From assembly GCF_000177675.1 (NCBI RefSeq), contig NZ_ADGX01000015.1, positions 1-64,000 on the forward strand: DNA of 64,000 nt. The letters run 5' to 3'. Positions 1 through 64,000 of this stretch are shown here, one piece after another; the stretch's first letter is position 1, and every line of letters starts with the position of its first letter. Source of the DNA: Parafrankia sp. EUN1f (GTDB lineage: Bacteria; Actinomycetota; Actinomycetes; Frankiales; Frankiaceae). Under the pieces are notes generated by a model. It was not told the origin of the DNA and ran no database searches. It saw only the letters and a list, made by a program, of their open reading frames with translations. A program made the translations under genes and the position numbers.

Positions 1-1110
1 CCGCCTCATCCGGCCCTCGGCCGCGCTCTCTCCGGGCGAGACGTGCAGAAGCGAGGTCATGAACTCGGAGAACTCCTGCCCATGCCACGCACGCCGCAGT
101 GAGCGGCTCTGGTAGCCGTCGAGCAGATCGCGACGCCCCGAGCGATACCAGTGGTCCAGTCCCTCGGCGAGCAGGCGGGCGTCCGCGACGGCCATGTTCA
201 GCCCCTTCGCGGCGCTCGGCGGCACGATGTGCGCGGCGTCGCCCAGGAGGAACAGGGTCCGATACTGCATGTGCTCCTCCACGTGGGCGCGCAGCCCGAC
301 CAGCACCCGTTCCGTGATGGTCCCGGTCGGCAGCTTGCCCGTTCCGCCGGTAAGGCGTAGATCCAGCTCGTGCCAGATCTCCTCGTCGCTGCGCAGGTGG
401 ATCGGCTCGTCCGGTGGTACCTGGAGGTAGAGGCGGCTCACATCCGGCGAGCGCATGCTCTGCAGGGCGAAGCCCCGATCGGTCACGGCATAGATCAGTT
501 CCGGGGAGAGCGGCGGGGCCTGGGCGAGGACACCGAGCCAGGCGAAGGGGTAGGCCCACTGGTGTGCGCTACGCCGCTGCGCGGGGATCGCCGCCCGGGA
601 TACCCCGTGATGGCCGTCGCAGCCGGCAAGGAACTCGCAGGAGATCTCGACCGGGGTTCCGCCCAGGGTGCACTGGACGAGGGAGCCGTCGACGCCCACC
701 TGGCAGATCCGCACATCGGTGACACCGAAGTGGATCTCGCCCTGGGACTCCAGCCGGGCTCCGATCAGGTCCTTGACGATCTCCTGCTGGCCATAGACGA
801 CCATCGGGACGCCGGTGAGCTCGGAGAACGCGAGGCGGAAGGCCGCGCCATCATGGCGAAGCTCCATTCCGTCATGCACCATGCCCTGCCGGTCCAGGCG
901 GTGCGCTACACCGGCCGCTCGGAAAGCCTCGACGGTGGACCATTCAAGAAGGCCGGCCCGCACACGCTTCTCAACGTGTTCCCGGCTGCGCCGCTCCAGA
1001 ACCACGGAGGCAATGCCGCACTGTTCAAGAAGGCGAGCAAGAAGCAGCCCGGCAGGACCGGCGCCAATTATGCAGACCTTGACGTTTCGCTTCTCAGGGT
1101 GATCGGGAAT
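1..1110 (-). CDS. PobA-like FAD aromatic hydroxylase (C-terminus beyond left edge)
   Basis: FAD-dependent hydroxylase of the 4-hydroxybenzoate 3-monooxygenase type, which uses NAD(P)H and O2 to hydroxylate ortho to a para-substituent. The protein opens with VKVCIIGAGPAGLLLARLL (dinucleotide fold). Further in it has WAYPFAWLG and PLSPELIY, matching the PobA substrate-site segments, and LLGDAAHIVPPSAAKGLN, the second FAD motif. About 370 residues are present; the family is near 394, so about 25 C-terminal residues lie outside the window. No ATG, GTG or TTG lies close before the fold. An ATT at 1110-1108 sits 6 nt after AGGAG; GTG codons further upstream (about 1254 and 1308) are alternatives. 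It lies downstream of the lyase gene on the same strand, so in this cluster the substrate could be 4-aminobenzoate rather than 4-hydroxybenzoate. The family is sure; substrate and start are not. Confidence 0.85.
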   Translation of the reverse strand, partial: MPDHPEKRNVKVCIIGAGPAGLLLARLLEQCGIASVVLERRSREHVEKRVRAGLLEWSTVEAFRAAGVAHRLDRQGMVHDGMELRHDGAAFRLAFSELTGVPMVVYGQQEIVKDLIGARLESQGEIHFGVTDVRICQVGVDGSLVQCTLGGTPVEISCEFLAGCDGHHGVSRAAIPAQRRSAHQWAYPFAWLGVLAQAPPLSPELIYAVTDRGFALQSMRSPDVSRLYLQVPPDEPIHLRSDEEIWHELDLRLTGGTGKLPTGTITERVLVGLRAHVEEHMQYRTLFLLGDAAHIVPPSAAKGLNMAVADARLLAEGLDHWYRSGRRDLLDGYQSRSLRRAWHGQEFSEFMTSLLHVSPGESAAEGRMRR

Positions 1111-1349
1111 CGGAGTCTCCTGAAACGTGGGCCGTTGGCAGGCCGGTGCCGATCGGCCAGCGCCAGCCGAATGCGAAGGAGAAAAAATGTGCCAGGAATA
1201 GGGCTGGCGAGAGAAAAAGATGGCTGTGGCCTGCAATTTTCCTTGAACTTCCACGCCTGGGTGGTGCTGGGTTGCCGGGCGTAGAGCTGGCAGGGTCCAG
1301 ATTGTCACCTCCTGGTGATGGTCACACTACACCCGCTCTTTCGGGTGGT

Positions 1350-2321
1350 CTATCTTGATGGACCATTCGCGGCACTGCTCATTGGACCATCCGTCGGCCT
1401 TGCATCTCCTTTCCGTGTCGGGTCGCCGCACGGGTCCTGCACCCGGCTCGTTGGCAGGGCCTGTACCAGGCCGGTAAGCCATCGCTGCCATTGCTCGCTT
1501 CTGACGGCGGGACCGGCCTCGAGCGCGGTGCCGACCCAGGAGGTCACTGGCCGGATCCCGTGCAGCGCATTGAGCAGCCACACCTCCCGGCCGGCGAGCT
1601 CCTCGACGCGCCGGCGGCTCGGCCGGATCTCAAGGCCGATCCGGCGGGCTCTTTCGAGGACCAGGCCGATGGTTATCCCCGGCAATGCGCGAAAACGGAG
1701 GTCGGGAACGCAGAGAGCGTCGCCCTCCCACCAGCAGATGCTGCTGGTGGCCGCCTCGACGATCAGGCCGCTCCTGGTGGCCAGCAGAGCCTCGTCCGCC
1801 CCCTGGTCGCCGGCTGCTCGCCGCAGGTCGGCCAGCCGGTCGAGGTCCGGGCCCTTGACCCGCGGCCGGGTGCGCGGATCAGGGACGGGCGCGCCCCATA
1901 CCCGCACCCCGGTGCCGAGCGGCGGTGCCGGGCGGATACGGACCCGCAGCCGGCGGTGTCCTGCCAGGTCCACCAGTTCGATCCGCGGGAACCAACTGCC
2001 CCCGCGAGGGATCTGCGTGATGGCAGCGGTCCAGAAGAAGGCGATGTCCTCGTCCGCCTCGGCGGTGCCCCGACGACTGGCCCGGCAGGCGGCGAGGAAC
2101 CTCTCCCGGTGGCGGTCCAGGGTTCGGGCTCGCCCCTCCGAGACCAGCCAGGAGTCCGCGGCGAGCAGCTTGGTGCCAGCCTCCTCGGTGCCTCGGCGCA
2201 GGCCGGAGGCCGACCACAGGTACAGGCCCTCCGGTGTCGTCGTGGCCGGCCGGCCGGCGCGAGGGTCGGCCTCGGACGCGCCGCGCGTCCACGGTGGGGC
2301 ATGGCCCGGGTCGCTGGTCAC
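1350..2321 (-). CDS. pabC: Class IV PLP enzyme, probable 4-amino-4-deoxychorismate lyase
   Basis: Fold-type IV PLP enzyme (323 aa) that probably cleaves aminodeoxychorismate into p-aminobenzoate and pyruvate. The PLP-binding Lys is most likely K156 in RVKGPDL. It is followed by GADEALLATRSGLIVEAATSSI (about residues 174-195), the usual PLP-phosphate-loop pattern with Glu189, and by LPGITIGLVLE. Length is slightly above the family norm (about 270-300), with a short N-terminal extension and a basic tail. The GTG start follows the TGA stop of the upstream monooxygenase without a gap (TGAGTG), so the two are translationally coupled. The facing operon begins with aminodeoxychorismate synthase, which supports lyase activity over branched-chain aminotransferase activity. 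An alternative is a D-amino-acid or branched-chain aminotransferase. Confidence 0.8.
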   Translation of the reverse strand: MTSDPGHAPPWTRGASEADPRAGRPATTTPEGLYLWSASGLRRGTEEAGTKLLAADSWLVSEGRARTLDRHRERFLAACRASRRGTAEADEDIAFFWTAAITQIPRGGSWFPRIELVDLAGHRRLRVRIRPAPPLGTGVRVWGAPVPDPRTRPRVKGPDLDRLADLRRAAGDQGADEALLATRSGLIVEAATSSICWWEGDALCVPDLRFRALPGITIGLVLERARRIGLEIRPSRRRVEELAGREVWLLNALHGIRPVTSWVGTALEAGPAVRSEQWQRWLTGLVQALPTSRVQDPCGDPTRKGDARPTDGPMSSAANGPSR

Positions 2322-3560
2322 TCAGTACCTGCCTACCGGTGCGGTGTCGGTGGCCAGACGGCGTGGACCGTACACCGCCCGTTCCAGCCACGTGCCACAG
2401 GACGGTATCCATGGCGCCAGTGCCGCGGCGGTCCGCTGCCGGGTCCGCAGGATCGGCCGGGTCGCCTGCAGGTGGACGAGCGCGGTGCCGGCGGCCTGGC
2501 TGTTGCGCAGCGCGGCGGCCCGCCTGGTCGTCGCGAACCGGCGCACCGCCTCGTCTGCCTGGCCGGCCGACCTCGCGGCGAGGGCCAGGACGACGGCCCG
2601 GGCTGCCTCGTCTCCGTCCGCGAAACCGCTGTTCATGCCGCGGGCGCCGAGCGGTGGGAACAGGTGGGCCGCCTCGCCCACGAGCAGGATCCGGCCATGT
2701 GGGTCGACGAACGAGTCGGCCACGACCCGCTGGAACCGGTAGGTCGCCGTCCACAGCACCGACTCGAGATATCTGCCGTCGACCACTTTCGGTAGCCAGC
2801 GCGCGAGCGCCTCCGGCGAGTCGAAGTCCTCGGCCCGGTCGGAACCACGGCACTGCAGGTCGAGCTGGAAGCCGTTCGGGAACGGCACGTGCATCAGATG
2901 CCGGCCATCGGTCCCGGGATGCTCGTAGTGGAAGGTCCGCTCGGGCGGCAACGCATCGGGCCCGGTGTCCGCGATGTCCACCGTGACATGGAAGCCCTCG
3001 GATCTCTCGCCCCGCATACCGACGCCGGCGAGCCGCCGGATCGTGGACCGGGGGCCGTCCGCACCGATGAGATAGCGGGCGGTGAAAGACCGGCCACTCT
3101 CGACCTCGACCGTGACCTCGTCGTCGGCGGCGTCGAGCCGGACCACGGGCGAGCCCCACCGGATGTCGACGCCAGCCCGTGCGCACGCCGCGCGAAGAAA
3201 GCCCTCGGTGTCCACCTGACGAAGGCTGGTGTAGGGGACAGGACGACCGGCCCGAGGCCGCGGGTACTGCTTGGCGTATACCTCCCGGCCCCGGAACAGC
3301 GTGCGCCGCGCGGTCCAGAGGATGCCGTGCTCGCTGAGGTCGGCAGCGAGGCGGGGGTCGGCCAGGCCAAGCAACCGCAGCGATTCACCGTGCACATACA
3401 GCGCGCGGCTGCCCGGCCGGGTGGCGTCCGCCTCCCGAGCTTCGAGCAGGGTCACCGGCGCACCAAACGAACGTAAAGCCAGGGCGGTCGCCAGGCCGAC
3501 CGGCCCAGCACCGACGACGAGCACCGGGTACTGCTCTTTCTTCCGGGCAGGGGTCGTCAT
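2322..3560 (-). CDS. FAD-dependent aromatic monooxygenase
   Basis: Single-component flavoprotein monooxygenase (412 aa) of the phenol hydroxylase/TfdB/polyketide hydroxylase class. Visible motifs are VLVVGAGPVGLATALAL near the N-terminus (FAD ADP moiety), GADGPRSTIRR near residue 170 (DG motif), and LVGEAAHLFPPLGARGMNSGFADG near 290 (second FAD motif, with GE in place of the usual GD). There is no signal peptide, so it is cytosolic. It is the first gene of the left-facing operon and ends on the start of the lyase gene. In context it is likely to hydroxylate an aminobenzoate-derived intermediate. The actual substrate cannot be read from sequence. Confidence 0.85.
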   Translation of the reverse strand: MTTPARKKEQYPVLVVGAGPVGLATALALRSFGAPVTLLEAREADATRPGSRALYVHGESLRLLGLADPRLAADLSEHGILWTARRTLFRGREVYAKQYPRPRAGRPVPYTSLRQVDTEGFLRAACARAGVDIRWGSPVVRLDAADDEVTVEVESGRSFTARYLIGADGPRSTIRRLAGVGMRGERSEGFHVTVDIADTGPDALPPERTFHYEHPGTDGRHLMHVPFPNGFQLDLQCRGSDRAEDFDSPEALARWLPKVVDGRYLESVLWTATYRFQRVVADSFVDPHGRILLVGEAAHLFPPLGARGMNSGFADGDEAARAVVLALAARSAGQADEAVRRFATTRRAAALRNSQAAGTALVHLQATRPILRTRQRTAAALAPWIPSCGTWLERAVYGPRRLATDTAPVGRY

Positions 3561-4166
3561 GATCTTCCTCTCCGCGGAATGTCGCAGCCCGCCCGAAGTC
3601 CTCAGAGCGGCGCCATGACATTACGAGAGCGAGTCCGGAGCATGTCAACCGTCGGGTGAAAGCGGGCGCCACACCTGCCGGTCCGGCAGAAATGGAAGAA
3701 CAGGTGCCCCCAGCAGGGCATCAGCGTTGGTTCGCCGTCCTTGATGACGGGCGGGGTGACCTGTCTCACGTCCCCCGGTGGGTTGGGCCGGCTGCGGGTC
3801 CCGGCGGCGCACATGCACGACATCCGTACGGCCATGGCCGCTGACCTGGTATTTCGGGTGACATTCGCGAACGCTGTTGCATCCAGGGAACCCGGGCTAT
3901 AAGCTTCGCCCGGGTTGCATTTGGGCGAACGCCGTTCCGCGAGATATCCACTCGCCTGCGTTTTCGTCGGCCACGGTAGCTGGCTTCTCCTCGGATCCAA
4001 GGAACGTCTGGGGTGGAAGTCCTGCGTGTGGCATGTCCTTCTTTTCGTGATCCTGGCCCATGTCCGCCGGCTCCCGCCGGGAAATCGTGGGCCAGTCCGG
4101 GCTGCCGGCCGCATGGTCCGCGTGATTCGACGCAGGCCTCTTCACGTCCAGAGCTAGGGGAATCCG
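3561..4166. promoter_or_regulatory. 606-bp divergent control region with inverted and direct repeats
   Basis: This stretch separates the left-facing monooxygenase operon from the right-facing pabAB operon and carries no convincing gene. It is less G/C-biased than its flanks. It contains a perfect 9-bp inverted repeat, AACCCGGGC at 3889-3897 and GCCCGGGTT at 3908-3916 with a 10-bp spacer. Around it are two direct copies of GCGAACGCYGTT at 3867-3878 and 3925-3936, 58 bp apart. The arrangement suits a regulator acting on both promoters. No regulator gene lies within the visible part of the cluster. AGGGG at 4156-4160 serves the GTG start of pabAB. Confidence 0.6.
3889..3916. promoter_or_regulatory. 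Perfect 9-bp inverted repeat, candidate operator
   Basis: AACCCGGGC and GCCCGGGTT are separated by TATAAGCTTC, midway between two divergent operons. The A/T-rich spacer flanked by symmetrical G/C arms looks more like a dimeric protein-binding site than a terminator, since no gene ends nearby. Confidence 0.45.
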
Positions 4167-6350
4167 GTGCGAACCCTGCTGATCGACAACTTCGATTCGT
4201 ACACATATAACCTGTTCCAGCTCGTCGCCGAGGTAAACGGAGTGGAGCCGGCGGTCATCACCAATGACACCTCGCTCGAGGAGCTCGGTCGGCTGGACGT
4301 CTACGACAATGTGATCATCTCGCCCGGTCCGGGGCGTCCGGATGTCGACCGGGATTTCGGGATCTCGGCACAGGTCATCGCGCAGGCCGAGGCGCCCGTG
4401 CTGGGGGTCTGCCTGGGCCACCAGGGCATCGGGGCGCACGAGGGAGCCCGGGTCCAGCCGGCGCCGAAACCAAGGCACGGATTTCTCAGTTCGGTCCGCC
4501 ATGACGGAACGGGGCTCTTCCGGAACATTCAGAGCACCTTTCTCGCGGTGCGTTATCACTCCCTGGCCCTCGCGGACCCGTTGCCCGCGGCCCTGCGCGC
4601 CGTCGCCTGGGCCGAGGACGATGTGATCATGGCTGTCGAGCACCGTACCCGGCCCCTGTGGGGCGTCCAGTTCCACCCGGAGTCGGTCGCGACAGAGCAC
4701 GGAAGACAGCTGTTGGCGAACTTTCGTGCCCTGACAGAGCAGCTCGCACGGCCGGGTCGAAGTGCTGGCGGGCGGGGAGCGGCCCTGCCGGCCGGCAGGG
4801 CCATGGTGCTTCCGCGGCGCCGTGAGGACGACGGGAGGGCACAGCCCGGTCCCGTGCCTGCGCTCCGGACCGGCCGGCTTCATCGGCTGAACGTCCGCAC
4901 GCTGCCGGGTGCGGCCGACGCGCCGGCGGCATTCCGTGAACTGTACGGGGAGTCGCCCGACGCGTTCTGGCTCGACAGCTCCTATCGCCCCGAAGGGCTC
5001 GCCAGATTCTCCTTCCTGGGCGACGCCAGTGGCCCGCTGGGCGAAGTGGTGTCCTACCAGGTAGGTGATCCGCACGTTTCGGTGTGTTCTCGGGGCGAGG
5101 TCAGCCTGGTACCCGGAACAATCTTTGACTATCTCGAGGAGGCGTTGGCCAAGCGGCAGATCGAAGGCCCGGACCTGCCCTTCGATCTGCGGTGCGGATA
5201 TGTCGGCTACTTCGGTTATGAACTCAAGGCGGATCTCGGGGCGACGAACGCTCATCGTTCGGCCGCGCCCGACGCGGCCTGGATGTTCGTCGACCGGATG
5301 ATTGCCATCGACCACGAGGAGAAAACCACCTACCTGCTGGCTCTGGAGGCGGACGGCGCGTCGGACTGGATCGAGTCGACCGCCGCGCGCCTGGCGCTGC
5401 TCAGTGATTCCGAGGAGGTTCGTCCCACTTCGGCGGCCGGGACGTCGAATCCGCCGCCTCTCGACCAGGCGCTGGTCAATGGTTACCTGAGCCGTGACCG
5501 AGCCCGATACCTTGCTGACATCGATCATTGTCAGGCCAAGCTCGTGGCTGGGGAGAGCTACGAGATCTGCCTTACCAACATGGTGCACCTGCCGGCCGTG
5601 GACGACGGGCTGGTGGCTTATCTCGCACTTCGGCGATGGAACCCGGCGCCCTATGGGGCCTATTTCCGGCTCGCCGGGGTCGAGGTCGCCAGCTCCTCAC
5701 CGGAGAGATTTCTGCGTATCGACAGAAATCGCTGGGTGGAAAGCAAGCCGATCAAGGGAACGGCGCCGCGGGGAAAGGACGCCGCGCAGGACATCCAGCT
5801 GTGTCACGAACTGCGGACGAGCCCCAAGACGCGAGCCGAGAACCTGATGATTGTCGACCTCCTGCGCAACGACCTCGGCCGGGTCTGCGAGATCGGCAGC
5901 GTGCACGTGCCGCGCCTCATGGCGACCGAGACCTATGCGACCGTGCATCAGCTGGTATCGACCGTGCGCGGACGGCTGCGAACCGACCGAAGTGTGATCG
6001 ACTGTGTGCGGGCCTGTTTCCCGGGGGGCTCCATGACCGGTGCCCCGAAGCTGCGGACAATGGAGATCATCGACACGCTCGAAACCGACGCCCGTGGTAT
6101 CTACTCAGGGGCGCTGGGCTTTCTTGGCTGCGACGGAACAGCGGACCTCAGCATCGTCATCCGCACCGCGGTTCTGGTGGACGACGTCTGGCACGTCGGC
6201 AGTGGGGGCGCGATCGTCCTGGACTCCGATCCCGGCGAGGAACTGGACGAGATGCTGCTCAAGGCGGCGACGACAGTCCGCGCGGTGGCCAGCCCGGCGA
6301 CCGGCCGGGCCGTCTCCGGGCAGCGCGCGTTCTCCGGAGCCCCGCGATGA
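4167..6350 (+). CDS. pabAB: Fused aminodeoxychorismate synthase (PabA-PabB)
   Basis: Bifunctional enzyme (727 aa) converting chorismate and glutamine to 4-amino-4-deoxychorismate. Residues 1-190 form the glutamine amidotransferase: nucleophile Cys82 in LGVCLGHQG and the His170/Glu172 pair in FHPES. Residues about 240-715 form the chorismate-binding PabB part, with the PIKGT motif at 528-532; Lys530 marks PABA synthases, whereas anthranilate synthases have PIAGT. The start is GTG 10 nt from AGGGG. The stop overlaps the next start in ATGA, so it is coupled to the ligase gene. Fused PabAB enzymes of this type are common in actinomycete secondary metabolism. With the lyase at 1350-2321 it supplies p-aminobenzoate, here probably for a dedicated product rather than folate. 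Confidence 0.93.
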   Translation: MRTLLIDNFDSYTYNLFQLVAEVNGVEPAVITNDTSLEELGRLDVYDNVIISPGPGRPDVDRDFGISAQVIAQAEAPVLGVCLGHQGIGAHEGARVQPAPKPRHGFLSSVRHDGTGLFRNIQSTFLAVRYHSLALADPLPAALRAVAWAEDDVIMAVEHRTRPLWGVQFHPESVATEHGRQLLANFRALTEQLARPGRSAGGRGAALPAGRAMVLPRRREDDGRAQPGPVPALRTGRLHRLNVRTLPGAADAPAAFRELYGESPDAFWLDSSYRPEGLARFSFLGDASGPLGEVVSYQVGDPHVSVCSRGEVSLVPGTIFDYLEEALAKRQIEGPDLPFDLRCGYVGYFGYELKADLGATNAHRSAAPDAAWMFVDRMIAIDHEEKTTYLLALEADGASDWIESTAARLALLSDSEEVRPTSAAGTSNPPPLDQALVNGYLSRDRARYLADIDHCQAKLVAGESYEICLTNMVHLPAVDDGLVAYLALRRWNPAPYGAYFRLAGVEVASSSPERFLRIDRNRWVESKPIKGTAPRGKDAAQDIQLCHELRTSPKTRAENLMIVDLLRNDLGRVCEIGSVHVPRLMATETYATVHQLVSTVRGRLRTDRSVIDCVRACFPGGSMTGAPKLRTMEIIDTLETDARGIYSGALGFLGCDGTADLSIVIRTAVLVDDVWHVGSGGAIVLDSDPGEELDEMLLKAATTVRAVASPATGRAVSGQRAFSGAPR

Positions 6351-7951
6351 ACGGGCGGCCTCCCAGGAACCTGGCCGCGGAGTTGGCGGACCTGGCGCGG
6401 TCTCGGGGCTGGACGGACCGACCGGCCCTCCTGTTCGAGGACCAGGTGGTCACCTACGGGGAGTTACACGACCTGGCAGCGCGAGTCGGTCAGGTGCTGG
6501 TCCGGCATGGCGCCGGGCCCGGCCGCAGGGTGCTGATCGCGCTGTCCGACGGCCCCGCCTGGGTGGCGGCCTTCCTCGGAACCGTGCGGTGCGGAGCGAC
6601 CGCCGTCCCGGTCAACCCGTTGTTGACCGCGGACGACCACGGATTCATGGCCGACGACTGCGCCGCGCGGATCGTCGTCGCGGACGAGGAGATCTGCTCC
6701 CGGTTCACGGCCACCGTGGTGCGCAGTGGTGATCAGCTGCTGGCCGAAGCACACCAGGCCGAGGCCGGGCCGGTCGTGCATACCGACGACCCGCTCTATC
6801 TCACCTACACGTCCGGTACGACGGGATCCCCGAAAGGGGCGATGTTCCGGCAGGGGAACCCCCGCTTCTACCATCAGAACATCGGCCAGGCGCTGCTGCG
6901 CTCCGGGCCGACCGATGTGACGCTGTCCGTGTCGAAGCTCTATTTCGGCTATGGCCTCTGCAACTCCCTGGTCTTCCCGCTGTATTCGGGTGGGTCGGTC
7001 GTGCTCCTGCGAGAACGTCCCGGCCCGGAGGCCGTCGAGGGGCTGGTCAGCCGACACGGGGTGACCCTGCTGTACGCCGTCCCGTCGGCGTTCGCGGGCC
7101 TGGGGCGTTCGGCGGAACCTGCCTCGTTCGGCTCGGTCCGGGCGGCGGTGTCCGCCGGCGAACGGCTGAGCCTCGAACTCGGTGGGCGTACGTCCGACCT
7201 GCTGGGCGCCCCGGTCCTGGAGCAGCTCGGGCAGACGGAGGTGGGGTGCGCCTTCGTGGCGAACGGCGTCGAAGCCAACGTTCCGGGCACGGTCGGGCGT
7301 GCGGTGCCCGGCTTCACGGTTCAGGTGCGTGATCCCGAGGGCCGGCCGTGCCCCGACGGAACCGTGGGTGAGCTGTGGGTCACCGGGCCGACCCTCATGA
7401 TCGGCTACCTCAACCGGCCGGAACAGACCGCGACGGCCCTGCGCGGAGGCTGGCTCGCGACCAACGACCGCGGGATGCGTAACCCGGACGGCACCTTCGT
7501 TCATCTCGGGCGGCTTGACGATCTCGAGATGGTCGGCGGGATCACGGTGTCACCTCTGGAGATCGAGGGGGTTCTCGGCGCACATCCGCTTGTTTCCGAG
7601 GTCGCCGTGGCCGCGGTTCCCGACGAGACCGGCGCGACCCGGCTGCGGGCCTATGTGGTGCCGCGCCGGCCGGACGAGTCCGGCAGCCGGCTCGAACAGG
7701 ATCTGGTGGGTTTTGCGCGTGAACGCCTCGCGCCGTTCAAGGTTCCCCGGACCGTCCATCTCGTGCCCGCCCTCCCACGCACCGCCTCGGGAAAGCTCCG
7801 CCGTTTCCAGCTGCGCAGTGGCCTCTTCGCCGCCGAGAACCCGCCCGCCAGCCCGGGCTCCAGCCCGTCCGGCCGGCCAGGAGTCCCGCATCCCACCGCG
7901 ACGCCCGCCTCGACAACGTGGCTCGGTCCAGATCCGGCCGGCCTCAGCTGA
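6347..7951 (+). CDS. Benzoate-CoA ligase family adenylating enzyme
   Basis: ANL-superfamily acid ligase (534 aa) that activates an aryl acid as acyl-AMP and then probably as a CoA thioester. Visible are LTYTSGTTGSPKGAM (P-loop), SKLYFGYGLCNSL (characteristic of benzoate-CoA ligases), LGQTEVGCAF in the A5 position, the A8 hinge region FVHLGRLDDLEMVGG, and the C-terminal PRTASGKLRRF with the catalytic Lys. The ATG overlaps the pabAB stop by 4 bp. The C-terminal 35 residues are rich in Pro, Ser and Thr and look disordered. Position directly behind PABA synthase suggests p-aminobenzoate or its hydroxylated form as substrate; this is inference. Confidence 0.85.
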   Translation: MNGRPPRNLAAELADLARSRGWTDRPALLFEDQVVTYGELHDLAARVGQVLVRHGAGPGRRVLIALSDGPAWVAAFLGTVRCGATAVPVNPLLTADDHGFMADDCAARIVVADEEICSRFTATVVRSGDQLLAEAHQAEAGPVVHTDDPLYLTYTSGTTGSPKGAMFRQGNPRFYHQNIGQALLRSGPTDVTLSVSKLYFGYGLCNSLVFPLYSGGSVVLLRERPGPEAVEGLVSRHGVTLLYAVPSAFAGLGRSAEPASFGSVRAAVSAGERLSLELGGRTSDLLGAPVLEQLGQTEVGCAFVANGVEANVPGTVGRAVPGFTVQVRDPEGRPCPDGTVGELWVTGPTLMIGYLNRPEQTATALRGGWLATNDRGMRNPDGTFVHLGRLDDLEMVGGITVSPLEIEGVLGAHPLVSEVAVAAVPDETGATRLRAYVVPRRPDESGSRLEQDLVGFARERLAPFKVPRTVHLVPALPRTASGKLRRFQLRSGLFAAENPPASPGSSPSGRPGVPHPTATPASTTWLGPDPAGLS

Positions 7952-7976
7952 GCGATCTTCAGGAGATGAACGCAAC

Positions 7977-9638
7977 GTGTCCGCCGATCTCAACACAGGA
8001 GTGCGTGCTTTCTACATAGGCCGCATGTTCGATCAGGCCGCTGACGCACATCCCGCTGTTTCCGTGAGTCTCGACCAGCCCCTGGGCTGCGCGCCAGACG
8101 CTCCGCAGGCGACTGTCGGCGATCTCGCCACCCTGGTCGCGGACCTGGCTGCCCGCCTCTGGGCGATCGGCATCCGGCCCGCCGAGCGGGTGGCGATCTA
8201 CAAACAGAACAACTTCGACATCGCGCTCCTCGCCTGCGCGGCGGCCCGGATCGGCGCCGTCCCCGCCCTGCTCGCGCCTGCTCTGCCCGGAGACATCGCG
8301 ACCGAGCTGATCCGTCGGCTGGACCGGCCGTGGTTGCTGACCGACACGGAGACGCTCGCCGGCCCGCTCGCGGCGCAGGAGCTCGTGGTCCGGGGCAGCG
8401 TCCTGGTCGACGACGGCGCCATCGTCGACGACGGGGCCGTCCTCGACGATGGGGCCGTCCTTGACGACGGGGCTGTCCGCAACGGGGCCGTCGACCACCC
8501 GCTTCGCGATCAGAGCGGCGCGCCGGCGCCGGTGGTCCGCCTGGGCGGGTACGCGGGCTCGCCGCCGCGGGATCCGGTGCTGCTGCACCCGAGGGAGCCG
8601 GCGCTCATCACGCACAGTTCGGGAACCACCGGTATTCCCAAGCTGGTGGTGCACTGTGCCGGGGCGCTCTGGCATCGGCTGATTCCGCAGCTGGCGATCG
8701 CCTCGCCGGTCAGGAAACGCCTCAAGGTGGCTTTCTGTCTGACCTTCGTGCATTCTCGCTTCTACCACGCTCTCGGTGTCTTCCTGCGTTACGGAAATCC
8801 GCTGGTGATCGCCTCGGACTCGGCTCCCGAGACCGTCGGGCCACTACTCGTCCGGACCAGGCCTGGATTCATCGAAACCCATCCCAACGCCTTCATCGAC
8901 TGGGAGGATCTGGTCGACGCGCCCGGCCAGCCTCTGTCGAGCATCAAATACTATGCCGCTACGTTCGACGCGATTCATCCGCGGACCGTCGCCAAGCTCC
9001 TGTCCGCCTCGAAACACCGGCGGCCGCTGATGCTCGCGTTCTACGGGCAGTCCGAGACGGGACCTGTGGCCGGCCGATGGTTCACCCGTCGCGGAGCCGC
9101 CCAGGCGGACGGGCGCTGCGTCGGGCTCACACTGCCCGGCTTCATCAGGCTGAGGGTCGTCGGCGCGGACGGGCGGCGGGTCCGGCCGGGTGAGGCGGGC
9201 CACCTCGAGGTGCGCAGCCGCGGCCGCGCGCTGACCTACCTCGGCGAGGACGAGCGTTTCGCGAGCCAGCTCCGCGACGGCTGGTGGCGGCTCGGCGACA
9301 TGGGCTACCGAAGCCGGCGAGGTCTGCTCTACCTGATCGACCGCGAGGTAGACCAGATCGCGTCGATGCCCAGCAACCTGCAGGCCGAGGACATTCTCAT
9401 GGGTCGCCTCACCGAGCTGCGGGAGATCGTGATCGTCGCCGGACCCGAGGGCGAGCCCGTCCCGGTCGTGTGCACGCGTGATGACGGACCGCTGGACCGG
9501 GCCCGTTGGGCGCGGGCGATCGACGGGCTCCCGGACATGGCCGAGCCCGTGGAGCTGCCCTTCCACCAGCTTCCACGAACGTCGACCGCGAAGATCCAGC
9601 GCTCGGTCCTCAGTCGGCTGGTCGCCGAACGGAAATGA
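7977..9638 (+). CDS. Second, divergent AMP-dependent acid ligase
   Basis: ANL-superfamily ligase (553 aa), only distantly like its neighbour. It has ITHSSGTTGIPKLVVH (P-loop), FYGQSETGP (A5), LIDREVDQIASMPSNLQ (A8 region) and RTSTAKIQRSVL at the C-terminus, where the family Lys is kept but the usual preceding Gly is replaced by Ala. Between the N-terminal lobe and the P-loop it has an insertion of tandem six-residue repeats (DDGAVL, residues about 145-168). The chosen start is GTG at 7977, 11 nt after AGGAG; GTG at 8001 is possible. It could charge a second carboxylic acid, form an amide, or load a carrier; no carrier protein is visible here. Confidence 0.78.
   Translation: MSADLNTGVRAFYIGRMFDQAADAHPAVSVSLDQPLGCAPDAPQATVGDLATLVADLAARLWAIGIRPAERVAIYKQNNFDIALLACAAARIGAVPALLAPALPGDIATELIRRLDRPWLLTDTETLAGPLAAQELVVRGSVLVDDGAIVDDGAVLDDGAVLDDGAVRNGAVDHPLRDQSGAPAPVVRLGGYAGSPPRDPVLLHPREPALITHSSGTTGIPKLVVHCAGALWHRLIPQLAIASPVRKRLKVAFCLTFVHSRFYHALGVFLRYGNPLVIASDSAPETVGPLLVRTRPGFIETHPNAFIDWEDLVDAPGQPLSSIKYYAATFDAIHPRTVAKLLSASKHRRPLMLAFYGQSETGPVAGRWFTRRGAAQADGRCVGLTLPGFIRLRVVGADGRRVRPGEAGHLEVRSRGRALTYLGEDERFASQLRDGWWRLGDMGYRSRRGLLYLIDREVDQIASMPSNLQAEDILMGRLTELREIVIVAGPEGEPVPVVCTRDDGPLDRARWARAIDGLPDMAEPVELPFHQLPRTSTAKIQRSVLSRLVAERK
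8409..8495 (+). repeat. In-frame 18-bp tandem repeat (DDGAVL)
   Basis: Four full copies and one partial copy of an 18-bp unit (GACGACGGGGCCGTCCTC type) lie inside the second ligase gene and keep frame. They encode an acidic low-complexity insertion ahead of the ATP-binding P-loop. Confidence 0.8.
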
Positions 9639-9669
9639 CGGAAAACCACCTGCTAACCCGGGAGCTCCG

Positions 9670-10683
9670 GTGACGACAGACTCCACCAGTGCCCGTACCC
9701 TGATCGAGCTGGCAACCGGGTACTGGCGAACCCAGGCGATACACGCGGCTGCGGCACTCGGCATCGCGGACCGGCTGGCCGGCGGGCCTCGGAACGCGGC
9801 CGACCTGGCAGCCGAACTTGCCCTCCAGGTCGATCCGGTAACTCGTCTCCTACGTTTCCTCGTCGACCTCGACGTGTTGACATACGATTCCGCGGGTGGC
9901 TACTCCCTGACCCCGGTCGGAGAGCTGCTGCGATCGGACACAGCGGATTCGCTGAACGCATTGACAATTCTCTACGGCAGCGAGTTCTACGCTGCCTGGG
10001 GTGAGCTGCTGAACGCGCTCACCACCGGCATCTCAGGCTTCGAGAAGGTTTTTGGCAGGAGCCTTTTCGACTACCTTCCCGCGCATTCGGAGACGGCGTC
10101 TCGCTACGACGCCACGATGGCCGGTGGTGCCTCCTTCTTCGCACGTGTACCGGCGGCCCACGCGTTTCCCGCGCAGACCACGGTGGTGGACGTCGCGGGC
10201 GGTACCGGCGGTCTGCTCGCCGAGATCCTGCGGTCGGACGAGTCGTTGCGGGGAGTTCTCTACGACGCGCAGCACGTGGTGGGCAGCGCGGCCACCGAGC
10301 GGAACCTCCAGCCCTTCGGTAATCGCTGTCAGACCGTCTCCGGTGACTTCTTCGCGCGGGCGCCGAAGGGGGGAGACGCCTACGTTCTCTCCCGGATCCT
10401 CCATGGCTTCGACGACGCGGACTGCCGGCGGATCCTCGGGCGCATACACGAGGCGGCGCGGCCGGGGGCCACCCTGCTGGTGGTGGAGCGCCTGCTGCCC
10501 CCCGCCGGCGCCGCGCCGTCGCTTGCCGCCGGGTTCGACCTGCACATGCTCGCGGTCATGGGCCACGGACGAGAGCGCTCCCGGGAAAGCTATGCCGAGC
10601 TGCTGGCCGAGGAGGGATTCGCGCTCGATGACGCCCGGCCGCTCGAGCTGGACGTCCACCTGCTTGTCGCCCGCCGTCTCTGA
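9670..10683 (+). CDS. SAM-dependent O-methyltransferase
   Basis: Class I methyltransferase (337 aa) of the plant-COMT/hydroxyneurosporene type. The N-terminal winged-helix dimerisation domain covers about 10-100 ([21 protein letters not shown]). SAM motif I is [12 protein letters not shown] near 175. A later motif, [21 protein letters not shown], carries the His seen in this family's catalytic region. The start is GTG, 5 nt after a GGAG at 9661-9664. It follows the second ligase by 31 bp and is presumably co-transcribed. It most likely methylates a phenolic hydroxyl introduced by one of the flavin monooxygenases. N- or carboxyl-methylation cannot be excluded. Confidence 0.85.
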
Positions 10684-10765
10684 CAAGGGTCGCGCAGGCC
10701 GGCGCATCCCGGCCGCGTCAACGACACCGCCGCCGCCACAGCCAGTTCGACCTAGTGAGGGACAG

Positions 10766-11572
10766 ATGTCACGGTACTCGTGGGGTAAACAGCACTCCAG
10801 CATCGACAGCATACGGGAGATGATCAATCAGAGTCGTCTCGAGGTCACGGCGCACTCGCTTTACCAGCGTATTCGCACTATTCGTGACGTCCAGATCTTC
10901 ATGGAGCACCACGTCTACGCGGTCTGGGACTTCATGTCGTTGCTGACGTCGCTGCAGCGTTCCCTTACCTGCATCGACCTTCCCTGGGTTCCGAGCGGGC
11001 CCGTCTCGAGCCGCCGGCTGATCAACGACATCGTCCTCGTGGAGGAGAGTGACGAGCTCGACGCCGGTTACATAAGTCACTTCGAGCTCTACCGGATCGG
11101 AATGATCGAGGCCGGTGCGCGGACCGACGGGATCGATCGCCTGCTGGAGGCGGTCAGGGCAGGGGTTCCGATCGCCGAGGCCGCGGTGCTCGCCGAGGTG
11201 CCGGCACCCGCCTCGAGCTTCATGGAGGAGACCTGGAGCATCATCACAGAGACGCCGGTCCACTGTCAGGCCGCGGCGTTCGCCTTCGGGCGCGAGGACC
11301 TGATTCCGGACATGTTCGCCCAGGTGATCTCGAACAACGAGATCCGCCTGCGTACCTTTCACGACTATCTCGCCCGGCACATCGAGGTCGACGGCGAGCA
11401 GCACACGCCGATGGCGATGCAGATGCTGGCGGATCTCTGCGGTGAGGACGACGCCCGCTGGTCGGAGTGCGTCGCCGTGACGAGACGCGCCCTGCGGGCA
11501 CGCCTGCAGCTGTGGGACGGCATCGCCGCCGCCCTTGACGTCGATGAGAGGGAGCGGTCGGTCACGATCTGA
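10766..11572 (+). CDS. DUF3050 family protein (heme-oxygenase-like fold)
   Basis: 268-residue all-helical cytosolic protein matching the DUF3050 family, which is assigned to the heme-oxygenase-like fold. Conserved blocks are [20 protein letters not shown] (residues 46-65), LVEESDE (91-97), ISHFELY (103-109), [16 protein letters not shown] (169-184) and [10 protein letters not shown] (204-213). The last block places H205, D209 and H213 in an HxxxDxxxH pattern. With E47/H49 and E94 or E107 this resembles the ligand set of heme-oxygenase-like diiron oxidases (HxxxDxxH in that group). No activity is established for the family as far as I know. It is the last gene of the PABA operon, 82 bp after the methyltransferase, so an oxidative step on an amino-aryl intermediate is plausible. 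Confidence 0.85.
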
Positions 11573-11652
11573 CCCGGCGCCCGGGGCAGCGCCGCCCTGG
11601 GACGGGTCCGGTCACGCGCGGCGATCACGGATCACCGAGATTCCGGGAGGAT

Positions 11653-11672
11653 GCCCCGGCCTTCAGGCCGGG
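11653..11672. repeat. 8-bp-stem hairpin resembling an IS200/IS605 end
   Basis: CCCCGGCC-TTCA-GGCCGGGG is a perfect 8-bp stem with a 4-nt loop, preceded by GAGGAT and followed by AAGAATC. The stem and TTCA loop look like the terminal hairpin of TnpB-bearing IS200/IS605 elements in actinomycetes. No tnpA or tnpB is nearby, so it would be a solo remnant. It may equally be the terminator of the DUF3050 operon, which ends 80 bp upstream. Confidence 0.4.
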
Positions 11673-11780
11673 GAAGAATCCGGTTTCCCGCGGAGGACGG
11701 CCGCGCTTGACTGCGTCGGCCGCTGTGGGGTGTGCTGACGACCGCGCTCTTTGCGACATTCTTGGTCGGCATTATGTGGA

Positions 11781-13210
11781 ATGGGGGCTCCGGTGGCGAA
11801 TCGTGCGCCGAACGTGGTCGTGATCCTGCTCGACGACCTGGGGTTCGCGCAGTTCGGGAGCTACGGTTCGGGGTTCTCCACGCCGAACGTCGACCGGCTG
11901 GCCGCCGGGGGACTGCGGTACAACCGGTTCCACGCCACGGCACTGTGCTCGCCCACCCGCGCCTCGCTGCTCACCGGGCGCAACCACCACGCGGTGGGCA
12001 TGGGCTTCCTCGCGGACCTCGCGACCAGGGCTCCCGGTTACACCGCCCGCATCCCGCGCTCGGCCGCCACGCTTCCCCTGCTGCTGCGCGGAGCCGGCTA
12101 CAACACGATGGCGGTGGGGAAGTGGCACCTCGTCCCCGGCGGTGAGCGCAGCTCGGCCGGGCCGTACGACCGGTGGCCGCTCGGGCTGGGTTTCGAGCGC
12201 TACTACGGCTTCCTGCGCGGCGACGCCAACCACTGGGCGCCCGAACTGGTCCGCGACAACTCCTACGTCGAGCCGCCGGCCGGGCCCTCCGACGGCTACC
12301 ACCTGACCGAGGACCTCGCTGACGAGGCGATCCGGATGGTGGTCAACCAGCAGCAGTCGGCGCCGGGCAAGCCGTTCTTCCTCTACTTCGCCCCCGGCGC
12401 GATGCACGCTCCGCATCATGTCGAGCGTTCCTGGGCGGACGCCTACGCCGGCGCCTTCGATCACGGCTGGGACCGCTGGCGCGAGGAGGTCTTCGCCCGG
12501 CAGCTCGCCAGCGGCGTCGTCCCCGCGGGGACGACGCTGACCGAACGCCCGTCCTGGGTGCGGGCCTGGGCTGACCTGCCGGCCGACGAGCGCCGCGTCT
12601 TCGCCCGGATGCACGAGGTCTACGCCGGTTTCCTGAGCCATACCGACGCGCAGATCGGCCGGGTCGTCGACGCGCTGGAGAAGCTCGGCGTCCTGGACAA
12701 CACGCTGCTGTTCGTGATGTCCGACAACGGCGCGAGCGCCGAGGGCGGGGTGTCGGGAACCGCCAACGAGCACAGCTTCACCCACCGGGTGGTCGACGAT
12801 CTGGCCGACAACCTGGGCCGTCTCGACGACTGGGGCGGGCAGCGCCACTACCCGCACTACGCCTGGGGCTGGGCCTGGGCCGGCAACACGCCGTTCCGGC
12901 TGTGGAAGCGCTACACCTGGCTCGGTGGCACCCGGGTGCCGATGATCGTCCACTGGCCGGCCGGGATCACGCCGGGCACCGGTGGCGGGGCTGGCGACGG
13001 TGGTGCCGACACCGGTGTGCGCGGGCAGTTCGCGTCTGGCAGCACGGCGGCGCGTCGATCCACCTCGGGCAGGACCGCGGGCTGCCGGTGAGCGACGGCT
13101 ACCGCCCGCCGTTCCCGTGGACGGGCACCCTGCACCAGGTGCGCATCGACGCCGGCGCCCAACTGCCCCCGGAACGGGATCTCCTGCGCATCGCGCTACA
13201 GGTCGAGTAA
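11781..13210 (+). pseudogene. Arylsulfatase with internal deletion and frameshift
   Basis: The open frame from 11781 (ATG; GTG at 11793 is an alternative) to 13091 encodes a type I sulfatase N-domain: metal ligands in VVVILLDDLG, the formylglycine signature CSPTRASLLTGR, the KWHL lysine/histidine and FVMSDNG. After GVRGQFA (about 13030) the frame runs into unrelated Ser/Arg-rich residues and stops. In another frame, 13040-13210 encodes the sulfatase C-terminus, with GGASIHLGQDRGLP and YRPPFPWTGTLHQV. About 250-300 residues between these parts are absent compared with full actinobacterial sulfatases of about 760-790 aa. A deletion with a frameshift is the simplest reading. The product would lack the C-terminal domain and is probably inactive. 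Confidence 0.8.
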
Positions 13211-13285
13211 CGACCACGAACGAGCACGCCGGAGCCCCGGCCGCCCCGAGTTACCTTGCTCCCGGCCCCGTCGCTCCCGGCCCCG

Positions 13286-13978
13286 TCATTCCGTGCGGGG
13301 GTCCAGGTCGGCGGTGGACAGCGGTCGGCCGGGCAGCGGTGGGCCGCCGGTGGCTGCGTCGGGCCGGGCCCGCAGGCCGTCGAGGATGATCCCGCGGGCC
13401 CGCTCGAAGGCGATCTCGTCAGGCTGCCAGGGTGATCCGTTTGTGCTCTGGAGCAGCAGGGTGAACAGGTGGGTGACGTCGCCGCCGCCGACGTCGGGGC
13501 GCAGCGCCCCCTCCCGCTGTGCGTCCCGGACCAGCGTGTCCGTGATCTCGATGAGCTCCGCGCGGATCCGCCTGATCGTCTCGTCGGCCTCGATCGCGGC
13601 GGCCGTCGCCTCCGAGAAGAGCCCGGGCATGCGCACCGTGAGGCTCAGCGCGCGGAAGCCGCCGAGGCTGCGCACGAGCGCGCCCCAGGCGGTGGGCTCC
13701 TCGGCCTTGGCCCGGCGGGCGTGGTCCAGCATCTCGCTCACGCTGTCGCGCGCCACCTCCAACGTCAGCGTCTCCCGGTCGGGGAAGTGCCGGTAGAGCG
13801 TGCCGACGCCGACGCCGGCGAGGCGGGCGATCTCCTCCATGGGCACGTTGGGCCCGTCCGCGGTGAACGCCGCGGTGGCCGCGGCGAGGATGGCGCTGCG
13901 GTTGCGGCGCGCGTCGGCGCGCAGCCGGTGCGGCGGTGTCGATGGCCGTTCTGTTGATGGCCGCTCTGTCGATGGCAT
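13286..13978 (-). CDS. TetR-family repressor of adjacent MFS pump
   Basis: TetR regulator (230 aa from the ATG at 13978). The N-terminal helix-turn-helix reads AILAAATAAFTADGPNVPMEEIARLAGVGVGTLYRHFPDRETL, a close fit to the family. The ligand domain follows, with LLLQSTNGSPWQPDEIAFERARGIILDGLRA near the end. Upstream frame extension without conservation favours the ATG. The first residues contain a STERP repeat from short direct DNA repeats. It is divergent from the MFS gene with 136 bp between them, the classical arrangement for a repressor controlling an efflux gene and itself. See the inverted repeat at 14050-14079. Confidence 0.88.
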   Translation of the reverse strand: MPSTERPSTERPSTPPHRLRADARRNRSAILAAATAAFTADGPNVPMEEIARLAGVGVGTLYRHFPDRETLTLEVARDSVSEMLDHARRAKAEEPTAWGALVRSLGGFRALSLTVRMPGLFSEATAAAIEADETIRRIRAELIEITDTLVRDAQREGALRPDVGGGDVTHLFTLLLQSTNGSPWQPDEIAFERARGIILDGLRARPDAATGGPPLPGRPLSTADLDPRTE

Positions 13979-14049
13979 CGCCCTGATCCTCCTCCTGTCT
14001 GCTGTAGACCCTGCTCCCAGCTCGGCCACCAGGGCCAACCGGAGGCGCA

Positions 14050-14079
14050 TCCTCCGGTCGTGCTAGCGTAAACGGAGGA
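14050..14079. promoter_or_regulatory. Candidate TetR operator
   Basis: TCCTCCG at 14050-14056 and CGGAGGA at 14073-14079 form a perfect 7-bp inverted repeat with a 16-bp spacer between the divergent TetR and MFS genes. An imperfect AGCGTAAACGG/TTATTCCGCT symmetry overlaps its right half. Either could be bound by the TetR protein. Confidence 0.45.
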
Positions 14080-14114
14080 AATTATTCCGCTACTGATCGA
14101 TGTGAGGACCAGGC

Positions 14115-15611
14115 ATGACAGAGGCGTCCGCGCCGGCGGCGACCACCGTCGGGGCCACAGCCGTCCAGGCCACAACCGCCGCTCGGGCCGAGGCGGAGAT
14201 CCGCGCCCACACCACCTCCGGCCGGGCGACCCTCGAGCTCGCCGTCGTCGGCTTCGCGGCCCTCATGGTGTCCATGTCCCAGGGGATCCTGGTGCCGGTG
14301 CTGGCGATCCTGCCGGCCGAGCTGAACACCACCCACACCAACGTGGAGTGGCTGCTCACCTCCACGCTGCTCGTCGCCGCCGTCGCCGTCCCGGTGATGG
14401 GCCGCCTCGGTGACATGTTCGGCAAGCGCCGGATGCTGCTGATCGCGATGGCCACGCTCGCTGTCGGCTCCCTCATCGACGCGGTCACCAGCAACGTCGC
14501 ACTGATGATCGTCGGGCGTGCCATCCAGGGCCTGTCCACGGCGGCGATCCCGCTCGGGATCAGCCTGCTGGTCTCGCTGCTGCCGAAGGAGCGGGTCGGC
14601 TCGGCCATCGCGCTGATCAGCTCGATGCTCGGCGTCGGAGCCGCGCTGAGCCTGCCGCTGGCCGGTCTGGTCGCCGAGCACGCGGACTTCCACGTGCTGT
14701 TCTGGATCCTGGTCGTCGGCGGCGCGCTGTCGTTCCTCACCGTGCTGGCCTTCGTCCCCGAGGCGCCCAGCCGCACCGGCGGCCGGGTCGACCTGGTGGG
14801 CGCCGCGCTGCTGAGCGCCGGCCTGGTCGCGCTGATGCTCCCACTCGCCGAGACCTCCAACTGGGGCTGGGGCTCGCCCTGGGTGATCGGCCTGCTGGTG
14901 CTCGGCGTGGTGCTGCTGGTGGTGCTGGGCGTGGTCGAGCGACGGATCGGCGATCCCCTGGTCGACATGGTCGCGTTCCTGCGCCGGCCGCTGCTGATGA
15001 CGAACATCGCCTCGATGCTGTTCGGTTTCGCGCTTTTCGCCTCGATGATCGGGACGGCGTCGTTCGTGCAGGCGCCGGAGCAGGCCGGGTACGGCTTCGG
15101 CTCGTCCATGGTCGTCGGCGGCCTCGTGATGCTGCCGAGCGGCCTGGGCATGCTGTTCCTCGCGCCGGTCGCGGCCCGGCTGGTGGCACTGCGCGGCGGG
15201 GCGCAGACCCTCGCGCTGGGAGCCGTCATCGTGGCCGTCGGCTGGTGCACCCGCATCGTGTTCACCGACGAGCTGTGGCAGATCATCGTCTGCAACGCCG
15301 TGGTCGGGATCGGGACGGGCATCGGCTACGCGGCCATGCCGTCGCTCATCAACGCCTTCACGCCGCCGACCGAGATCGCGGCGGCGAACGGCCTGAACGC
15401 CCTGTTCCGGTCGATCGGCAGCTCGCTCGCCAGCGCCATCGGCGGCAGCATCCTCGCGGCGCGGACGGTCGCCGTCGGCTCCGCGGAGCTCCCGTCACTG
15501 GACGGCTACAAGCAGCTGTTCGCCCTGTGCGCCGGGGCCGCGGCGGTGGCCGCGATCACCACCTTCGGCATCAACAGCCGTCGCGGCGCCAAACCGGTGC
15601 CGACGGCCTGA
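14115..15611 (+). CDS. MFS efflux transporter, DHA2 type (14 TM)
   Basis: Major facilitator permease (498 aa) with the length and hydrophobic pattern of 14-helix drug:proton antiporters. After about 45 polar, Ala/Thr-rich residues, helices begin with LELAVVGFAALMVSM. Motif A, GRLGDMFGKRRML, lies between helices 2 and 3. A later conserved ETSNWGWGSPWVIG segment is typical of actinobacterial DHA2 pumps. The ATG follows GAGGA at a good distance. It is divergent from its likely repressor and followed by a long palindrome acting as a possible terminator. It may export a toxic compound or the product of the neighbouring PABA cluster. Confidence 0.88.
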   Translation: MTEASAPAATTVGATAVQATTAARAEAEIRAHTTSGRATLELAVVGFAALMVSMSQGILVPVLAILPAELNTTHTNVEWLLTSTLLVAAVAVPVMGRLGDMFGKRRMLLIAMATLAVGSLIDAVTSNVALMIVGRAIQGLSTAAIPLGISLLVSLLPKERVGSAIALISSMLGVGAALSLPLAGLVAEHADFHVLFWILVVGGALSFLTVLAFVPEAPSRTGGRVDLVGAALLSAGLVALMLPLAETSNWGWGSPWVIGLLVLGVVLLVVLGVVERRIGDPLVDMVAFLRRPLLMTNIASMLFGFALFASMIGTASFVQAPEQAGYGFGSSMVVGGLVMLPSGLGMLFLAPVAARLVALRGGAQTLALGAVIVAVGWCTRIVFTDELWQIIVCNAVVGIGTGIGYAAMPSLINAFTPPTEIAAANGLNALFRSIGSSLASAIGGSILAARTVAVGSAELPSLDGYKQLFALCAGAAAVAAITTFGINSRRGAKPVPTA

Positions 15612-15620
15612 CCGATCGCC

Positions 15621-15654
15621 GCGGCCGTGCGGTTCCGCGGAACCGCACGGCCGC
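15621..15654. terminator. 34-bp perfect palindrome after the MFS gene
   Basis: Two 17-bp arms meet without a loop; the core is GCGGTTCCGCGGAACCGC at 15629-15646. It starts 10 bp after the MFS stop codon, where a terminator is expected. A zero-loop palindrome can also extrude as a cruciform. The same 18-bp core recurs at 39961 and 52909. Confidence 0.65.
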
Positions 15655-15744
15655 ACCGCACCGCGTCAGAACTGGACGGATACAGTGCGGTCCGGCCGGG
15701 TCCGGCGCGGTGCCGTGGGGGTCGCTGACAGAGGGGTTCGCTCG

Positions 15745-16596
15745 ATGCGTCTTGCCGTGGGATGCGCGATGTGGGCCCACCGGTCCTGGCAGGGGCGCTT
15801 CCTGGCCCATCCGCTGCCGCCGAACGAGCGCCTGCGCGCCTACGCCAGCTGGTGCGACGCCGTCGAGGGGAACACGACCTTCTACGCCACCCCGACCAGG
15901 GACACCGTGGCCACCTGGGCGCGCCAGACCGGCGAGGACTTCCGGTTCCTGGCCAAACTGCCGAAGATCATCACCCATGACCGCTGCCTGACCGACGTCG
16001 ACGAGGCCCTGCGCGGCTTCCTGGACGCGATCGAGCCCCTGGGCGCCCGCGCGCACGCGGTGTGGATCCAGCTGCCGGGCGCCTTCGGGCCCGTCGACGT
16101 GCCGCTGCTCGCCCGCTTCCTGAGCCGGCTCCCCGACGGCCACCGGTACGCCGTGGAGGTCCGCCATCCGGAGTTCTTCGCCAGCCCCCGGGCGGCGAGC
16201 CTGCTCGAAGCGGCGCTGCGCACCGTGGGCGCCGAGTGGATCCCCTTCGACACCACGGCGTTCTTCGCCAGCCCGCCGACCAGCGACGCCGAGCGGGACG
16301 CCTGGAGCAAGAAGCCACGGGTACCGTCGCGGTCCGTCGCGTTGACCGACCGGCCGATCGTCCGCTATCTGGGCCGTGACGACACCGAGCAGACAGTCGC
16401 GGGCTGGCGGCCCTGGGTCGACGTCGTCGTCGGCTGGCTGCGCGAGGGCCGGTCGCCGACGATGTTCATCCACACCCCGGACAACGCCGACGCGCCCGGA
16501 CTCGCGCGGCGTTTCCACGACGACGTCCGGGCCCGGCTGCCGGAGCTGGACGCCCTGCCCGAACCGATCCCGGCGCAGCCGCTGACTCTGTTCTGA
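15745..16596 (+). CDS. DUF72 family protein
   Basis: DUF72 protein (283 aa) with a TIM-barrel-like fold and no established biochemical role. Family marks are VGCAMWAHRSWQGRF at the N-terminus, YASWCDAVEGNTTFYATPT near residue 35, FRFLAKLPKIITHDR near 70, YAVEVRHPEFF near 135, and FIHTPDNADAPGLARRF near the C-terminus. The start is the ATG 9 nt after GAGGGG; an in-frame GTG 60 bp upstream lacks conservation. The gene stands alone, convergent with the siderophore-interacting protein gene. Codon use matches its neighbours. Confidence 0.85.
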   Translation: MRLAVGCAMWAHRSWQGRFLAHPLPPNERLRAYASWCDAVEGNTTFYATPTRDTVATWARQTGEDFRFLAKLPKIITHDRCLTDVDEALRGFLDAIEPLGARAHAVWIQLPGAFGPVDVPLLARFLSRLPDGHRYAVEVRHPEFFASPRAASLLEAALRTVGAEWIPFDTTAFFASPPTSDAERDAWSKKPRVPSRSVALTDRPIVRYLGRDDTEQTVAGWRPWVDVVVGWLREGRSPTMFIHTPDNADAPGLARRFHDDVRARLPELDALPEPIPAQPLTLF

Positions 16597-16646
16597 ACCG
16601 CTGGCGAGGTTCTGACCCGCTAGCGCTGTTCTGACCCGTCAGCGCG
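16590..16646. repeat. 19-bp tandem triplication at convergent gene ends
   Basis: Three copies of GTTCTGAMCCGCTGGCGAG-like units run 16590-16608, 16609-16627 and 16628-16646. The stop of the DUF72 gene lies in copy 1 and the stop of the opposite siderophore-interacting protein gene in copy 3. Confidence 0.75.
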
Positions 16647-17493
16647 TGGCGAGCGCGATCTGTTCCTCGGCCTCGGCCTGGGCGTTCCACTCCCGCTTGC
16701 CGGACTGCCAGCCGTCCTCGTCGTGCCCGGCCCGCCAGTAGCCGGAGATCGACAGCCACTCCGGCGGCAGCCCGCGCTCGACGCGCAGCAGCCGCCGCAG
16801 CGCCTTCACAGCGCCCGCCTCACCGTGGACGAACACCTGCCCCGTCCCCGCCGGCAGCTCCAGCGCCGTGACCACCTCGACCAGCAGCGCGCCGACCGGC
16901 CGTTCCCCGCGGTGCAGCCACCGGACCTCGACGCCGTCCGGTACGTCCAGGGTCTGCTCGTCCTGCGGCCCGGCGACCTCGACGAACGCGTGCACCGGCA
17001 CGCCGGCCGGCACCCGGGCCAGCGAGGCGGCGATCGCCGGCAGCGCGCTCTCGTCGCCCGCCAGCAGATGCCAGTCCGCGTCCGCGCCGGGGGAGTAGGC
17101 GCCGCCCGGGCCGTTGAACAGGATCTCCGCGCCGGGGGTGACGGTGGCGGCCCAGGGCCCGGCGATGCCCCGGTCACCGTGCCAGACGAAGTCGATGGTC
17201 AGCTCGCGACTGCCCGGGTCCCAGGCGCGCACGGTGTAGGTCCTGGTCCGTGGCCAGTGCTCGCGCGGCATCTCGGCCCGCACGGCCTGGATGTCGAACG
17301 GCTCCGGGTAGGTCACCCCGGGCACCGGGAAGAGCAGCTTGACGTAGTGATCGGTGAAGTCACCGGCGGAGAAGCGCGCTAGCCCGGGGCCGCCGAGGAC
17401 GACCCGCACCATGTGCGGGGTAAGACGCTCCGTGCGCAGCACGGTCGCCCGGTGTGGGACGGGGAACCGTCGCGCGGTCTGACGCTCAGCCAT
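16639..17493 (-). CDS. Siderophore-interacting protein (FAD/NAD(P)H ferric reductase)
   Basis: SIP/ViuB-type flavin reductase (284 aa), which releases iron from ferric siderophores in the cytosol. The FAD-binding region contains RTRTYTVRAWDPGSRELTIDFVWHGDRGIAGPWAA, with the RxYTxR flavin motif. The nucleotide domain contains WHLLAGDESALPAIAASLARVPAG, followed by VFVHGEAGAVKALRRLL. The end motif SGYWRAGHDEDGWQSGKREWN is diagnostic of the family. The start is an ATG; a GTG 6 bp upstream is possible. No siderophore synthesis or uptake genes lie beside it, so its partner system is elsewhere in the genome. Confidence 0.92.
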   Translation of the reverse strand: MAERQTARRFPVPHRATVLRTERLTPHMVRVVLGGPGLARFSAGDFTDHYVKLLFPVPGVTYPEPFDIQAVRAEMPREHWPRTRTYTVRAWDPGSRELTIDFVWHGDRGIAGPWAATVTPGAEILFNGPGGAYSPGADADWHLLAGDESALPAIAASLARVPAGVPVHAFVEVAGPQDEQTLDVPDGVEVRWLHRGERPVGALLVEVVTALELPAGTGQVFVHGEAGAVKALRRLLRVERGLPPEWLSISGYWRAGHDEDGWQSGKREWNAQAEAEEQIALATR

Positions 17494-17575
17494 TCCCACA
17501 ACGTACGTTCGGATTCCCGTGGCGAACGGAACACTCAGTTTGCCCGATTAGCGGACCGGCCACCTTGACGGATCT

Positions 17576-18565
17576 GTGCCGATCTATCCTGATAATCTCG
17601 GCGATCTAGTTTCGGGGCTCGGGGAATCCGGGTTCCAGGCCGAGGGGCGGGGCGTGGCGGACGAGCGCGGGGACTCAGGCGAGGATTCAGGGGAGCGCCG
17701 GGAACCGGCAGGCCCGGGCGGTTACGGCGGTTCCGGCGGCCCGGTGAATCCGTGGGTGCTGGTACCGCCGTCACCGGTTCCGCCCACACCGCCCATGGCG
17801 CCACCGCCGCCACCTGCGGCACCACCAGTTCTGGGGCCGGATGCGGCGTCACCGGCGTCACCGGCATCGCCCTCACCGGCACCGCCGCCGGGCCCGTGGC
17901 CGCCCTACGGCTGGTATCCGCCACAGCCACCGGCGCCGGGCCCGGCCCGCTGGCACGGCTGGTTGCTCATCGTCGTCACCGTGCTGAGCGTTGCCGCCGT
18001 CGCGCTGAGCGCACTCACGCTCTTCTGCGGGGTCGACTTCGCGGAAGATGGCTATTTCGGAAGCTCGGACATGCAGGGCGTGGAGGTGTCCGGGTCGGAT
18101 GCCTGCTACGGAGCCACGGGTGGCTCGGTACCCGACTCGGCGCGGCGTTCGCCGGACGAGGACGACCCCGTCGTCGCCGCGGGGGAGACCGTCGTGCTCA
18201 GGTATCAGGTGTTGGGCTGCGACCAGCCGACCGTCGTCGAGCTGACCGTCGACAACGTGCACAGGCAGTCCACCGCGCCCTCCGAGGAGTTCCAGCGGAC
18301 GCCGGACAACGGCACGTATCTGCTCGTGGACGTGACGGTCGAGGTGCGTGGCAACTACGTGTGGCCTGACCTCTACGCCTTCTCCGCGCTGGGGCCGGAG
18401 AACACGATCGCGGCCCCACTGTGGACGGAATCGGCGATAATGGGGCCTTCGGAACCTTTTTCCGATGATCCGACAACTGTGCAGCTTGCCTTCGATGTCA
18501 CCGCCGACTTCGATGTCATCCGGTTCGACGACGCCACCCCCGGCAGTGTTTCCTGGCGCATCTGA
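17576..18565 (+). CDS. Proline-rich single-pass membrane protein, DUF4352-like
   Basis: 329-residue protein of unknown role. Residues 1-125 are disordered and rich in Gly and Pro (runs such as PPMAPPPPPAAPP and PPYGWYPPQPP). One transmembrane helix follows near 127-150 (WLLIVVTVLSVAAVALSALTLF). The C-terminal half is then extracytoplasmic and probably an immunoglobulin-like beta domain resembling DUF4352 (ETVVLRYQV, TYLLVDVTVEVRGN, VQLAFDV). Two Cys after the helix (DACYG, LGCDQ) could pair outside the cell. The GTG at 17576 gives the full frame; GTG at 17654 is an equally reasonable start. Neighbours give no functional hint. Confidence 0.7.
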   Translation: MPIYPDNLGDLVSGLGESGFQAEGRGVADERGDSGEDSGERREPAGPGGYGGSGGPVNPWVLVPPSPVPPTPPMAPPPPPAAPPVLGPDAASPASPASPSPAPPPGPWPPYGWYPPQPPAPGPARWHGWLLIVVTVLSVAAVALSALTLFCGVDFAEDGYFGSSDMQGVEVSGSDACYGATGGSVPDSARRSPDEDDPVVAAGETVVLRYQVLGCDQPTVVELTVDNVHRQSTAPSEEFQRTPDNGTYLLVDVTVEVRGNYVWPDLYAFSALGPENTIAAPLWTESAIMGPSEPFSDDPTTVQLAFDVTADFDVIRFDDATPGSVSWRI

Positions 18566-18666
18566 CCGAAGCGCACGGCCGGATTCCCGGGCTTTCACGG
18601 GTCGTCGGCCGGGCATGAAATCATCTCCTGGTACCTGCTGTGATGCGCCGACCGGGAGTGGACGAG

Positions 18667-19263
18667 ATGCCCGTCACCAACGACGAGATCGCCAACACGA
18701 TCAGCGCCTATCTCGACATGTACCCGACGGATGCGGAGGCGTTCGCCGCGCTGCTGGAGGCGGCGCGTGGCAGCGAGGCGCCGCTGGCCTCGAGGGCGAC
18801 CACGCCCGGCCATGTGACCTGCGGGGCGGTCGTGGTCACCCCCGACCGGCGGGTCCTGCAGATCCGGCATCGCCGGCTCGAGCGCTGGCTGTTGCCCGGT
18901 GGCCACATCGAGCCGGAGGACGACTCGCTGCTGGCGACGGCGATGCGGGAACTGGCCGAGGAGGCGGGGATTTCCGGTGGGAGCGTGAGCCCCGTTCTCG
19001 AACGGCCGGTCGACCTGCACGCGCACGTCATACCGGCGAATCCGATCAAAGTGGAACCCGAGCACACTCATTACGATTTTCGATTCCTGCTGGCGGTGGA
19101 CCAGACGGTCGCCACATCCCCGAACGAGGAAGAGGTATCCGACTTCCGGTGGATCCCGCTTCTCGAGCTGCCCGGCCAGCTCGGCGGCCGGGTTCGGGCC
19201 ACGTTGCTTACTCGAAGACTTCCCGACCTCGCTCAAAAACCTCCCGATCATCGTGTGACCTGA
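18667..19263 (+). CDS. Nudix hydrolase
   Basis: 198-residue Nudix-family pyrophosphohydrolase. The Nudix box reads GGHIEPEDDSLLATAMRELAEEAGI, with the RELAEEAG metal-binding core intact and one extra residue between the halves, a frequent actinobacterial form. N-terminal residues up to 60 are helical and specific to this subgroup (MYPTDAEAFAALLEAA). HTHYDFRFLLAV and SDFRWIPLLEL complete the fold. The ATG follows GGGAG at 9 nt. Its TGA is also the upstream stop bounding the thioesterase remnant that follows. The substrate is unknown. Confidence 0.88.
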   Translation: MPVTNDEIANTISAYLDMYPTDAEAFAALLEAARGSEAPLASRATTPGHVTCGAVVVTPDRRVLQIRHRRLERWLLPGGHIEPEDDSLLATAMRELAEEAGISGGSVSPVLERPVDLHAHVIPANPIKVEPEHTHYDFRFLLAVDQTVATSPNEEEVSDFRWIPLLELPGQLGGRVRATLLTRRLPDLAQKPPDHRVT

Positions 19264-19668
19264 CCGCGGCAGCGGCGCAGGCGTCCAGGAATTCCGGGTC
19301 GGTCGCAGCCCCTTGTCCCGGCCGTACGGGTCGAGGCCGCCGACGATGTCCTCGTAACCGGTTCCGTCACGTTCGGTCGGTACTATCTCGGCGGTTTCGG
19401 AGCGGTTCACGGCGGCGCCGTCCCGCTGCTGTTCGACGAGCTGATGGGCCGCCTTTCGAACGCCGGCGGGCGGCCGGTGGCCCGCACCGCCTACCTGCAC
19501 GTCAACTTCCGCGGCATCACCCCCATCGACGTCCCGTTGCGGGTGGAGGTGCGGTTCGACCGGGAGGAGGGCCGTAAGCGGTATCTGACCGGGGCGCTCT
19601 ACGACGGCGCTTCGGTCACGGCCGATGCGGAGGCACTGTTCGTCACCCTGCTCCCCGGTCAGCGTTGA
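19264..19668 (+). pseudogene. PaaI-type thioesterase remnant lacking N-terminus
   Basis: The frame after the Nudix stop encodes RSQPLVPAVRVE, then VTGSVTFGRYYLGGFGAVHGG, VPLLFDELMGRLSNAGG and YLHVNFRGITPIDVPLRVEV through to the stop at 19668. This is the C-terminal half of a hot-dog thioesterase and aligns along its length with the intact protein encoded at 55384-56001. No ATG or GTG precedes the conserved part; an internal ATG at 19444 would leave only 74 residues. It is probably a gene that lost its first 60-80 codons. Its end overlaps the convergent MFS gene by 10 bp. Confidence 0.75.
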
Positions 19669-21212
19669 TCTCGCCCGCCACGACGAGGGATCAGCACGGC
19701 GGCGCATGACGCGCAGATGGCGGCGCCGGCAGCGATCCAGAACGCCCGGGTGAAGGCGCCGTCGGTGGGCAGCGGGTGGCCCGCGCTCGTGCTCGACGCG
19801 AGCAGGGTGGCGACGACCTGTGATCCCAACGCCGCACCGACCGAGCGCACCAGCGCATTCACCCCGGTGGCCTGGCCGGTGGCCTGCGCCGGCACACTCT
19901 CGACGATGATGTTGGGAACCACCGACATGCCGAGGCCGACGCCGGTGAAGACCACGGTCGTCAGCGCCGCGACGACGGCCTGCTCGCCGTGGCCCACGGC
20001 GAGCAGGGCCATGCCGCCTGCGGCGGTGAGGAAGCCGCCCATCAGGGGGGTGCGCTGCCCGAGCCACCCGCTGACCCGGCCGGCGTACGAGCCGGTGACC
20101 AGCATCGCCAGCGACGCGGGCAGGAGCAGCAGGCCGGTGCCGGTGGCGTCCAGTCCGAAGCCGTAGCCGACCGAGCGTGGCGCCTGCGCGATCTGCGGGA
20201 CCAGGACGAACGCGCCGAACATGGCGCACCCCACCAGCAGGGTGGCGAAGTTCGTGGCCAGGACGATCGGCCGGACCAGTAGCCGAACGTCCACCAGCGG
20301 ATCGGCGGTTCGCAGCTCGAACAGCACGAACAGCGCGAGGACGGCCAGGCCAGCCGCCATCAGCCCGAGTGTCCTGGGGCTGCCCCAGCCCCAGGCGGAG
20401 GTCTGCGTCAGCGCGATCAGCGGGGCGGTCAGCCCGACGGAGAGCAGGAGCGCACCGGGCACGTCCACCCGGCCGGGGGAGCGGGAGGACGCGGAGCTCG
20501 GCAGCAGCAGCGCGCCGACCGCCGCGGCGGCGGACATGAGCGCGCCCAGCCAGAAGATCCACCGCCAGCTGGCGTGGTCGAGGAGCAGCCCACCCGCGAG
20601 CAGGCCCACCCCGGCGCCGATGCCGGCGATCGCCGCGATCAGTCCGATGGCTCCGGGGCGGCGGTGTTCGGGGAACGCCTCGCCGATGAGGCCGAAGCAG
20701 AGCGGGAAGATGCCGCCGCCGGCGCCCTGCACCGTCCTCGCCGCTACCAGTAGCCATATGTTGCCCGCGAGTGCCGACAGCACGCTGCCCACCGTGAACA
20801 CGGCGAGGGCGACGATCAGGAAACGCCGCCGGCCGTACATGTCGCCCAGGCGGCCGATGACCGGGGTGAGGATCGCGGCCGCGACCAGGTACGCGCTGAA
20901 CACCCAGGCGACGTTCGCCGGGGTGGTGCTCAGGGCGTCGGTCAGGACGCCGACCCCGGGCACGACGGCGGTCTGTGCGATGGAGAACGCCGCTGCGGCC
21001 GTCGCCAGGACGACGAGGCTGGCGCCGGTCGCAGCCGGCACCGCCGCCGCCGCGGCCGGCACCGCCGCCGCCGCGGCCGGCATCACCGCAGGGGTCACCA
21101 GCGTCGGCGAGACCTGCGGTGGCGTGGGCGACGGGGAAACGGGTGACAGGGAGAGGGGCGACGGGGGTGTGGGTGACGGGGGCGGTGACGGTCCGTCCTG
21201 GGCGGGCGGCAT
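19659..21212 (-). CDS. MFS transporter, DHA2 type, with proline/alanine-rich N-terminus
   Basis: MFS permease (517 aa) of the 14-helix drug-antiporter type. About 65 cytosolic residues are rich in Pro, Ser and Ala, including a repeated VPAAAAA unit. Helices follow, with motif A (GRLGDMYGRRRFLIVALAVF) and GAGGGIFPLCFGLIGEAFPEHRRPGAIG. The TSAWGWGSPRTLGL segment matches the other MFS protein in the window. The ATG overlaps the stop of the thiolase gene (TGATG), so it is coupled to acyl-CoA genes rather than to a TetR gene. It may move a precursor or product of that pathway; this is inference from position only. Confidence 0.85.
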   Translation of the reverse strand: MPPAQDGPSPPPSPTPPSPLSLSPVSPSPTPPQVSPTLVTPAVMPAAAAAVPAAAAAVPAATGASLVVLATAAAAFSIAQTAVVPGVGVLTDALSTTPANVAWVFSAYLVAAAILTPVIGRLGDMYGRRRFLIVALAVFTVGSVLSALAGNIWLLVAARTVQGAGGGIFPLCFGLIGEAFPEHRRPGAIGLIAAIAGIGAGVGLLAGGLLLDHASWRWIFWLGALMSAAAAVGALLLPSSASSRSPGRVDVPGALLLSVGLTAPLIALTQTSAWGWGSPRTLGLMAAGLAVLALFVLFELRTADPLVDVRLLVRPIVLATNFATLLVGCAMFGAFVLVPQIAQAPRSVGYGFGLDATGTGLLLLPASLAMLVTGSYAGRVSGWLGQRTPLMGGFLTAAGGMALLAVGHGEQAVVAALTTVVFTGVGLGMSVVPNIIVESVPAQATGQATGVNALVRSVGAALGSQVVATLLASSTSAGHPLPTDGAFTRAFWIAAGAAICASCAAVLIPRRGGRDQR

Positions 21213-22417
21213 CAGGCGGCGGCTTTTTCCAGCACGTGCACGCCGCAGGCGCTGCCCAGCCCGATGACATGGGCGAGCCCCACCCGGGCGCCGGCGATCT
21301 GCCGGTCGCCGGCCTCGCCGCGCAGGTGGTGGCAGATCTCCCAGATGTTGGCGATGCCGGTGGCCGCGATCGGATGGCCCTTGGACTCCAGCCCGCCGCT
21401 GACATTCACCGGTGTCTTCCCGTCGCGCCAGGTGGCACCCGACTCGAAGAAGCCGACCGCCTCGCCCGGTGCGCAGAGCATCAGGTTGTCGTAGTGCACC
21501 AGCTCGGCGGTGGCGAAGCAGTCGTGCAGCTCGACGAGGTCCAGCTCCTGCGGCCCGATGCCGGCCTGCTCGTAGGCCTGGGTGGCGGCGGAGCGGGTAA
21601 GGGTGTTGACATCCGGCAGCACCTGGCAGCCGTCCTGCCACGGGTCGCTGGTCAGTACCGACGCGCTGACCTTCACGGCGCGCCTGCGCTGCTCGGGGGA
21701 CATCCGGCGCAGCCTGCTGCCGCTGACGACGACCGCCGCGGCGGCGCCGTCACAGTTCGCCGAGCACATCGGGCGGGTGTTCGGGTAGGCGATCATGACG
21801 TCGTTCATGATCTCGTCGAGGGTGAAGCGGCGGCTGTACGCGGCCAGTGGGTTCAGCGTCGAGTGCGCGTGGTTCTTCTCGGCGATCCTCGCGAACAGCT
21901 CGAAGCTCGCGCCCCCGTAGCGGTGCCCGTACTCCAGGCCGATCTGGGCGAACACGCCCGGCATGCTGTCGGTGCCGACCCGCCCTTCCAGCGGCGCGAC
22001 GGCGCCGAACCGCCCTCGGCGCGACCAGGTGCCGTCGCCCGCCGGCGCCTGCCCCGGCGCGCCGAGCAGCCCGGCGCCGGCGAGCTTCTCGACACCCACG
22101 GCCATTCCGATGTCGGTCTCGCCGGCCCTGATCGCCATGATGGCGACCCGCAGCGCGGTCGCGCCGGTGGCGCAGGCGTTGGCGACGTTGAATACCGGGA
22201 TGCCCGTCTGCCCGATCTGCTTCTGGAGCAGCTGGCCGAAGCTGGAGCTGCCGCCGGTCAGGCTGCCGGTGGCGAGCACGCCGACGTCGCGCATGGTGAC
22301 GCCCGCGTCGGCGAGCGCGGCGGCCGCGGCCTCGGCGGCGAGGTCGATGTTGTCCTTGTCGCGGTGCTTGCCGAACCTGGTCATCGAGATCCCGAGGATC
22401 CAGACATCCTGGGCCAT
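21212..22417 (-). CDS. Thiolase (SCP2/lipid-transfer type)
   Basis: Thiolase-fold acyl-CoA acetyltransferase (401 aa) of the lipid-transfer-protein type. The nucleophile is Cys82 in NVANACATGATALR. Catalytic histidines are in ELHDCFATAELVHY and ESKGHPIAATGIANIWEI. MCSANCDGAAAAVV is typical of this branch. The start is the ATG of MAQDVWILG; the upstream in-frame residues are not conserved. The DUF35 Zn-ribbon gene precedes it by 79 bp, and such pairs are known to form complexes that cleave acyl-CoA chains (thiolytic or aldolytic) in sterol and related catabolism. Expression probably starts at the promoter at 23042-23086. Confidence 0.9.
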   Translation of the reverse strand: MAQDVWILGISMTRFGKHRDKDNIDLAAEAAAAALADAGVTMRDVGVLATGSLTGGSSSFGQLLQKQIGQTGIPVFNVANACATGATALRVAIMAIRAGETDIGMAVGVEKLAGAGLLGAPGQAPAGDGTWSRRGRFGAVAPLEGRVGTDSMPGVFAQIGLEYGHRYGGASFELFARIAEKNHAHSTLNPLAAYSRRFTLDEIMNDVMIAYPNTRPMCSANCDGAAAAVVVSGSRLRRMSPEQRRRAVKVSASVLTSDPWQDGCQVLPDVNTLTRSAATQAYEQAGIGPQELDLVELHDCFATAELVHYDNLMLCAPGEAVGFFESGATWRDGKTPVNVSGGLESKGHPIAATGIANIWEICHHLRGEAGDRQIAGARVGLAHVIGLGSACGVHVLEKAAA

Positions 22418-22496
22418 GGCCGTCCTTCCGATCTTCTCGACGAGCCCGGCGCCGGTGGCGGTGCCAATGCCGTGACTCGGGGGACCCGTGGGCTGT

Positions 22497-22889
22497 CTAG
22501 ACCGGCTCGAAGCCGTACCCGACGGCCTCGACCCCCGCACTGTCCGCGCCCACGGGCACGGTGGTCAGCCGCACCTTCATGCCCAGCGTCACGTTCTCCG
22601 GGCGCGGCTCGACGTTCACGAGGCAGCCCCGCACCCTGGTTCCGCCGCAGTCGACGACGGCCGCGACGAACGGCACCGGGACACCAGGCGGAGCCATCGA
22701 CACGATCGAGAACGTGTGGACGGTTCCCTCCCGCGGGACCGTGACGGCCCGGAACGCCGCGGCTCCGCACGACGCGCACGCGTTGCGGCGGTCGAAGAAG
22801 CGTGCCGAACACTGCTCGCACTCCTGGGCGACCAGCTGCGGCTCGCCGCCCAGAACCAGATAGTCCACCAGCGGAATCCGCTCTGCCAC
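22497..22889 (-). CDS. DUF35 Zn-ribbon/OB-fold thiolase partner
   Basis: 130-residue protein with an N-terminal rubredoxin-like zinc ribbon (CEQCSARFFDRRNACASCG, four Cys) and a C-terminal OB fold (GTVHTFSIV, VPFVAAVVDC, RGCLVNVEP, KVRLTTVPV). This is the DUF35/ChsH2-like acyl-CoA-associated family that partners thiolases or MaoC-type hydratases. The best start is GTG at 22889, behind AGGGG; longer versions add residues unlike the family. It is the first gene of a three-gene unit with the thiolase and the MFS transporter. Confidence 0.87.
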   Translation of the reverse strand: MAERIPLVDYLVLGGEPQLVAQECEQCSARFFDRRNACASCGAAAFRAVTVPREGTVHTFSIVSMAPPGVPVPFVAAVVDCGGTRVRGCLVNVEPRPENVTLGMKVRLTTVPVGADSAGVEAVGYGFEPV

Positions 22890-23041
22890 GAAGAACCCCT
22901 GCCCTCGACCGAATGCTGAAACGCCGACGACGCGTGAATCACGCCGACGCCGTGGCGGCTGAATTTTCTGGCCTTTGCTGAATGCCTCAAGCCTTCTCGA
23001 AGAGAGATCCATAGTGGTGTGACAGTCTCTGTTCAGGATGG

Positions 23042-23086
23042 CCATATTTACACTAGGTTGAAGTACCTGTACTGTCAACCCGGTCG
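23042..23086 (-). promoter_or_regulatory. Promoter-operator module C (copy of 47984-48028)
   Basis: Read on the minus strand it has TTGACA, 17 bp, then TAGTGT, a good vegetative promoter for the DUF35-thiolase-MFS unit. A 15-bp palindrome at 23048-23062 (TTACACTAGGTTGAA on +) covers the -10 box. The same 45 bp recur at 47984-48028 with two mismatches. The divergent acyl-CoA ligase starts 19 bp beyond the module and is probably controlled too. Confidence 0.75.
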
Positions 23087-23104
23087 TGTGGAGGGAGGAC
23101 GCCC

Positions 23105-24667
<1,563 letters not shown>

Positions 24668-24668
24668 C

Positions 24669-27188
24669 ATGCCCGGCCTGACCGGCACCGCCGGCCTCGA
24701 GGGGATCCGGGTCGTCGACTTCGGTCACCAGATCGCCGGCCCGGTCGCCGCGCTTCTGCTGGCCGAGGCCGGTGCCGACGTCGTGCACGTCGACTCGCCG
24801 CGCACCGCGGCCGAGCCCGGTCCGCTCGACGCCTACGTCAACCGAAGCAAACGGCGCCTCACGCTGGACCTGAAGCGGCCGTCCGACCGGGCGGTCGCGC
24901 TGGACCTGGTCGCCCGTGCCGACGTGCTCGTCGAGAACTTCCGGCCCGGGGTGATGGACCGCCTGGGCCTCGGCCCGGGTGCCACCCGTGCCTCCAACGA
25001 GCGGCTCGTCTACTGCTCGCTGCCCGGCTTCGCCGGCGATGACGAGAAGGCCACACTTACGGCGTGGGAGGGAGTGATCCAGACGGCGGTGGCCGGCTAC
25101 CGGCCGCTGAGTGAGCACTGGGACCCGTCGGGTCGCCGGCGGGTGCGGGTGCAGGACCCGGCCGCGCCGCTGTTCAGCCCGATCACCACCGCGTCCAACT
25201 TCGGGGCGCTGATGGGCGCCGTGTCGGTGGTCATGGCGCTGATCGCACGGGAACGCTCGGGCCGGGGCCAGCTGGTCGCGGTCCCGCTGGCGGAGGCGTT
25301 CGCCGAGGCCTACAGCACGATGCTGGGCATGCGGGTGTACGAGAACCCGCTGATGGGCGACGGCCACCTGCTGCGCGACCTCACCTACGAGTGCGCCGAC
25401 GGCGGCATGATCGACCTGTCGCCCTATGCGAAGTTCGTCATCCCGCTGCTCGTCGCCGCCGGGGTGGCACCGGAGTGGGAACGCCAGGGCCTGATCGACG
25501 TCACCACCCGCGGTTTCTCGCGGGAGCACCGGGACCGGGCGATGGCGATGTTCGCCGACCTGGTCCGCAGCCGTCCGGCGGCCTGGTGGGACGAGGTCGC
25601 GACCAGGGCCGAGATGCCGGTGTCCATGGTCCGGACCCCCGCGCAGTGGGTCGCCAGCGAGCACGCACGCCTGTCCGGAGCCGTCGTCACCCTGGACGAC
25701 CCGCTCGCCGGGCCGATAGTGATGCCGGGCCGCGGTTTCGATCTGGGCCGGGCACCCGCCGCGCCGAGGCCCCGGCACCTGCCCGACCAGGACCGCGACG
25801 CCGTGCTCGCCGAACTGCGTGAATGGCACTGGGCCGGGAAGCGGGCCGCCCGCGGGCCTGCCGCCTCCGGGGCCGGGATGTCGCCGGCGCGAGCTGGTGC
25901 GCCGCGGCCGCGCCCAGTGGATCTTCCGCTGGAGGGGCACTCCGTCCTCGACCTCAGCCAGGCAGTCGCCGGCCCGACGGCGGCCCGGGTGCTCGCCGAC
26001 TTCGGCGCGGACGTCATCAAGATCGGTAACCCGACGCCGGCGGTGACCGACGGCATCGTCGGCCAGCTCCACCGCGGCAAGCGCACGATCCTGCTGGACG
26101 CGCGGAGCGGGCCGGGCGGCCGGCTCGTGACCGACCTGATCCGTGACGCGGACGTGCTGGTCACCAACTTCACCCTGAAGTCACAGGCCCGCTACGGCAT
26201 CGACCACGCGCGGACCAGCGTGCTCAACCCCGGCCTGGTGCACTGCTCCATCACCGCCTACGGCCACCACGGGCCCTGGGCGCACCGTCGCGGCTACGAG
26301 AACCAGTGCAACGCGGCGACCGGCATGAGCTGGCGCTACGGCGCGCGTTTCGGCTGGACGCTCTACCAGCCGACCCCCGTCAACGACGCGGACACCGGGA
26401 TCCTCGGCGCCTACGCGGCGGCGGTCGCCCTGTTCGCGCGCCTGCGCGACGGCGCCGGCCAGCAGGTCGGGGCGTCGCTGGTGCAGGGGTCGACCTTCCA
26501 CCAGGCGGTCCATCTGGTGGCGGAGGCCCAGGCGGCGAGCGGCGGCGGGCCGGACGCGCTGCGCAACGAGTACGGCGCGACCGCCCTGACGCGCTTCTAC
26601 CAGGCGAAGGACGGCTGGTTCTTCCTCGCCGCCGGGAAACGGGACGTCGATGGGCTGCTGCGTGCCGTCGGCCTGGACGCCACCGCGGAGCCCGGCGGCA
26701 CCGCGGAGCCCGGCGGCACTGCGGAGCCGGGCGGCACTGCGGAGCCGGGCGGCACCGCGGAGCCGGGCGGCACCGCGGAGCCGGGCGGGGACGTGGAGAC
26801 CTGGCGAGACCCGGGCGGAGCACTCGCCGCGCGGCTGGCCGCACGGTTCGCGGGCGAGCCGGCCGCGCACTGGGTCGGCCGGCTCGTCGACGCTGGCATC
26901 GGCGCGCACCACCACGTGCCCATCGACGACGCGGTCGGCTACCTGCACGGCCGCGGCGTGGTCTATTTCGAGCGCGGCCCGAACGGTGCGGACGTCCCGC
27001 GGCCCGGCATCGGCCAGTGGCTGTCGGAGACCCCGCCCGTCGTGGGCGCCAGCCCCGGGCCGGTGGGCTCCCAGGCGGTGGAGATCCTCGCCGGGCTCGG
27101 GCTCTCCCCGGCCGAAATGGAAAGGCTCGCAGCGGACGGCGTCCTGTGCCCGCCCGACCGGCTACCCGAGCTGAAAAGACTGACCTGA
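24669..27188 (+). CDS. Tandem CaiB/BaiF CoA-transferase fusion
   Basis: 839-residue protein holding two complete class III CoA-transferase modules. Module 1 (about 8-390) opens with LEGIRVVDFGHQIAGPVAALLLAEAGADVVHVD; module 2 (about 425-830) opens with LEGHSVLDLSQAVAGPTAARVLADFGADVIKIG. Family enzymes are about 380-450 aa and often form interlocked dimers, so the fusion may be an internal heterodimer. The catalytic Asp position normally follows the NRGKR-like loop and should be checked in each half, since one may be inactive. Six TAEPGG repeats interrupt module 2. The ATG is 1 bp after the preceding stop. Confidence 0.88.
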   Translation: MPGLTGTAGLEGIRVVDFGHQIAGPVAALLLAEAGADVVHVDSPRTAAEPGPLDAYVNRSKRRLTLDLKRPSDRAVALDLVARADVLVENFRPGVMDRLGLGPGATRASNERLVYCSLPGFAGDDEKATLTAWEGVIQTAVAGYRPLSEHWDPSGRRRVRVQDPAAPLFSPITTASNFGALMGAVSVVMALIARERSGRGQLVAVPLAEAFAEAYSTMLGMRVYENPLMGDGHLLRDLTYECADGGMIDLSPYAKFVIPLLVAAGVAPEWERQGLIDVTTRGFSREHRDRAMAMFADLVRSRPAAWWDEVATRAEMPVSMVRTPAQWVASEHARLSGAVVTLDDPLAGPIVMPGRGFDLGRAPAAPRPRHLPDQDRDAVLAELREWHWAGKRAARGPAASGAGMSPARAGAPRPRPVDLPLEGHSVLDLSQAVAGPTAARVLADFGADVIKIGNPTPAVTDGIVGQLHRGKRTILLDARSGPGGRLVTDLIRDADVLVTNFTLKSQARYGIDHARTSVLNPGLVHCSITAYGHHGPWAHRRGYENQCNAATGMSWRYGARFGWTLYQPTPVNDADTGILGAYAAAVALFARLRDGAGQQVGASLVQGSTFHQAVHLVAEAQAASGGGPDALRNEYGATALTRFYQAKDGWFFLAAGKRDVDGLLRAVGLDATAEPGGTAEPGGTAEPGGTAEPGGTAEPGGTAEPGGDVETWRDPGGALAARLAARFAGEPAAHWVGRLVDAGIGAHHHVPIDDAVGYLHGRGVVYFERGPNGADVPRPGIGQWLSETPPVVGASPGPVGSQAVEILAGLGLSPAEMERLAADGVLCPPDRLPELKRLT
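26682..26789 (+). repeat. 18-bp minisatellite, six copies (TAEPGG)
   Basis: Six near-identical 18-bp units (ACCGCGGAGCCCGGCGGC type) lie in frame within the second CoA-transferase module. A related unit (15/18 identical) occurs three times in the LivHMG fusion gene at 40830-40883. Confidence 0.85.
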
Positions 27189-27232
27189 GCTATCAGACCA
27201 CATCCGACAGCGTCGCCCCGGAAGGTGTTCCG

Positions 27233-27985
27233 TTGAACCGAGTCAAGGTTGGATTCATCGCGCTGACTGGACTTCCAAAGAGTGTCTCCGAGGCCGAGTA
27301 CCTCGAGTGGCATGCGACCAGGCACATGCCGGAGCAGTTCACGGTGCCAGGCATTGTCAACGCGCAGCGTTGGCATTCAACGGCAGCCTGCCGCGCCCAG
27401 CGGGCCGCCCAGTCCGATGATCTGGTCGATGCCGAGAACCTCGTCTCGTACCTGCTGTCCGATCCGGTCGAGCAGAATCTGGCGGAGTTCCAGGCCCTGA
27501 ACAAGAGGCTGAACGAGACAGGCAGGTTCATCGAGCCCAGCCCGTTCCTGATGCTCGGGGCGTACAAGCTGCTCGAACCACGTGCCGCGGCGCGCACCCT
27601 CATCTCCGACCAGGCTGTCCCGTGGCGCCCGAACCTGGGGGTCTACCTCGTCGTGGAACGACTCGACCCGGCCCGTGCCGAGGAGTACGACAGTGAGTTC
27701 CGCGGGGCCGGCGTGGACAGCCTGCTGACCGTGCCCGGGGTGGCCGGGGTCTACCTGTACGGCACCGCACCCGGCTACCAGACCTCGCACCAGGTGGACC
27801 AGACGCACCGGGTCACCGTGGCGTATCTGGACTCCGACCCGGCGACGGTCGGGGCCGCCGTCCGCCCGCTGCTGGAGGCACGCTGGAAGAACGGCGGTGT
27901 CGAGCCGGTGTTCGCGGGCCCCTTCGAGTCGGTGGTGCAGTGGAACTGGCAGCGGTTCACCGAGCCCGAGCACGTGGCGGGCTGA
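27233..27985 (+). CDS. Hypothetical protein, two EthD-like alpha/beta-barrel repeats
   Basis: 250-residue cytosolic protein without clear family assignment. The first half (VGFIALTGLPKSVSEAEYLEWHATRHMPEQFTVPGI) has the pattern of EthD/dimeric alpha-beta-barrel proteins, with an EYLEWHATRHMPE helix like the EthD YxxHxxLV motif. The second half (YLVVERLDPARAEEYDSEF through GVYLYG) seems to repeat the fold. The start is probably TTG at 27233 with GAAGG upstream; no ATG or GTG is near. It follows the double CoA-transferase by 44 bp and ends at a strong bidirectional hairpin. EthD-like proteins often assist monooxygenases or cyclases; any role here is a guess. Confidence 0.65.
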   Translation: MNRVKVGFIALTGLPKSVSEAEYLEWHATRHMPEQFTVPGIVNAQRWHSTAACRAQRAAQSDDLVDAENLVSYLLSDPVEQNLAEFQALNKRLNETGRFIEPSPFLMLGAYKLLEPRAAARTLISDQAVPWRPNLGVYLVVERLDPARAEEYDSEFRGAGVDSLLTVPGVAGVYLYGTAPGYQTSHQVDQTHRVTVAYLDSDPATVGAAVRPLLEARWKNGGVEPVFAGPFESVVQWNWQRFTEPEHVAG

Positions 27986-28003
27986 CCGGCTGACCGGCGA
28001 CGG

Positions 28004-28034
28004 CCGGGTTGGCGGGCCGGGCCCGCCAACCCGG
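28004..28034. terminator. Bidirectional terminator hairpin
   Basis: CCGGGTTGGCGGGC and GCCCGCCAACCCGG form a perfect 14-bp stem with a 3-nt loop between convergent genes ending at 27985 (+) and 28036 (-). There is no U-tract. Confidence 0.8.
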
Positions 28035-28035
28035 A

Positions 28036-29184
28036 TCAGGAGCGGCGGCCCACGGCGCCGCAGGCGTGCAGTTCGTCGATGAGGGAGTCGCTCAGCCCGG
28101 CCTGCGCCAGCACCGCGCGGGTGTGTTCGCCGACCGGCGGCGGAGCGTAGGTCGGGCCGGGCGGACGTTCGCCGGATTCATCCCGGATGCGGACCGGGGA
28201 CCGGGGAACCGTCAGATCACCGACCTTGCGCAGCAGCCCGCGGGCCGCCACGTGCGGGTCGTTCGGCAGATCCGGCCCGCGGTTCACCCGCACCACGCTG
28301 GCCCCGAGCGGCCCGAGCTCGGCGACCCAGTGCTCGGCCCGCCGGGTCCGGAACCGTTCGGCGAGCCGGTCGGCCACGGCGTGCGGGTCCTCCCAGCGGC
28401 GCAGGGAGCCCGCCAGGTCCGGCAGCCCGATCCCCTTGCACAGTGCGTCCCAGGTCCGCGGCTCCGCGGCGGTGACGGCGACCCAGGTGTCGTCGGCGCA
28501 CTCGTAGACGCTGCGGTCGGGTCCGAACGGGACACCGCGGGGCCCGCGGTCGATGATCCCGTCGGCGGACGAGAGCAGCCAGGTGGACGCCTCGGACAGG
28601 CTGATGTCGAGCTGGGAGCCCGTACCGGTGCGGTCCCGCTCACGCAGCGCGGCGAGGATCCCGACGCTGGCCATGAGCGCGCCGACGGGGATCGACAGGA
28701 TCAGCTCCGGATGCCACGGCTGCTGCGGGTTCAGCGCGGTGAGCAGCCCCGAGTGCGCCGCGAAGGACAGGTCGTGCCCGGACCACTGGGCGTAGGGGCC
28801 GTCCTGGCCGTAGCCGGTGATCGAGCACCACACCAGGCGCGGCGTCTCGATCGCCGCGTGCTCGTAGCCGAACCCGCGCTCCGTCAGGACACCTGGACGC
28901 TCGTTCTCGACAAGGACATCCGCGTGCGCGGCGAGTGCTCGCAGGACCTCCAGCCCGCGCGGGTGCCGCAGGTCGAGCGCGAGCGAGCGCTTCCCGCGGT
29001 TGAGCCCGATGGGACCGTCGAACTGCCGCCCTTTCGGCGACTCCACCCGGATGACGTCGGCGCCGAGGTCGGCCAGCAGCACGGTGGCGAACCCGCCGGG
29101 CGGCAGCCGGGTGAGGTCCAGCACCGTGACCCCGCTCAGGGGCAGTGCCGCCGCCGGAGCCGGCGCGGATGTCGGTTCGGGCAT
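28036..29184 (-). CDS. CaiB/BaiF CoA-transferase
   Basis: Class III CoA-transferase (382 aa) that moves CoA between an acyl-CoA donor and a free acid. It begins LSGVTVLDLTRLPPGGFATVLLADLGADVIRVE, followed by LNRGKRSLALDL and VLVENERPGVLTERGFGYE, with CSITGYGQDGPYAQWSGHDLSF further on; these are standard family blocks. The ATG lies 8 nt from AAAGGAG. It is the last gene of a left-facing run after the LLM oxidoreductase (64 bp gap). An N-terminal Ala/Pro stretch of about 18 residues precedes the domain. Confidence 0.9.
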   Translation of the reverse strand: MPEPTSAPAPAAALPLSGVTVLDLTRLPPGGFATVLLADLGADVIRVESPKGRQFDGPIGLNRGKRSLALDLRHPRGLEVLRALAAHADVLVENERPGVLTERGFGYEHAAIETPRLVWCSITGYGQDGPYAQWSGHDLSFAAHSGLLTALNPQQPWHPELILSIPVGALMASVGILAALRERDRTGTGSQLDISLSEASTWLLSSADGIIDRGPRGVPFGPDRSVYECADDTWVAVTAAEPRTWDALCKGIGLPDLAGSLRRWEDPHAVADRLAERFRTRRAEHWVAELGPLGASVVRVNRGPDLPNDPHVAARGLLRKVGDLTVPRSPVRIRDESGERPPGPTYAPPPVGEHTRAVLAQAGLSDSLIDELHACGAVGRRS

Positions 29185-29248
29185 GTGTTCTCCTTTGGTC
29201 GGGCCAGGACGAACCAGCGGGCACCGCGGGTGGATCAGTGTGGGCGGG

Positions 29249-30220
29249 TCAGCGCAGCCGCGGCAGCACCTCGTGCTCGAACAACCGCAGACTGGACCAG
29301 GCCAGGTCAATCGGCATCCCGCCGCAGAGCGGGTGGAAGTTGGCGAAGGGGCTGCTCGAGGCCCGCAGTTCGGTGACAAGCTGGTCAGGGGTCACCACCC
29401 GGTACTGCCCGGTCGCGCGAAGCGCGTCGACGTCGGGCAGCGTGCGGTAGGGGCTGCCCCCGTCATCCTGCGCCTGCCAGGCCCCGTAGGCGTTCGTCTG
29501 GTAGAGGAAGCAGGGACCCATCTGGTCCCAGCCCTTCTCCGGGTCCTCGGCGAGGGCGACGGTCCGGGTCGCGCCGATGGGGCTCGGGCCCGGGTCGGGT
29601 CGCCCGAGCCGCTGCACCTCGTCGCGATAGAACTCCCAGACCGTCGGGTCCGTTGGAATGAACCCGTCGGCGATATGGGCGGCCCGCCGCGCGGCCGGCT
29701 CACTGCTCCCGCCGAGTGAGATCCACGGGCCGCCGGGCCGGTACGGGGCGGGTGTGAGGTGGACCCGGCGGCCGCGGTAGTCGAAGGGGAGCCCGGTGAA
29801 CGCGGCCTTGAGCGTCGTCACCACCTCGGTGACCCGCCGGGGCCGGTCCCGGGTCGACACGCCGAACAGGTCGAACTCCTCGCGCACGTACCCTCCGGCG
29901 ATGACGACGTCGACCCGGCCCCGGCTCAGGTTGTCCAGGACGATCAGATCCTCCGCCAGCCGCAGCGGGTCGTGGAACGGCGCGATGAGCGCCGCGATGC
30001 TGAACCGGACGGATCGGGTGCGCGCGGCCATCGCGGCCAGCATCGTGACCGGGCTCGGCAGGTATCCGTCGGCGCAGCCGTGGTGCTCTGACACGGTGAT
30101 GCTGGAGCAGCCCAGCCGGTCGGCCCAGGCGGCCATGTCCAGCGCCGCGGCATAGCGTTCCGCGGTCGTGGTCCCGGCGAAGGCCGGGTTCCGGAAGTCG
30201 AAGCGCATCGCGAAGCGCAT
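29249..30220 (-). CDS. LLM-class flavin-dependent oxidoreductase
   Basis: Luciferase-like TIM-barrel protein (323 aa) using FMN or coenzyme F420. It has WADRLGCSSITVSEHHGCADGYLPSPVTMLAAMAARTRSVRF at the N-terminus (EHH motif), LAEDLIVLDNLSRGRVDVVIAGGYVREEFDLFGV, and GGPWISLGGSSEPAARRAAHIADGFIP. The EHH and RVDVVIAGGY blocks are typical of the family. In actinomycetes many such proteins oxidise or hydroxylate CoA-linked or cyclic substrates. It lies between the amidohydrolase (separated by a terminator) and the CoA-transferase. Choosing F420 over FMN would need modelling. Confidence 0.88.
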   Translation of the reverse strand: MRFAMRFDFRNPAFAGTTTAERYAAALDMAAWADRLGCSSITVSEHHGCADGYLPSPVTMLAAMAARTRSVRFSIAALIAPFHDPLRLAEDLIVLDNLSRGRVDVVIAGGYVREEFDLFGVSTRDRPRRVTEVVTTLKAAFTGLPFDYRGRRVHLTPAPYRPGGPWISLGGSSEPAARRAAHIADGFIPTDPTVWEFYRDEVQRLGRPDPGPSPIGATRTVALAEDPEKGWDQMGPCFLYQTNAYGAWQAQDDGGSPYRTLPDVDALRATGQYRVVTPDQLVTELRASSSPFANFHPLCGGMPIDLAWSSLRLFEHEVLPRLR

Positions 30221-30245
30221 CGGTGTTCACCTTCTTCCGCGCCTT

Positions 30246-30286
30246 CGGTGGGTACCGGGCCTCTCTGCCCCGCCCGGTACCCACCG
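30246..30286. terminator. 15-bp-stem terminator hairpin
   Basis: CGGTGGGTACCGGGC at 30246-30260 pairs perfectly with GCCCGGTACCCACCG at 30272-30286 across an 11-nt loop. It lies just downstream of the amidohydrolase (ends at 30325 on the minus strand) and upstream of the LLM gene, so the latter probably has its own promoter or depends on readthrough. Confidence 0.75.
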
Positions 30287-30324
30287 CGTGTTCGTCGGGG
30301 CCGGTGCGACGACCGGCACGGCCG

Positions 30325-31620
30325 TCAGGCGCCCAGGAACCGGCTGAGGTTGTCGCGCATGATCTTGCGGACGGTGGCGTCGTCGAGGTGCCTGATCTGC
30401 GAGACGTACTGCATCGGGTCGGGGATGCCTTCGGAGTGCGGGAAGTCCGACCCGAAGACGAGGCAGTCGCTGCCGACGACGTCCATCGCCTTGGAGACGT
30501 TCTCCTCGGGGAACGGCGCGATGACGCAGCGCTCCTTGAAGATCGACGATGGCCGGCCGGGGAGCGTGCCCCACTTGGGCCGGCGGCCCAACAGCATCGC
30601 GTGGTCGAGCTTGCGCAGCAGGTAGGGCAGCCACACGGTGCCGAACTCGGCGATGAGCACCTTGATGTTGGGGAAGCGGCCGAACAGGTTGTGGAACACC
30701 ATGGCGGTGACGGTGTCCATGATCGGCCGGTCGCCCCAGTAGGAGACCCACTGGAAGCCGTCGAAATGCTGGTAGCGGCCGTTCGGATCCTCGCTCCACT
30801 CGGCCCCGTGCCGGGCGTAGGTGCCGCCCAGGTGCACCGCGACGCGGGTGTCGGTCTCGTTCACCAGGGACCAGAACGGGTCGAAGTACGGGTCGAACGG
30901 TGAGCGGCCGAAGGCGGGCCCGGGTGGGAGGTCGACGAACCGGGCGCCGCGGTCGAGGACCCTCCGCAGCTCGGCGACCGCGCGGTCGACGTCGAGCAGC
31001 GGGATCGGGACCGGGACCAGGATCCGGTCGTCGTGGGCGTAGCCCCAGTCCTCCCACAGCCAGTCGTTGTACGCGCGGTTCACCGCGTACCCGGCCTCGA
31101 TGTCGCCGCGCGCAAACGCGCTCTCCCAGCCGGTGCCGACCGCGTGCAGGACGGCGAGCTCGACATTCTGCAGATCCATCAACGCCAGTCGGGGATCCTT
31201 CTTCTCGAAGGCCGGGCGCATCGCGTTGTACCGTTCCACCAGCTGGGCGCGGCTGAGCTGGTCGAGATCCTTCATCGGGTTGAGCTTGTTGAGCATGGCG
31301 CCCGGAATGGGGATGCTGCCCGCCATCGCGGGCAGCTCGGTGATGTCGACACCGCCGTGGCCGCCCTCGGGCTGGGAGTGAACGCCGAGCGTCCGGCGCT
31401 CGTGGTCGGCGGCCTCGTCTTCCTCGTGTTCTTCCTCGGTGAGCATCCGGGGTTCTCCGGGCAGCCACGCGCGGTCGATCATTTCGGCCGGCAGGTATCG
31501 AGTGACCGCGTCCGAAGGTGCGTACAGGTGGTGGTCCGCGTCGAATATCCCGTAGTCGAGGCTCTGCTCGAGATCTGCCACATAGATTCCGCGCGTCCCA
31601 AGCTGGGGGCTGTCAGGCAA
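30325..31620 (-). CDS. Amidohydrolase-2 family protein
   Basis: Metal-dependent TIM-barrel hydrolase/decarboxylase-type protein (431 aa) of the amidohydrolase-2 family. The N-terminal metal motif appears as YGIFDADHHLYAPSDA (DxHxH variant). Later residues include RVAVHLGG, VLIAEFGTVWLPYLLRKLD and CLVFGSDFPHSEG, with the active-site Asp. Family members act on aromatic or unsaturated acids and acyl-CoA ring-cleavage products. The start is TTG at 31620, directly behind TGGAGGAACG. An operator of the window-wide type lies at 31649-31675, about 30 bp upstream. It resembles the second amidohydrolase (38536-39819) in architecture but not closely. Confidence 0.85.
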   Translation of the reverse strand: MPDSPQLGTRGIYVADLEQSLDYGIFDADHHLYAPSDAVTRYLPAEMIDRAWLPGEPRMLTEEEHEEDEAADHERRTLGVHSQPEGGHGGVDITELPAMAGSIPIPGAMLNKLNPMKDLDQLSRAQLVERYNAMRPAFEKKDPRLALMDLQNVELAVLHAVGTGWESAFARGDIEAGYAVNRAYNDWLWEDWGYAHDDRILVPVPIPLLDVDRAVAELRRVLDRGARFVDLPPGPAFGRSPFDPYFDPFWSLVNETDTRVAVHLGGTYARHGAEWSEDPNGRYQHFDGFQWVSYWGDRPIMDTVTAMVFHNLFGRFPNIKVLIAEFGTVWLPYLLRKLDHAMLLGRRPKWGTLPGRPSSIFKERCVIAPFPEENVSKAMDVVGSDCLVFGSDFPHSEGIPDPMQYVSQIRHLDDATVRKIMRDNLSRFLGA

Positions 31621-31648
31621 CGTTCCTCCAGGAGACTTATCCTGATCA

Positions 31649-31675
31649 CCAGATTTGAACTCAGTCTAACTCTGG
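31649..31675. promoter_or_regulatory. Operator A: 27-bp palindrome upstream of amidohydrolase
   Basis: The 15-bp core TTGAACTCAGTCTAA at 31655-31669 is flanked symmetrically by CCAGA (31649-31653) and TCTGG (31671-31675), which makes this the most extended copy of the seven. It sits between the TTG start of the amidohydrolase and the hairpin at 31693. Confidence 0.75.
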
Positions 31676-31692
31676 TGTGCATGCCGACGCCA

Positions 31693-31713
31693 CCCCACAG
31701 CGTTGAAGTGGGG
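31693..31713. repeat. CCCCAC/GTGGGG hairpin, possible IS remnant
   Basis: A 6-bp stem with loop AGCGTTGAA lies in the 288-bp gap 31621-31908 between the amidohydrolase start and the TetR stop. It recalls IS200/IS605 terminal hairpins but no transposase is present. The rest of the gap, apart from operator A, shows nothing I can assign. Confidence 0.3.
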
Positions 31714-31908
31714 CTACGGGGCCCTGGATTTCGCTCGCCTTCAGGCCGGTCGTGCCCGCGGGATTGTCACGCGTCGGCACCGTCGACGGCCCCGAGGCAG
31801 CCCAAAGCCGGGAGGGGGTCCGTCGGTGTGTGCTGGCCAATGCCAGTGAATGCCATCCGGAACGTCGCGGACGGCCTTACCCGCGGGCGTGTGGTCAGCC
31901 CGGGCGGG

Positions 31909-32553
31909 TCAGAGCGGGAGCGCGTTGTCGGGGTGCAGCCCGGCGACGACGATGGCTGCGCGCCGGTAAAGGGCCTGGTTGAGCCGGCTGAGCCGGCCCT
32001 GGGACCATTCCATGATGGAGTCGACCACCAGGGCCTCCAGGATCTGCGCCATCTCCGACGCCTCGATCTGGCCGGTCACCTCGCCCTTCTCCTGGGCCTT
32101 GGCGAAGAGCTTCTCGAATGCCTCCGCGAAGGCCGGGCCCTCGTAGGAGGAGGCCGACCGGTTCGGGCGCCGGAACTCGGCGAGGGCGCGGCTCACCGCG
32201 GCCGGCGGGGTTCCCTTGATGTTGCGGGCGAGCGCGTTCATGACCGTACGCAGCGAGTCGTTGATACCGCGGTCCGCCCGGACGCAACGATTTGCCGTGT
32301 CGTTGAGGATGGTTGCCGTCTCGACACCCATCTCAAGCAGGATGTCCTCTTTGTGGGCGAAGTGGAAGTAGAACGTCCCCTTGGTCACGCCAGCGGCCTG
32401 GCAGATCTCCTCGACCTTCGTGTCCTCGATACCGGTCTCGAAACCGCGCTCCGTCCACAAATGCAGCGCGGAACGGACCAGCCGACGCCGGGTCTCCCGC
32501 GAACGCTCCTGCAGAAGCCCTGCCCGGCGCCGCGGCTCATTCGAAATGCTCAC
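31909..32553 (-). CDS. TetR-family regulator, candidate regulator of the acyl-CoA regulon
   Basis: TetR protein (214 aa). The helix-turn-helix is RRLVRSALHLWTERGFETGIEDTKVEEICQAAGVTKGTFYFHFAHKEDILLEMG. The C-terminal half is helical, ending in ILEALVVDSIMEWSQGRLSRLNQALYRRAAIVVAGL, a usual ligand domain. The GTG at 32553 is favoured because residues before it are not conserved. It lies downstream of the SDR-dehydrogenase operon (151 bp after the dehydrogenase stop) and upstream of operator A. As the only TetR gene inside the island with the repeated palindrome, it is the best candidate to bind that site, probably released by an acyl-CoA. This is unproven. Confidence 0.88.
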   Translation of the reverse strand: MSISNEPRRRAGLLQERSRETRRRLVRSALHLWTERGFETGIEDTKVEEICQAAGVTKGTFYFHFAHKEDILLEMGVETATILNDTANRCVRADRGINDSLRTVMNALARNIKGTPPAAVSRALAEFRRPNRSASSYEGPAFAEAFEKLFAKAQEKGEVTGQIEASEMAQILEALVVDSIMEWSQGRLSRLNQALYRRAAIVVAGLHPDNALPL

Positions 32554-32704
32554 CGTCCGGAGTATACCTGTGTGGTACCCGCCGGAAGACCACCGAGATG
32601 CGCACGGAGATGACCCGCCTCCTCGTGTCGCCGCCCGCCACCGAAGCCGCGGAACACGCGCGAGATCCACGCCACACCGTGGTGCGTGCGGCCCGCCACA
32701 GGTT

Positions 32705-34000
32705 TCAGTTTTTCTCGAGCCACTCCCGGGCACTGCGCTGGACTTCACTGAAAGGCCGGCCCCGGTCGAAGCTCGGCTCCCGCGGCAGGCCGAGGACTCG
32801 TTCGCTGATGGCGTTGCGCTGCATCTCGTTGGAGCCGCCGGCGATCGACCACACCCGGCTGTTCAGATATTCGAGTGCCGCCCGCTGGCCCGCGTCGTCC
32901 CGCCACACCAGCGGCTGCCCCTGCCCGATTTCCAGCATCAGGCGGGCCCGCTGGGGGTTGTACACGCCGGCCGCGAGCTTCCAGTAGGAGGCGATGCCGC
33001 TCGCGGGCTTGTCGCTCGTCCGCAGCAGGCCGGTGATGCGCCGGCCCAGCTGGCCGCGGGCCCAGTCCGCGGTGTGGATCCGGGCGAGCGCCTGGCGGGC
33101 GACGGGGTCCTGCGCCCGCCCGGCGGCCCGGACCAGATCGACGAGGAACGGGTCGATCCCGGCCGGGTCGGTCTCCGGCATGTTGACCGGGTCGTCGCGC
33201 CCCGCGCCGCGCTCGACCAGCAGCATGGTCTGCGCGACCGTCCAGCCCTGGTCGACCTCGCCGATCACCTCGTCGTCGCTCACCCAGACCTCGTCGAGGA
33301 ACTCCTGGCAGAACTCCGCCGCCCCGGTGATCTCGCGAACGGGCCGGATGGACATTCCCTTGCCACGCATCGGGACCGCGAACCAGGTGAGCCCGCGGTG
33401 CTTCGGCGCGTCCCAGTTCGTCCGAGCCAGGCACAGGCCGTAGTCGGCGTAGGAGGCGCCGCTGGTCCAGACCTTCGAGCCGGTGATCAGCCAGCCGCTG
33501 CCCTCGTCGTCGCGCACCGCCCGCGTCGTGATGCCGGCCATGTCCGAGCCGGCGTCCGGCTCGGAGAACAGCTGCACGAACAGCTCCTCGCCGGCGAGGA
33601 TGCGCGGGACGTGCCGGGCCAGGAAGTCCGGCGAGGCGTGCCGCAGAAGTGTCTGGCTGACCGGGCCGTACGTGGTGCCGCCGGCGTGGCCGAGGTCGGG
33701 CATCCGGTACGGAGCGGCCTCCCGCGCGAAGGCCCGGGCGTGGGCGTCGCTGAGCCCCTGCCCGCCGTACTCCTTCGGCCAGTTGATGCCCGCGTACCCG
33801 GCCTCGTAGATCTTCCGCTGCAGCGCGCGTTCCGGCAGGTACTCCTCGGCACTGTGGGTACCCCCGCCGCGGACCACACCGGCCGGCCCCGCCTCACGGT
33901 GCTGCAGGTTGGCCGCCAGCCACTGCCGGGCCCGCAGCCGGTACTCCTCAAGATCCGGTTCGTCGGGATCCGGTCTTCCAAAAGCTGTCTCGCTCGCCAT
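32705..34000 (-). CDS. Acyl-CoA dehydrogenase (large subunit type)
   Basis: FAD-dependent acyl-CoA dehydrogenase (431 aa). N-terminal helices include YAGINWPKEYGGQGLSDAHARAFAREAAPYRMP. The FAD and substrate strand reads LFVQLFSEPDAGSDMAGITTRAVRDDEGSGWLITGSKVWTSGASYADYGLCLARTN. SIAGGSNEMQRNAISERVLGLPRE near the C-terminus carries the Glu in the usual catalytic-base position. The ATG is 6 nt from AAGGAGG. Together with the next gene upstream it looks like the alpha/beta pair of a heterotetrameric dehydrogenase, as in actinobacterial sterol side-chain oxidation. Confidence 0.92.
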   Translation of the reverse strand: MASETAFGRPDPDEPDLEEYRLRARQWLAANLQHREAGPAGVVRGGGTHSAEEYLPERALQRKIYEAGYAGINWPKEYGGQGLSDAHARAFAREAAPYRMPDLGHAGGTTYGPVSQTLLRHASPDFLARHVPRILAGEELFVQLFSEPDAGSDMAGITTRAVRDDEGSGWLITGSKVWTSGASYADYGLCLARTNWDAPKHRGLTWFAVPMRGKGMSIRPVREITGAAEFCQEFLDEVWVSDDEVIGEVDQGWTVAQTMLLVERGAGRDDPVNMPETDPAGIDPFLVDLVRAAGRAQDPVARQALARIHTADWARGQLGRRITGLLRTSDKPASGIASYWKLAAGVYNPQRARLMLEIGQGQPLVWRDDAGQRAALEYLNSRVWSIAGGSNEMQRNAISERVLGLPREPSFDRGRPFSEVQRSAREWLEKN

Positions 34001-34055
34001 TACGCCTCCTTCGGGTTCCTGTCGGGCCGCGGGTTCCCGTCGAGCACCGCCGCGT

Positions 34056-35198
34056 TCAGACACCGGACAGCTGGCAGACCCGCTCCCGGTGCCAGGTCGG
34101 CGAGCCGTACAGCGCCGCGTCGACGGTGAGGCGACGCAGGTAGAGATGGAAGTCGTGCTCCCAGGTGTAGGAGATGCCGCCGAAGTGCTGCCAGCAGTTG
34201 TGCGCGAGCTCGATCGCGGCGTCCGAGACGAACGCGTTCGCCAGGCTCGCCGCGTGCGCGGCGCGCGCGGCCTCCTGGTCGCCGCGGTCCTGTGCCGCGA
34301 CCGCCTGGGCGGCCGCGGTCACCACGGCGTGGCTCATCTCCAGCGCCAGGCTGCTGTCCGCCAGTTGGTGCTTGATCGCCTGGAAGGAGCCGATGGGCCG
34401 GCCGAAGGCGACACGGTCCTTGCAGTACTGCAGTGTGAGGTCGAACAGGTACTGCATGGCGCCCGCGGACTCCGCCGCGCCCAGGACCGCGGCGAGCCGG
34501 ATCTGCGCGTCGACGGCGGCACCGGCCTGCCCTGGCCTGCCCAGCACCGCGGAGCCGTCCACCACGGCGCCGTCGAGGTGGACCTCGCACAGCCGCCGGG
34601 TCAGGTCGAGCCCGCGGAGTTCCTCCACCCCGACGCCTGGTGTGGACACCGGGAGCAGGAACTGGGTGGGCCCCTCGGGCGTGTTCGCCGTCAGGAGCAG
34701 CCACTGCGCCGACTGCGCCTCCACCACCAGCCCCTTGCGCCCCGTCAGGCGATACCCCCCGGGCACCGCCTGCGCGTGGACTCCCGCGGGGCCGGACCAG
34801 TCCCCGGACGGGTCGGCGACGGCCCACGCGACCGCCGCCTCGCCCGCGATGAGGTCGGGCAGGATCTTCGCCTGCTGCTCCTCGGAGCCCTCGCGGCTCA
34901 GCGTCGCCACGGCCAGGTTCGTGTCGATGAAGGAACCCGGCTGCAGGTAGCGGCCGCGCAGTTCGGCGAGAACGACGGTGTCCAGCACACCGGCATCGGA
35001 GACGCTCCCGCCGCCGAGGGACTCCGGGGCCAGGAACGCGAACCAGCCCACCTCCGCCGCCTCACGCCGGTATGCCGGGTCGACCTCACCGCCCGCCTCG
35101 ATCAGCTCGCGCAGCTTCGCGAGCGGGAGACTCGCCTCGATGAACCGCTCGGCGGTCTCCCTGAGAAGCCGCTGGTCGGGGGAGAGTTCGGGATCCAT
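34056..35198 (-). CDS. Acyl-CoA dehydrogenase (partner subunit)
   Basis: Acyl-CoA dehydrogenase homologue (380 aa) lacking the GGSNE catalytic block found in its neighbour. It has DPELSPDQRLLRETAERFIEA, EVGWFAFLAPESLGGGSVSDAGVLDTVVLAELRGRYLQPGSFIDTNLA, and the C-terminal FGRPIGSFQAIKHQLADSSLALEMSHAVV and HFGGISYTWEHDFHLYLRR, typical of the non-catalytic or FAD-sharing partner in heteromeric dehydrogenases. The gap to the catalytic subunit gene is 55 bp, and 39 bp to the SDR gene upstream. Most likely the two form an alpha2beta2 enzyme. Confidence 0.88.
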   Translation of the reverse strand: MDPELSPDQRLLRETAERFIEASLPLAKLRELIEAGGEVDPAYRREAAEVGWFAFLAPESLGGGSVSDAGVLDTVVLAELRGRYLQPGSFIDTNLAVATLSREGSEEQQAKILPDLIAGEAAVAWAVADPSGDWSGPAGVHAQAVPGGYRLTGRKGLVVEAQSAQWLLLTANTPEGPTQFLLPVSTPGVGVEELRGLDLTRRLCEVHLDGAVVDGSAVLGRPGQAGAAVDAQIRLAAVLGAAESAGAMQYLFDLTLQYCKDRVAFGRPIGSFQAIKHQLADSSLALEMSHAVVTAAAQAVAAQDRGDQEAARAAHAASLANAFVSDAAIELAHNCWQHFGGISYTWEHDFHLYLRRLTVDAALYGSPTWHRERVCQLSGV

Positions 35199-35237
35199 GA
35201 TTGTTCCCTGTCCCTTCGGGGGCTGGTGCCGCGCCTG

Positions 35238-36056
35238 TCACTGGTTGACTGAGTAACCGCCGTTGACGGGGTAGGTCTGACCGGTGATCCAGGATGCGGA
35301 GGGACTGGCGAGAAACGTGACAAGCCCGGTGACGTCGTCAGGCTGCCCGAGCCGGGGAACGATGTAGCGCCGCAGCTGGCGTTCGACGCGGCGCTGTAGC
35401 TCAGGTGACTCGCGGGCCATGTCCGCGAGCCCGACGGTGTCGACCGTGGCGAGCGAGATGTTGTTGACGGTGATCCCGTCCCGGCCCACCTCCCGGGCGA
35501 TCGCCCGGGTGAACCCCGCCGCACCCGCCTTGGCCGCGGCGTACGGGGCCATGTGCGGCTCGCCGACCCGGCCGGCGTCGGAGACGATCGTGATGATCCG
35601 GCCGTGACCAGTGGCGATCATGTGGGGGAGTGCCGCCCGGGTGCAGTTCATGACGCCGTAGAGGTTCACGGCGAAGTACCGCTCCCAGTCGGCCGGCTCG
35701 GTGTTCGTGAACTCGCCGAGGCTGACCGAGGGGCCGCGCCCGCCCGACGCGGGCGCGGTCGGGTCCCCGATCGCCGGCCCCGCGTTGCCCGCGTTGTTGA
35801 CCAGGATGTCGATGCCGGCGTCGCCGATCGACCTGGTCACCGCCTGATAGTCCGAGACGTCGAACGGGCTGGCCGCCGCGGCGCCGCCGGCCTGCTCGAT
35901 CTCCTTGACGACGGATTCGGCCCGGTCGGCCACGAAGTCGTTCACGACGACCCTGGCGCCGGCGGCGGCCAGGGCCAGACAGCTCGCGCGGCCCACGCCC
36001 TGCCCGCCTCCGGTCACGATGACCGTCTTTCCGCTCAGATCGATCGTGAAGCTCAC
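35238..36056 (-). CDS. Short-chain dehydrogenase/reductase
   Basis: Classical SDR (272 aa) using NAD(P)H. Motifs: VIVTGGGQGVGRASCLALA (nucleotide fold), DILVNNAGNAGPA, IVSDAGRVGEPHMAPYAAAKAGAAGFTRA (Ser, Tyr, Lys triad), GITVNNISLATVDT, and the C-terminal WITGQTYPVNGGYSV. Asp at the end of strand 2 (VVVNDFVADRA) hints at NAD(H). About 20 residues are inserted after NNAG (PTAPASGGRGPS), as in actinobacterial 3-hydroxyacyl-CoA dehydrogenases. It is the first gene of the operon with the two acyl-CoA dehydrogenases, downstream of operator D at 36262-36276. Confidence 0.9.
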   Translation of the reverse strand: MSFTIDLSGKTVIVTGGGQGVGRASCLALAAAGARVVVNDFVADRAESVVKEIEQAGGAAAASPFDVSDYQAVTRSIGDAGIDILVNNAGNAGPAIGDPTAPASGGRGPSVSLGEFTNTEPADWERYFAVNLYGVMNCTRAALPHMIATGHGRIITIVSDAGRVGEPHMAPYAAAKAGAAGFTRAIAREVGRDGITVNNISLATVDTVGLADMARESPELQRRVERQLRRYIVPRLGQPDDVTGLVTFLASPSASWITGQTYPVNGGYSVNQ

Positions 36057-36462
36057 GTGCGGTGGCTCCTTGTGTAGTCCCCGTCTCGGAGGAGTCGGTT
36101 CGGGTCCGGTTGGTCCGGTTCGGGTCCGCAGGGCCCCGGTGAGCTCGGTGTCGGCCCGCTCCGCCCCTGGCCGGTGCGGTGCTGGCCCGTTGCGACGCCC
36201 GGCCGATCAGCCGCGGGCCGCGCATGCGGTCGGCGCCGTGCGCCCACCTTCGCGAGCTTAGTTAAACCGAGTCTAAGTACGCAAGAGTTGTCGCATGATC
36301 TTTCTGGCTGATGGCGGGTAGCTGGAGATCTCATCCGAACGGCCTGCCGGGTCGGGTGAGGGGGCTGGCGGAGGGTTGTCTGGCCTGGGTTGAGCTGTTA
36401 GAAAGGAGGTCTCACGATAATTCAACTTGGTTTAAATATTGCCATCGAGAGAGTGGAATGAG
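36057..36462. promoter_or_regulatory. Divergent intergenic region with operators D and E
   Basis: 405-bp gap between the SDR-dehydrogenase operon (left) and the livF-like gene (right). It holds two copies of the 15-bp palindrome: D, TTAAACCGAGTCTAA at 36262-36276, and E, TTCAACTTGGTTTAA at 36421-36435, 27 bp before the livF ATG. The left part (36060-36240) is G/C-rich with short CCGGTTCGGGTCC-like repeats and no gene. The even split suggests one operator for each direction. Confidence 0.7.
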
Positions 36463-37170
36463 ATGAGTGCGGAACCGCCTCCCGTCCTCCAGGCGAAGAA
36501 CCTCTCCGCCGGGTATCGACGGGTCCCCTGTGTATGGGATGTCGATCTCGACGTCCGACCCGGCGAGATCGCCGTCGTGCTCGGCCCGAACGGGGCCGGG
36601 AAGACCACCACCCTGCTCACCCTTTCCGGTGCCCTGCCCGCGCTCGGTGGTGAGATCAGGTGGAGGGGCGAGCCGACCAGGGCGCCTCTGCACCACCGCG
36701 TGCGTGGCGGTCTCGGTGTCGTTCCCGAGGAACGCTCCGTCATCTCACGGCTCTCGGTGCGTGACAACCTCCGGATCGGCCCCGGTTCCGTCGAGCGGGC
36801 GCTTGAGCTGTTTCCCGAACTGGAGCGGCTTCTCCGGCGCCGGGCCGGCCTGCTGTCCGGGGGCGAGCAGCAGATGCTCTCGACGGCCCGGGCCCTGGCG
36901 GCCGAACCAGCCGTCCTCCTCGCCGACGAGCTGTCACTGGGCCTGGCACCCAAGATCGTTGCGCGTCTCATGCGTGCGCTGCGTGAGGCCGCCGACCGCG
37001 GCGCCGGTGTTCTGCTCGTCGAGCAGCACGCCCGCCAGGCGTTGGCGGTGGCTGACCGGGCCTGCGTGCTCAGGCGTGGACGGATGGTGTGGTCGGGAAC
37101 GGCCGAGGAGGCGACGCGGGACATCCGCCGGATCGAGGGCGCCTACCTCGGCGGGGCGGCCGCGGCCTGA
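36463..37170 (+). CDS. Branched-chain-type ABC transporter ATPase (LivF-like)
   Basis: ABC ATPase (235 aa) of the LivF subgroup, powering import at the inner face of the membrane. Motifs: Walker A GPNGAGKTTT near residue 44, LSGGEQQML signature, Walker B VLLADELSLGLAP, and the H-loop region LLVEQHARQAL. It is short, lacking the extra helices of LivG, as usual for LivF. The ATG lies 27 bp after operator E. Its partners (LivHMG fusion and LivK) lie 2.7 kb away on the opposite strand in a separate unit. The C-terminus is plain, ending in Ala residues. Confidence 0.9.
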   Translation: MSAEPPPVLQAKNLSAGYRRVPCVWDVDLDVRPGEIAVVLGPNGAGKTTTLLTLSGALPALGGEIRWRGEPTRAPLHHRVRGGLGVVPEERSVISRLSVRDNLRIGPGSVERALELFPELERLLRRRAGLLSGGEQQMLSTARALAAEPAVLLADELSLGLAPKIVARLMRALREAADRGAGVLLVEQHARQALAVADRACVLRRGRMVWSGTAEEATRDIRRIEGAYLGGAAAA

Positions 37171-37176
37171 CCCGCG

Positions 37177-37219
37177 GGTGGCTGGCCGGCCGGGGTGCCA
37201 CCCGCCCGGCCAGCCCACC
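37177..37219. terminator. Terminator hairpin after livF-like gene
   Basis: GGTGG and CTGGCCGG pair with CCGGCCAG and CCACC across a single bulged C. It lies 7 bp after the livF stop and before the convergent Rieske gene. The rest of the gap to 37360 is G/C-rich without recognisable features. Confidence 0.6.
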
Positions 37220-37360
37220 GGAGCCGGGTTTCGACGCGGAGCGGCGGAAAAAAGGACGTGGTGGACACAGGTTCGGCGCTCGGCGACGAAGGGGCGCCGG
37301 GCCCGGTGCGGTCACCGCCGCGCCGCGGGCCCGGCGCCCCGGGGCCGGTCCAGATGCGGG

Positions 37361-37684
37361 TCAGATCTGGATCTGCACGACCTCGTCCTCGACCCGGGTC
37401 GGGAACACCATCAGATCCTGGTTGAACCCGTCCGAGGACGAGGGCCGGACACAGGCGCCGGTCCGGACGTCATAACGGCTGGCGTGCTGGGGGCAGATGA
37501 TGAAGCACCCCTGGTCCAGGGGGCGCCCGCCCAGCACGCTGCCCTGGTGCGGGCAGAGGTTCTGGAAGGCGAAGTACTCGCCGTCGACGTTGGCGACGGC
37601 CACCGGGAATCCGTCGACGATGACGGTCGCGGTCTCGCCCGGCCCGATCCAGTCAACCGGAACGGCATCGTGGAAATCAGCCAC
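37361..37684 (-). CDS. Rieske [2Fe-2S] ferredoxin
   Basis: 107-residue soluble Rieske ferredoxin. Cluster ligands are Cys44 and His46 in LCPHQGS and Cys64 and His67 in CPQHAS. The flanking strands (VDGFPVAVANVDGEYFAFQN) match the family. The start is GTG at 37684, 6 nt from AGGAG. It is the last gene of the run from LivK through LivHMG, amidohydrolase and SDR. It would deliver electrons to an oxygenase; the P450 at 51679-52869 or an oxygenase outside the window is possible. No Rieske oxygenase alpha subunit is visible here. Confidence 0.9.
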   Translation of the reverse strand: MADFHDAVPVDWIGPGETATVIVDGFPVAVANVDGEYFAFQNLCPHQGSVLGGRPLDQGCFIICPQHASRYDVRTGACVRPSSSDGFNQDLMVFPTRVEDEVVQIQI

Positions 37685-37774
37685 TGCTTCTCCTGAATGA
37701 CGGTCACTGAGCCTTTCCATCTCACGGCCCACTTCACGGATGCCGCGAGTCCGCGTCGAGATGGGGAAGGCTCA

Positions 37775-38539
37775 TTAGTAGCTGCGGGCGCGGATGACGT
37801 CGAGTTTCTGGCCGCGTGGCCGCGTGACGATGAAGACGTGGACGTCGGCCACGCTTTCGACGGTCTGGCCGCCGTGCTTGCCCATGACCCGGCGGATGGT
37901 TCCCTCCTCCTGCAACCTCGGCCACACGATGTCGCTGTGCGCCCCGTGGTTCTCCCAGTCGGTCGACCCGCCGCCCTCGCCCAGGGCGACCCCCTGGATG
38001 AGGGTCGTCACGCGGATCTCCTCCTTCTCGAACTCCAGGTTCAGGGCCTGGCCGAGCGCCTCCAGCCCCGCCTTGGTGAGGCGGTACACGGATTCGAAGG
38101 GGAAGACCTCGATCGTCACCTCGGACGAGGTGTTGATGATGTCGCCGCCGCCGGCCGCCCGCAGCAGCGGAATCGCCGCCCGGCAGGTGTAGACCGGGCC
38201 CAGCAGATTGGCGCGGACCTGGGCCATGATGTCGCCGTCGGAAAGCTCGTCGAACGGGCACGGGCGGTGCAGGCCCGCGTTGTTGATGAGGATGTCGAGC
38301 TTCCCGAACCGCTCCTCGATGGCGCCGAAGGCGCTCCGCACGCTGTCCGGGTCGCCGACGTCGGTCGGCAGGCCCACGGTGCTCGGCCCGAGCTCGTCCA
38401 CGAGGGCCTTGAGGCGGTCCGGCCCCCGGGCCAGCAGCACCACCGAGGCACCCTCGGCCGCGAAGCGCCTGGCCACAGCCAGGCCCGATCCGCTGGTCGC
38501 CCCGGTGACCGCGACAACCTTGCCCGCGAGCTGACTCAT
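37775..38539 (-). CDS. Short-chain dehydrogenase/reductase, atypical C-terminus
   Basis: SDR (254 aa). It has VVAVTGATSGSGLAVARRFA (TGxxxGxG variant), DILINNAGLHRPCPFDELSDGD, NTSSEVTIEVFPFESVYRLTKAGLEALGQALNLEF (Ser, Tyr, Lys), and then a divergent tail GKHGGQTVESVADVHVFIVTRPRGQKLDVIRAR in place of the usual ITGQxxxVDGG ending. Such tails occur in NADP-dependent reductases of the YdfG type. Its ATG overlaps the amidohydrolase stop in ATGA, so the two are coupled. It probably handles a hydroxyl/keto group on the product of the amidohydrolase. Confidence 0.88.
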   Translation of the reverse strand: MSQLAGKVVAVTGATSGSGLAVARRFAAEGASVVLLARGPDRLKALVDELGPSTVGLPTDVGDPDSVRSAFGAIEERFGKLDILINNAGLHRPCPFDELSDGDIMAQVRANLLGPVYTCRAAIPLLRAAGGGDIINTSSEVTIEVFPFESVYRLTKAGLEALGQALNLEFEKEEIRVTTLIQGVALGEGGGSTDWENHGAHSDIVWPRLQEEGTIRRVMGKHGGQTVESVADVHVFIVTRPRGQKLDVIRARSY

Positions 38540-39819
38540 CGGGCCAGCACCCCGATCCCCGCCGCTTCGTTGCGCCGCCGCCACTCGTCCTTCGGCATGC
38601 GGGTGGTGTCGACGTTCGCGGCCCGGGCCCGGGCCCGCAGCGCGCCGACCGTGGCCTGCTCACGCGGAATCGTCGTGAACGGGTCGAAGTCGAAGAAACG
38701 GCACGCGTTCTGCCAGGTGATCTGATGGGTCTCCGGCTCGGTCACGCCGGCCTCGGTCAGCTCGTCCCACAGCAGTTCAGGCGATTCGGGCCAGGTGGTG
38801 TCCGTGTGCGGATAGTCGGATTCCCAGGCGATGATGTCGATGCCGATGTCATGCCGGGCCTTGAGCCCGGAGAGGTCGGTGATGAAACACCCCAGCACGT
38901 GCTCCCGGAAGATCTCCGACGGCAGCCGCCCACCGAAGTCGTTGTGCAGCCACACCTGGTTCTTCACGTGTCGGTCGGCTCGTTCGAGGTAGAAGGGAAT
39001 CCACCCGATCCCGGCCTCGGAGAAGGCGATCTTCAAGGTCGGGTACTTCTCGAGAACGTGGCCGAACAGAAGATCCTGCGCGACCAGCGTCATGATCTGC
39101 GTCGACAGGATGATCGAGTGGTCCGGCGGGGCCTCCGGCGGCAGTTTCAGCAGGCCCATCCCGCCGCCGATGTGCAGACAGAGCACGGTGCCGGCGTCGA
39201 CGACGGCCCGCAGCATCGGATCCCAGTAGCCGGACAGCAGGCTCGGGTAGCCCTGCGCGTGCGGCGCCTCCAGGAAACTGACGGCCCGGCAGCCCTTCGC
39301 GGCGAGCCGGCGCACCTCCGCCGCGGCGAGCTCCGCGTCCCACATCGGGAGCATTCCGATCGGGATGAAACGGCCGGGGGCACCGGCGCACCACTCGTCG
39401 ATGTGCCAGTCGTTGTAGGCCTGAAGCATGATCATGGAGAGTTTCTTGTCCGGCGCCTCGGCGAACGTCCGGGCGTTGTAGCCGGCCATGCTGGGGAAGC
39501 ACATCGAGGCGAGGACGCCGTTGGCGTTCATGTCGTCGACGCGCGCGCTCAGGTCGAAACATCCGGGTCGCAGCTCGGTGTAGGTCCCGGGGTCACGGCC
39601 CCATTCCTCGGCCGGCCAGCCCACCGTGGCGGCCATCCCGAAGGGTGTGGACGTCGCCACGCCCTGGAACACCCACTGGTCGATCCCCGCGTCGTTGCGG
39701 ATGACCTTCGGTGCCAGATCCCGGTACCTGGCGGGCACGTGCCGCTCGTACATGTCCGGCGGCTCGATCGAATGATCGTCGATACTGACGAGGATCATGT
39801 CTTCTTTTTCCATGCTCAC
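38536..39819 (-). CDS. Amidohydrolase-2 family protein
   Basis: TIM-barrel amidohydrolase/decarboxylase-type protein (427 aa). The N-terminal metal site reads MILVSIDDHSIEPPDMYERHVP (DxH variant). Further marks are GFDLSARVDDMNANGVLASMCFPSM, VLCLHIGGGMGL, LKIAFSEAGIGWIPFYLERAD and IIAWESDYPHTDTTWPESPE, with the active-site Asp. This architecture is frequent in Frankia and Mycobacterium acyl-CoA islands; proven reactions in the family include decarboxylation and C-C bond hydrolysis. The start is GTG at 39819, or the ATG 6 bp later. It follows LivHMG by 49 bp and is coupled to the SDR gene. Confidence 0.86.
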   Translation of the reverse strand: MSMEKEDMILVSIDDHSIEPPDMYERHVPARYRDLAPKVIRNDAGIDQWVFQGVATSTPFGMAATVGWPAEEWGRDPGTYTELRPGCFDLSARVDDMNANGVLASMCFPSMAGYNARTFAEAPDKKLSMIMLQAYNDWHIDEWCAGAPGRFIPIGMLPMWDAELAAAEVRRLAAKGCRAVSFLEAPHAQGYPSLLSGYWDPMLRAVVDAGTVLCLHIGGGMGLLKLPPEAPPDHSIILSTQIMTLVAQDLLFGHVLEKYPTLKIAFSEAGIGWIPFYLERADRHVKNQVWLHNDFGGRLPSEIFREHVLGCFITDLSGLKARHDIGIDIIAWESDYPHTDTTWPESPELLWDELTEAGVTEPETHQITWQNACRFFDFDPFTTIPREQATVGALRARARAANVDTTRMPKDEWRRRNEAAGIGVLAR

Positions 39820-39868
39820 ACCGGCCCTTCGTTTTCCCTGATCGGATTCACTGTCTGCCGGGCTCCGC

Positions 39869-42772
39869 TCACCTGGAGAGTTCCCGGCCGACCGCGGCGA
39901 CGTCCTGGCTGGCGGCCGGCTCCGCCGCAGCTGCCGGCTGGGCCGAGTGGACCGCTTCGGGCGGTTCCGCGGAACCGCTGTGCTCCGCGGACTCCGCGCT
40001 CTCCGCGCTCTCCGGGTCTTCCGTGCCGAGGTAGGCGGCGATCACCCGGGGATCCGAGCGGATCTCGGCCGGGGTCCCGGTCGCGATGACCTTGCCGAAG
40101 TCCATGACCACCAGCCGGTCGCAGACCCGGTTGAGCATGGGCACGTCGTGTTCGACCAGGACGATGCCGATGCCCCATTCGTCCACCAGCCGGCGCAGCA
40201 GGTCGGAGAGCTCGTGGGTCTCCGACTCGTTGAGGCCGGCGGCCGGTTCGTCCAGCAGCAGGACCGAGGGCTCGGCCGCGATCGCCCGGGCGATGGCCAC
40301 CTGGCGCCGGCGCCCGTAGGAGAGCTCGGACGGCAGGCGGTCGAGATCGTCGGCGAGCGCGAACATCTCGACCGCGGAGCGCGCCGCCGGTGTGAGCTGG
40401 GTGCGCCTGGGATGCACCAGGTCGGTGACGTAGGCGACCGAGTCGCGCGGGTCGGCGGCGGTGCGCAGATTCTCCAGCACGCTGAGCTGGTCGAACAGCT
40501 CCAGCGACTGGAAGGTGCGACCGATGCCGAGCAGGGCCCGGCGGCGCGGGTTGTGGGCGTCTATCCGTGCGTCGTCAAGCTGGATGGTGCCGCTCCACAG
40601 CCGGGTGAAGCCGGTGACGGCGTCGATGAAGGTGGTCTTGCCGGCCCCGTTGGGGCCCATGAGCCCGACGATCTCGCCGGGCCGGATCTCCATCGAGACA
40701 CCGCCGAGCGCGTGGACGCCGCCGAAGCGGACGGCGAGGTCCTGCACCCGCAGCACCTTGGGCGTCACCCGGTGTGCGACGGCGGGCGGGACCGCGCCGG
40801 TGCCCAGCCGCCCGCCGCCGCTTGCGGTGGGTTCCGCGGTGCCGGTGGGTTCCGCGGTGCCGGTGGGTTCCGCGGTGCCGGTGGTGCTTCGGGAGCGGCT
40901 GGCACCGCTCCCGAAGCGGGCGGTGAGCGCCGCCGGGGGCCGCCAGCCCGCGATGCGGGCCGCGAAACCGTTGGGGAAGCTGATCAGCGTGGGCGCGAGA
41001 AGCGCGGCGAGCGCGAGCGTCACGTACTGGTTGATGTCACCGTTCGGGAAGATCTCGCCGAAGATCTTGGAGGTGAGCCCGCCCGAGGTGCTGGCACCGG
41101 CGATGACGCCACCGAGCAGGAAGCCGACGCCGCCGATGACCGTGTTGATGACGACGGCGATCGAATTGAACACGTTGAACTGGTTGAAGTCGACATAGCT
41201 CGACTGGAAGGCCAGCAGAACGCCGCCGAGCCCGGCGATGGCCGCCGAGAGCGCGAACGAGACGAGCTTGGCCCCGTACACGCTGATGCCCAGCGAGGCG
41301 GCCGCGCGTTCGTTGCCGCGTACGGCCACCAGCCGGCGGCCTGCCCGCCCGCGCCTGATGTTGCCGGCCACCACGGCGGCCAGCAGCAGGGCGGTCAGGC
41401 AGACGATGGCGTACCGCTTCGGGTGGCTGACCGGGTCGACGTCCCAACCGAACAGCGAGGCGGGTTCGACGACGGTCCCTTCCAGCCCGCCGGTCAGCGG
41501 AACGCTCTGGAAGAGGACCGCCTGAAGGGAGTAGGCGAGCCCGAAGGTGGCGATGGCCAGGTGGATGCCCCTGGTCCGCAGCGCGGGCAGGCCGACCAGG
41601 ACGCCCAGGGGGACCGCCGCGACCACGCCGATGACCAGCACCAGCAGGAACGGTAGCCCGTGTTCGGCTGCGAGGCGGGAGGCGACGTAGCCGCCCCAGC
41701 CGGCGAACGCGAACTGCGCCAGCGAGAGCTGCCCACCGTAGCCGGTGACCACGACCAGCGAGACGCAGACGATCGCGCCGATGATCGTGGTGGTGAAGGC
41801 GTCCGTCCAGTTGTCCGGCGTCGACAGGATGATCACGGTCATCACCGCGACGGCGGCCGCTACCCGGCCGGGCCGCAGCACACCGGTCCCGATCTCGGGG
41901 AGCACTTCGTTGACGTGGCTGCGCAGCGGCAGCCCGCGGCCGCGTACGACCAGCACCAGCACGACGACCAGGAACGGGACCGCCTCGCCCCATCCCGCGG
42001 CGCTCACGTAGTTGGTGATCTCGGACTGGGTGATGCCGATGACCATCGAGGCCGCGAAGGCGATGGGGAAGGACGCGAAAACCGCGACCACGCAGGTGGC
42101 CAGGGCCGGGATGATCAGCAGGATGAGCGTGTTGATGTCGAGGCCGGTGATCGGGACGATGAGGATGCCGGCCGCCCCGGCGAGCATGGCACCCAGCGTC
42201 CAGTTGATGACGGCGACCACATCCGGCGAGTGGCCGGTGAGCTGTGCCGCGCGCTCGTTCTCGGCCACCGCGGCGGTGACGGCGCCGAACCTGCTGTACC
42301 GGTAGACCAGCCACAGGACCGCCGAGATCACCACCGCGATGGCGAGCAGGACCAGGCGGTCCGCGCCCACCGCCGGCCCGCCGAACGGGTGGACGCTGTC
42401 GGTGGGAAGGAACGACGGCACGATGTGCACCTCGGTGCCGAAGATGATGCGGCCCGCCTGCTGCAGCACCACCATCACACCGAGGGTTGCGATCACCCTG
42501 GTCAGCGGTGGTGCGTCGCGCAGTGGGCGCATCACCGCCAGGTGCATGAGGGCGCCGACGGCCCCCGAGATCGCCAGGGCCAGCACGACGGCGGGCGCGG
42601 TCGGAACACCGGCCTCCATGTGCAGTTGGTAGAAGGCCAGGGCGCCCACCGCGGCGAACGCGCCCTGCGCGAAGTTCACGACGCCGGAGCCTCGATAGAC
42701 GAGGAGAAGGCCCTGGCCGGCAAGGGCGTAGATGGCTCCCAGACCGAGGCCGAGCAAGGCGAAGCGAATCAT
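39869..42772 (-). CDS. Three-domain branched-chain ABC importer: LivH-LivM-LivG fusion
   Basis: 967-residue protein joining both permeases and one ATPase of a branched-chain-type importer. Residues about 1-290 are LivH (ALLGLGLGAIYALAGQGLLLVYRGSGVVNFAQGAF). About 300-615 are LivM (GYGGQLSLAQFAFAGWGGYVASRLAAEHG, LRTRGIHLAIATFGLAYSLQ). About 615-675 form a linker with three TAEPTG repeats. About 675-910 are LivG (GPNGAGKTTFIDAVTGF, LSYGRRRQVAIARA, VLLLDEPAAGLNE, VLVEHDVPML), with an acidic SAESAESAE tail. LivH-LivM fusions are known; the triple fusion is unusual. It lies 43 bp after LivK. The substrate is probably the acid degraded by this island. Confidence 0.93.
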   Translation of the reverse strand: MIRFALLGLGLGAIYALAGQGLLLVYRGSGVVNFAQGAFAAVGALAFYQLHMEAGVPTAPAVVLALAISGAVGALMHLAVMRPLRDAPPLTRVIATLGVMVVLQQAGRIIFGTEVHIVPSFLPTDSVHPFGGPAVGADRLVLLAIAVVISAVLWLVYRYSRFGAVTAAVAENERAAQLTGHSPDVVAVINWTLGAMLAGAAGILIVPITGLDINTLILLIIPALATCVVAVFASFPIAFAASMVIGITQSEITNYVSAAGWGEAVPFLVVVLVLVVRGRGLPLRSHVNEVLPEIGTGVLRPGRVAAAVAVMTVIILSTPDNWTDAFTTTIIGAIVCVSLVVVTGYGGQLSLAQFAFAGWGGYVASRLAAEHGLPFLLVLVIGVVAAVPLGVLVGLPALRTRGIHLAIATFGLAYSLQAVLFQSVPLTGGLEGTVVEPASLFGWDVDPVSHPKRYAIVCLTALLLAAVVAGNIRRGRAGRRLVAVRGNERAAASLGISVYGAKLVSFALSAAIAGLGGVLLAFQSSYVDFNQFNVFNSIAVVINTVIGGVGFLLGGVIAGASTSGGLTSKIFGEIFPNGDINQYVTLALAALLAPTLISFPNGFAARIAGWRPPAALTARFGSGASRSRSTTGTAEPTGTAEPTGTAEPTASGGGRLGTGAVPPAVAHRVTPKVLRVQDLAVRFGGVHALGGVSMEIRPGEIVGLMGPNGAGKTTFIDAVTGFTRLWSGTIQLDDARIDAHNPRRRALLGIGRTFQSLELFDQLSVLENLRTAADPRDSVAYVTDLVHPRRTQLTPAARSAVEMFALADDLDRLPSELSYGRRRQVAIARAIAAEPSVLLLDEPAAGLNESETHELSDLLRRLVDEWGIGIVLVEHDVPMLNRVCDRLVVMDFGKVIATGTPAEIRSDPRVIAAYLGTEDPESAESAESAEHSGSAEPPEAVHSAQPAAAAEPAASQDVAAVGRELSR
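39961..39978. repeat. Palindrome GCGGTTCCGCGGAACCGC inside coding sequence
   Basis: Same 18-bp palindrome as at 15629 and 52909, here within the codons for the disordered C-terminal tail (HSGSAEPPE) of the LivHMG fusion. Confidence 0.8.
40830..40883 (-). repeat. 18-bp minisatellite, three copies (TAEPTG)
   Basis: Three 18-bp units (GGTTCCGCGGTGCCGGTG on +) encode the linker between the LivM and LivG parts. The unit matches 15 of 18 positions of the repeat at 26682-26789 in the tandem CoA-transferase. Confidence 0.85.
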
Positions 42773-42815
42773 CGTCGCGCTACCCCTCGGTTTCCGCCGC
42801 TCGCGCTGGTCGCGG

Positions 42816-44027
42816 TCATGGCTTCGTGAAAATCGGGACGTAGCCCTCGGAGGTCTGCTGGAGCTTGCCGTCCTTGACGACGCCTTCGACGATCTGCTGG
42901 TTGAACAGACGGGGCATCCCGGGCAGGGCGTCGAAGGGCTTGGTGGTGGAGAAGCCGTCCGGCAGCAGGCCGAAGACGTTGAAGTCGTTGAGGTTGCTGA
43001 ACGCCTTCAACGTGGACTCGCGGGTGACGGGGCCGTCGATCGTGCGGGCCACCTGCGCGAACGCCCAGGTGTCGAGCCAGCCGTAGAGGCTGACCTGGTC
43101 GATGATCTTGCCGGGCTGGTATTTGGCCATCTCGTCGCGGAACCGGACGATGCCCGGCTCGTCGCTGGTGACGATGGGCAGCCCGGCGGAGACGAGGACG
43201 CCGTCGGCCTTGTCTCCGAGCGCGGACAGCGCGCTGGGCACGAGCGCGGACGCGCTGGAGGAGATCTTCTGGTCGAAGTCGCCCCCGCGGGCCACGGTGA
43301 GCCAGGCGGCGAAGTGCGTGGGCATCGCGGCGAGGGCGACAGCGTCACCTTCGGCTCCCCGGGTCACCGCGGGGGTGAGGTCGGTGGCTGTCAGGTCGAT
43401 CGGGATGCTGCCCGTGATCTTCAAGCCGCGGCCGCGTTCCAGGGAGACCTCGTTGAACTGCACCGCGGAGGCGGCCTGCGCGATGTTGGTGTAGGCGACC
43501 TGGATCTTCTTGGCTCCGGCGTCGGCCAGGACGGTGCCCAGCGCCGCGCCCTCGGACCCGGCGAGCGGGAAGGAGTTCTTGGAGTTCAGTACCGACTGGC
43601 TCTGCGGCGGCGGGCCGATGTTGGGAACACCGGCAGCGGCCAGGATCGTGTTGACCTGCTCCTGGTAGGCCTCGTAGTCGCCCACCTCGGCGATGATCGT
43701 CTTGTCGGCGACCAGGTTGCGGGCGCATTCGACGGCCTTCGCCGGTCCGTCGGTGCCGCCGGCGTCGCAGACCTTGACGGTGAGCGGCCGGCCGTTGATG
43801 CCGCCGGAGGCGTTCACCGCGGAGGCCGCGGCCAGCGCTCCGTGGTAGACCTCGACGGGCGGGCTGACGCTCGACAGCGGCGTGATCACTTCGACGACGA
43901 TCGGGTCACCGGTCAGGCCCGCGGTGTCCGCCGCGGCCCCGTCGTCGGAGCCACCACCGCAGGCGGCGAGTGCGGCCGATAACAGCCCGGTCGCGGCGAT
44001 CACCGCGAGTGCCCTGCGATTCTTCAT
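42816..44027 (-). CDS. Branched-chain-type substrate-binding lipoprotein (LivK-like)
   Basis: Extracytoplasmic solute receptor (403 aa). The signal sequence MKNRRALAVIAATGLLSAALAAC ends in a lipobox with Cys23, followed by a GGGSDDGAAAD linker. The Peripla_BP_6 fold shows VEVITPLSSVSPPVEVYHGALAAASAVNASGGINGRPLTVKVCDAGGT and, later, AYTNIAQAASAVQFNEVSLERG. Receptors of this group bind amino acids but in actinobacteria also aromatic and other carboxylic acids. The ATG is preceded by AAGGGAAG. It is the first gene of the unit running to the Rieske ferredoxin, under operator F. Confidence 0.9.
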   Translation of the reverse strand: MKNRRALAVIAATGLLSAALAACGGGSDDGAAADTAGLTGDPIVVEVITPLSSVSPPVEVYHGALAAASAVNASGGINGRPLTVKVCDAGGTDGPAKAVECARNLVADKTIIAEVGDYEAYQEQVNTILAAAGVPNIGPPPQSQSVLNSKNSFPLAGSEGAALGTVLADAGAKKIQVAYTNIAQAASAVQFNEVSLERGRGLKITGSIPIDLTATDLTPAVTRGAEGDAVALAAMPTHFAAWLTVARGGDFDQKISSSASALVPSALSALGDKADGVLVSAGLPIVTSDEPGIVRFRDEMAKYQPGKIIDQVSLYGWLDTWAFAQVARTIDGPVTRESTLKAFSNLNDFNVFGLLPDGFSTTKPFDALPGMPRLFNQQIVEGVVKDGKLQQTSEGYVPIFTKP

Positions 44028-44650
44028 GATCGGACTTCCCTTCCCGGTGTTCTCCCTGAGAAAAGAAACGGGAGACTCGTGTGACGGCAGCACTCCAACC
44101 GGCGTTTCGGCCGGTTTCCTTCGTTTCCGGCTGGCCTGGCCCGGGACACGCCAGGCGCAGGCTCATCGGTGTTTTCTGGGCAGCGCTCATCGGCCACGGC
44201 AGGGTTCCCGTCGCGCACTGACCCACCGCACGCTGCGGGTCACTCCGGCCCGTCGGGCGCGGTTTGTCCGTTTCCGTCTCTGGAGGAATCTCAGTTTTGA
44301 ACTGAGTCAAATTTTGCGAGATCTACTTTTTAACAGGTGGGCGCGGGTCGCACAACCCTCTGTCCAGGTCCGATATGCGGGGAGGGCTGGCGGCGTCCGC
44401 CTGCTTCCGAGGTGCGACCCGGTTCGGCCTGGATGCCGTGGTCGCGAGGGCTGGCTCGTGGGCCTCCCCGTCGTCGGCGGGTGGGCCCGGTGCAGCTCGG
44501 GGGTCCGGTGCCGAGCTGGCGTCGCGCCCGTCCCGGGGTGCGGCCGACCCTTGCATACTTTGACTCAGTCTAACTATGGTGTCGAGGGAGCGGCCGGGGC
44601 GACCAGCGTCCAGCAGGCTTTCAGGCCGTTAGGGAAGGGAGTTCGAGCCA
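44028..44650. promoter_or_regulatory. 623-bp divergent region with operators F and G
   Basis: It separates the LivK operon (left) from the CoA-transferase (right). Operator F, TTGAACTGAGTCAAA, lies at 44297-44311, 270 bp before the LivK start. Operator G, TTTGACTCAGTCTAA at 44559-44573 with symmetrical CATAC/CTATG flanks, lies 78 bp before the CoA-transferase GTG. Between 44030 and 44290, and between 44340 and 44550, I see no convincing coding sequence: the short frames have no homology signal that I recognise. A leader transcript for LivK is possible given the long distance. Confidence 0.65.
44559..44573. promoter_or_regulatory. Operator G upstream of CoA-transferase
   Basis: TTTGACTCAGTCTAA; the 12-bp half-sites including flanks (CATACTTTGACT and AGTCTAACTATG) match at 10 of 12 positions when inverted. 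This is one of the two clearest copies of the shared motif. Confidence 0.7.
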
Positions 44651-45871
44651 GTGCATCAGCCGATGGCGGGCGTCAAGATGGTTGAGGTCGCCCAGTTCAC
44701 GTTCACACCTGCGGCAGGCGGAATTCTTGCCGAGTGGGGTGCCGATGTGATCAAGGTCGAGCATGCCGTGGCAGGTGACGCCCAGCGGGGAATGGTGAAC
44801 CACCCGAAGGACGGCACATTCCAGCCGATCATGGATCATCCCAACCGCGGGAAGCGCAGCATCGGCCTCGACCTCGCCACCCCCGCGGGCTACGACGTCC
44901 TCCTCGAACTGTGCCGTGACGCGGACATCTTCCTCACCAATTTCCTCCCGGCCGCGCGCCGCCGGCTGCGGCTGGAGGTCGACGACATCCGAAAGGTGAA
45001 CCCGGACATCATCTTCGTCCGCGGGTCCGCGCACGGGCAGCGTGGGCCTTGGGCGGAGAAGGGCGGCTACGACGGCTCCGCCTTCTGGTGCCGGATGGGC
45101 AGCGCCTGGGGGGTGACCCCGCAGGAGAGCCCGCGGGTCGTCAGCATGCCCGCCGGTGCCTACGGCGACTCGATGGGCGCCATGACCATCGCCGGCGGCA
45201 TCGCCGCCGCGCTCTACGGTCGCGCGACCACCGGCCAGCCCTCGGTCGTCGACGTCTCCCTCATGAGCGTCGGGGCCTGGGCCTTCGCGCTCGACCTGGG
45301 AAACGCGGCACTCACCGGTGCCGCGAAGGAGCCCGTGCCGCTCAACCAGACCATGATGAACGTGGCGCTGAACCCGACGGTGGGCCACTTCCGGACGTCC
45401 GACGGGCGATGGATCAACTTCACGATGCCACAGGCCTTCCGCTATTTCGCGGACGTCTGCCACCACCTCGGTATCGAGCATCTCGTCACCGACGAACGTT
45501 TCGAGACCGCGCAGAAGCTCATGGCCAACTCCGCCGAGGCCGGCCAGTACATCGCCGACGCGATCGCCGCGAAGCCATACGCGCACTGGATCGACCATCT
45601 GCAGACGATGGAAGGCCCCTGGGCCCCCGTCCAGGGGCCACTCGACATCCTCGACGACCCGCAGATGCACGCCAACGGCTACCTGAGCACGTTTCCCGAC
45701 AGCGAGGGCAAGGAGCGTCGGCTGGTCGCCAACCCCGTCCAGTTCGACAACCAGCCGCCGGACACCCGGCGCGCCCCCCAGTTCGCCGAGCACACCGACG
45801 ACCTGCTCCGGGAGCTCGGGCACACCGACGAGCAGATCATCCAGATGAAGATCGACGGCGCCGTCACCTGA
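44651..45871 (+). CDS. CaiB/BaiF CoA-transferase
   Basis: Class III CoA-transferase (406 aa). It begins MAGVKMVEVAQFTFTPAAGGILAEWGADVIKVEHAVAGDAQRG, then PNRGKRSIGLDLATPAGYDVLLELCRDADIFLTNFLPAARRRL, VNPDIIFVRGSAHGQRGPWAEKGGYD, and DILDDPQMHANGYLSTFPD near the end. The start is GTG, with GGAAGGGAG upstream. It is under operator G and shares its transcript with the dehydrogenase 60 bp downstream. It probably charges the imported acid by transfer from a downstream CoA ester, sparing ATP. Confidence 0.9.
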   Translation: MHQPMAGVKMVEVAQFTFTPAAGGILAEWGADVIKVEHAVAGDAQRGMVNHPKDGTFQPIMDHPNRGKRSIGLDLATPAGYDVLLELCRDADIFLTNFLPAARRRLRLEVDDIRKVNPDIIFVRGSAHGQRGPWAEKGGYDGSAFWCRMGSAWGVTPQESPRVVSMPAGAYGDSMGAMTIAGGIAAALYGRATTGQPSVVDVSLMSVGAWAFALDLGNAALTGAAKEPVPLNQTMMNVALNPTVGHFRTSDGRWINFTMPQAFRYFADVCHHLGIEHLVTDERFETAQKLMANSAEAGQYIADAIAAKPYAHWIDHLQTMEGPWAPVQGPLDILDDPQMHANGYLSTFPDSEGKERRLVANPVQFDNQPPDTRRAPQFAEHTDDLLRELGHTDEQIIQMKIDGAVT

Positions 45872-45930
45872 CCGGTGAGCTCGGCGCGCCCCCTCGGACC
45901 ACTCCAGCCCCTCGGACAGCGGAGGACACC

Positions 45931-46998
45931 GTGACATACCGCGTCATCCAATGGACAACCGGCACCGTCGCCAGGGAGGCGGTGGCGGGCATCCTCGGCC
46001 ACGCCGATCTGGAGCTGGTGGGCGCCTGGGCCCACTCCGAGCACAAGGACGGCCGGGATGTCGGCGAACTGTGCGGATTAGGCCCGCTCGGCGTGGCAGC
46101 GACCCGTGACAAGGACGCGCTGCTGGCCACGCCCGCCGACTGCGTCTGCTTCACCGTCGGACGGAACTGGGTGGAGGACCCGAGCGAGACGTTCGGGGAC
46201 CTGCTGCGGATCCTTCGGTCCGGCAAGAACGTCGTGAACCTGTGGTGGCCGACCCTGGTGTACCCGAAGGCGCAGGACGACGACCTGTACAAGGAACTGG
46301 AGCAGGCCTGCCTCGACGGCGGGTCGTCGATCGTCACGGTCGGGATGGACCCCGGCTACGGCACCGCGGGCCTCGCGCTGTCCGCGCTGGCACTCGCCCG
46401 TGAGGTCAGCAGCGTGCACATGTACCAGTTCATGAACAACGCCTACTGGGAGGGGGAGGGCATCACGAAGTTCTTCGGCTTCGGCCAGCGGGACGCGGCG
46501 CGCTCGCCCATCCTCGCGCCCGGTGTCACCACCCGTTACCACGCGACGACGTTGCACCTGCTGGCCGACGCCATCGGCGTGACGATCGAGGAGATCGTCG
46601 AGGACCACACGGTCATCTACGCCGACGAGGCCTTCGACGTGGCGTCAGGCCACATCCCGGCCGGGACCATCGCCGGGGTCAGGTACCGGGTCAAGGGCGT
46701 GGTCGGCGGCGTGCCCAAGGTGGTTGTCGAGCATGTCGAGAAGCTGCGGGAGAACGACTTCGCGGAGCTGGGATTCTCCGGCGACGGCTACCGGGCGGTC
46801 GTCGAGGGCCTGCCCGGCATCACACTGGACCTCAAGATCTCCTCACCGGCCGGTTACGCGGGCGACCCGGTAGCCGTGGCGTCGGCGATGAGCGTCGTCA
46901 ACGCGGTTCCCCGGGTCTGCGCGGCCGAACCGGGGGTGCTGTCGCTGCTCGACCTGCCGCCGTTCCCATCGAGAAATCCGAGCGCCCCGCGGCTTTAG
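45931..46998 (+). CDS. Dihydrodipicolinate reductase-like NAD(P)H dehydrogenase
   Basis: 355-residue Rossmann-fold protein of the DapB-like family that includes 2,4-diaminopentanoate dehydrogenase. It starts VIQWTTGTVAREAVAGILGHADLELVGAWAHSEHKDGRDVGELCGLGPLGVAAT, with the dinucleotide loop, followed by DCVCFTVGRNW and SGKNVVNLWWPTLVYP. The C-terminal domain starts near VTVGMDPGYGTAGLALSALAL. Actinobacterial acyl-CoA islands often carry such proteins but no reaction is established for them as far as I know. The GTG follows GGAGG at 5 nt. It ends 8 bp before a strong terminator. Confidence 0.82.
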   Translation: MTYRVIQWTTGTVAREAVAGILGHADLELVGAWAHSEHKDGRDVGELCGLGPLGVAATRDKDALLATPADCVCFTVGRNWVEDPSETFGDLLRILRSGKNVVNLWWPTLVYPKAQDDDLYKELEQACLDGGSSIVTVGMDPGYGTAGLALSALALAREVSSVHMYQFMNNAYWEGEGITKFFGFGQRDAARSPILAPGVTTRYHATTLHLLADAIGVTIEEIVEDHTVIYADEAFDVASGHIPAGTIAGVRYRVKGVVGGVPKVVVEHVEKLRENDFAELGFSGDGYRAVVEGLPGITLDLKISSPAGYAGDPVAVASAMSVVNAVPRVCAAEPGVLSLLDLPPFPSRNPSAPRL

Positions 46999-47005
46999 AA
47001 AAGAA

Positions 47006-47040
47006 AGCGGCGGCTCACCGGAAATCGGTGGGCCGCCGCT
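47006..47040. terminator. Strong bidirectional terminator
   Basis: AGCGGCGGCTCACCG at 47006-47020 pairs with CGGTGGGCCGCCGCT at 47026-47040 (one G-T pair) around GAAAT. A-rich sequence lies on its left and TTCTGTT on its right, so it can end transcripts from both convergent genes. Confidence 0.88.
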
Positions 47041-47058
47041 TCTGTTGAACGGGGTCGG

Positions 47059-47886
47059 TCAGACCGACCGCTGGGTCATCAGGAACTCGATGACCGGGCG
47101 GCCCGCCTCCCACGATCCGCCGATCGAGGACATCACGTGGCCGGAATCGACCAGGAGGCTGACGCCGCTGACACCGGCGGCCGCGGAACTGTTCAGAAAG
47201 GCCATCACGTCGGCGATCTCCTCCGCCCGCAACGGCGCCGTGCCGGTCGCCTTGCGGTACTGCTCGTCGAAACCGAGCCAGGTGTTGGCACGGGCGAGCG
47301 GGGTGTCCGTCGGCCCCGGGCAGACCGCGTTGATCCGAATTCCCTTCGCCAGCAGCGGATAGGATTCGCGAGCGACGTAGGCGTTGATCGCCTGCTTGCT
47401 GAACATGTAGGTGCAGGTGCCGTCATGACCGTCAACCCACGCATCGGCGGACGCGTAGTCGGGCGTCTCGAGGAAATCGACCAGCAGCGGCAGGTGGTTC
47501 TGCCAGCCGAGCCCCGCAACCGACGAGATCATGCAGATCGCCGAGCCGGGGACCAGTGTTCCGTCCCGGACCAGCCGCTCGGCCAGGTGGCGGTGGGCGA
47601 TGAAGTTGACCCGCATGACAGCCGGCCCGCCGGCGATGCCGGCCGCGGAGAACACCGCGTGCAGCGGTCCGGTGACCTGGTCGATCGCGGCGTTCAGTGC
47701 GTCGGGGTCGGTGAGGTCGACGGTGATCTGACGGGCGACCGGATAGTCGACCGGGGCGCGGTCCATGACCACGACCTCCGCGCCGAGCGCGGTGACCGCC
47801 CGGGCCGCCGCCGCGCCCATCCCGGTGGCTCCCCCGACTACGAGAACCCGCTTTCCGTCGTAGCGAAATGCTGCTGCCTCGGTCAT
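47059..47886 (-). CDS. Short-chain dehydrogenase/reductase
   Basis: SDR (275 aa). Motifs: VLVVGGATGMGAAAARAVTALGAEVVVMDRAP (Asp after strand 2, so NAD preferred), HAVFSAAGIAGGPAVMRVNF in the NNAG position, MISSVAGLGWQNHLPLLVDFLETPDYASADAWVDGHDGTCTYMFSKQAINAYV (Ser and Tyr/Lys separated by an unusually long insertion), NAVCPGPTDTPLARA, and SGVSLLVDSGHVMSS. The insertion before YMFSKQ resembles 3-alpha-hydroxysteroid dehydrogenase/carbonyl reductases. It is divergent from the enoyl-CoA hydratase across the promoter-operator at 47984-48028. Confidence 0.88.
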   Translation of the reverse strand: MTEAAAFRYDGKRVLVVGGATGMGAAAARAVTALGAEVVVMDRAPVDYPVARQITVDLTDPDALNAAIDQVTGPLHAVFSAAGIAGGPAVMRVNFIAHRHLAERLVRDGTLVPGSAICMISSVAGLGWQNHLPLLVDFLETPDYASADAWVDGHDGTCTYMFSKQAINAYVARESYPLLAKGIRINAVCPGPTDTPLARANTWLGFDEQYRKATGTAPLRAEEIADVMAFLNSSAAAGVSGVSLLVDSGHVMSSIGGSWEAGRPVIEFLMTQRSV

Positions 47887-47983
47887 GCTCCGCGCCCTCC
47901 GATTCTTCCTGCCCAGGTCTGCTCCGGGGTGGGTCGGCGTCTCGATGGCCCGTAGGAAATGGGGGCCACGCCGACCTTGCCCG

Positions 47984-48028
47984 CGACCGGGTTGACAGTA
48001 CATGTACTTGAACCTAGTGTAAATATGG
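47984..48028 (+). promoter_or_regulatory. Promoter-operator module B
   Basis: On the plus strand it has TTGACA, 17 bp, TAGTGT, driving the enoyl-CoA hydratase gene that starts 88 bp downstream. The 15-bp palindrome TTGAACCTAGTGTAA at 48008-48022 overlaps the -10 box, and a second small palindrome AGTACATGTACT lies in the spacer. 43 of 45 bases equal the module at 23042-23086. Position over the -10 box suggests repression. Confidence 0.75.
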
Positions 48029-48116
48029 ACGGTAAGGAGGCAGGTGGGAGACCTGTCTCCTCTGGAGTCGGCAGGCTGGTACGAGCGGACTGCGCCGCCC
48101 GGAGAGAAGGGCATCC

Positions 48117-49118
48117 ATGAGCGAGCCGCAATACTCGGTGACCGATTCGAGCTGTGCTGCTACTGATTCACGCCGCGCAGTAGTCGATTCGCGCTACCAA
48201 TACCTCACCTACGAGGAGCTGGACGACGGGGCGATTGTTCGGATCATGCTCAACCGTCCCGGGACCCGTAACGCCCAGAATCGCGGCCTGTTGGTGGAGC
48301 TGGGGGAGGCGTTTCTGCGCGCCGAGGCGGACGACACCGTCCGTGTCGTCATTCTCGGCGGCCACGGCCCCATGTTCTCGACGGGGCACGACATGGGCTC
48401 GCGCCAGGGCCGTGAGGACATGCTCGCGGGGCCGAACCAGCATCCCTCGGCAAAGGTGAACGGAGGGACCCGGAACGGCGCCGAGAAGCTGATGCTGCAG
48501 GAGTGGCACCACTTCTTCGAAAACACTCGCCGCTGGCGGAACCTTCGGAAGATCACCATTGCCGCCGTGCACGGCGAGGTCTACGCGGCGGGCCTGATGC
48601 TGATGTGGGCATGCGACCTCATCGTGGCCGCGGAGGGCACCACGTTCGCCGACATGGTGGGCACCCGGCTCGGCATGTGCGGCATGGAGTACTTCGCGCA
48701 CCCCTGGGAGTTCGGCCCGCGCCGGGCCAAGGAACTGCTGCTCACCGGCGACTCGATCGACGCCGAGGAGGCCTGGCGCCTCGGGATGGTCTCCAAGATC
48801 TTCCCTGGCGCCGAGCTGCACGACTCGGCGCTGAGGTTCGCCCGGCGCATCGCCTCGATTCCCACCATGGCAGCCCTGCTCATCAAGGAGTCGGTGAACC
48901 AGAGCGTGGACAACATGGGCTTCTACAACGCGCTGAACGCCTGCTTCACGCTCCACGAGCTCAACCACTCCCACTGGGCCTGGGTGCACGAGGGCGGAAT
49001 GCCGGTGGGTCAGCCGGGTGACCAGGGGATCGCCGACTGGCGAACCAGTCCGCCGGTTCCGCCGTCGCACCGAAACCTCGTCATGGCTCCGGCACCGAAC
49101 GCCCACCCGGTCGGTTGA
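48117..49118 (+). CDS. Enoyl-CoA hydratase/isomerase family protein
   Basis: Crotonase-fold protein (333 aa). About 30 Ser/Asp-rich residues precede the domain: IVRIMLNRPGTRNAQNRGLLVELGEAFLRAEADDTVRVVILGGHGPMFSTGHDMGS (first oxyanion-hole strand), an insertion with KLMLQEWHHFFENTRRWRNL, then VHGEVYAAGLMLMWACDLIVAAEGTTFADMVGTRLGMCGME. The usual second catalytic Glu (PE after the FAD/FGQ position) is not evident, so it may be an isomerase, a ring-opening hydrolase or a hydratase with altered residues. The longer C-terminus (HELNHSHWAWVHEGG) is shared with actinobacterial catabolic hydratases. It is under module B. Confidence 0.87.
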   Translation: MSEPQYSVTDSSCAATDSRRAVVDSRYQYLTYEELDDGAIVRIMLNRPGTRNAQNRGLLVELGEAFLRAEADDTVRVVILGGHGPMFSTGHDMGSRQGREDMLAGPNQHPSAKVNGGTRNGAEKLMLQEWHHFFENTRRWRNLRKITIAAVHGEVYAAGLMLMWACDLIVAAEGTTFADMVGTRLGMCGMEYFAHPWEFGPRRAKELLLTGDSIDAEEAWRLGMVSKIFPGAELHDSALRFARRIASIPTMAALLIKESVNQSVDNMGFYNALNACFTLHELNHSHWAWVHEGGMPVGQPGDQGIADWRTSPPVPPSHRNLVMAPAPNAHPVG

Positions 49119-49122
49119 CGGC

Positions 49123-50127
49123 ATGGACGTGACCGCGGGGGTCCGCCCACCCGACGTCGACCCCGACGCGAAGATCAGATGCTCCGACTGGGCGCGGGTG
49201 GCGGCGATGTCGCCGGCGGGCACGGCCGGAACCTACCCGGGTTTCCTGCTCGTCGAGATCCCGCTGCCCTGGCCGCGGGACGTCGGCGAGAGCGCCCAGG
49301 TCGCCGCCCTGGAGCCGATCGTCGGCCCGCCCGGGTACCGGCTGCAGGCCGTCGTCCCCGCCCAGCAACGCCCGGTGGGGGAGGAACGCCGGGTGATTCT
49401 GCATGCCCGCAGGCCCGGTGAGTCCGGGTTCACCGGCTACCGCAGGTTCGAGAGCGCGGTCGGGTCCTCGTTGTACGACGCGGTCGGCGAGCTGGTCGCG
49501 GCGGCGGCGGACCCGGCCCCGTCGGCGCTGGAGAGCCCCGCGGTCGACGTCCTGGTGTGCGGGCACGGACGCCGTGACGCCTGCTGCGGCCGGCTCGGCG
49601 CGGGGCTGGGCGTGAAACTGGAGGCGGCCGGGGCACGGCCGGGGGTGAACCTGTGGCGGGCCAGCCACCTCGGTGGTCACCGGTTCGCGCCGGTGTGCCT
49701 GGTTCTCCCGGAGGGCACCGGCTGGGCCTTCGCCGATCTCGATCTCGTCGAGTCCGTGCTGGGGCGGTCCGGGGACCCGGGGCGGCTCGCCGATCACTAC
49801 CGGGGCTGCTCGGGCCTCGCGGACCCGCAGGTGCAGGCGCTCGAGCTGGAGGTCCTGCGGCGGGAGGGCTGGAGTGTCCTGGATCGCCCACGCAGCGGGT
49901 CGGTGCACGGCACGCGGGCCGAGCTGACCTGGGCCGAGGGCACAAACGCGGTCACCTGGTCGGCGGACGTCCGCCCCGGCCGAACCGTCGCGATGCCCGA
50001 CTGCCTGAGCCCGCCGTCGGCCGCGGTGAAGAGCCAGACCGAATGGGCGGTCTCCGACGTCGTCCGCCACGAGCACACGCCGTCCGCCACGAGCACACGC
50101 CGCTCGCCTGACACACGCCTCACCTGA
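49123..50127 (+). CDS. Sucrase/ferredoxin-like (Apd1-type) thioredoxin-fold protein
   Basis: 334-residue protein of the sucrase/ferredoxin-like family, whose yeast member Apd1 binds a [2Fe-2S] cluster in a thioredoxin-like fold. The cluster region is seen in DVLVCGHGRRDACCGRLGAGLG (three Cys) and ASHLGGHRFAPVCLVLPEG (His, Cys). The N-terminal WARVAAMSPAGTAGTYPGFLLVEIPLPWPRDV is typical of the actinobacterial branch. The ATG lies 4 bp after the hydratase stop, with a weak ribosome site, and the aldehyde dehydrogenase follows by 13 bp. It may transfer electrons to the P450 in the same operon; this is inference. The C-terminus ends in a short direct repeat. Confidence 0.82.
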   Translation: MDVTAGVRPPDVDPDAKIRCSDWARVAAMSPAGTAGTYPGFLLVEIPLPWPRDVGESAQVAALEPIVGPPGYRLQAVVPAQQRPVGEERRVILHARRPGESGFTGYRRFESAVGSSLYDAVGELVAAAADPAPSALESPAVDVLVCGHGRRDACCGRLGAGLGVKLEAAGARPGVNLWRASHLGGHRFAPVCLVLPEGTGWAFADLDLVESVLGRSGDPGRLADHYRGCSGLADPQVQALELEVLRREGWSVLDRPRSGSVHGTRAELTWAEGTNAVTWSADVRPGRTVAMPDCLSPPSAAVKSQTEWAVSDVVRHEHTPSATSTRRSPDTRLT

Positions 50128-50140
50128 CAGGAGCAAGGAC

Positions 50141-51607
50141 ATGACCTACGCGGGCCTGGACATCGCGAAACTGCTCATCGACGGCCGGCTCGTCGACGCG
50201 GACGGCGGGGCCACGTACGACAACATCAACCCGGCCACCGAGGCCGCGATCGGCGTCGCGCCCGACGCCTCCGCCGGCGATGTGGACGCGGCGGTCACGG
50301 CCGCTCGCAGGGCCTTCGACGAGACTGCCTGGAGCACCGACGTGGCGTTGCGGGTGCGCTGCCTGCGCCAGTTGCAGGATGCGCTTTCCAAGCACGCCGA
50401 GCCGTTCAAGGCGATGTCGACGGCCGAGGTCGGCCTGCCGAGCAAGATCTCCGGCTCCACCTTCGACCGCCCGGTCGAGGGGATCGGCTGGGTAGCCGAC
50501 CTGCTGGAGAAGTACGAGTTCACGCAGGCGCACGGCATCGGCCAGATCGAGCAGTTCCGCTCCCGCCGCTGGACGGAGCGGGAGCCCTACGGCGTGGTCG
50601 GCGCGATCACCCCGTGGAACCAGCCCACCCAGGTGAACCTCGCGAAGGTCGCCCCCGCGCTCGCCGCCGGGAACACCGTCGTCCTGAAGGCCGCGCCGAC
50701 GACCCCGTGGTGCGCCAGCGCGCTGGGAAAGATCGTCGCGGAGCACACCGACATCCCACCCGGCGTCCTCAACGTCATCACCAGCTCGGTCAACGACCGG
50801 GGTGAGGAGCTCATCACCGATCCGCGCGTCGACCTGATCAGCTTCACCGGTTCCACCGCGGTCGGGCGACGGATCATGAAGCTGGGCTCGGAGACGGTGA
50901 AGAAGTGCTTCCTGGAACTCGGCGGGAAGTCGGCGAACATCGTCTTCGCCGACGCCGACTTCGCGACCGCGATCGGGATGTCCACCTTCATGGTCTGCGT
51001 CCACGCCGGCCAGGGGTGCGCCACGCTGACCCGGCTGCTCCTGCCCCGCTCCCGGTTCGAGGAGGGCGTCCAGCTCGCCGCCCAGATGCTGTCGATGGTG
51101 CCCTACGGTGATCCGCTCGACCCCGCGAACGTGATGGGCCCACTGAACAGCGCACGCCACCTCGAACGGGTCGAGGGCATCGTCGAGCGGGCGAAGGCGG
51201 CCGGCGGCACGCCTGTCCTCGGCGGGCGGCGCCCGTCCCGGTTCGACAAGGGCTACTACTTCGAGCCGACCCTGTTCGCCGACATGCCCGAGGACGCCGA
51301 GATCGTCCGCAACGAGATCTTCGGGCCGGTGCTCGTCGCGCTGCCGTTCGACGACGAGGACGACGCCGTACGGATCGCCAACGACAGCATCTTCGGCCTC
51401 TCCGGCGCGGTCTTCTCCGGCGACCACGAGCGTTCCAAGGCGGTCGCCCGCAGGATCCGCGCCGGCACGATGATCGTGGACGGCGGCATCTACTACGGGC
51501 CGGACGTCCCCTTCGGCGGGTACAAGCAGAGCGGCATCGGCCGCGAGATGGGCCAGCTGGGCTTCGAGGAGTACCTCCAGATCAAGACCCTGTGCGAGCC
51601 CGTGTGA
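50141..51607 (+). CDS. Aldehyde dehydrogenase
   Basis: NAD(P)-dependent aldehyde dehydrogenase (488 aa), oxidising an aldehyde to the acid. Key segments: GVVGAITPWNQPTQVNLAKVAPALAAGNTVVLKAAPTTPW (cofactor site), FTGSTAVGRRIM, FLELGGKSANIVF (catalytic Glu) and HAGQGCATLTRLL with nucleophile Cys293, then EIFGPVLVALPFDDEDDAVRIAN. The length is normal. It lies between the ferredoxin-like gene and the P450 in a tight operon (13 and 71 bp gaps), consistent with stepwise oxidation of a methyl or alcohol group to carboxylate. Confidence 0.93.
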   Translation: MTYAGLDIAKLLIDGRLVDADGGATYDNINPATEAAIGVAPDASAGDVDAAVTAARRAFDETAWSTDVALRVRCLRQLQDALSKHAEPFKAMSTAEVGLPSKISGSTFDRPVEGIGWVADLLEKYEFTQAHGIGQIEQFRSRRWTEREPYGVVGAITPWNQPTQVNLAKVAPALAAGNTVVLKAAPTTPWCASALGKIVAEHTDIPPGVLNVITSSVNDRGEELITDPRVDLISFTGSTAVGRRIMKLGSETVKKCFLELGGKSANIVFADADFATAIGMSTFMVCVHAGQGCATLTRLLLPRSRFEEGVQLAAQMLSMVPYGDPLDPANVMGPLNSARHLERVEGIVERAKAAGGTPVLGGRRPSRFDKGYYFEPTLFADMPEDAEIVRNEIFGPVLVALPFDDEDDAVRIANDSIFGLSGAVFSGDHERSKAVARRIRAGTMIVDGGIYYGPDVPFGGYKQSGIGREMGQLGFEEYLQIKTLCEPV

Positions 51608-51678
51608 CGGCCCCGGGACCGGTACCGCACACCCACACACCTGCGCAGACGCACGTCGACAGGAGCCAGGAGCACAGC

Positions 51679-52869
51679 GTGAGCACCGCGACCGAGATCT
51701 ACTACGACCCGTACGACTTCGACATCGACCAGGACCCCTACCCGGTGTGGAAGCGCATGCGGGATGAGCAGCCGCTTTACTACAACGAGCGGTACGACTT
51801 CTACGCGCTCTCCCGGTACGCCGACGTCGAGGCCGCCTCCGTCGACTGGCAGTCCTACACCTCGGCCAAGGGCATTCTGATGGAGATGGTGAAGGCCGGC
51901 TTACCGACACCGCCGGGGCTGTTCATCGCCGAGGACCCGCCCGAGCACGACATGCACCGGCTCATCCTGAGCCGGGCCGTCACCCCGCGGCGCGTCCAGG
52001 TCCTGGAGACGCGGATCCGGGAGCTGTGCGCCGAGTACCTCGACCCGCTGGTCGGCAGCGGTGGCTTCGACCTGGTGCAGGACTTCGCCGGCCACCTGCC
52101 GATGCGGGTCATCGGCGCCCTCGTCGGCATTCCCGACGAGTACCTGCTGAGCCTGCGCGACAAGGTGGAGGAGTCGGCCCGGCTCACCGAGGAGAAGCCG
52201 CAGGAGGAGCAGCGGCTGCCCAGCATCGGCGCACCGTACGCGCCGTTCCTGGAGTTCCGCCGCGCCAACCCGGCGGACGACTTCCTCACCACCCTCATCC
52301 AGGCCCGCTTCACCGACGTCTTCACCGGCGAGGAACGCGGGCTGAGCGACGCCGAGATCCTCAACTACGTCGGCATGCTCTACGCGGCCGGGGTCGAGAC
52401 GACGGCCCGGCTGATCGGCTGGCTCGGGAAGGTCCTCGCCGAGCACCCCGACCAGCGGGCCCAGGTCGTGGCCGACAGGTCGCTCGTCCCGAACGCGGTC
52501 GAGGAGACGCTGCGGTACGAGGTGCCGTCGCCGATCCAGATCAGGGTGGCGGCGAAACCGGTCGAGCTGTACGGGCAGCGCGTCGAGGAAGGGAAGATCG
52601 TCACCCTGCTGACCGGCTCGGCGAACCGGGACGAGCGGGCCTTTCCCGACGCGGACACCTTCGACATCCACCGGAAGATCGACGCGCATCTGACGTTCGG
52701 CAAGGGCGTGCACTACTGCTTCGGGGCCGCCCTGGCGCGGATCGAGGGCCGGATCGCACTGGAGGAGATCCTGAACCGCTTCCCACGCTGGGATGTCGAC
52801 CTGTCCGGCGCGGAGCTGATCCACACCGCGACCATCCGCGGCTACCACAAGCTGCCGATCGTCCTGTGA
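51679..52869 (+). CDS. Cytochrome P450
   Basis: Class I bacterial P450 (396 aa). The I-helix oxygen site reads MLYAAGVETTARLIGWL, the K-helix NAVEETLRYEVPSP (ExxR), and the heme loop LTFGKGVHYCFGAALARIEG with Cys347 as thiolate ligand. The early segment AEDPPEHDMHRLILSRAVTPRRV is the usual C-helix with heme-propionate contacts. The start is GTG at 51679 behind AGGAG. No typical ferredoxin or ferredoxin reductase is adjacent; the Rieske protein (37361-37684) and the Apd1-like protein upstream are candidates. It is the last gene of the hydratase operon, followed by a palindromic terminator. The substrate is unknown. Confidence 0.93.
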   Translation: MSTATEIYYDPYDFDIDQDPYPVWKRMRDEQPLYYNERYDFYALSRYADVEAASVDWQSYTSAKGILMEMVKAGLPTPPGLFIAEDPPEHDMHRLILSRAVTPRRVQVLETRIRELCAEYLDPLVGSGGFDLVQDFAGHLPMRVIGALVGIPDEYLLSLRDKVEESARLTEEKPQEEQRLPSIGAPYAPFLEFRRANPADDFLTTLIQARFTDVFTGEERGLSDAEILNYVGMLYAAGVETTARLIGWLGKVLAEHPDQRAQVVADRSLVPNAVEETLRYEVPSPIQIRVAAKPVELYGQRVEEGKIVTLLTGSANRDERAFPDADTFDIHRKIDAHLTFGKGVHYCFGAALARIEGRIALEEILNRFPRWDVDLSGAELIHTATIRGYHKLPIVL

Positions 52870-52907
52870 GCCAGCCGGCGGCGGGCGTCGGCGGACAGCG
52901 GGGGATG

Positions 52908-52927
52908 GGCGGTTCCGCGGAACCGCC
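52908..52927. terminator. 20-bp perfect palindrome after P450 gene
   Basis: GGCGGTTCCGCGGAACCGCC lies 38 bp after the P450 stop and before the convergent flavoprotein gene. Its core is identical to the palindromes at 15629 and 39961. It may act as terminator for both genes. Confidence 0.65.
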
Positions 52928-52971
52928 TACCCACCGCCTACGCACCGCCCACCGTCGACTGCCCGGGCTCG

Positions 52972-53361
52972 CTAACCGAGCTCGACGACGCGGGTGGGAC
53001 GGAGGGTGACCACCACCCGCCCGTCGACGGGCGCCGGGAAATGCTCCAGGTCACTGCCGTAGACCGCCAGCAGGCGCCTGAGGAAGGCCAGGTCGGTGTC
53101 CTCGGTGATCTCGACGGTTCCGCGGACCTCCAGAGTCCGGTACGGGTTGGCCGGGTCGATCACGAAGAGGGTCGCCTGCGGCCGGGCGACGAGGTTGCGG
53201 TACTTCTGCCGGCTGGGGTGCAGCGAGGTGCGGACGTGATCGCCGTCCAGCATCGCCCAGATCGCGGTGACCTGCGGCAGCCCGTCGACTCCGACCGTCG
53301 CGAGGGTGATCGTGTGGCCGGACTCCAGCAGGTCGCGGTGGCTCGGGGAGATGGTCGGCAC
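52972..53361 (-). CDS. PPOX-class flavin/F420-dependent oxidoreductase
   Basis: 129-residue split-barrel flavoprotein of the pyridoxamine-phosphate-oxidase-like class, which in actinomycetes often uses F420. Motifs: LLESGHTITLATVGVDGLPQVTAIWAMLDGDHVRTSLHPSRQKYRNLVARPQATLFVIDPANPYRTLEVRGTVEITED. The start is GTG, 5 nt from AAAAGGAG. It lies directly downstream of a TetR gene (38 bp) and is probably co-transcribed with it. The substrate is unknown. Confidence 0.88.
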   Translation of the reverse strand: MPTISPSHRDLLESGHTITLATVGVDGLPQVTAIWAMLDGDHVRTSLHPSRQKYRNLVARPQATLFVIDPANPYRTLEVRGTVEITEDTDLAFLRRLLAVYGSDLEHFPAPVDGRVVVTLRPTRVVELG

Positions 53362-53399
53362 CGGTTCTCCTTTTCGGGACGCGAAGTCAGGTGGGATGC

Positions 53400-54179
53400 C
53401 TACGGTGAACGGTATCCGCGGACCGACCGGTCCCCACCGCGCCCTCCCGGCGGGTCGGCGGCCGCCGACCAGGCCAGCGTGCGGACGGCCGCGGCAGCCT
53501 CGTCGGCCACCCGGGCGGGGCTGGTGTCGAAGCCGCGCATGAACCCGCCGCGTGGCAGGTAGGCGTAGCCGTGCGCGATGGCGACCAGCGCCCGCAGCAG
53601 GTGGCCGGCCGCGTCGGGGTCGCCGGTGACGGCCAGCGCGGGGAACAGCAGGCGGTCGTGCAGCTCTCGGGTGGCCTCGCGCCGCTGCGGGTCGGGTACG
53701 TCCTGGAGCTCGTCGGCGAAGATCAGCTCGAACCCGGCGCCGTGGGTGAGGGTGAAGTGGACGTAGACCCGGGTGAGCGTGGCGAGCACCTCGACGGCGC
53801 GTGCCACCCCGACCTCCGCGCCGTCTCCAACATCGCCGTCGCGATCGCTGCCGCTGTCGCCGGGTTCCGCCGGTCGCTCGGTGGCCTCGCGCATCAGCTC
53901 GGAGAGCTGGCGGGCGGCGAAGGTCGCGGCGGCGGAGAGCAGCTCGGCCCGGTTGGCGAAGTGCCGGTAGGGCGCGGCCCCGCTGACTTCGGCCCGCCGG
54001 GCCGCGGCGGCGACCGACAGCCCGGTGACCCCCTTCGCGCTGACCAGCTCGAGCGCGGCCTGGACGAGCGCGGCGCGCAGGTCCCCGTGGTGATAGGCGG
54101 CTCGCCGGGTCACCGCTGACGCCCCCTGCCCCTGCCTCTGCTTCGACCGCTGCCCATGCCCTGACCTGCGCTGATCCAT
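53400..54179 (-). CDS. TetR-family regulator
   Basis: TetR protein (259 aa from the ATG at 54179; a GTG near VTRRAAYHHGDL is an alternative start). The N-terminus is HHGDLRAALVQAALELVSAKGVTGLSVAAAARRAEVSGAAPYRHFANRAELLSAAATFA, a close HTH match of the group with a TetR_C_33-like ligand domain (VYVHFTLTHGAGFELIFADEL). A polar Asp/Gly insertion sits near residue 108 (GDSGSDRDGDVGDG). It is divergent from a Zn-alcohol dehydrogenase, with a 24-bp palindrome between them, so it likely controls that gene and its own operon. Confidence 0.88.
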   Translation of the reverse strand: MDQRRSGHGQRSKQRQGQGASAVTRRAAYHHGDLRAALVQAALELVSAKGVTGLSVAAAARRAEVSGAAPYRHFANRAELLSAAATFAARQLSELMREATERPAEPGDSGSDRDGDVGDGAEVGVARAVEVLATLTRVYVHFTLTHGAGFELIFADELQDVPDPQRREATRELHDRLLFPALAVTGDPDAAGHLLRALVAIAHGYAYLPRGGFMRGFDTSPARVADEAAAAVRTLAWSAAADPPGGRGGDRSVRGYRSP

Positions 54180-54211
54180 TGGCGCTGATGTGTTCCATCC
54201 CGCTTTGACCT

Positions 54212-54235
54212 CAATGTTAGAGGACTCTTACATTG
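54212..54235. promoter_or_regulatory. Candidate operator for the 53.4-kb TetR protein
   Basis: Half-sites CAATGTTAGAGG and ACTCTTACATTG match at 10 of 12 positions when inverted. The element lies 32 bp before the TetR start and 50 bp before the alcohol dehydrogenase. It differs from the TTNNACYNRGTNNAA family. Confidence 0.7.
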
Positions 54236-54285
54236 GTGCGACTCGCGGGCCCGGCCCGCGCCCCGGACCAGGAGGCGGACAGCAC

Positions 54286-55323
54286 ATGCGAGCGACGTTC
54301 ATGTACGGAGCAGGCGACGTCCGCGTCGAGAACGTGCCGGATCCGCGGATCGAGGCACCGACCGACGCCGTCGTCCGCACGGTGCTGGCCTGCGTGTGCG
54401 GCTCCGACCTGCACCCGTTCCACTCGATGCCCGCCGCCGAGCAGGGAGTCCCGATGGGCCACGAGTTCATCGGTGTCGTGGAGGAGATCGGCGCGGAGGT
54501 CACCGGTCTGGCGGTGGGCGACCTTGTCATCTCCCCGTTCTCCTTCTCCGACAACACCTGTGCGTTCTGCCGTGACGGCCTGCACACCTCGTGCGTCAAC
54601 GTCGGCTGGTTCGGCGGCGGCGGCGCGGGCGGTGTGCAGGCCGAGCTGGCGAGGGTGCCCCAGGCCGCCGGCACCCTCGTGAAGATCCCGGGTGACGTCG
54701 ACGAGGCACTGCTGCCCTCCCTGCTCACCCTGTCGGACGTCTACCTGACCGGCTGGCACGCCGCGCACATGGGCAAGGTGGCCCCCGGCTCGACGGTCAC
54801 GGTGATCGGCGACGGCGCGGTGGGCCTTTCCGCGGTTCTCGCCGCGAAGCAGTTGGGTGCCGAGCGGATCATCCTGATGGGGCGGCACACCTCCCGCACC
54901 GACCTGGGCCGTGAGTTCGGCGCCACGGACGTCGTCGCCGAGCGTGGCGAGGAGGGCGTCGCCAGGGTGCTCGACCTCACCGGTGGGGAGGGCAGCCCGG
55001 TGGTGATCGAGGCCGTCGGCTACATGCCGGCCTACGAGCAGGCCTATGGCGTGGTCCGTCCGGGCGGGATCATCTCCCGGGTCGGCGTGCCGCAGTACGA
55101 GGAGGCACCGGTCGGCTTCGGCTCCCTGTTCGGCAAGAACGTCTACCTCACCGGCGGGCCGGCACCGGTGCGTGCCTACCTCGAGCAGGCGCTGCCCGAG
55201 GTGCTGAAGGGCGCGATCAACCCCGGTAAGGTGTTCGACCGCACCGTCACCCTCGACAACGTCGCCGACGCCTACCGTGCCATGGACTCCCGCGCCGCCC
55301 TGAAGGTCCTCGTCCGTCCCTGA
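54286..55323 (+). CDS. Zinc-dependent alcohol dehydrogenase family protein
   Basis: Medium-chain dehydrogenase/reductase (345 aa). Catalytic zinc ligands: Cys38 in CVCGSDLHPFHS and His59-Glu60 in MGHEFIG. The structural zinc loop is CAFCRDGLHTSC, with three of the usual four Cys (92, 95, 103). The nucleotide fold is VTVIGDGAVGLSAVLAAKQLGAERIILMGRH, with Gly-Arg-His after strand 2, hinting at NADP. The ATG is about 10 nt from AGGAGG. It is divergent from its probable TetR regulator. It would oxidise an alcohol or reduce an aldehyde, possibly during stress. Confidence 0.92.
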   Translation: MRATFMYGAGDVRVENVPDPRIEAPTDAVVRTVLACVCGSDLHPFHSMPAAEQGVPMGHEFIGVVEEIGAEVTGLAVGDLVISPFSFSDNTCAFCRDGLHTSCVNVGWFGGGGAGGVQAELARVPQAAGTLVKIPGDVDEALLPSLLTLSDVYLTGWHAAHMGKVAPGSTVTVIGDGAVGLSAVLAAKQLGAERIILMGRHTSRTDLGREFGATDVVAERGEEGVARVLDLTGGEGSPVVIEAVGYMPAYEQAYGVVRPGGIISRVGVPQYEEAPVGFGSLFGKNVYLTGGPAPVRAYLEQALPEVLKGAINPGKVFDRTVTLDNVADAYRAMDSRAALKVLVRP

Positions 55324-55383
55324 CCGCGGCGCGCGGCGCCGTCTCGCGCGGATGCCGCGCCGCCGCGCGCGCCGCGCCGCCTA

Positions 55384-56001
55384 CTACCCGGTGGGTCTGA
55401 GCTGGATGAACAGGCTCTCAACATCGGCGCACAGGGTTTCGCCGTCGAACAGCCGGCCGCTGAGGAACAGCTTGCGGCCCTCGACGCGGTCGACCGTCGC
55501 CTCCACCCGCAGCCCCACCTCGACCCGGGTGAGCGCGCGGTAGTTGACGTTCAGGTACAGCGACCGCGCGAACGGCCGCCCGTGGTTGGCCAGCATGGCC
55601 AGCACCTCGTCGAACACCAGCCCGATGGCGCCGCCGTGCACCGCCCCGCCGAGGGTGAGGTAGTGCCGCCCGAACGTCACCCGGGCCACCGCGCGGTCGC
55701 CGCCCCGTTCGTCCCAGATCACCGGGGGAACCATCGTCTGGCCGCGGCCGTCGAGGTCCAGCCGCATGCCGGTGACGCGCTCGGCCTCGGGGACGGCGAA
55801 CTGCCGCAGCTGTGCGCTGAGCTGCGCGAACTGGTCGGCGACCTGGGTCACGACCGCGGCGGGCGGGCGGGTGTCGGCCACCACGTCGAGCAGCTCGCGC
55901 AGGTTCTCCACGAACCGGCCGAAGTCGGGGCCACCGGGAACGTCGAGTAAGGGTGCAGAATGCTCCGTCACAGGGACCGATCCTTCCAGGCCCGCGGTCA
56001 C
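55384..56001 (-). CDS. PaaI-type acyl-CoA thioesterase (hot-dog fold)
   Basis: 205-residue hot-dog thioesterase. The C-terminal domain shows ARVTFGRHYLTLGGAVHGGAIGLVFDEVLAMLANHG (HGG active-site loop with Asp/Glu) and LYLNVNYRALTRVEVGLRVEATVDRVEGRKLFLSGRLFDGETLCADVESLF. The N-terminal 80 residues are helical and specific to a mycobacterial/Frankia group. GTG at 56001 overlaps the MBL stop in GTGA; GTG at 55971, behind GGAAGGA, is possible. It is the intact counterpart of the remnant at 19264-19668. It hydrolyses acyl-CoA to release CoA. Confidence 0.87.
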   Translation of the reverse strand: MTAGLEGSVPVTEHSAPLLDVPGGPDFGRFVENLRELLDVVADTRPPAAVVTQVADQFAQLSAQLRQFAVPEAERVTGMRLDLDGRGQTMVPPVIWDERGGDRAVARVTFGRHYLTLGGAVHGGAIGLVFDEVLAMLANHGRPFARSLYLNVNYRALTRVEVGLRVEATVDRVEGRKLFLSGRLFDGETLCADVESLFIQLRPTG

Positions 56002-56729
56002 AATGTGGGCCGGGAGAGGCGTTCGGCGGCGGCGCGCAGGAAGGCTGCGGCATCACCCGCGAGGGGTTCGCCGTGCCCGAAGCAGACGGTCTCGACGTCG
56101 AGCGCCGCCAGCCTGGCGAAGGATGCGAGGGCCTCGGCCCGGTCGACGTTGAACACGCCTGGGAAGACCGGCGTCCGCGGGTCGGCGGACTGCGGGTCGC
56201 GGGCCATGATGTCGCCGGCGAACAGCACCCGCGGCCCGGGCAGGTAGAGCGCGATGCTGCCGGCGGTGTGCCCCGGCGTGGCGATGGTCAGTGCCCCGTC
56301 GGCGATGTCGACGACGTCCCCGTCGGCCAGCGGGCGGTCGACCCGCACCCCAGCGGGATCGGTGGCCGGCAGGCCGGCCTGGACCTGGTCGTACAGAGCC
56401 TGCTCCCAGTCGGCGAGGTCCGGCGGCGGGGCCGCGGCGCGCCCCTCGACCAGGGGGACGTCCGCCTGGTGGGCGAGCACGGTCACCTCACCCCAGGCCG
56501 CGATCTCGGCCGCCGCGCCGACGTGGTCGACGTGACCGTGCGTGAGGACGAGCTGCCGGACGTCCCGCGGGTGCCAGCCGAGTCCGCGGATCGCCCCGGC
56601 GATGTGCGGCCCGGAGCCGGGTAGACCCGCGTCGATCACGGTGAGGCCGTCCGGGTCCCGCCACAGGTAGACGTGCCCGACGGGAAAGCGCAGGAAGTAG
56701 AGGTCCGGGACCAGCTCGACGACGTCCAT
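55998..56729 (-). CDS. MBL-fold metallo-hydrolase
   Basis: Metallo-beta-lactamase-fold hydrolase (243 aa) with a dinuclear metal site: LVLTHGHVDHVGAAAEIAAWG (HxHxDH), TIATPGHTAGSIALYLPG and LFAGDIMARD, and late VCFGHGEPLAG. The opening VELVPDLYFLRFPVGHVYLWRDPDGLTVIDAGLPGSG is typical of glyoxalase II-like and lactonase-like members. Its stop overlaps the start of the thioesterase, so the two may act on related thioesters or lactones. The substrate cannot be told from sequence. Confidence 0.9.
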   Translation of the reverse strand: MDVVELVPDLYFLRFPVGHVYLWRDPDGLTVIDAGLPGSGPHIAGAIRGLGWHPRDVRQLVLTHGHVDHVGAAAEIAAWGEVTVLAHQADVPLVEGRAAAPPPDLADWEQALYDQVQAGLPATDPAGVRVDRPLADGDVVDIADGALTIATPGHTAGSIALYLPGPRVLFAGDIMARDPQSADPRTPVFPGVFNVDRAEALASFARLAALDVETVCFGHGEPLAGDAAAFLRAAAERLSRPTL

Positions 56730-57051
56730 GGCGGCACGGTAGGCACTGCCGCTCGCATCCCGGGGCGGTCTCTGCCTGAGGCAGATTCGCCGTGAGCAGA
56801 GCGGACCGGTGGCGGCCGCTGTTGATTCGGTGGCGACGGGTGGCGACCGGTGGCGACCGGTGTCGATGGTGCGTCGAGGGATGTTGATCGCGGCGGGCCG
56901 TCCGCTGTCGGCGCAGCCCGGCCGGCGGAAACCGCGGAAAGCGGGGATAGCGTCGGACCTGCCGCGGACACTGGCGAACCGGGCCCGATCAGACCGATCG
57001 GCGCAACGGGGCGTCGGGTCGGAATCCGGGGCAGGAAGGGCACGGTTCGCG
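56730..57051. other. Gene-free divergent gap with 10-bp tandem repeat
   Basis: 322 bp between the MBL gene and the glutamate-synthase-like gene. At 56828-56867 it holds four 10-bp units of CGGTGGCGAC type. I see no promoter motif of good quality; AGGAAGGG near 57033 serves the downstream ATG. In-frame upstream residues are Arg-rich and not convincing as coding. Confidence 0.55.
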
Positions 57052-58665
57052 ATGTTGCCGGTTGCGACGGTTCTCCTCCTGGCCGCGCTGGTCGCGGTGG
57101 GGTCGGTGCTGGCGTTGTTCGTGTCGGCGGGCTGGTGGGCCGGCGTCGGGGTCGCCGCCGCGCTGCTGCTGCTCGCCGTGCATGACGTGACCCAGCGGCG
57201 GCACGCGATCCTGCGCTTCCACCCGGTGCTCGGGCATCTGCGGTTCGCCCTGGAGAAGATCCGCCCGGAGATCCAGCAGTACTTCATCGAGCGCAACTAC
57301 GACGGGCGCCCGTTCGACCGCGACACCCGGACGGTGATCTACCAGCGGGCCAAGGGCATCCACGGTGACCAGGCGTTCGGCACCGAGCGGGACGTCAACG
57401 AGGTCGGCTACGAGTACCTGCCGCATTCGACCGCCCCGGTGCCCGTCGACCCCGCCGCGCCGCCGCCGCGGGTGCGGATCGGCGGGCCCGACTGCACCCA
57501 GCCCTACGACATGGCGCTGCTGAACATCTCGGCGATGAGCTTCGGGGCGCTGTCGGCGAACGCGGTGCTGGCGATGAACCGGGGCGCGGCGGCCGGCGGT
57601 TTCGCCCACGACACCGGTGAGGGCGGCCTGACCGAGTTCCACCTGCGGCACGGCGCCGACCTGGTCTGGGAGATCGGCAGCGGCTATTTCGGCACCCGCA
57701 CCCCGGACGGCGACTTCGACCCGGCCCGCTTCACCGACGTCGCCGCGCTGCCGACGGTGCGGATGGTCGAGCTGAAGCTGAGCCAGGGCGCGAAGCCCGG
57801 CCTCGGCGGCGTGCTGCCGGCGGCGAAGGTGACCGCCGCGATCGCGGCGGCCCGCGGGGTGCCCCTCGGCGTGGACTGCATCAGCCCGGCGCATCACCGG
57901 GTGTTCTCCACCCCACGCGAGCTCGTCCTGTTCGTCGCGCGGATGCGGGAGCTGGCGGCGGGCAAGCCGGCCGGGTTCAAGCTGTGCGTCGGTTCCCGCC
58001 GGGAGCTGCTGGCGATCTGCAAGGCGATGGTCGTCGAGGGGGTCACCCCCGACTTCATCGTGGTGGACGGCTCCGAGGGCGGCACCGGCGCGGCCCCGCT
58101 GGAGTACGAGGACCATGTCGGCACCCCGCTGACCGAAGGGCTGATCACGGTGCACAACGCCCTGGTCGGCGTCGGCCTGCGCGGGCAGGTCCGGATCGGG
58201 GTGAGCGGCAAGGTCGCCAGCGGTGTCGACATCGTGAAGCGGATCGCGCAGGGCGCCGACTACACCAACGCGGCGCGGCCGATGATGATGGCGACCGGCT
58301 GCATCCAGGCGCAGCGCTGCCACACGAACACCTGCCCGGTCGGGGTGGCCACCCAGGACCCGCGCCGGGCACGCGCACTGGACGTCGCGGACAAGAGCGA
58401 GCGGGTGCGGCGCTACCAGGCGGCGACCGTCGAGCAGGCGGTGCGGGTGATGGCCTCCCTCGGCTGCGCCGGCCCCGGCGAGCTCGGCCCCGAGATGCTG
58501 CTGCGCCGGGTCAGCCACACCGACACCCGCAGCTACGCCGAGCTTTTCGACTGGCTGGAGCCCGGGGAGCTCCTTGCCGATCCGCCGCGTGCCTGGGCGG
58601 CGGACTGGGCCGCCGCCGACCCCGACTCCTTCCGCCCCGGTTCCTGCCGTGCCCTCCCAGCCTGA
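57052..58665 (+). CDS. Membrane-anchored FMN glutamate-synthase-like protein
   Basis: 537-residue protein with the FMN-binding central domain of glutamate synthase on a membrane anchor. Residues 1-45 form two hydrophobic helices (LPVATVLLLAALVAVGSVLALFV, WAGVGVAAALLLLAV). The barrel begins near NISAMSFGALSANAVLAMNRGAAAGGFAHDTGEGG and continues with LKLSQGAKPGLGGVLPAAKV, DFIVVDGSEGGTGAAPLEYEDHVGTPL and IAQGADYTNAARPMMMATGCIQAQRCHTNTCPVGVATQDP, where three Cys suit the [3Fe-4S] site. It lacks the glutaminase domain, so classical glutamate synthesis from glutamine is not expected. Such stand-alone proteins are widespread and uncharacterised. The ATG follows AGGAAGGG. Confidence 0.88.
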   Translation: MLPVATVLLLAALVAVGSVLALFVSAGWWAGVGVAAALLLLAVHDVTQRRHAILRFHPVLGHLRFALEKIRPEIQQYFIERNYDGRPFDRDTRTVIYQRAKGIHGDQAFGTERDVNEVGYEYLPHSTAPVPVDPAAPPPRVRIGGPDCTQPYDMALLNISAMSFGALSANAVLAMNRGAAAGGFAHDTGEGGLTEFHLRHGADLVWEIGSGYFGTRTPDGDFDPARFTDVAALPTVRMVELKLSQGAKPGLGGVLPAAKVTAAIAAARGVPLGVDCISPAHHRVFSTPRELVLFVARMRELAAGKPAGFKLCVGSRRELLAICKAMVVEGVTPDFIVVDGSEGGTGAAPLEYEDHVGTPLTEGLITVHNALVGVGLRGQVRIGVSGKVASGVDIVKRIAQGADYTNAARPMMMATGCIQAQRCHTNTCPVGVATQDPRRARALDVADKSERVRRYQAATVEQAVRVMASLGCAGPGELGPEMLLRRVSHTDTRSYAELFDWLEPGELLADPPRAWAADWAAADPDSFRPGSCRALPA

Positions 58666-58717
58666 GGCGGGCTCGGGCCGGGCGGGGCGGGCTTAGGCTG
58701 AGCCGTGACGCATCCCG

Positions 58718-59791
<1,074 letters not shown>

Positions 59792-59805
59792 CTAGACTGA
59801 GCCGG

Positions 59806-62800
59806 GTGGGCGTGAGCCTCATCCTGCTTGACGGGGTGCGCTGGAACGGCACTCCGGTCGCTGGCGACCGCCCGCAGGCGCTGCTCGCGGCGCTGGCGGC
59901 CGCCGGCGGGCGGCCGGTGCCGGCCGAGCAGCTGGCCGCCCTGATCTGGCGCGGGGAGCCGACGGCCAACGCGGTGAAGAGCCTGCAGGTCGTCGTGTCG
60001 CGGACGCGGACGATCCTCGGCGCCGGGCTGGTGGTGCGCGACGGCGGCGGCTACCGCCTCGACGTCGCGCCCGACCAGATCGACAGCTCGTTGCTGGCCG
60101 CGCTGGCAGTCCAGGCCGGCCAGCTGCTCCCGGGCGACCCGGTCGCCGCCGCCGTCGCGGCGCGCCGGGCGCTCGCGCTGGGCGAGGCCCTGGTGGCGGG
60201 CCAGCCGGCGGCAGGCCAGCCGGCGTCGGCCCGGCCGCGGGCGGCGCAGGAGAGCGCCCTGGCCGACGGTCCGCTCGCGGACGTCCGCCGAGCCGCCATC
60301 GCCGACCTGGCCACGGCACGGGCCGTGCTCGGCCAGGCCCGCGGCCGCGCGGGGGAGCACGCCGAGGCCCTGCCGCTGCTGGAGGAGGCGGTGGCCGGCC
60401 GGCCGGACGACGAGTCGCTGCTGGCCGATCTGCTGCGCAGCGAGGCCGTGGTCCGCAGCCCCGGTGCCGCCCTGGAGCGTTTCGAGTTCTACCGCCGCAA
60501 CCTGCGGGATCGCCTGGGCGCCGGTCCCGGCCCGGGGCTCGCCCGGGTGCACCAGGAGCTGCTCGCGGCGGACCGGCCCGTCGTGCGAACCGGCCTGCGT
60601 CACGATGCCACCCCGCTGCTGGGGCGCGACCGGGACATCGAGCGGCTGCGGGCGATGCTCGCCGGGGCGCGGGTGGTGTCGATCGTCGGTCCCGGTGGGC
60701 TCGGCAAGACCAGGCTCGCGAACGTGCTCGCCCGGGACAGCGCACTGCCCGTGGTGCGGATGGTGGAGCTGGTCGGTGTCGCCGCGCCGGAGGATCTGCT
60801 CGGCGAGGTCGGCTCCGCGCTCGGCGTCCGTGATTCGGTCAGCAGCCGTACCGTGCTGACACCGCCGCAGCGTGCGGACCTGCGGGCCCGGATCGCCCAG
60901 CAGCTGTCGAGCGGGCCCAGCCTGCTCGTGCTCGACAACTGCGAGCATCTGGTGGCCGCCGTCGCGGAGCTGGTCGCCTTTCTCGTCGCGACCACCGCGG
61001 ACCTGCGGGTGCTGACCACCAGCCGCTCACCGCTGTCGATCAGCGGTGAGCGGGTGTATCCGCTGGGCGCACTGTCGTCGGCGGACGCTCTCGAGCTGTT
61101 CCGTGAACGTGCGGTGTCAGCTCGGCCCGGCGTCCGCCTCGACGACGCGGCCGTGGCGGCTGTCGTCGCCCGGCTGGACGGCCTGCCGCTGGCCGTCGAA
61201 CTGGCGGCGGCGCGAGTGCGGGTCATGTCGGTCGAGGAGATCGACCGGCGGCTCGCGGACCGCTTCGCCCTGCTGCGCGGTGGCGACCGCAGCGCGCCGG
61301 ACCGGCACCGGACCCTGCTCGCGGTGATCGACTGGTCGTGGAACCTCCTCGCCGAGCCCGAGCGGCAGGCGCTGCGCTGGCTCGCGGTCTTCCAGGACGG
61401 CTTCACCCTCGACACAGCCGAGGAGATCCTCGGGCCGGGGCCGGGGCCGGGGCCGGGGCCGGGGCCGGAAGCGGCGCGGGTGCCGGAGCCGGACGTCGAC
61501 GTCGTCGACGTGGTGCAGAGCCTCGTCGACCAGTCCCTGCTCAGCGTGCGCGAGACGGTCGGCGGCGTGCGCTACCAGATGCTGGAGACCGTCCGCGAGT
61601 TCGGCCTGCTGCGGCTGACCCAGGCCGGCGGTCTCGCCGCGGCCCGCCGGTCGCGGCGCTCCTGGGCGGTGCGCTACGCCCTACGCCAGTACGAGAGTCT
61701 CTACAGCGCAGGGCAGTTCGACGCGGTCGACGCCGTGGCCGCCGAGGAGGCGAACCTCACCGACGAGCTCCGGGCGGCCCTGGCCGAGGGTGATCTCGAA
61801 TCGGTGATGGGCCTGGTCGCGGTGCTGGCCGGGTTCTGGGACATCCGCGGTGAGCACACGCGGATCCTGACGTTGACCGGGGCGATCGGCGACGCGTTCG
61901 GTGGCTGGGAGCCGCCGCCCCGGGCGGTGCCGGTCACCCTGGCCGCGGCGTTGGCGGTGCTGAGCAGCGTGGTCGCCCTCGGGGACAGCGACGCCGCGCC
62001 GATTCGCGAGCTGCTGACGAGACTTGGCCCGGACGCGGCCGGCGATCCGCGGGTCGCCGCCGGTGTGCGCCTGCTGCTGGCCGTCGATCCAGCCCCCGAC
62101 CGGCCCGGCTGGCACACGTACGTCGACAACCAGGCGGCCCTCGAACGGCTCGTGCATGACGGCGACCGCTATTGCGCCATGCTCGCCCTGGTCTGGCTGA
62201 CGCATCTGCACGAGAACGCCGGTGACTCGGCGGCCGCCGTTGACGCCGCGCAGCGAGTTCTGAAGCTGACCCGGCTCGAGGACGGTCCCTGGCTGGCGGC
62301 GGGTATGCATACCCAGCTCGCCACGCTGACCCTGCGGCGCGGCGATCCGGCCGCGATGCGAGTCCATGCCCGCACGGCGCTGCCGGTCCTGAGCCGGCTC
62401 GGCGCCCTCGACGACGCCGCCAACCTGCGGACCCTGCTCGCGGTCGACGCTATCGGCCGCGGCAAGCTCGACGAGGCCGAGGAGTTCCTGGCCGGGCTGG
62501 TCGGATCGGCCGACGAGACCGAGGCCGTCGAGGCGGTCGGGGGGACCGCCCACGGCGCGGCAGCGCCGGAGAGCGACCTGCTGCTCGGCGGAATGATGGT
62601 GGGTTTGGTCCGGGCGGAGCTCACGACCGCTCGCGGCCAGGTGTCTGACGGGCTGCGCGAGTATCTGACGGTGGCGCGGCGGACGCGGCGGATCGCGCTG
62701 CCCGGGGTGCCGCAGAGTGGGCTGGAGCCCTGGCTGCTGTTCGGCGAGGCGGTGGCGCTGGCCGCGTTCAGCCGGTATGCGGCCGACGCCGAGCAGGTCT

Positions 62801-63441
62801 CGGTTGGTCGTGAGCTGTATGCGTCCTGCCTGACGCGGTGCTCCAGGCTGTTGGACGTCACGTCGGGTTACATCGACTACCCGGTGTTCGGCACCACGCT
62901 GTTCGCGACCGCGACCTGGAATCTGCGGACCTGGGCAGACGGTGCCGGTGAGGCCGGTGAGGCCGGGGGTGGCGGCGAGGCCGGGGGTGCTGTCGGCAGG
63001 GCGGGCGCGCCAGACCACGGTATCGATGACGCCGTTCGGCTGCTCGCGGTCGCGCGGCGGTTCGACTACGTGTCCGTCGTCAGCCCGCTGCACTGGGAGT
63101 GGGTAGCGGATCTGATCGAGCGATGCGCGCCGGGCCTGCTGTCGGCGGTCGAGGCAGGCCTCGGCGAGCGTCGCGGTATGGAGCTGTTCGACGAGGCACG
63201 GGACGCGGTGCTGCGTCTGGCGGGTAAGGCGGGGCTGGCGGGGACTACGGGGGTGGCGAGGGCGACGGAGCAGGGCGGAAGTTCGTGCCTGGCCCTGCGC
63301 TCACAAGTTTCGCCGGTAGCTGGCGACGGACAGCGGCAGGAAGATGGCGATCACGGCGAGTCCGGTGAGCAGTGTCCAGGCGACCTGGGCGGTGACCGTT
63401 CCGTTGTTGGCCAGGTCCCGGGTCGCGGAGACGAGATGTGA
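59806..63441 (+). CDS. Large BTAD/NB-ARC-type transcriptional regulator (SARP-AfsR-like)
   Basis: 1,211-residue ATPase regulator. Residues 1-90 form an OmpR-like winged helix (QLAALIWRGEPTANAVKSLQVVVSRTRTIL, VVRDGGGYRLDV). About 90-255 are the BTAD helices (AALERFEFYRRNLRDRLGAGPGPGLARVHQELL). About 265-520 are the nucleotide-binding part: Walker A GPGGLGKT at 295-302, Walker B LLVLDNCEHLV, and LTTSRSPL. A Gly-Pro hexamer repeat (61432-61468) marks the border to the helical C-terminal part with TPR-like repeats. The start is GTG. The last 47 codons overlap the convergent permease gene and include a low-complexity Gly/Glu stretch. The target genes are unknown. Confidence 0.88.
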   Translation: MGVSLILLDGVRWNGTPVAGDRPQALLAALAAAGGRPVPAEQLAALIWRGEPTANAVKSLQVVVSRTRTILGAGLVVRDGGGYRLDVAPDQIDSSLLAALAVQAGQLLPGDPVAAAVAARRALALGEALVAGQPAAGQPASARPRAAQESALADGPLADVRRAAIADLATARAVLGQARGRAGEHAEALPLLEEAVAGRPDDESLLADLLRSEAVVRSPGAALERFEFYRRNLRDRLGAGPGPGLARVHQELLAADRPVVRTGLRHDATPLLGRDRDIERLRAMLAGARVVSIVGPGGLGKTRLANVLARDSALPVVRMVELVGVAAPEDLLGEVGSALGVRDSVSSRTVLTPPQRADLRARIAQQLSSGPSLLVLDNCEHLVAAVAELVAFLVATTADLRVLTTSRSPLSISGERVYPLGALSSADALELFRERAVSARPGVRLDDAAVAAVVARLDGLPLAVELAAARVRVMSVEEIDRRLADRFALLRGGDRSAPDRHRTLLAVIDWSWNLLAEPERQALRWLAVFQDGFTLDTAEEILGPGPGPGPGPGPEAARVPEPDVDVVDVVQSLVDQSLLSVRETVGGVRYQMLETVREFGLLRLTQAGGLAAARRSRRSWAVRYALRQYESLYSAGQFDAVDAVAAEEANLTDELRAALAEGDLESVMGLVAVLAGFWDIRGEHTRILTLTGAIGDAFGGWEPPPRAVPVTLAAALAVLSSVVALGDSDAAPIRELLTRLGPDAAGDPRVAAGVRLLLAVDPAPDRPGWHTYVDNQAALERLVHDGDRYCAMLALVWLTHLHENAGDSAAAVDAAQRVLKLTRLEDGPWLAAGMHTQLATLTLRRGDPAAMRVHARTALPVLSRLGALDDAANLRTLLAVDAIGRGKLDEAEEFLAGLVGSADETEAVEAVGGTAHGAAAPESDLLLGGMMVGLVRAELTTARGQVSDGLREYLTVARRTRRIALPGVPQSGLEPWLLFGEAVALAAFSRYAADAEQVSVGRELYASCLTRCSRLLDVTSGYIDYPVFGTTLFATATWNLRTWADGAGEAGEAGGGGEAGGAVGRAGAPDHGIDDAVRLLAVARRFDYVSVVSPLHWEWVADLIERCAPGLLSAVEAGLGERRGMELFDEARDAVLRLAGKAGLAGTTGVARATEQGGSSCLALRSQVSPVAGDGQRQEDGDHGESGEQCPGDLGGDRSVVGQVPGRGDEM
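61432..61468 (+). repeat. GGGGCC hexamer repeat in regulator gene
   Basis: About six copies of GGGGCC encode a Gly-Pro linker (LGPGPGPGPGPGPE) after the NB-ARC-like domain. Hexamers keep frame when copy number changes. Confidence 0.8.
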
Positions 63442-64000
63442 CACCGGGTTGACCTTCGTGAAGGTCTCCAGCCAGCCCGGCAGGGTGTCCGCCGGGACGA
63501 ACGCGTTGGACAGGAACGTCAGCGGGAAGAGGATCATCATCGAGATCCCCTGCACGCTGCGGGCGCTGCGGGCGATCGTGCCGATCCAGGTGAACGCCCA
63601 CGCGATCGCCCAGCCGGTGAAAACCGCGAGCACCACCGCGCCGGCGACGCCCGGCACACCGCCACCCGGCCGGTACCCGAGCAGCAGGCCCATCAGATAG
63701 GTGAGCACGGCGGCGGTCACGTAACGCACCAGATCGGCGACCATCGGGCCGGCCAGTGGCGCGACCCGGGACATCGGCAGCGACCGGAACCGGTCGAAGA
63801 CGCCCTTGTCCATGTCCTCGCGTAGCTGCGTCCCGGTGGCCATGCAGGTCGTGAGCACCGTCTGCGCGACGATGCCGGGAATCAGCAACGGCAGGTAGCT
63901 GTCGACGTCGCCGGAGATCGCGCCACCGAAGACGTAGGCGAACATCGCCGTGAACAGCAGCGGCTGCAGGGCCACGTCGAAGAACTGCTCCGGGTTGCGG
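63301..64000 (-). CDS. ABC-2 type transporter permease (N-terminus beyond right edge)
   Basis: Membrane subunit of a DrrB-type ABC-2 exporter, about 233 residues visible. At the edge the frame reads RNPEQFFDVALQPLLFTAMFAYVFGGAI, the usual first helix of daunorubicin-type permeases, so about 20-30 residues are missing. Six hydrophobic helices follow (YLPLLIPGIVAQTVLTTCMATG, VLTYLMGLLLGY, GAVVLAVFTGWAIAWAFTWIG, ISMMILFPLTFLSNAFV, WTLLTGLAVIAIFLPLSVASY). DKGVFDRFRSLPMSRVAPLAGPMVADL is the conserved cytoplasmic loop. The ATPase partner is expected just upstream, outside the window. Its last 141 bp overlap the end of the large regulator gene on the other strand. Confidence 0.9.
   Translation of the reverse strand, partial: RNPEQFFDVALQPLLFTAMFAYVFGGAISGDVDSYLPLLIPGIVAQTVLTTCMATGTQLREDMDKGVFDRFRSLPMSRVAPLAGPMVADLVRYVTAAVLTYLMGLLLGYRPGGGVPGVAGAVVLAVFTGWAIAWAFTWIGTIARSARSVQGISMMILFPLTFLSNAFVPADTLPGWLETFTKVNPVSHLVSATRDLANNGTVTAQVAWTLLTGLAVIAIFLPLSVASYRRNL

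What the first reader, a model, noticed from the sequence alone, without database searches (positions are those of the whole stretch)
10766..11572. DUF3050 protein with a possible metal-oxidase ligand set in a PABA operon
Residues H205, D209 and H213 in [10 protein letters not shown], with E47/H49 and E94 or E107 in helix-like segments, resemble the ligands of heme-oxygenase-like diiron oxidases (including CADD, SznF, UndA types). Those enzymes carry out N-oxygenation, C-C cleavage or PABA-related chemistry. A DUF3050 member beside PABA synthase suggests an oxidative role for a family with no assigned function known to me.
Basis: partly seen in the sequence, partly recalled or inferred. Interest (0 to 1): 0.7.

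Follow-up and report, generated by a model that had tools for sequence, protein, structure and literature searches.

The report
HamA-type metal oxidase in PABA cluster
The gene encodes a member of a little-studied family of iron- or manganese-dependent oxidases, and it belongs to a conserved, apparently undescribed set of genes in soil actinobacteria that makes and modifies p-aminobenzoate; the gene company it keeps suggests, but does not prove, that it oxidises nitrogen on the way to nitrogen-nitrogen bonds.

Summary
Window 10766-11572 (+) is an intact 268-aa DUF3050 protein. It is the last of five tightly spaced genes, pabAB-ANL1-ANL2-O-methyltransferase-DUF3050, beside a divergent FAD monooxygenase and a PabC-like lyase. 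The metal-oxidase idea is right but not new: DUF3050 was assigned to the CADD/heme-oxygenase-like fold in 2015, and the HamA crystal structure (9VWB, released November 2025) is the model's best match. The conserved set is E93/E94, H105, E177, H205, D209, H213; E47 is not conserved, and H105 and E177 were missed.

New here: the same six genes recur, rearranged, in Parafrankia, Actinoplanes and Streptomyces. In a sample of Streptomyces species, 22 of 24 with DUF3050 carry it beside pabAB; the two exceptions have lost metal ligands. In nine genomes with other DUF3050 neighbourhoods, the ligase scoring best against the AvaA6 diazotase model is the one near DUF3050. ANL2's nearest solved relatives by sequence include Tri17 and CmaA6, which form N-N bonds. 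No DUF3050 locus carries a CreE homologue. HamA acts near the N-N step of valdiazen synthesis. I therefore favour a nitrogen-oxidising role in a PABA-derived pathway. A CADD-type PABA synthase is excluded: the only lysine is K8.

The parts
10766..11572 (+). DUF3050 (PF11251) heme-oxygenase-like dimetal oxidase candidate, HamA type, 268 aa; ligand set E93/E94, H105, E177, H205, D209, H213
9670..10683 (+). class I SAM O-methyltransferase (Methyltransf_2 + Dimerisation); among the PABA-type loci found only in the window and its close relative G004
7977..9638 (+). ANL2: divergent adenylate-forming enzyme; nearest PDB relatives by sequence are Tri17 (8TF7/9BQ0), a FadD entry (9XB8) and CmaA6 diazotase (8ZTZ)
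6347..7951 (+). ANL1: benzoate-CoA ligase-like / aryl-AMP ligase
4167..6350 (+). fused aminodeoxychorismate synthase PabA-PabB (GATase at the N-terminus)
   Evidence: 8hx6, 4-amino-4-deoxychorismate synthase, E 4.8e-196
2322..3560 (-). FAD-dependent aromatic monooxygenase (FAD_binding_3), divergent from the operon
1350..2321 (-). class IV aminotransferase-fold protein, PabC (ADC lyase)-like
1..1005 (-). second FAD monooxygenase, cut by the contig start (97% to L200:4010-5092 of G004)

Best explanation
[quoted passage not shown] It is a dedicated enzyme of a conserved actinobacterial cluster that makes PABA (PabAB + PabC-like) and then tailors it (FAD monooxygenase, aryl-acid ligase ANL1, ANL2, and an O-methyltransferase in Parafrankia). 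Most likely it activates O2 at the metal pair to oxidise nitrogen: either the PABA-derived aryl amine itself or a small nitrogen source, giving a nitroso- or nitrite-level species that the diazotase-like ligase ANL2 couples to the aryl amine (N-N or diazo chemistry). Shown by computation: family, fold, ligand conservation, membership of the PABA cluster, and the DUF3050-ANL association. Inferred: metal content, O2 use, nitrogen as the site of oxidation, and coupling with ANL2.
For: HDO: PF11251 E 2.6e-92. AF2 model (pLDDT 82) best matches HamA 9VWB (Z 30.6), then UndA 22.0, N-oxygenase HrmI 21.9, CADD 20.9. The ligand set is conserved in 125 members, and the two natural variants that lost H105, E177 and H205 (with D209E) or H213 are also the two Streptomyces copies without a pabAB neighbour. 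PABA dedication: the six genes pabC-like, FADmo, pabAB, ANL1, ANL2 and DUF3050 recur at about 47-64% identity in Actinoplanes and in the Streptomyces loci with enough flank, with rearranged order; 22 of 24 DUF3050-bearing Streptomyces species have pabAB beside it; the PABA-linked DUF3050s sit together on the tree (SH-aLRT 89). Nitrogen/N-N: in G001-G005, G113, G205, G232 and G241 the ANL with the top AvaA6-diazotase score is within about 6.5 kb of DUF3050; ANL2's top PDB hit by sequence is Tri17 and its model's top Foldseek hit is CmaA6; DUF3050-linked ANLs and AvaA6 fall on one side of a 100% branch; no CreE homologue and one weak CreD-like match (29% identity) in the DUF3050 loci, and no CreE in G000, G003, G113 or G205. 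HamA literature: hamA is not on the list of genes dispensable for the valdiazen signal (PMC5878181), is not needed for the hydroxylamine intermediates, and is bypassed by feeding the N-N-containing dihydrosydnone N-oxide (PMC11659414).
Against: ANL2 is a long branch, only 87.6 bits against the AvaA6 model (cut-off 975), and its generic acyl-CoA-ligase score is higher (112). By VIA-align the CmaA6 match is tied with ordinary acyl-CoA ligases (Z 38.5), and the alignment used for that model contained AvaA6-like rows. In G000 itself ANL2 is not the top AvaA6 hit as scored by the genome search, and in G268 the ANL2 homologue is second among that genome's listed hits. The DUF3050-ANL pair may be partly inherited as one unit, so the nine genomes are few independent events. 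Some DUF3050 loci have no ANL close by (73 of 96 do). An mgoB (DUF3050) insertion mutant still made mangotoxin at a reduced level, though the authors doubt that the gene was fully inactivated (PMC3298696). The model segment with E93/E94 has low confidence (pLDDT 53-59).
Confidence: 0.5

Rival explanations
1. AurF analogue: the enzyme N-oxygenates PABA (or hydroxylated PABA) to hydroxylamino-, nitroso- or nitrobenzoate, which ANL1 then activates, as AurF and an acyl ligase do in aureothin; no N-N bond is involved.
For: Cluster makes PABA and has a benzoate-CoA-ligase-like enzyme; close structural match to the N-oxygenase HrmI (Z 21.9); HDOs such as SznF and HrmI are N-oxygenases (PMC13108848).
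Against: In ham/pvf/mgo clusters DUF3050 coexists with an AurF-type N-oxygenase that does the N-hydroxylation, so the family's job there seems to differ (PMC11659414, PMC3298696). Does not explain the recurrent diazotase-like ANL.
Confidence: 0.25
2. Carbon oxidase: the enzyme performs desaturation, C-C cleavage or decarboxylation on an ANL-activated aryl acid, like UndA, BesC or MboA.
For: UndA is the second-best PDB match (Z 22.0); HDO chemistry is diverse (PMC13108848, PMC13185094); ANLs near DUF3050 could simply load the substrate.
Against: Substrates available in the PABA cluster are aromatic amines without an obvious alkyl chain; HamA evidence points to nitrogen chemistry (PMC11659414).
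Confidence: 0.2
3. CADD-like self-sacrificing PABA synthase that supplements PABA.
For: Fold match to CADD (Z 20.9) and a PABA operon.
Against: Needs an active-site lysine as amine donor (PMC11965152); the protein's only lysine is K8. Tyr33 is F or H in five of 125 members. PabAB and a PabC-like gene are already present.
Confidence: 0.02
4. Non-catalytic or accessory protein in the pathway.
For: Two Streptomyces homologues have lost ligands; model confidence around E93/E94 is low.
Against: Complete ligand set in the window protein and near-total conservation elsewhere.
Confidence: 0.03

Closest known systems
HamA (PDB 9VWB), with MgoB and PvfA in the homologous operons; DUF3050, diazeniumdiolate (fragin/valdiazen, leudiazen) operons
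   Same: Same Pfam family (9VWB: phmmer E 3.8e-51, 36% identity in the structural alignment, Z 30.6) and same ligand set (B. cenocepacia row L127).
   Different: ham/mgo/pvf load an amino acid (L-valine in ham) on an NRPS and have an AurF-like N-oxygenase; the window cluster has PABA synthase and stand-alone ANLs and no NRPS or AurF was found in it.
UndA, HrmI, CADD, FlcD, PolF, BesC (HDO superfamily)
   Same: Same fold (Z 17-22) and 3-His/3-carboxylate pattern; H-x3-D-x3-H as in CADD.
   Different: about 10-16% identity; substrates and reactions differ; no lysine for CADD chemistry.
ava / cma clusters (AvaA6/CmaA6 diazotase with CreE/CreD nitrite pathway)
   Same: ANL2 and the other DUF3050-linked ANLs are on the AvaA6 side of the ANL tree; the Micromonospora DUF3050 loci share diazotase-like ANL (45% identity), loading ANL (up to 43%) and ketosynthase (45%) with ava.
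   Different: DUF3050 loci lack CreE, CreD (bar one weak match) and AvaH/AvaI; the window cluster has no PKS.
Aureothin-type PABA N-oxygenation (AurF)
   Same: PABA synthase + N-oxidation + aryl ligase logic (from general knowledge of aureothin).
   Different: AurF is ferritin-like, not heme-oxygenase-like (PMC13108848); no PKS in the window cluster.

Membership tests
PF11251 DUF3050 | match to the curated profile above its cut-off | tested here: met
   309.2 bits against cut-off 22.2, positions 2-233 of 233
Heme-oxygenase-like dimetal oxidases (HDO) | seven-helix heme-oxygenase-like fold | tested here: met
   AF2 model against HamA Z 30.6, UndA 22.0, HrmI 21.9, CADD 20.9
Heme-oxygenase-like dimetal oxidases (HDO) | 3-His/3-carboxylate ligand residues conserved in sequence | tested here: met
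   E93/E94, H105, E177, H205, D209, H213 at 98-100% in 125 rows; same assignment in PMC4520260
Heme-oxygenase-like dimetal oxidases (HDO) | ligands converge on one pocket | tested here: inconclusive
   no coordinates readable; fold match to metal-bound HDOs supports it, but the E93/E94 segment has pLDDT 53-59
Heme-oxygenase-like dimetal oxidases (HDO) | binds two metals and activates O2 | not testable with these tools
   needs protein
SznF-type 3H/4C N-oxygenases | seventh, carboxylate ligand from an auxiliary helix | tested here: inconclusive
   D55 is 98% conserved and is lost together with core ligands in L167/L168; its position relative to the metals was not measured
CADD/PabS self-sacrificing PABA synthase | active-site lysine amine donor | tested here: not met
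   only lysine is K8, N-terminal; requirement from PMC11965152
ATP-dependent diazotase (AvaA6/CmaA6/Tri17) for ANL2 | score above the NF058622 cut-off | tested here: not met
   87.6 bits against 975; so ANL2 is diazotase-like at most, not an AvaA6 equivalog
ATP-dependent diazotase (AvaA6/CmaA6/Tri17) for ANL2 | nearest characterised relatives are N-N forming ANLs | tested here: inconclusive
   Tri17 107 bits, 9XB8 (FadD) 93, CmaA6 86, 4-chlorobenzoate ligase 69; structure Z tied with ordinary ligases
PABA biosynthesis (PabAB) | ADC synthase rather than anthranilate synthase | tested here: met
   TIGR00553 pabB 338 bits above cut-off 328; best PDB hit ADC synthase 8hx6 E 4.8e-196

The most novel reading that the evidence does not exclude
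DUF3050 proteins are the missing nitrogen-oxidising enzymes of N-N bond pathways: an O2-dependent dimetal enzyme that supplies a nitrite- or nitroso-level nitrogen to a partner (a diazotase-like ANL in actinobacteria, a hydroxylamine-bearing NRPS product in ham/pvf/mgo), in place of the CreE/CreD aspartate-nitrosuccinate route. In the window this would turn PABA into an aryl diazo or N-nitroso product.
Probability: 0.25. Interest if true: 0.85.

Novelty: new variant of a known kind. Interest (0 to 1): 0.58.

Why it matters
Two open questions become testable on one small enzyme. First, the review PMC11705231 lists only putative enzymes for the N-N bond of fragin/valdiazen, with HamA (DUF3050) a candidate. 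Second, 72 of 134 ava-like diazotase clusters lack CreE/CreD and their nitrous acid source is unknown (PMC10777205); whether those particular clusters hold DUF3050 was not checked, but the ava-like Micromonospora loci found here have DUF3050 and no CreE/CreD. Separately, the PABA-DUF3050 cluster occurs in about 7% of the Streptomyces species sampled, and I found no described product for it.

Tried and rejected
CADD-type PABA synthase: rejected, no lysine available. Ligand role of E47: rejected, 72% conserved. A CreE/CreD nitrite pathway next to the cluster: not found; G000 has CreD-like lyases but no CreE at E<=1e-20. The genome-level association of AvaA6 with DUF3050 in Streptomyces (7 of 13 against 2 of 137, Fisher p 2e-7) was set aside as evidence because the loci are far apart and clade effects were not controlled. 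The ANL2 model comparison did not discriminate diazotases from ordinary ligases. G113's second AvaA6-like ANL (L144) was tried as a CreDE control but no CreDE-like gene was apparent from its ORF starts; those ORFs were not family-searched. Literature searches for a described product of the cluster and for a HamA activity paper found none in the held library.

Full report
What is there. Window 10766-11572 (+) encodes an intact 268-aa DUF3050 protein. It is the last of five co-directional genes with overlaps or gaps of at most 82 bp: fused PabA-PabB (4167-6350), ANL1 (6347-7951), ANL2 (7977-9638), O-methyltransferase (9670-10683), DUF3050. Divergent from these lie an FAD aromatic monooxygenase (2322-3560) and a PabC-like lyase (1350-2321). 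The first 1005 bases are part of a second FAD monooxygenase cut by the contig end.

Is it a metal oxidase? The AF2 model (mean pLDDT 82) matches HamA 9VWB best (Z 30.6, rmsd 2.3 A over 244 residues), well above the next HDOs: UndA 22.0, HrmI 21.9, CADD 20.9. In 125 DUF3050 sequences E93, E94, H49 and D96 are invariant, and H105, E177, H205, D209, H213 and D55 are 98-99% conserved. The pattern E-H-E-H-x3-D-x3-H is that of HDOs, and the equivalent residues were proposed in 2015 (PMC4520260). Two Streptomyces homologues (L167, L168) lost H105, E177, D55 and either H205 (with D209E) or H213 together, which suggests that these residues work as a set; the two are sister sequences, so this is few events. 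Convergence in space was not measured.

Is it really tied to PABA? The six genes pabC-like, FAD monooxygenase, pabAB, ANL1, ANL2 and DUF3050 occur together in Parafrankia (G004), Actinoplanes and the Streptomyces loci with enough flank, but in a different arrangement: in Streptomyces DUF3050 is divergent from pabAB and the other four genes follow pabAB (order). An AhpD-like CMD gene joins the set in Actinoplanes and Streptomyces; none was found beside it in Parafrankia G004. Among 296 Streptomyces species 24 have DUF3050, and 22 of these have pabAB beside it; the two without are the ligand-loss homologues. On the DUF3050 tree the PABA-linked members form a near-clade (SH-aLRT 89, with a few other rows inside). 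A conserved set in different orders argues for a shared pathway rather than leftover synteny.

What might it oxidise? DUF3050 elsewhere keeps other company: an ava-like type II PKS cluster in Micromonospora and relatives (55 loci labelled KS), an ANL plus CMD-type protein in Parafrankia and Frankia relatives, and the ham/mgo/pvf operons. In nine genomes (G001-G005, G113, G205, G232, G241) the ANL scoring highest against the AvaA6 diazotase model is the one within about 6.5 kb of DUF3050, out of tens of candidates per genome. ANL2 of the window is a more distant case: its nearest solved relative by sequence is Tri17 (107 bits), followed by 9XB8 and CmaA6, with 4-chlorobenzoate ligase at 69 bits (identities of the entries). 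On an ANL tree ANL2 joins the side with AvaA6 (100% support, but a long branch, midpoint root and few background rows). It scores far below the AvaA6 equivalog cut-off, and structure comparison does not separate it from ordinary ligases.

Nitrite supply. Known AvaA6-type diazotase clusters use CreE/CreD (PMC10777205). No DUF3050 locus held here has a CreE homologue, and only L118 has a weak CreD-like match (29% identity). Whole-genome searches found no CreE at E<=1e-20 in G000, G003, G113 and G205; G004 and G268 do have one elsewhere. Kawai et al. report that 72 of 134 ava-like clusters lack CreE/CreD homologues and ask where the nitrous acid comes from (PMC10777205). HamA genetics fit a role near N-N formation: only hamB, hamF and hamG are reported as dispensable for the valdiazen signal (PMC5878181); HamA is not needed for hydroxylamine intermediates, and a hamA mutant fed the N-N-containing dihydrosydnone N-oxide makes both products (PMC11659414). 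That places HamA between the two, by inference from separate studies; the 2018 paper itself assigned HamA to valine N-hydroxylation.

Best reading. A HamA-type dimetal oxidase dedicated to a PABA tailoring pathway (confident), acting on nitrogen (moderate), perhaps feeding ANL2 with a nitroso- or nitrite-level nitrogen (speculative). AurF-like N-oxygenation of PABA and carbon oxidation remain live rivals. The CADD-type PABA synthase is excluded by the lack of any lysine but K8.

Novelty. The fold and metal assignment are known. The conserved PABA-DUF3050 cluster and the DUF3050-diazotase-like ligase pairing were not found in the papers searched; absence from that library is not proof that they are undescribed.

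Noticed in passing
window 11781-13207: Sulfatase gene after DUF3050 lacks the residues 419-695 seen in the intact 753-aa G004 copy and changes frame near 13034: an internal deletion (pseudogene) or an assembly fault.
   Followed up: partly
L167, L168 (Streptomyces G698, G710): DUF3050 homologues (40% identity) that have lost H105, E177, D55 and either H205 (with D209E) or H213, and that lack the pabAB neighbour: apparent natural pseudoenzymes.
   Followed up: partly
L027, L029 and most of L043-L122 (Micromonospora, Salinispora, Catenulispora and others): An ava-like type II PKS cluster with DUF3050, VOC and PhyH dioxygenase-like genes and a transketolase-like gene but no CreE/CreD or AvaH/AvaI; widespread in Micromonospora.
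   Followed up: partly
L028 (G113 C1:4603000-4622900): A second, divergent DUF3050 (43% identity) next to an ANL2 homologue (44%), a type III PKS, a DegT aminotransferase, a cupin and a polyprenyl synthase-like gene.
   Followed up: no
L200:4010-7994 (G004): In Parafrankia G004 the PABA cluster continues with a second FAD monooxygenase, a MocR/GntR-type regulator and an MFS exporter (names for the last two from ORF reading, not family search).
   Followed up: partly
L126:7980-8783 (Mesorhizobium plasmid): A DUF3050 gene beside radical SAM, alanine racemase-like, TldD-related and transketolase genes, with no ANL annotated: a further unexplored DUF3050 context.
   Followed up: no
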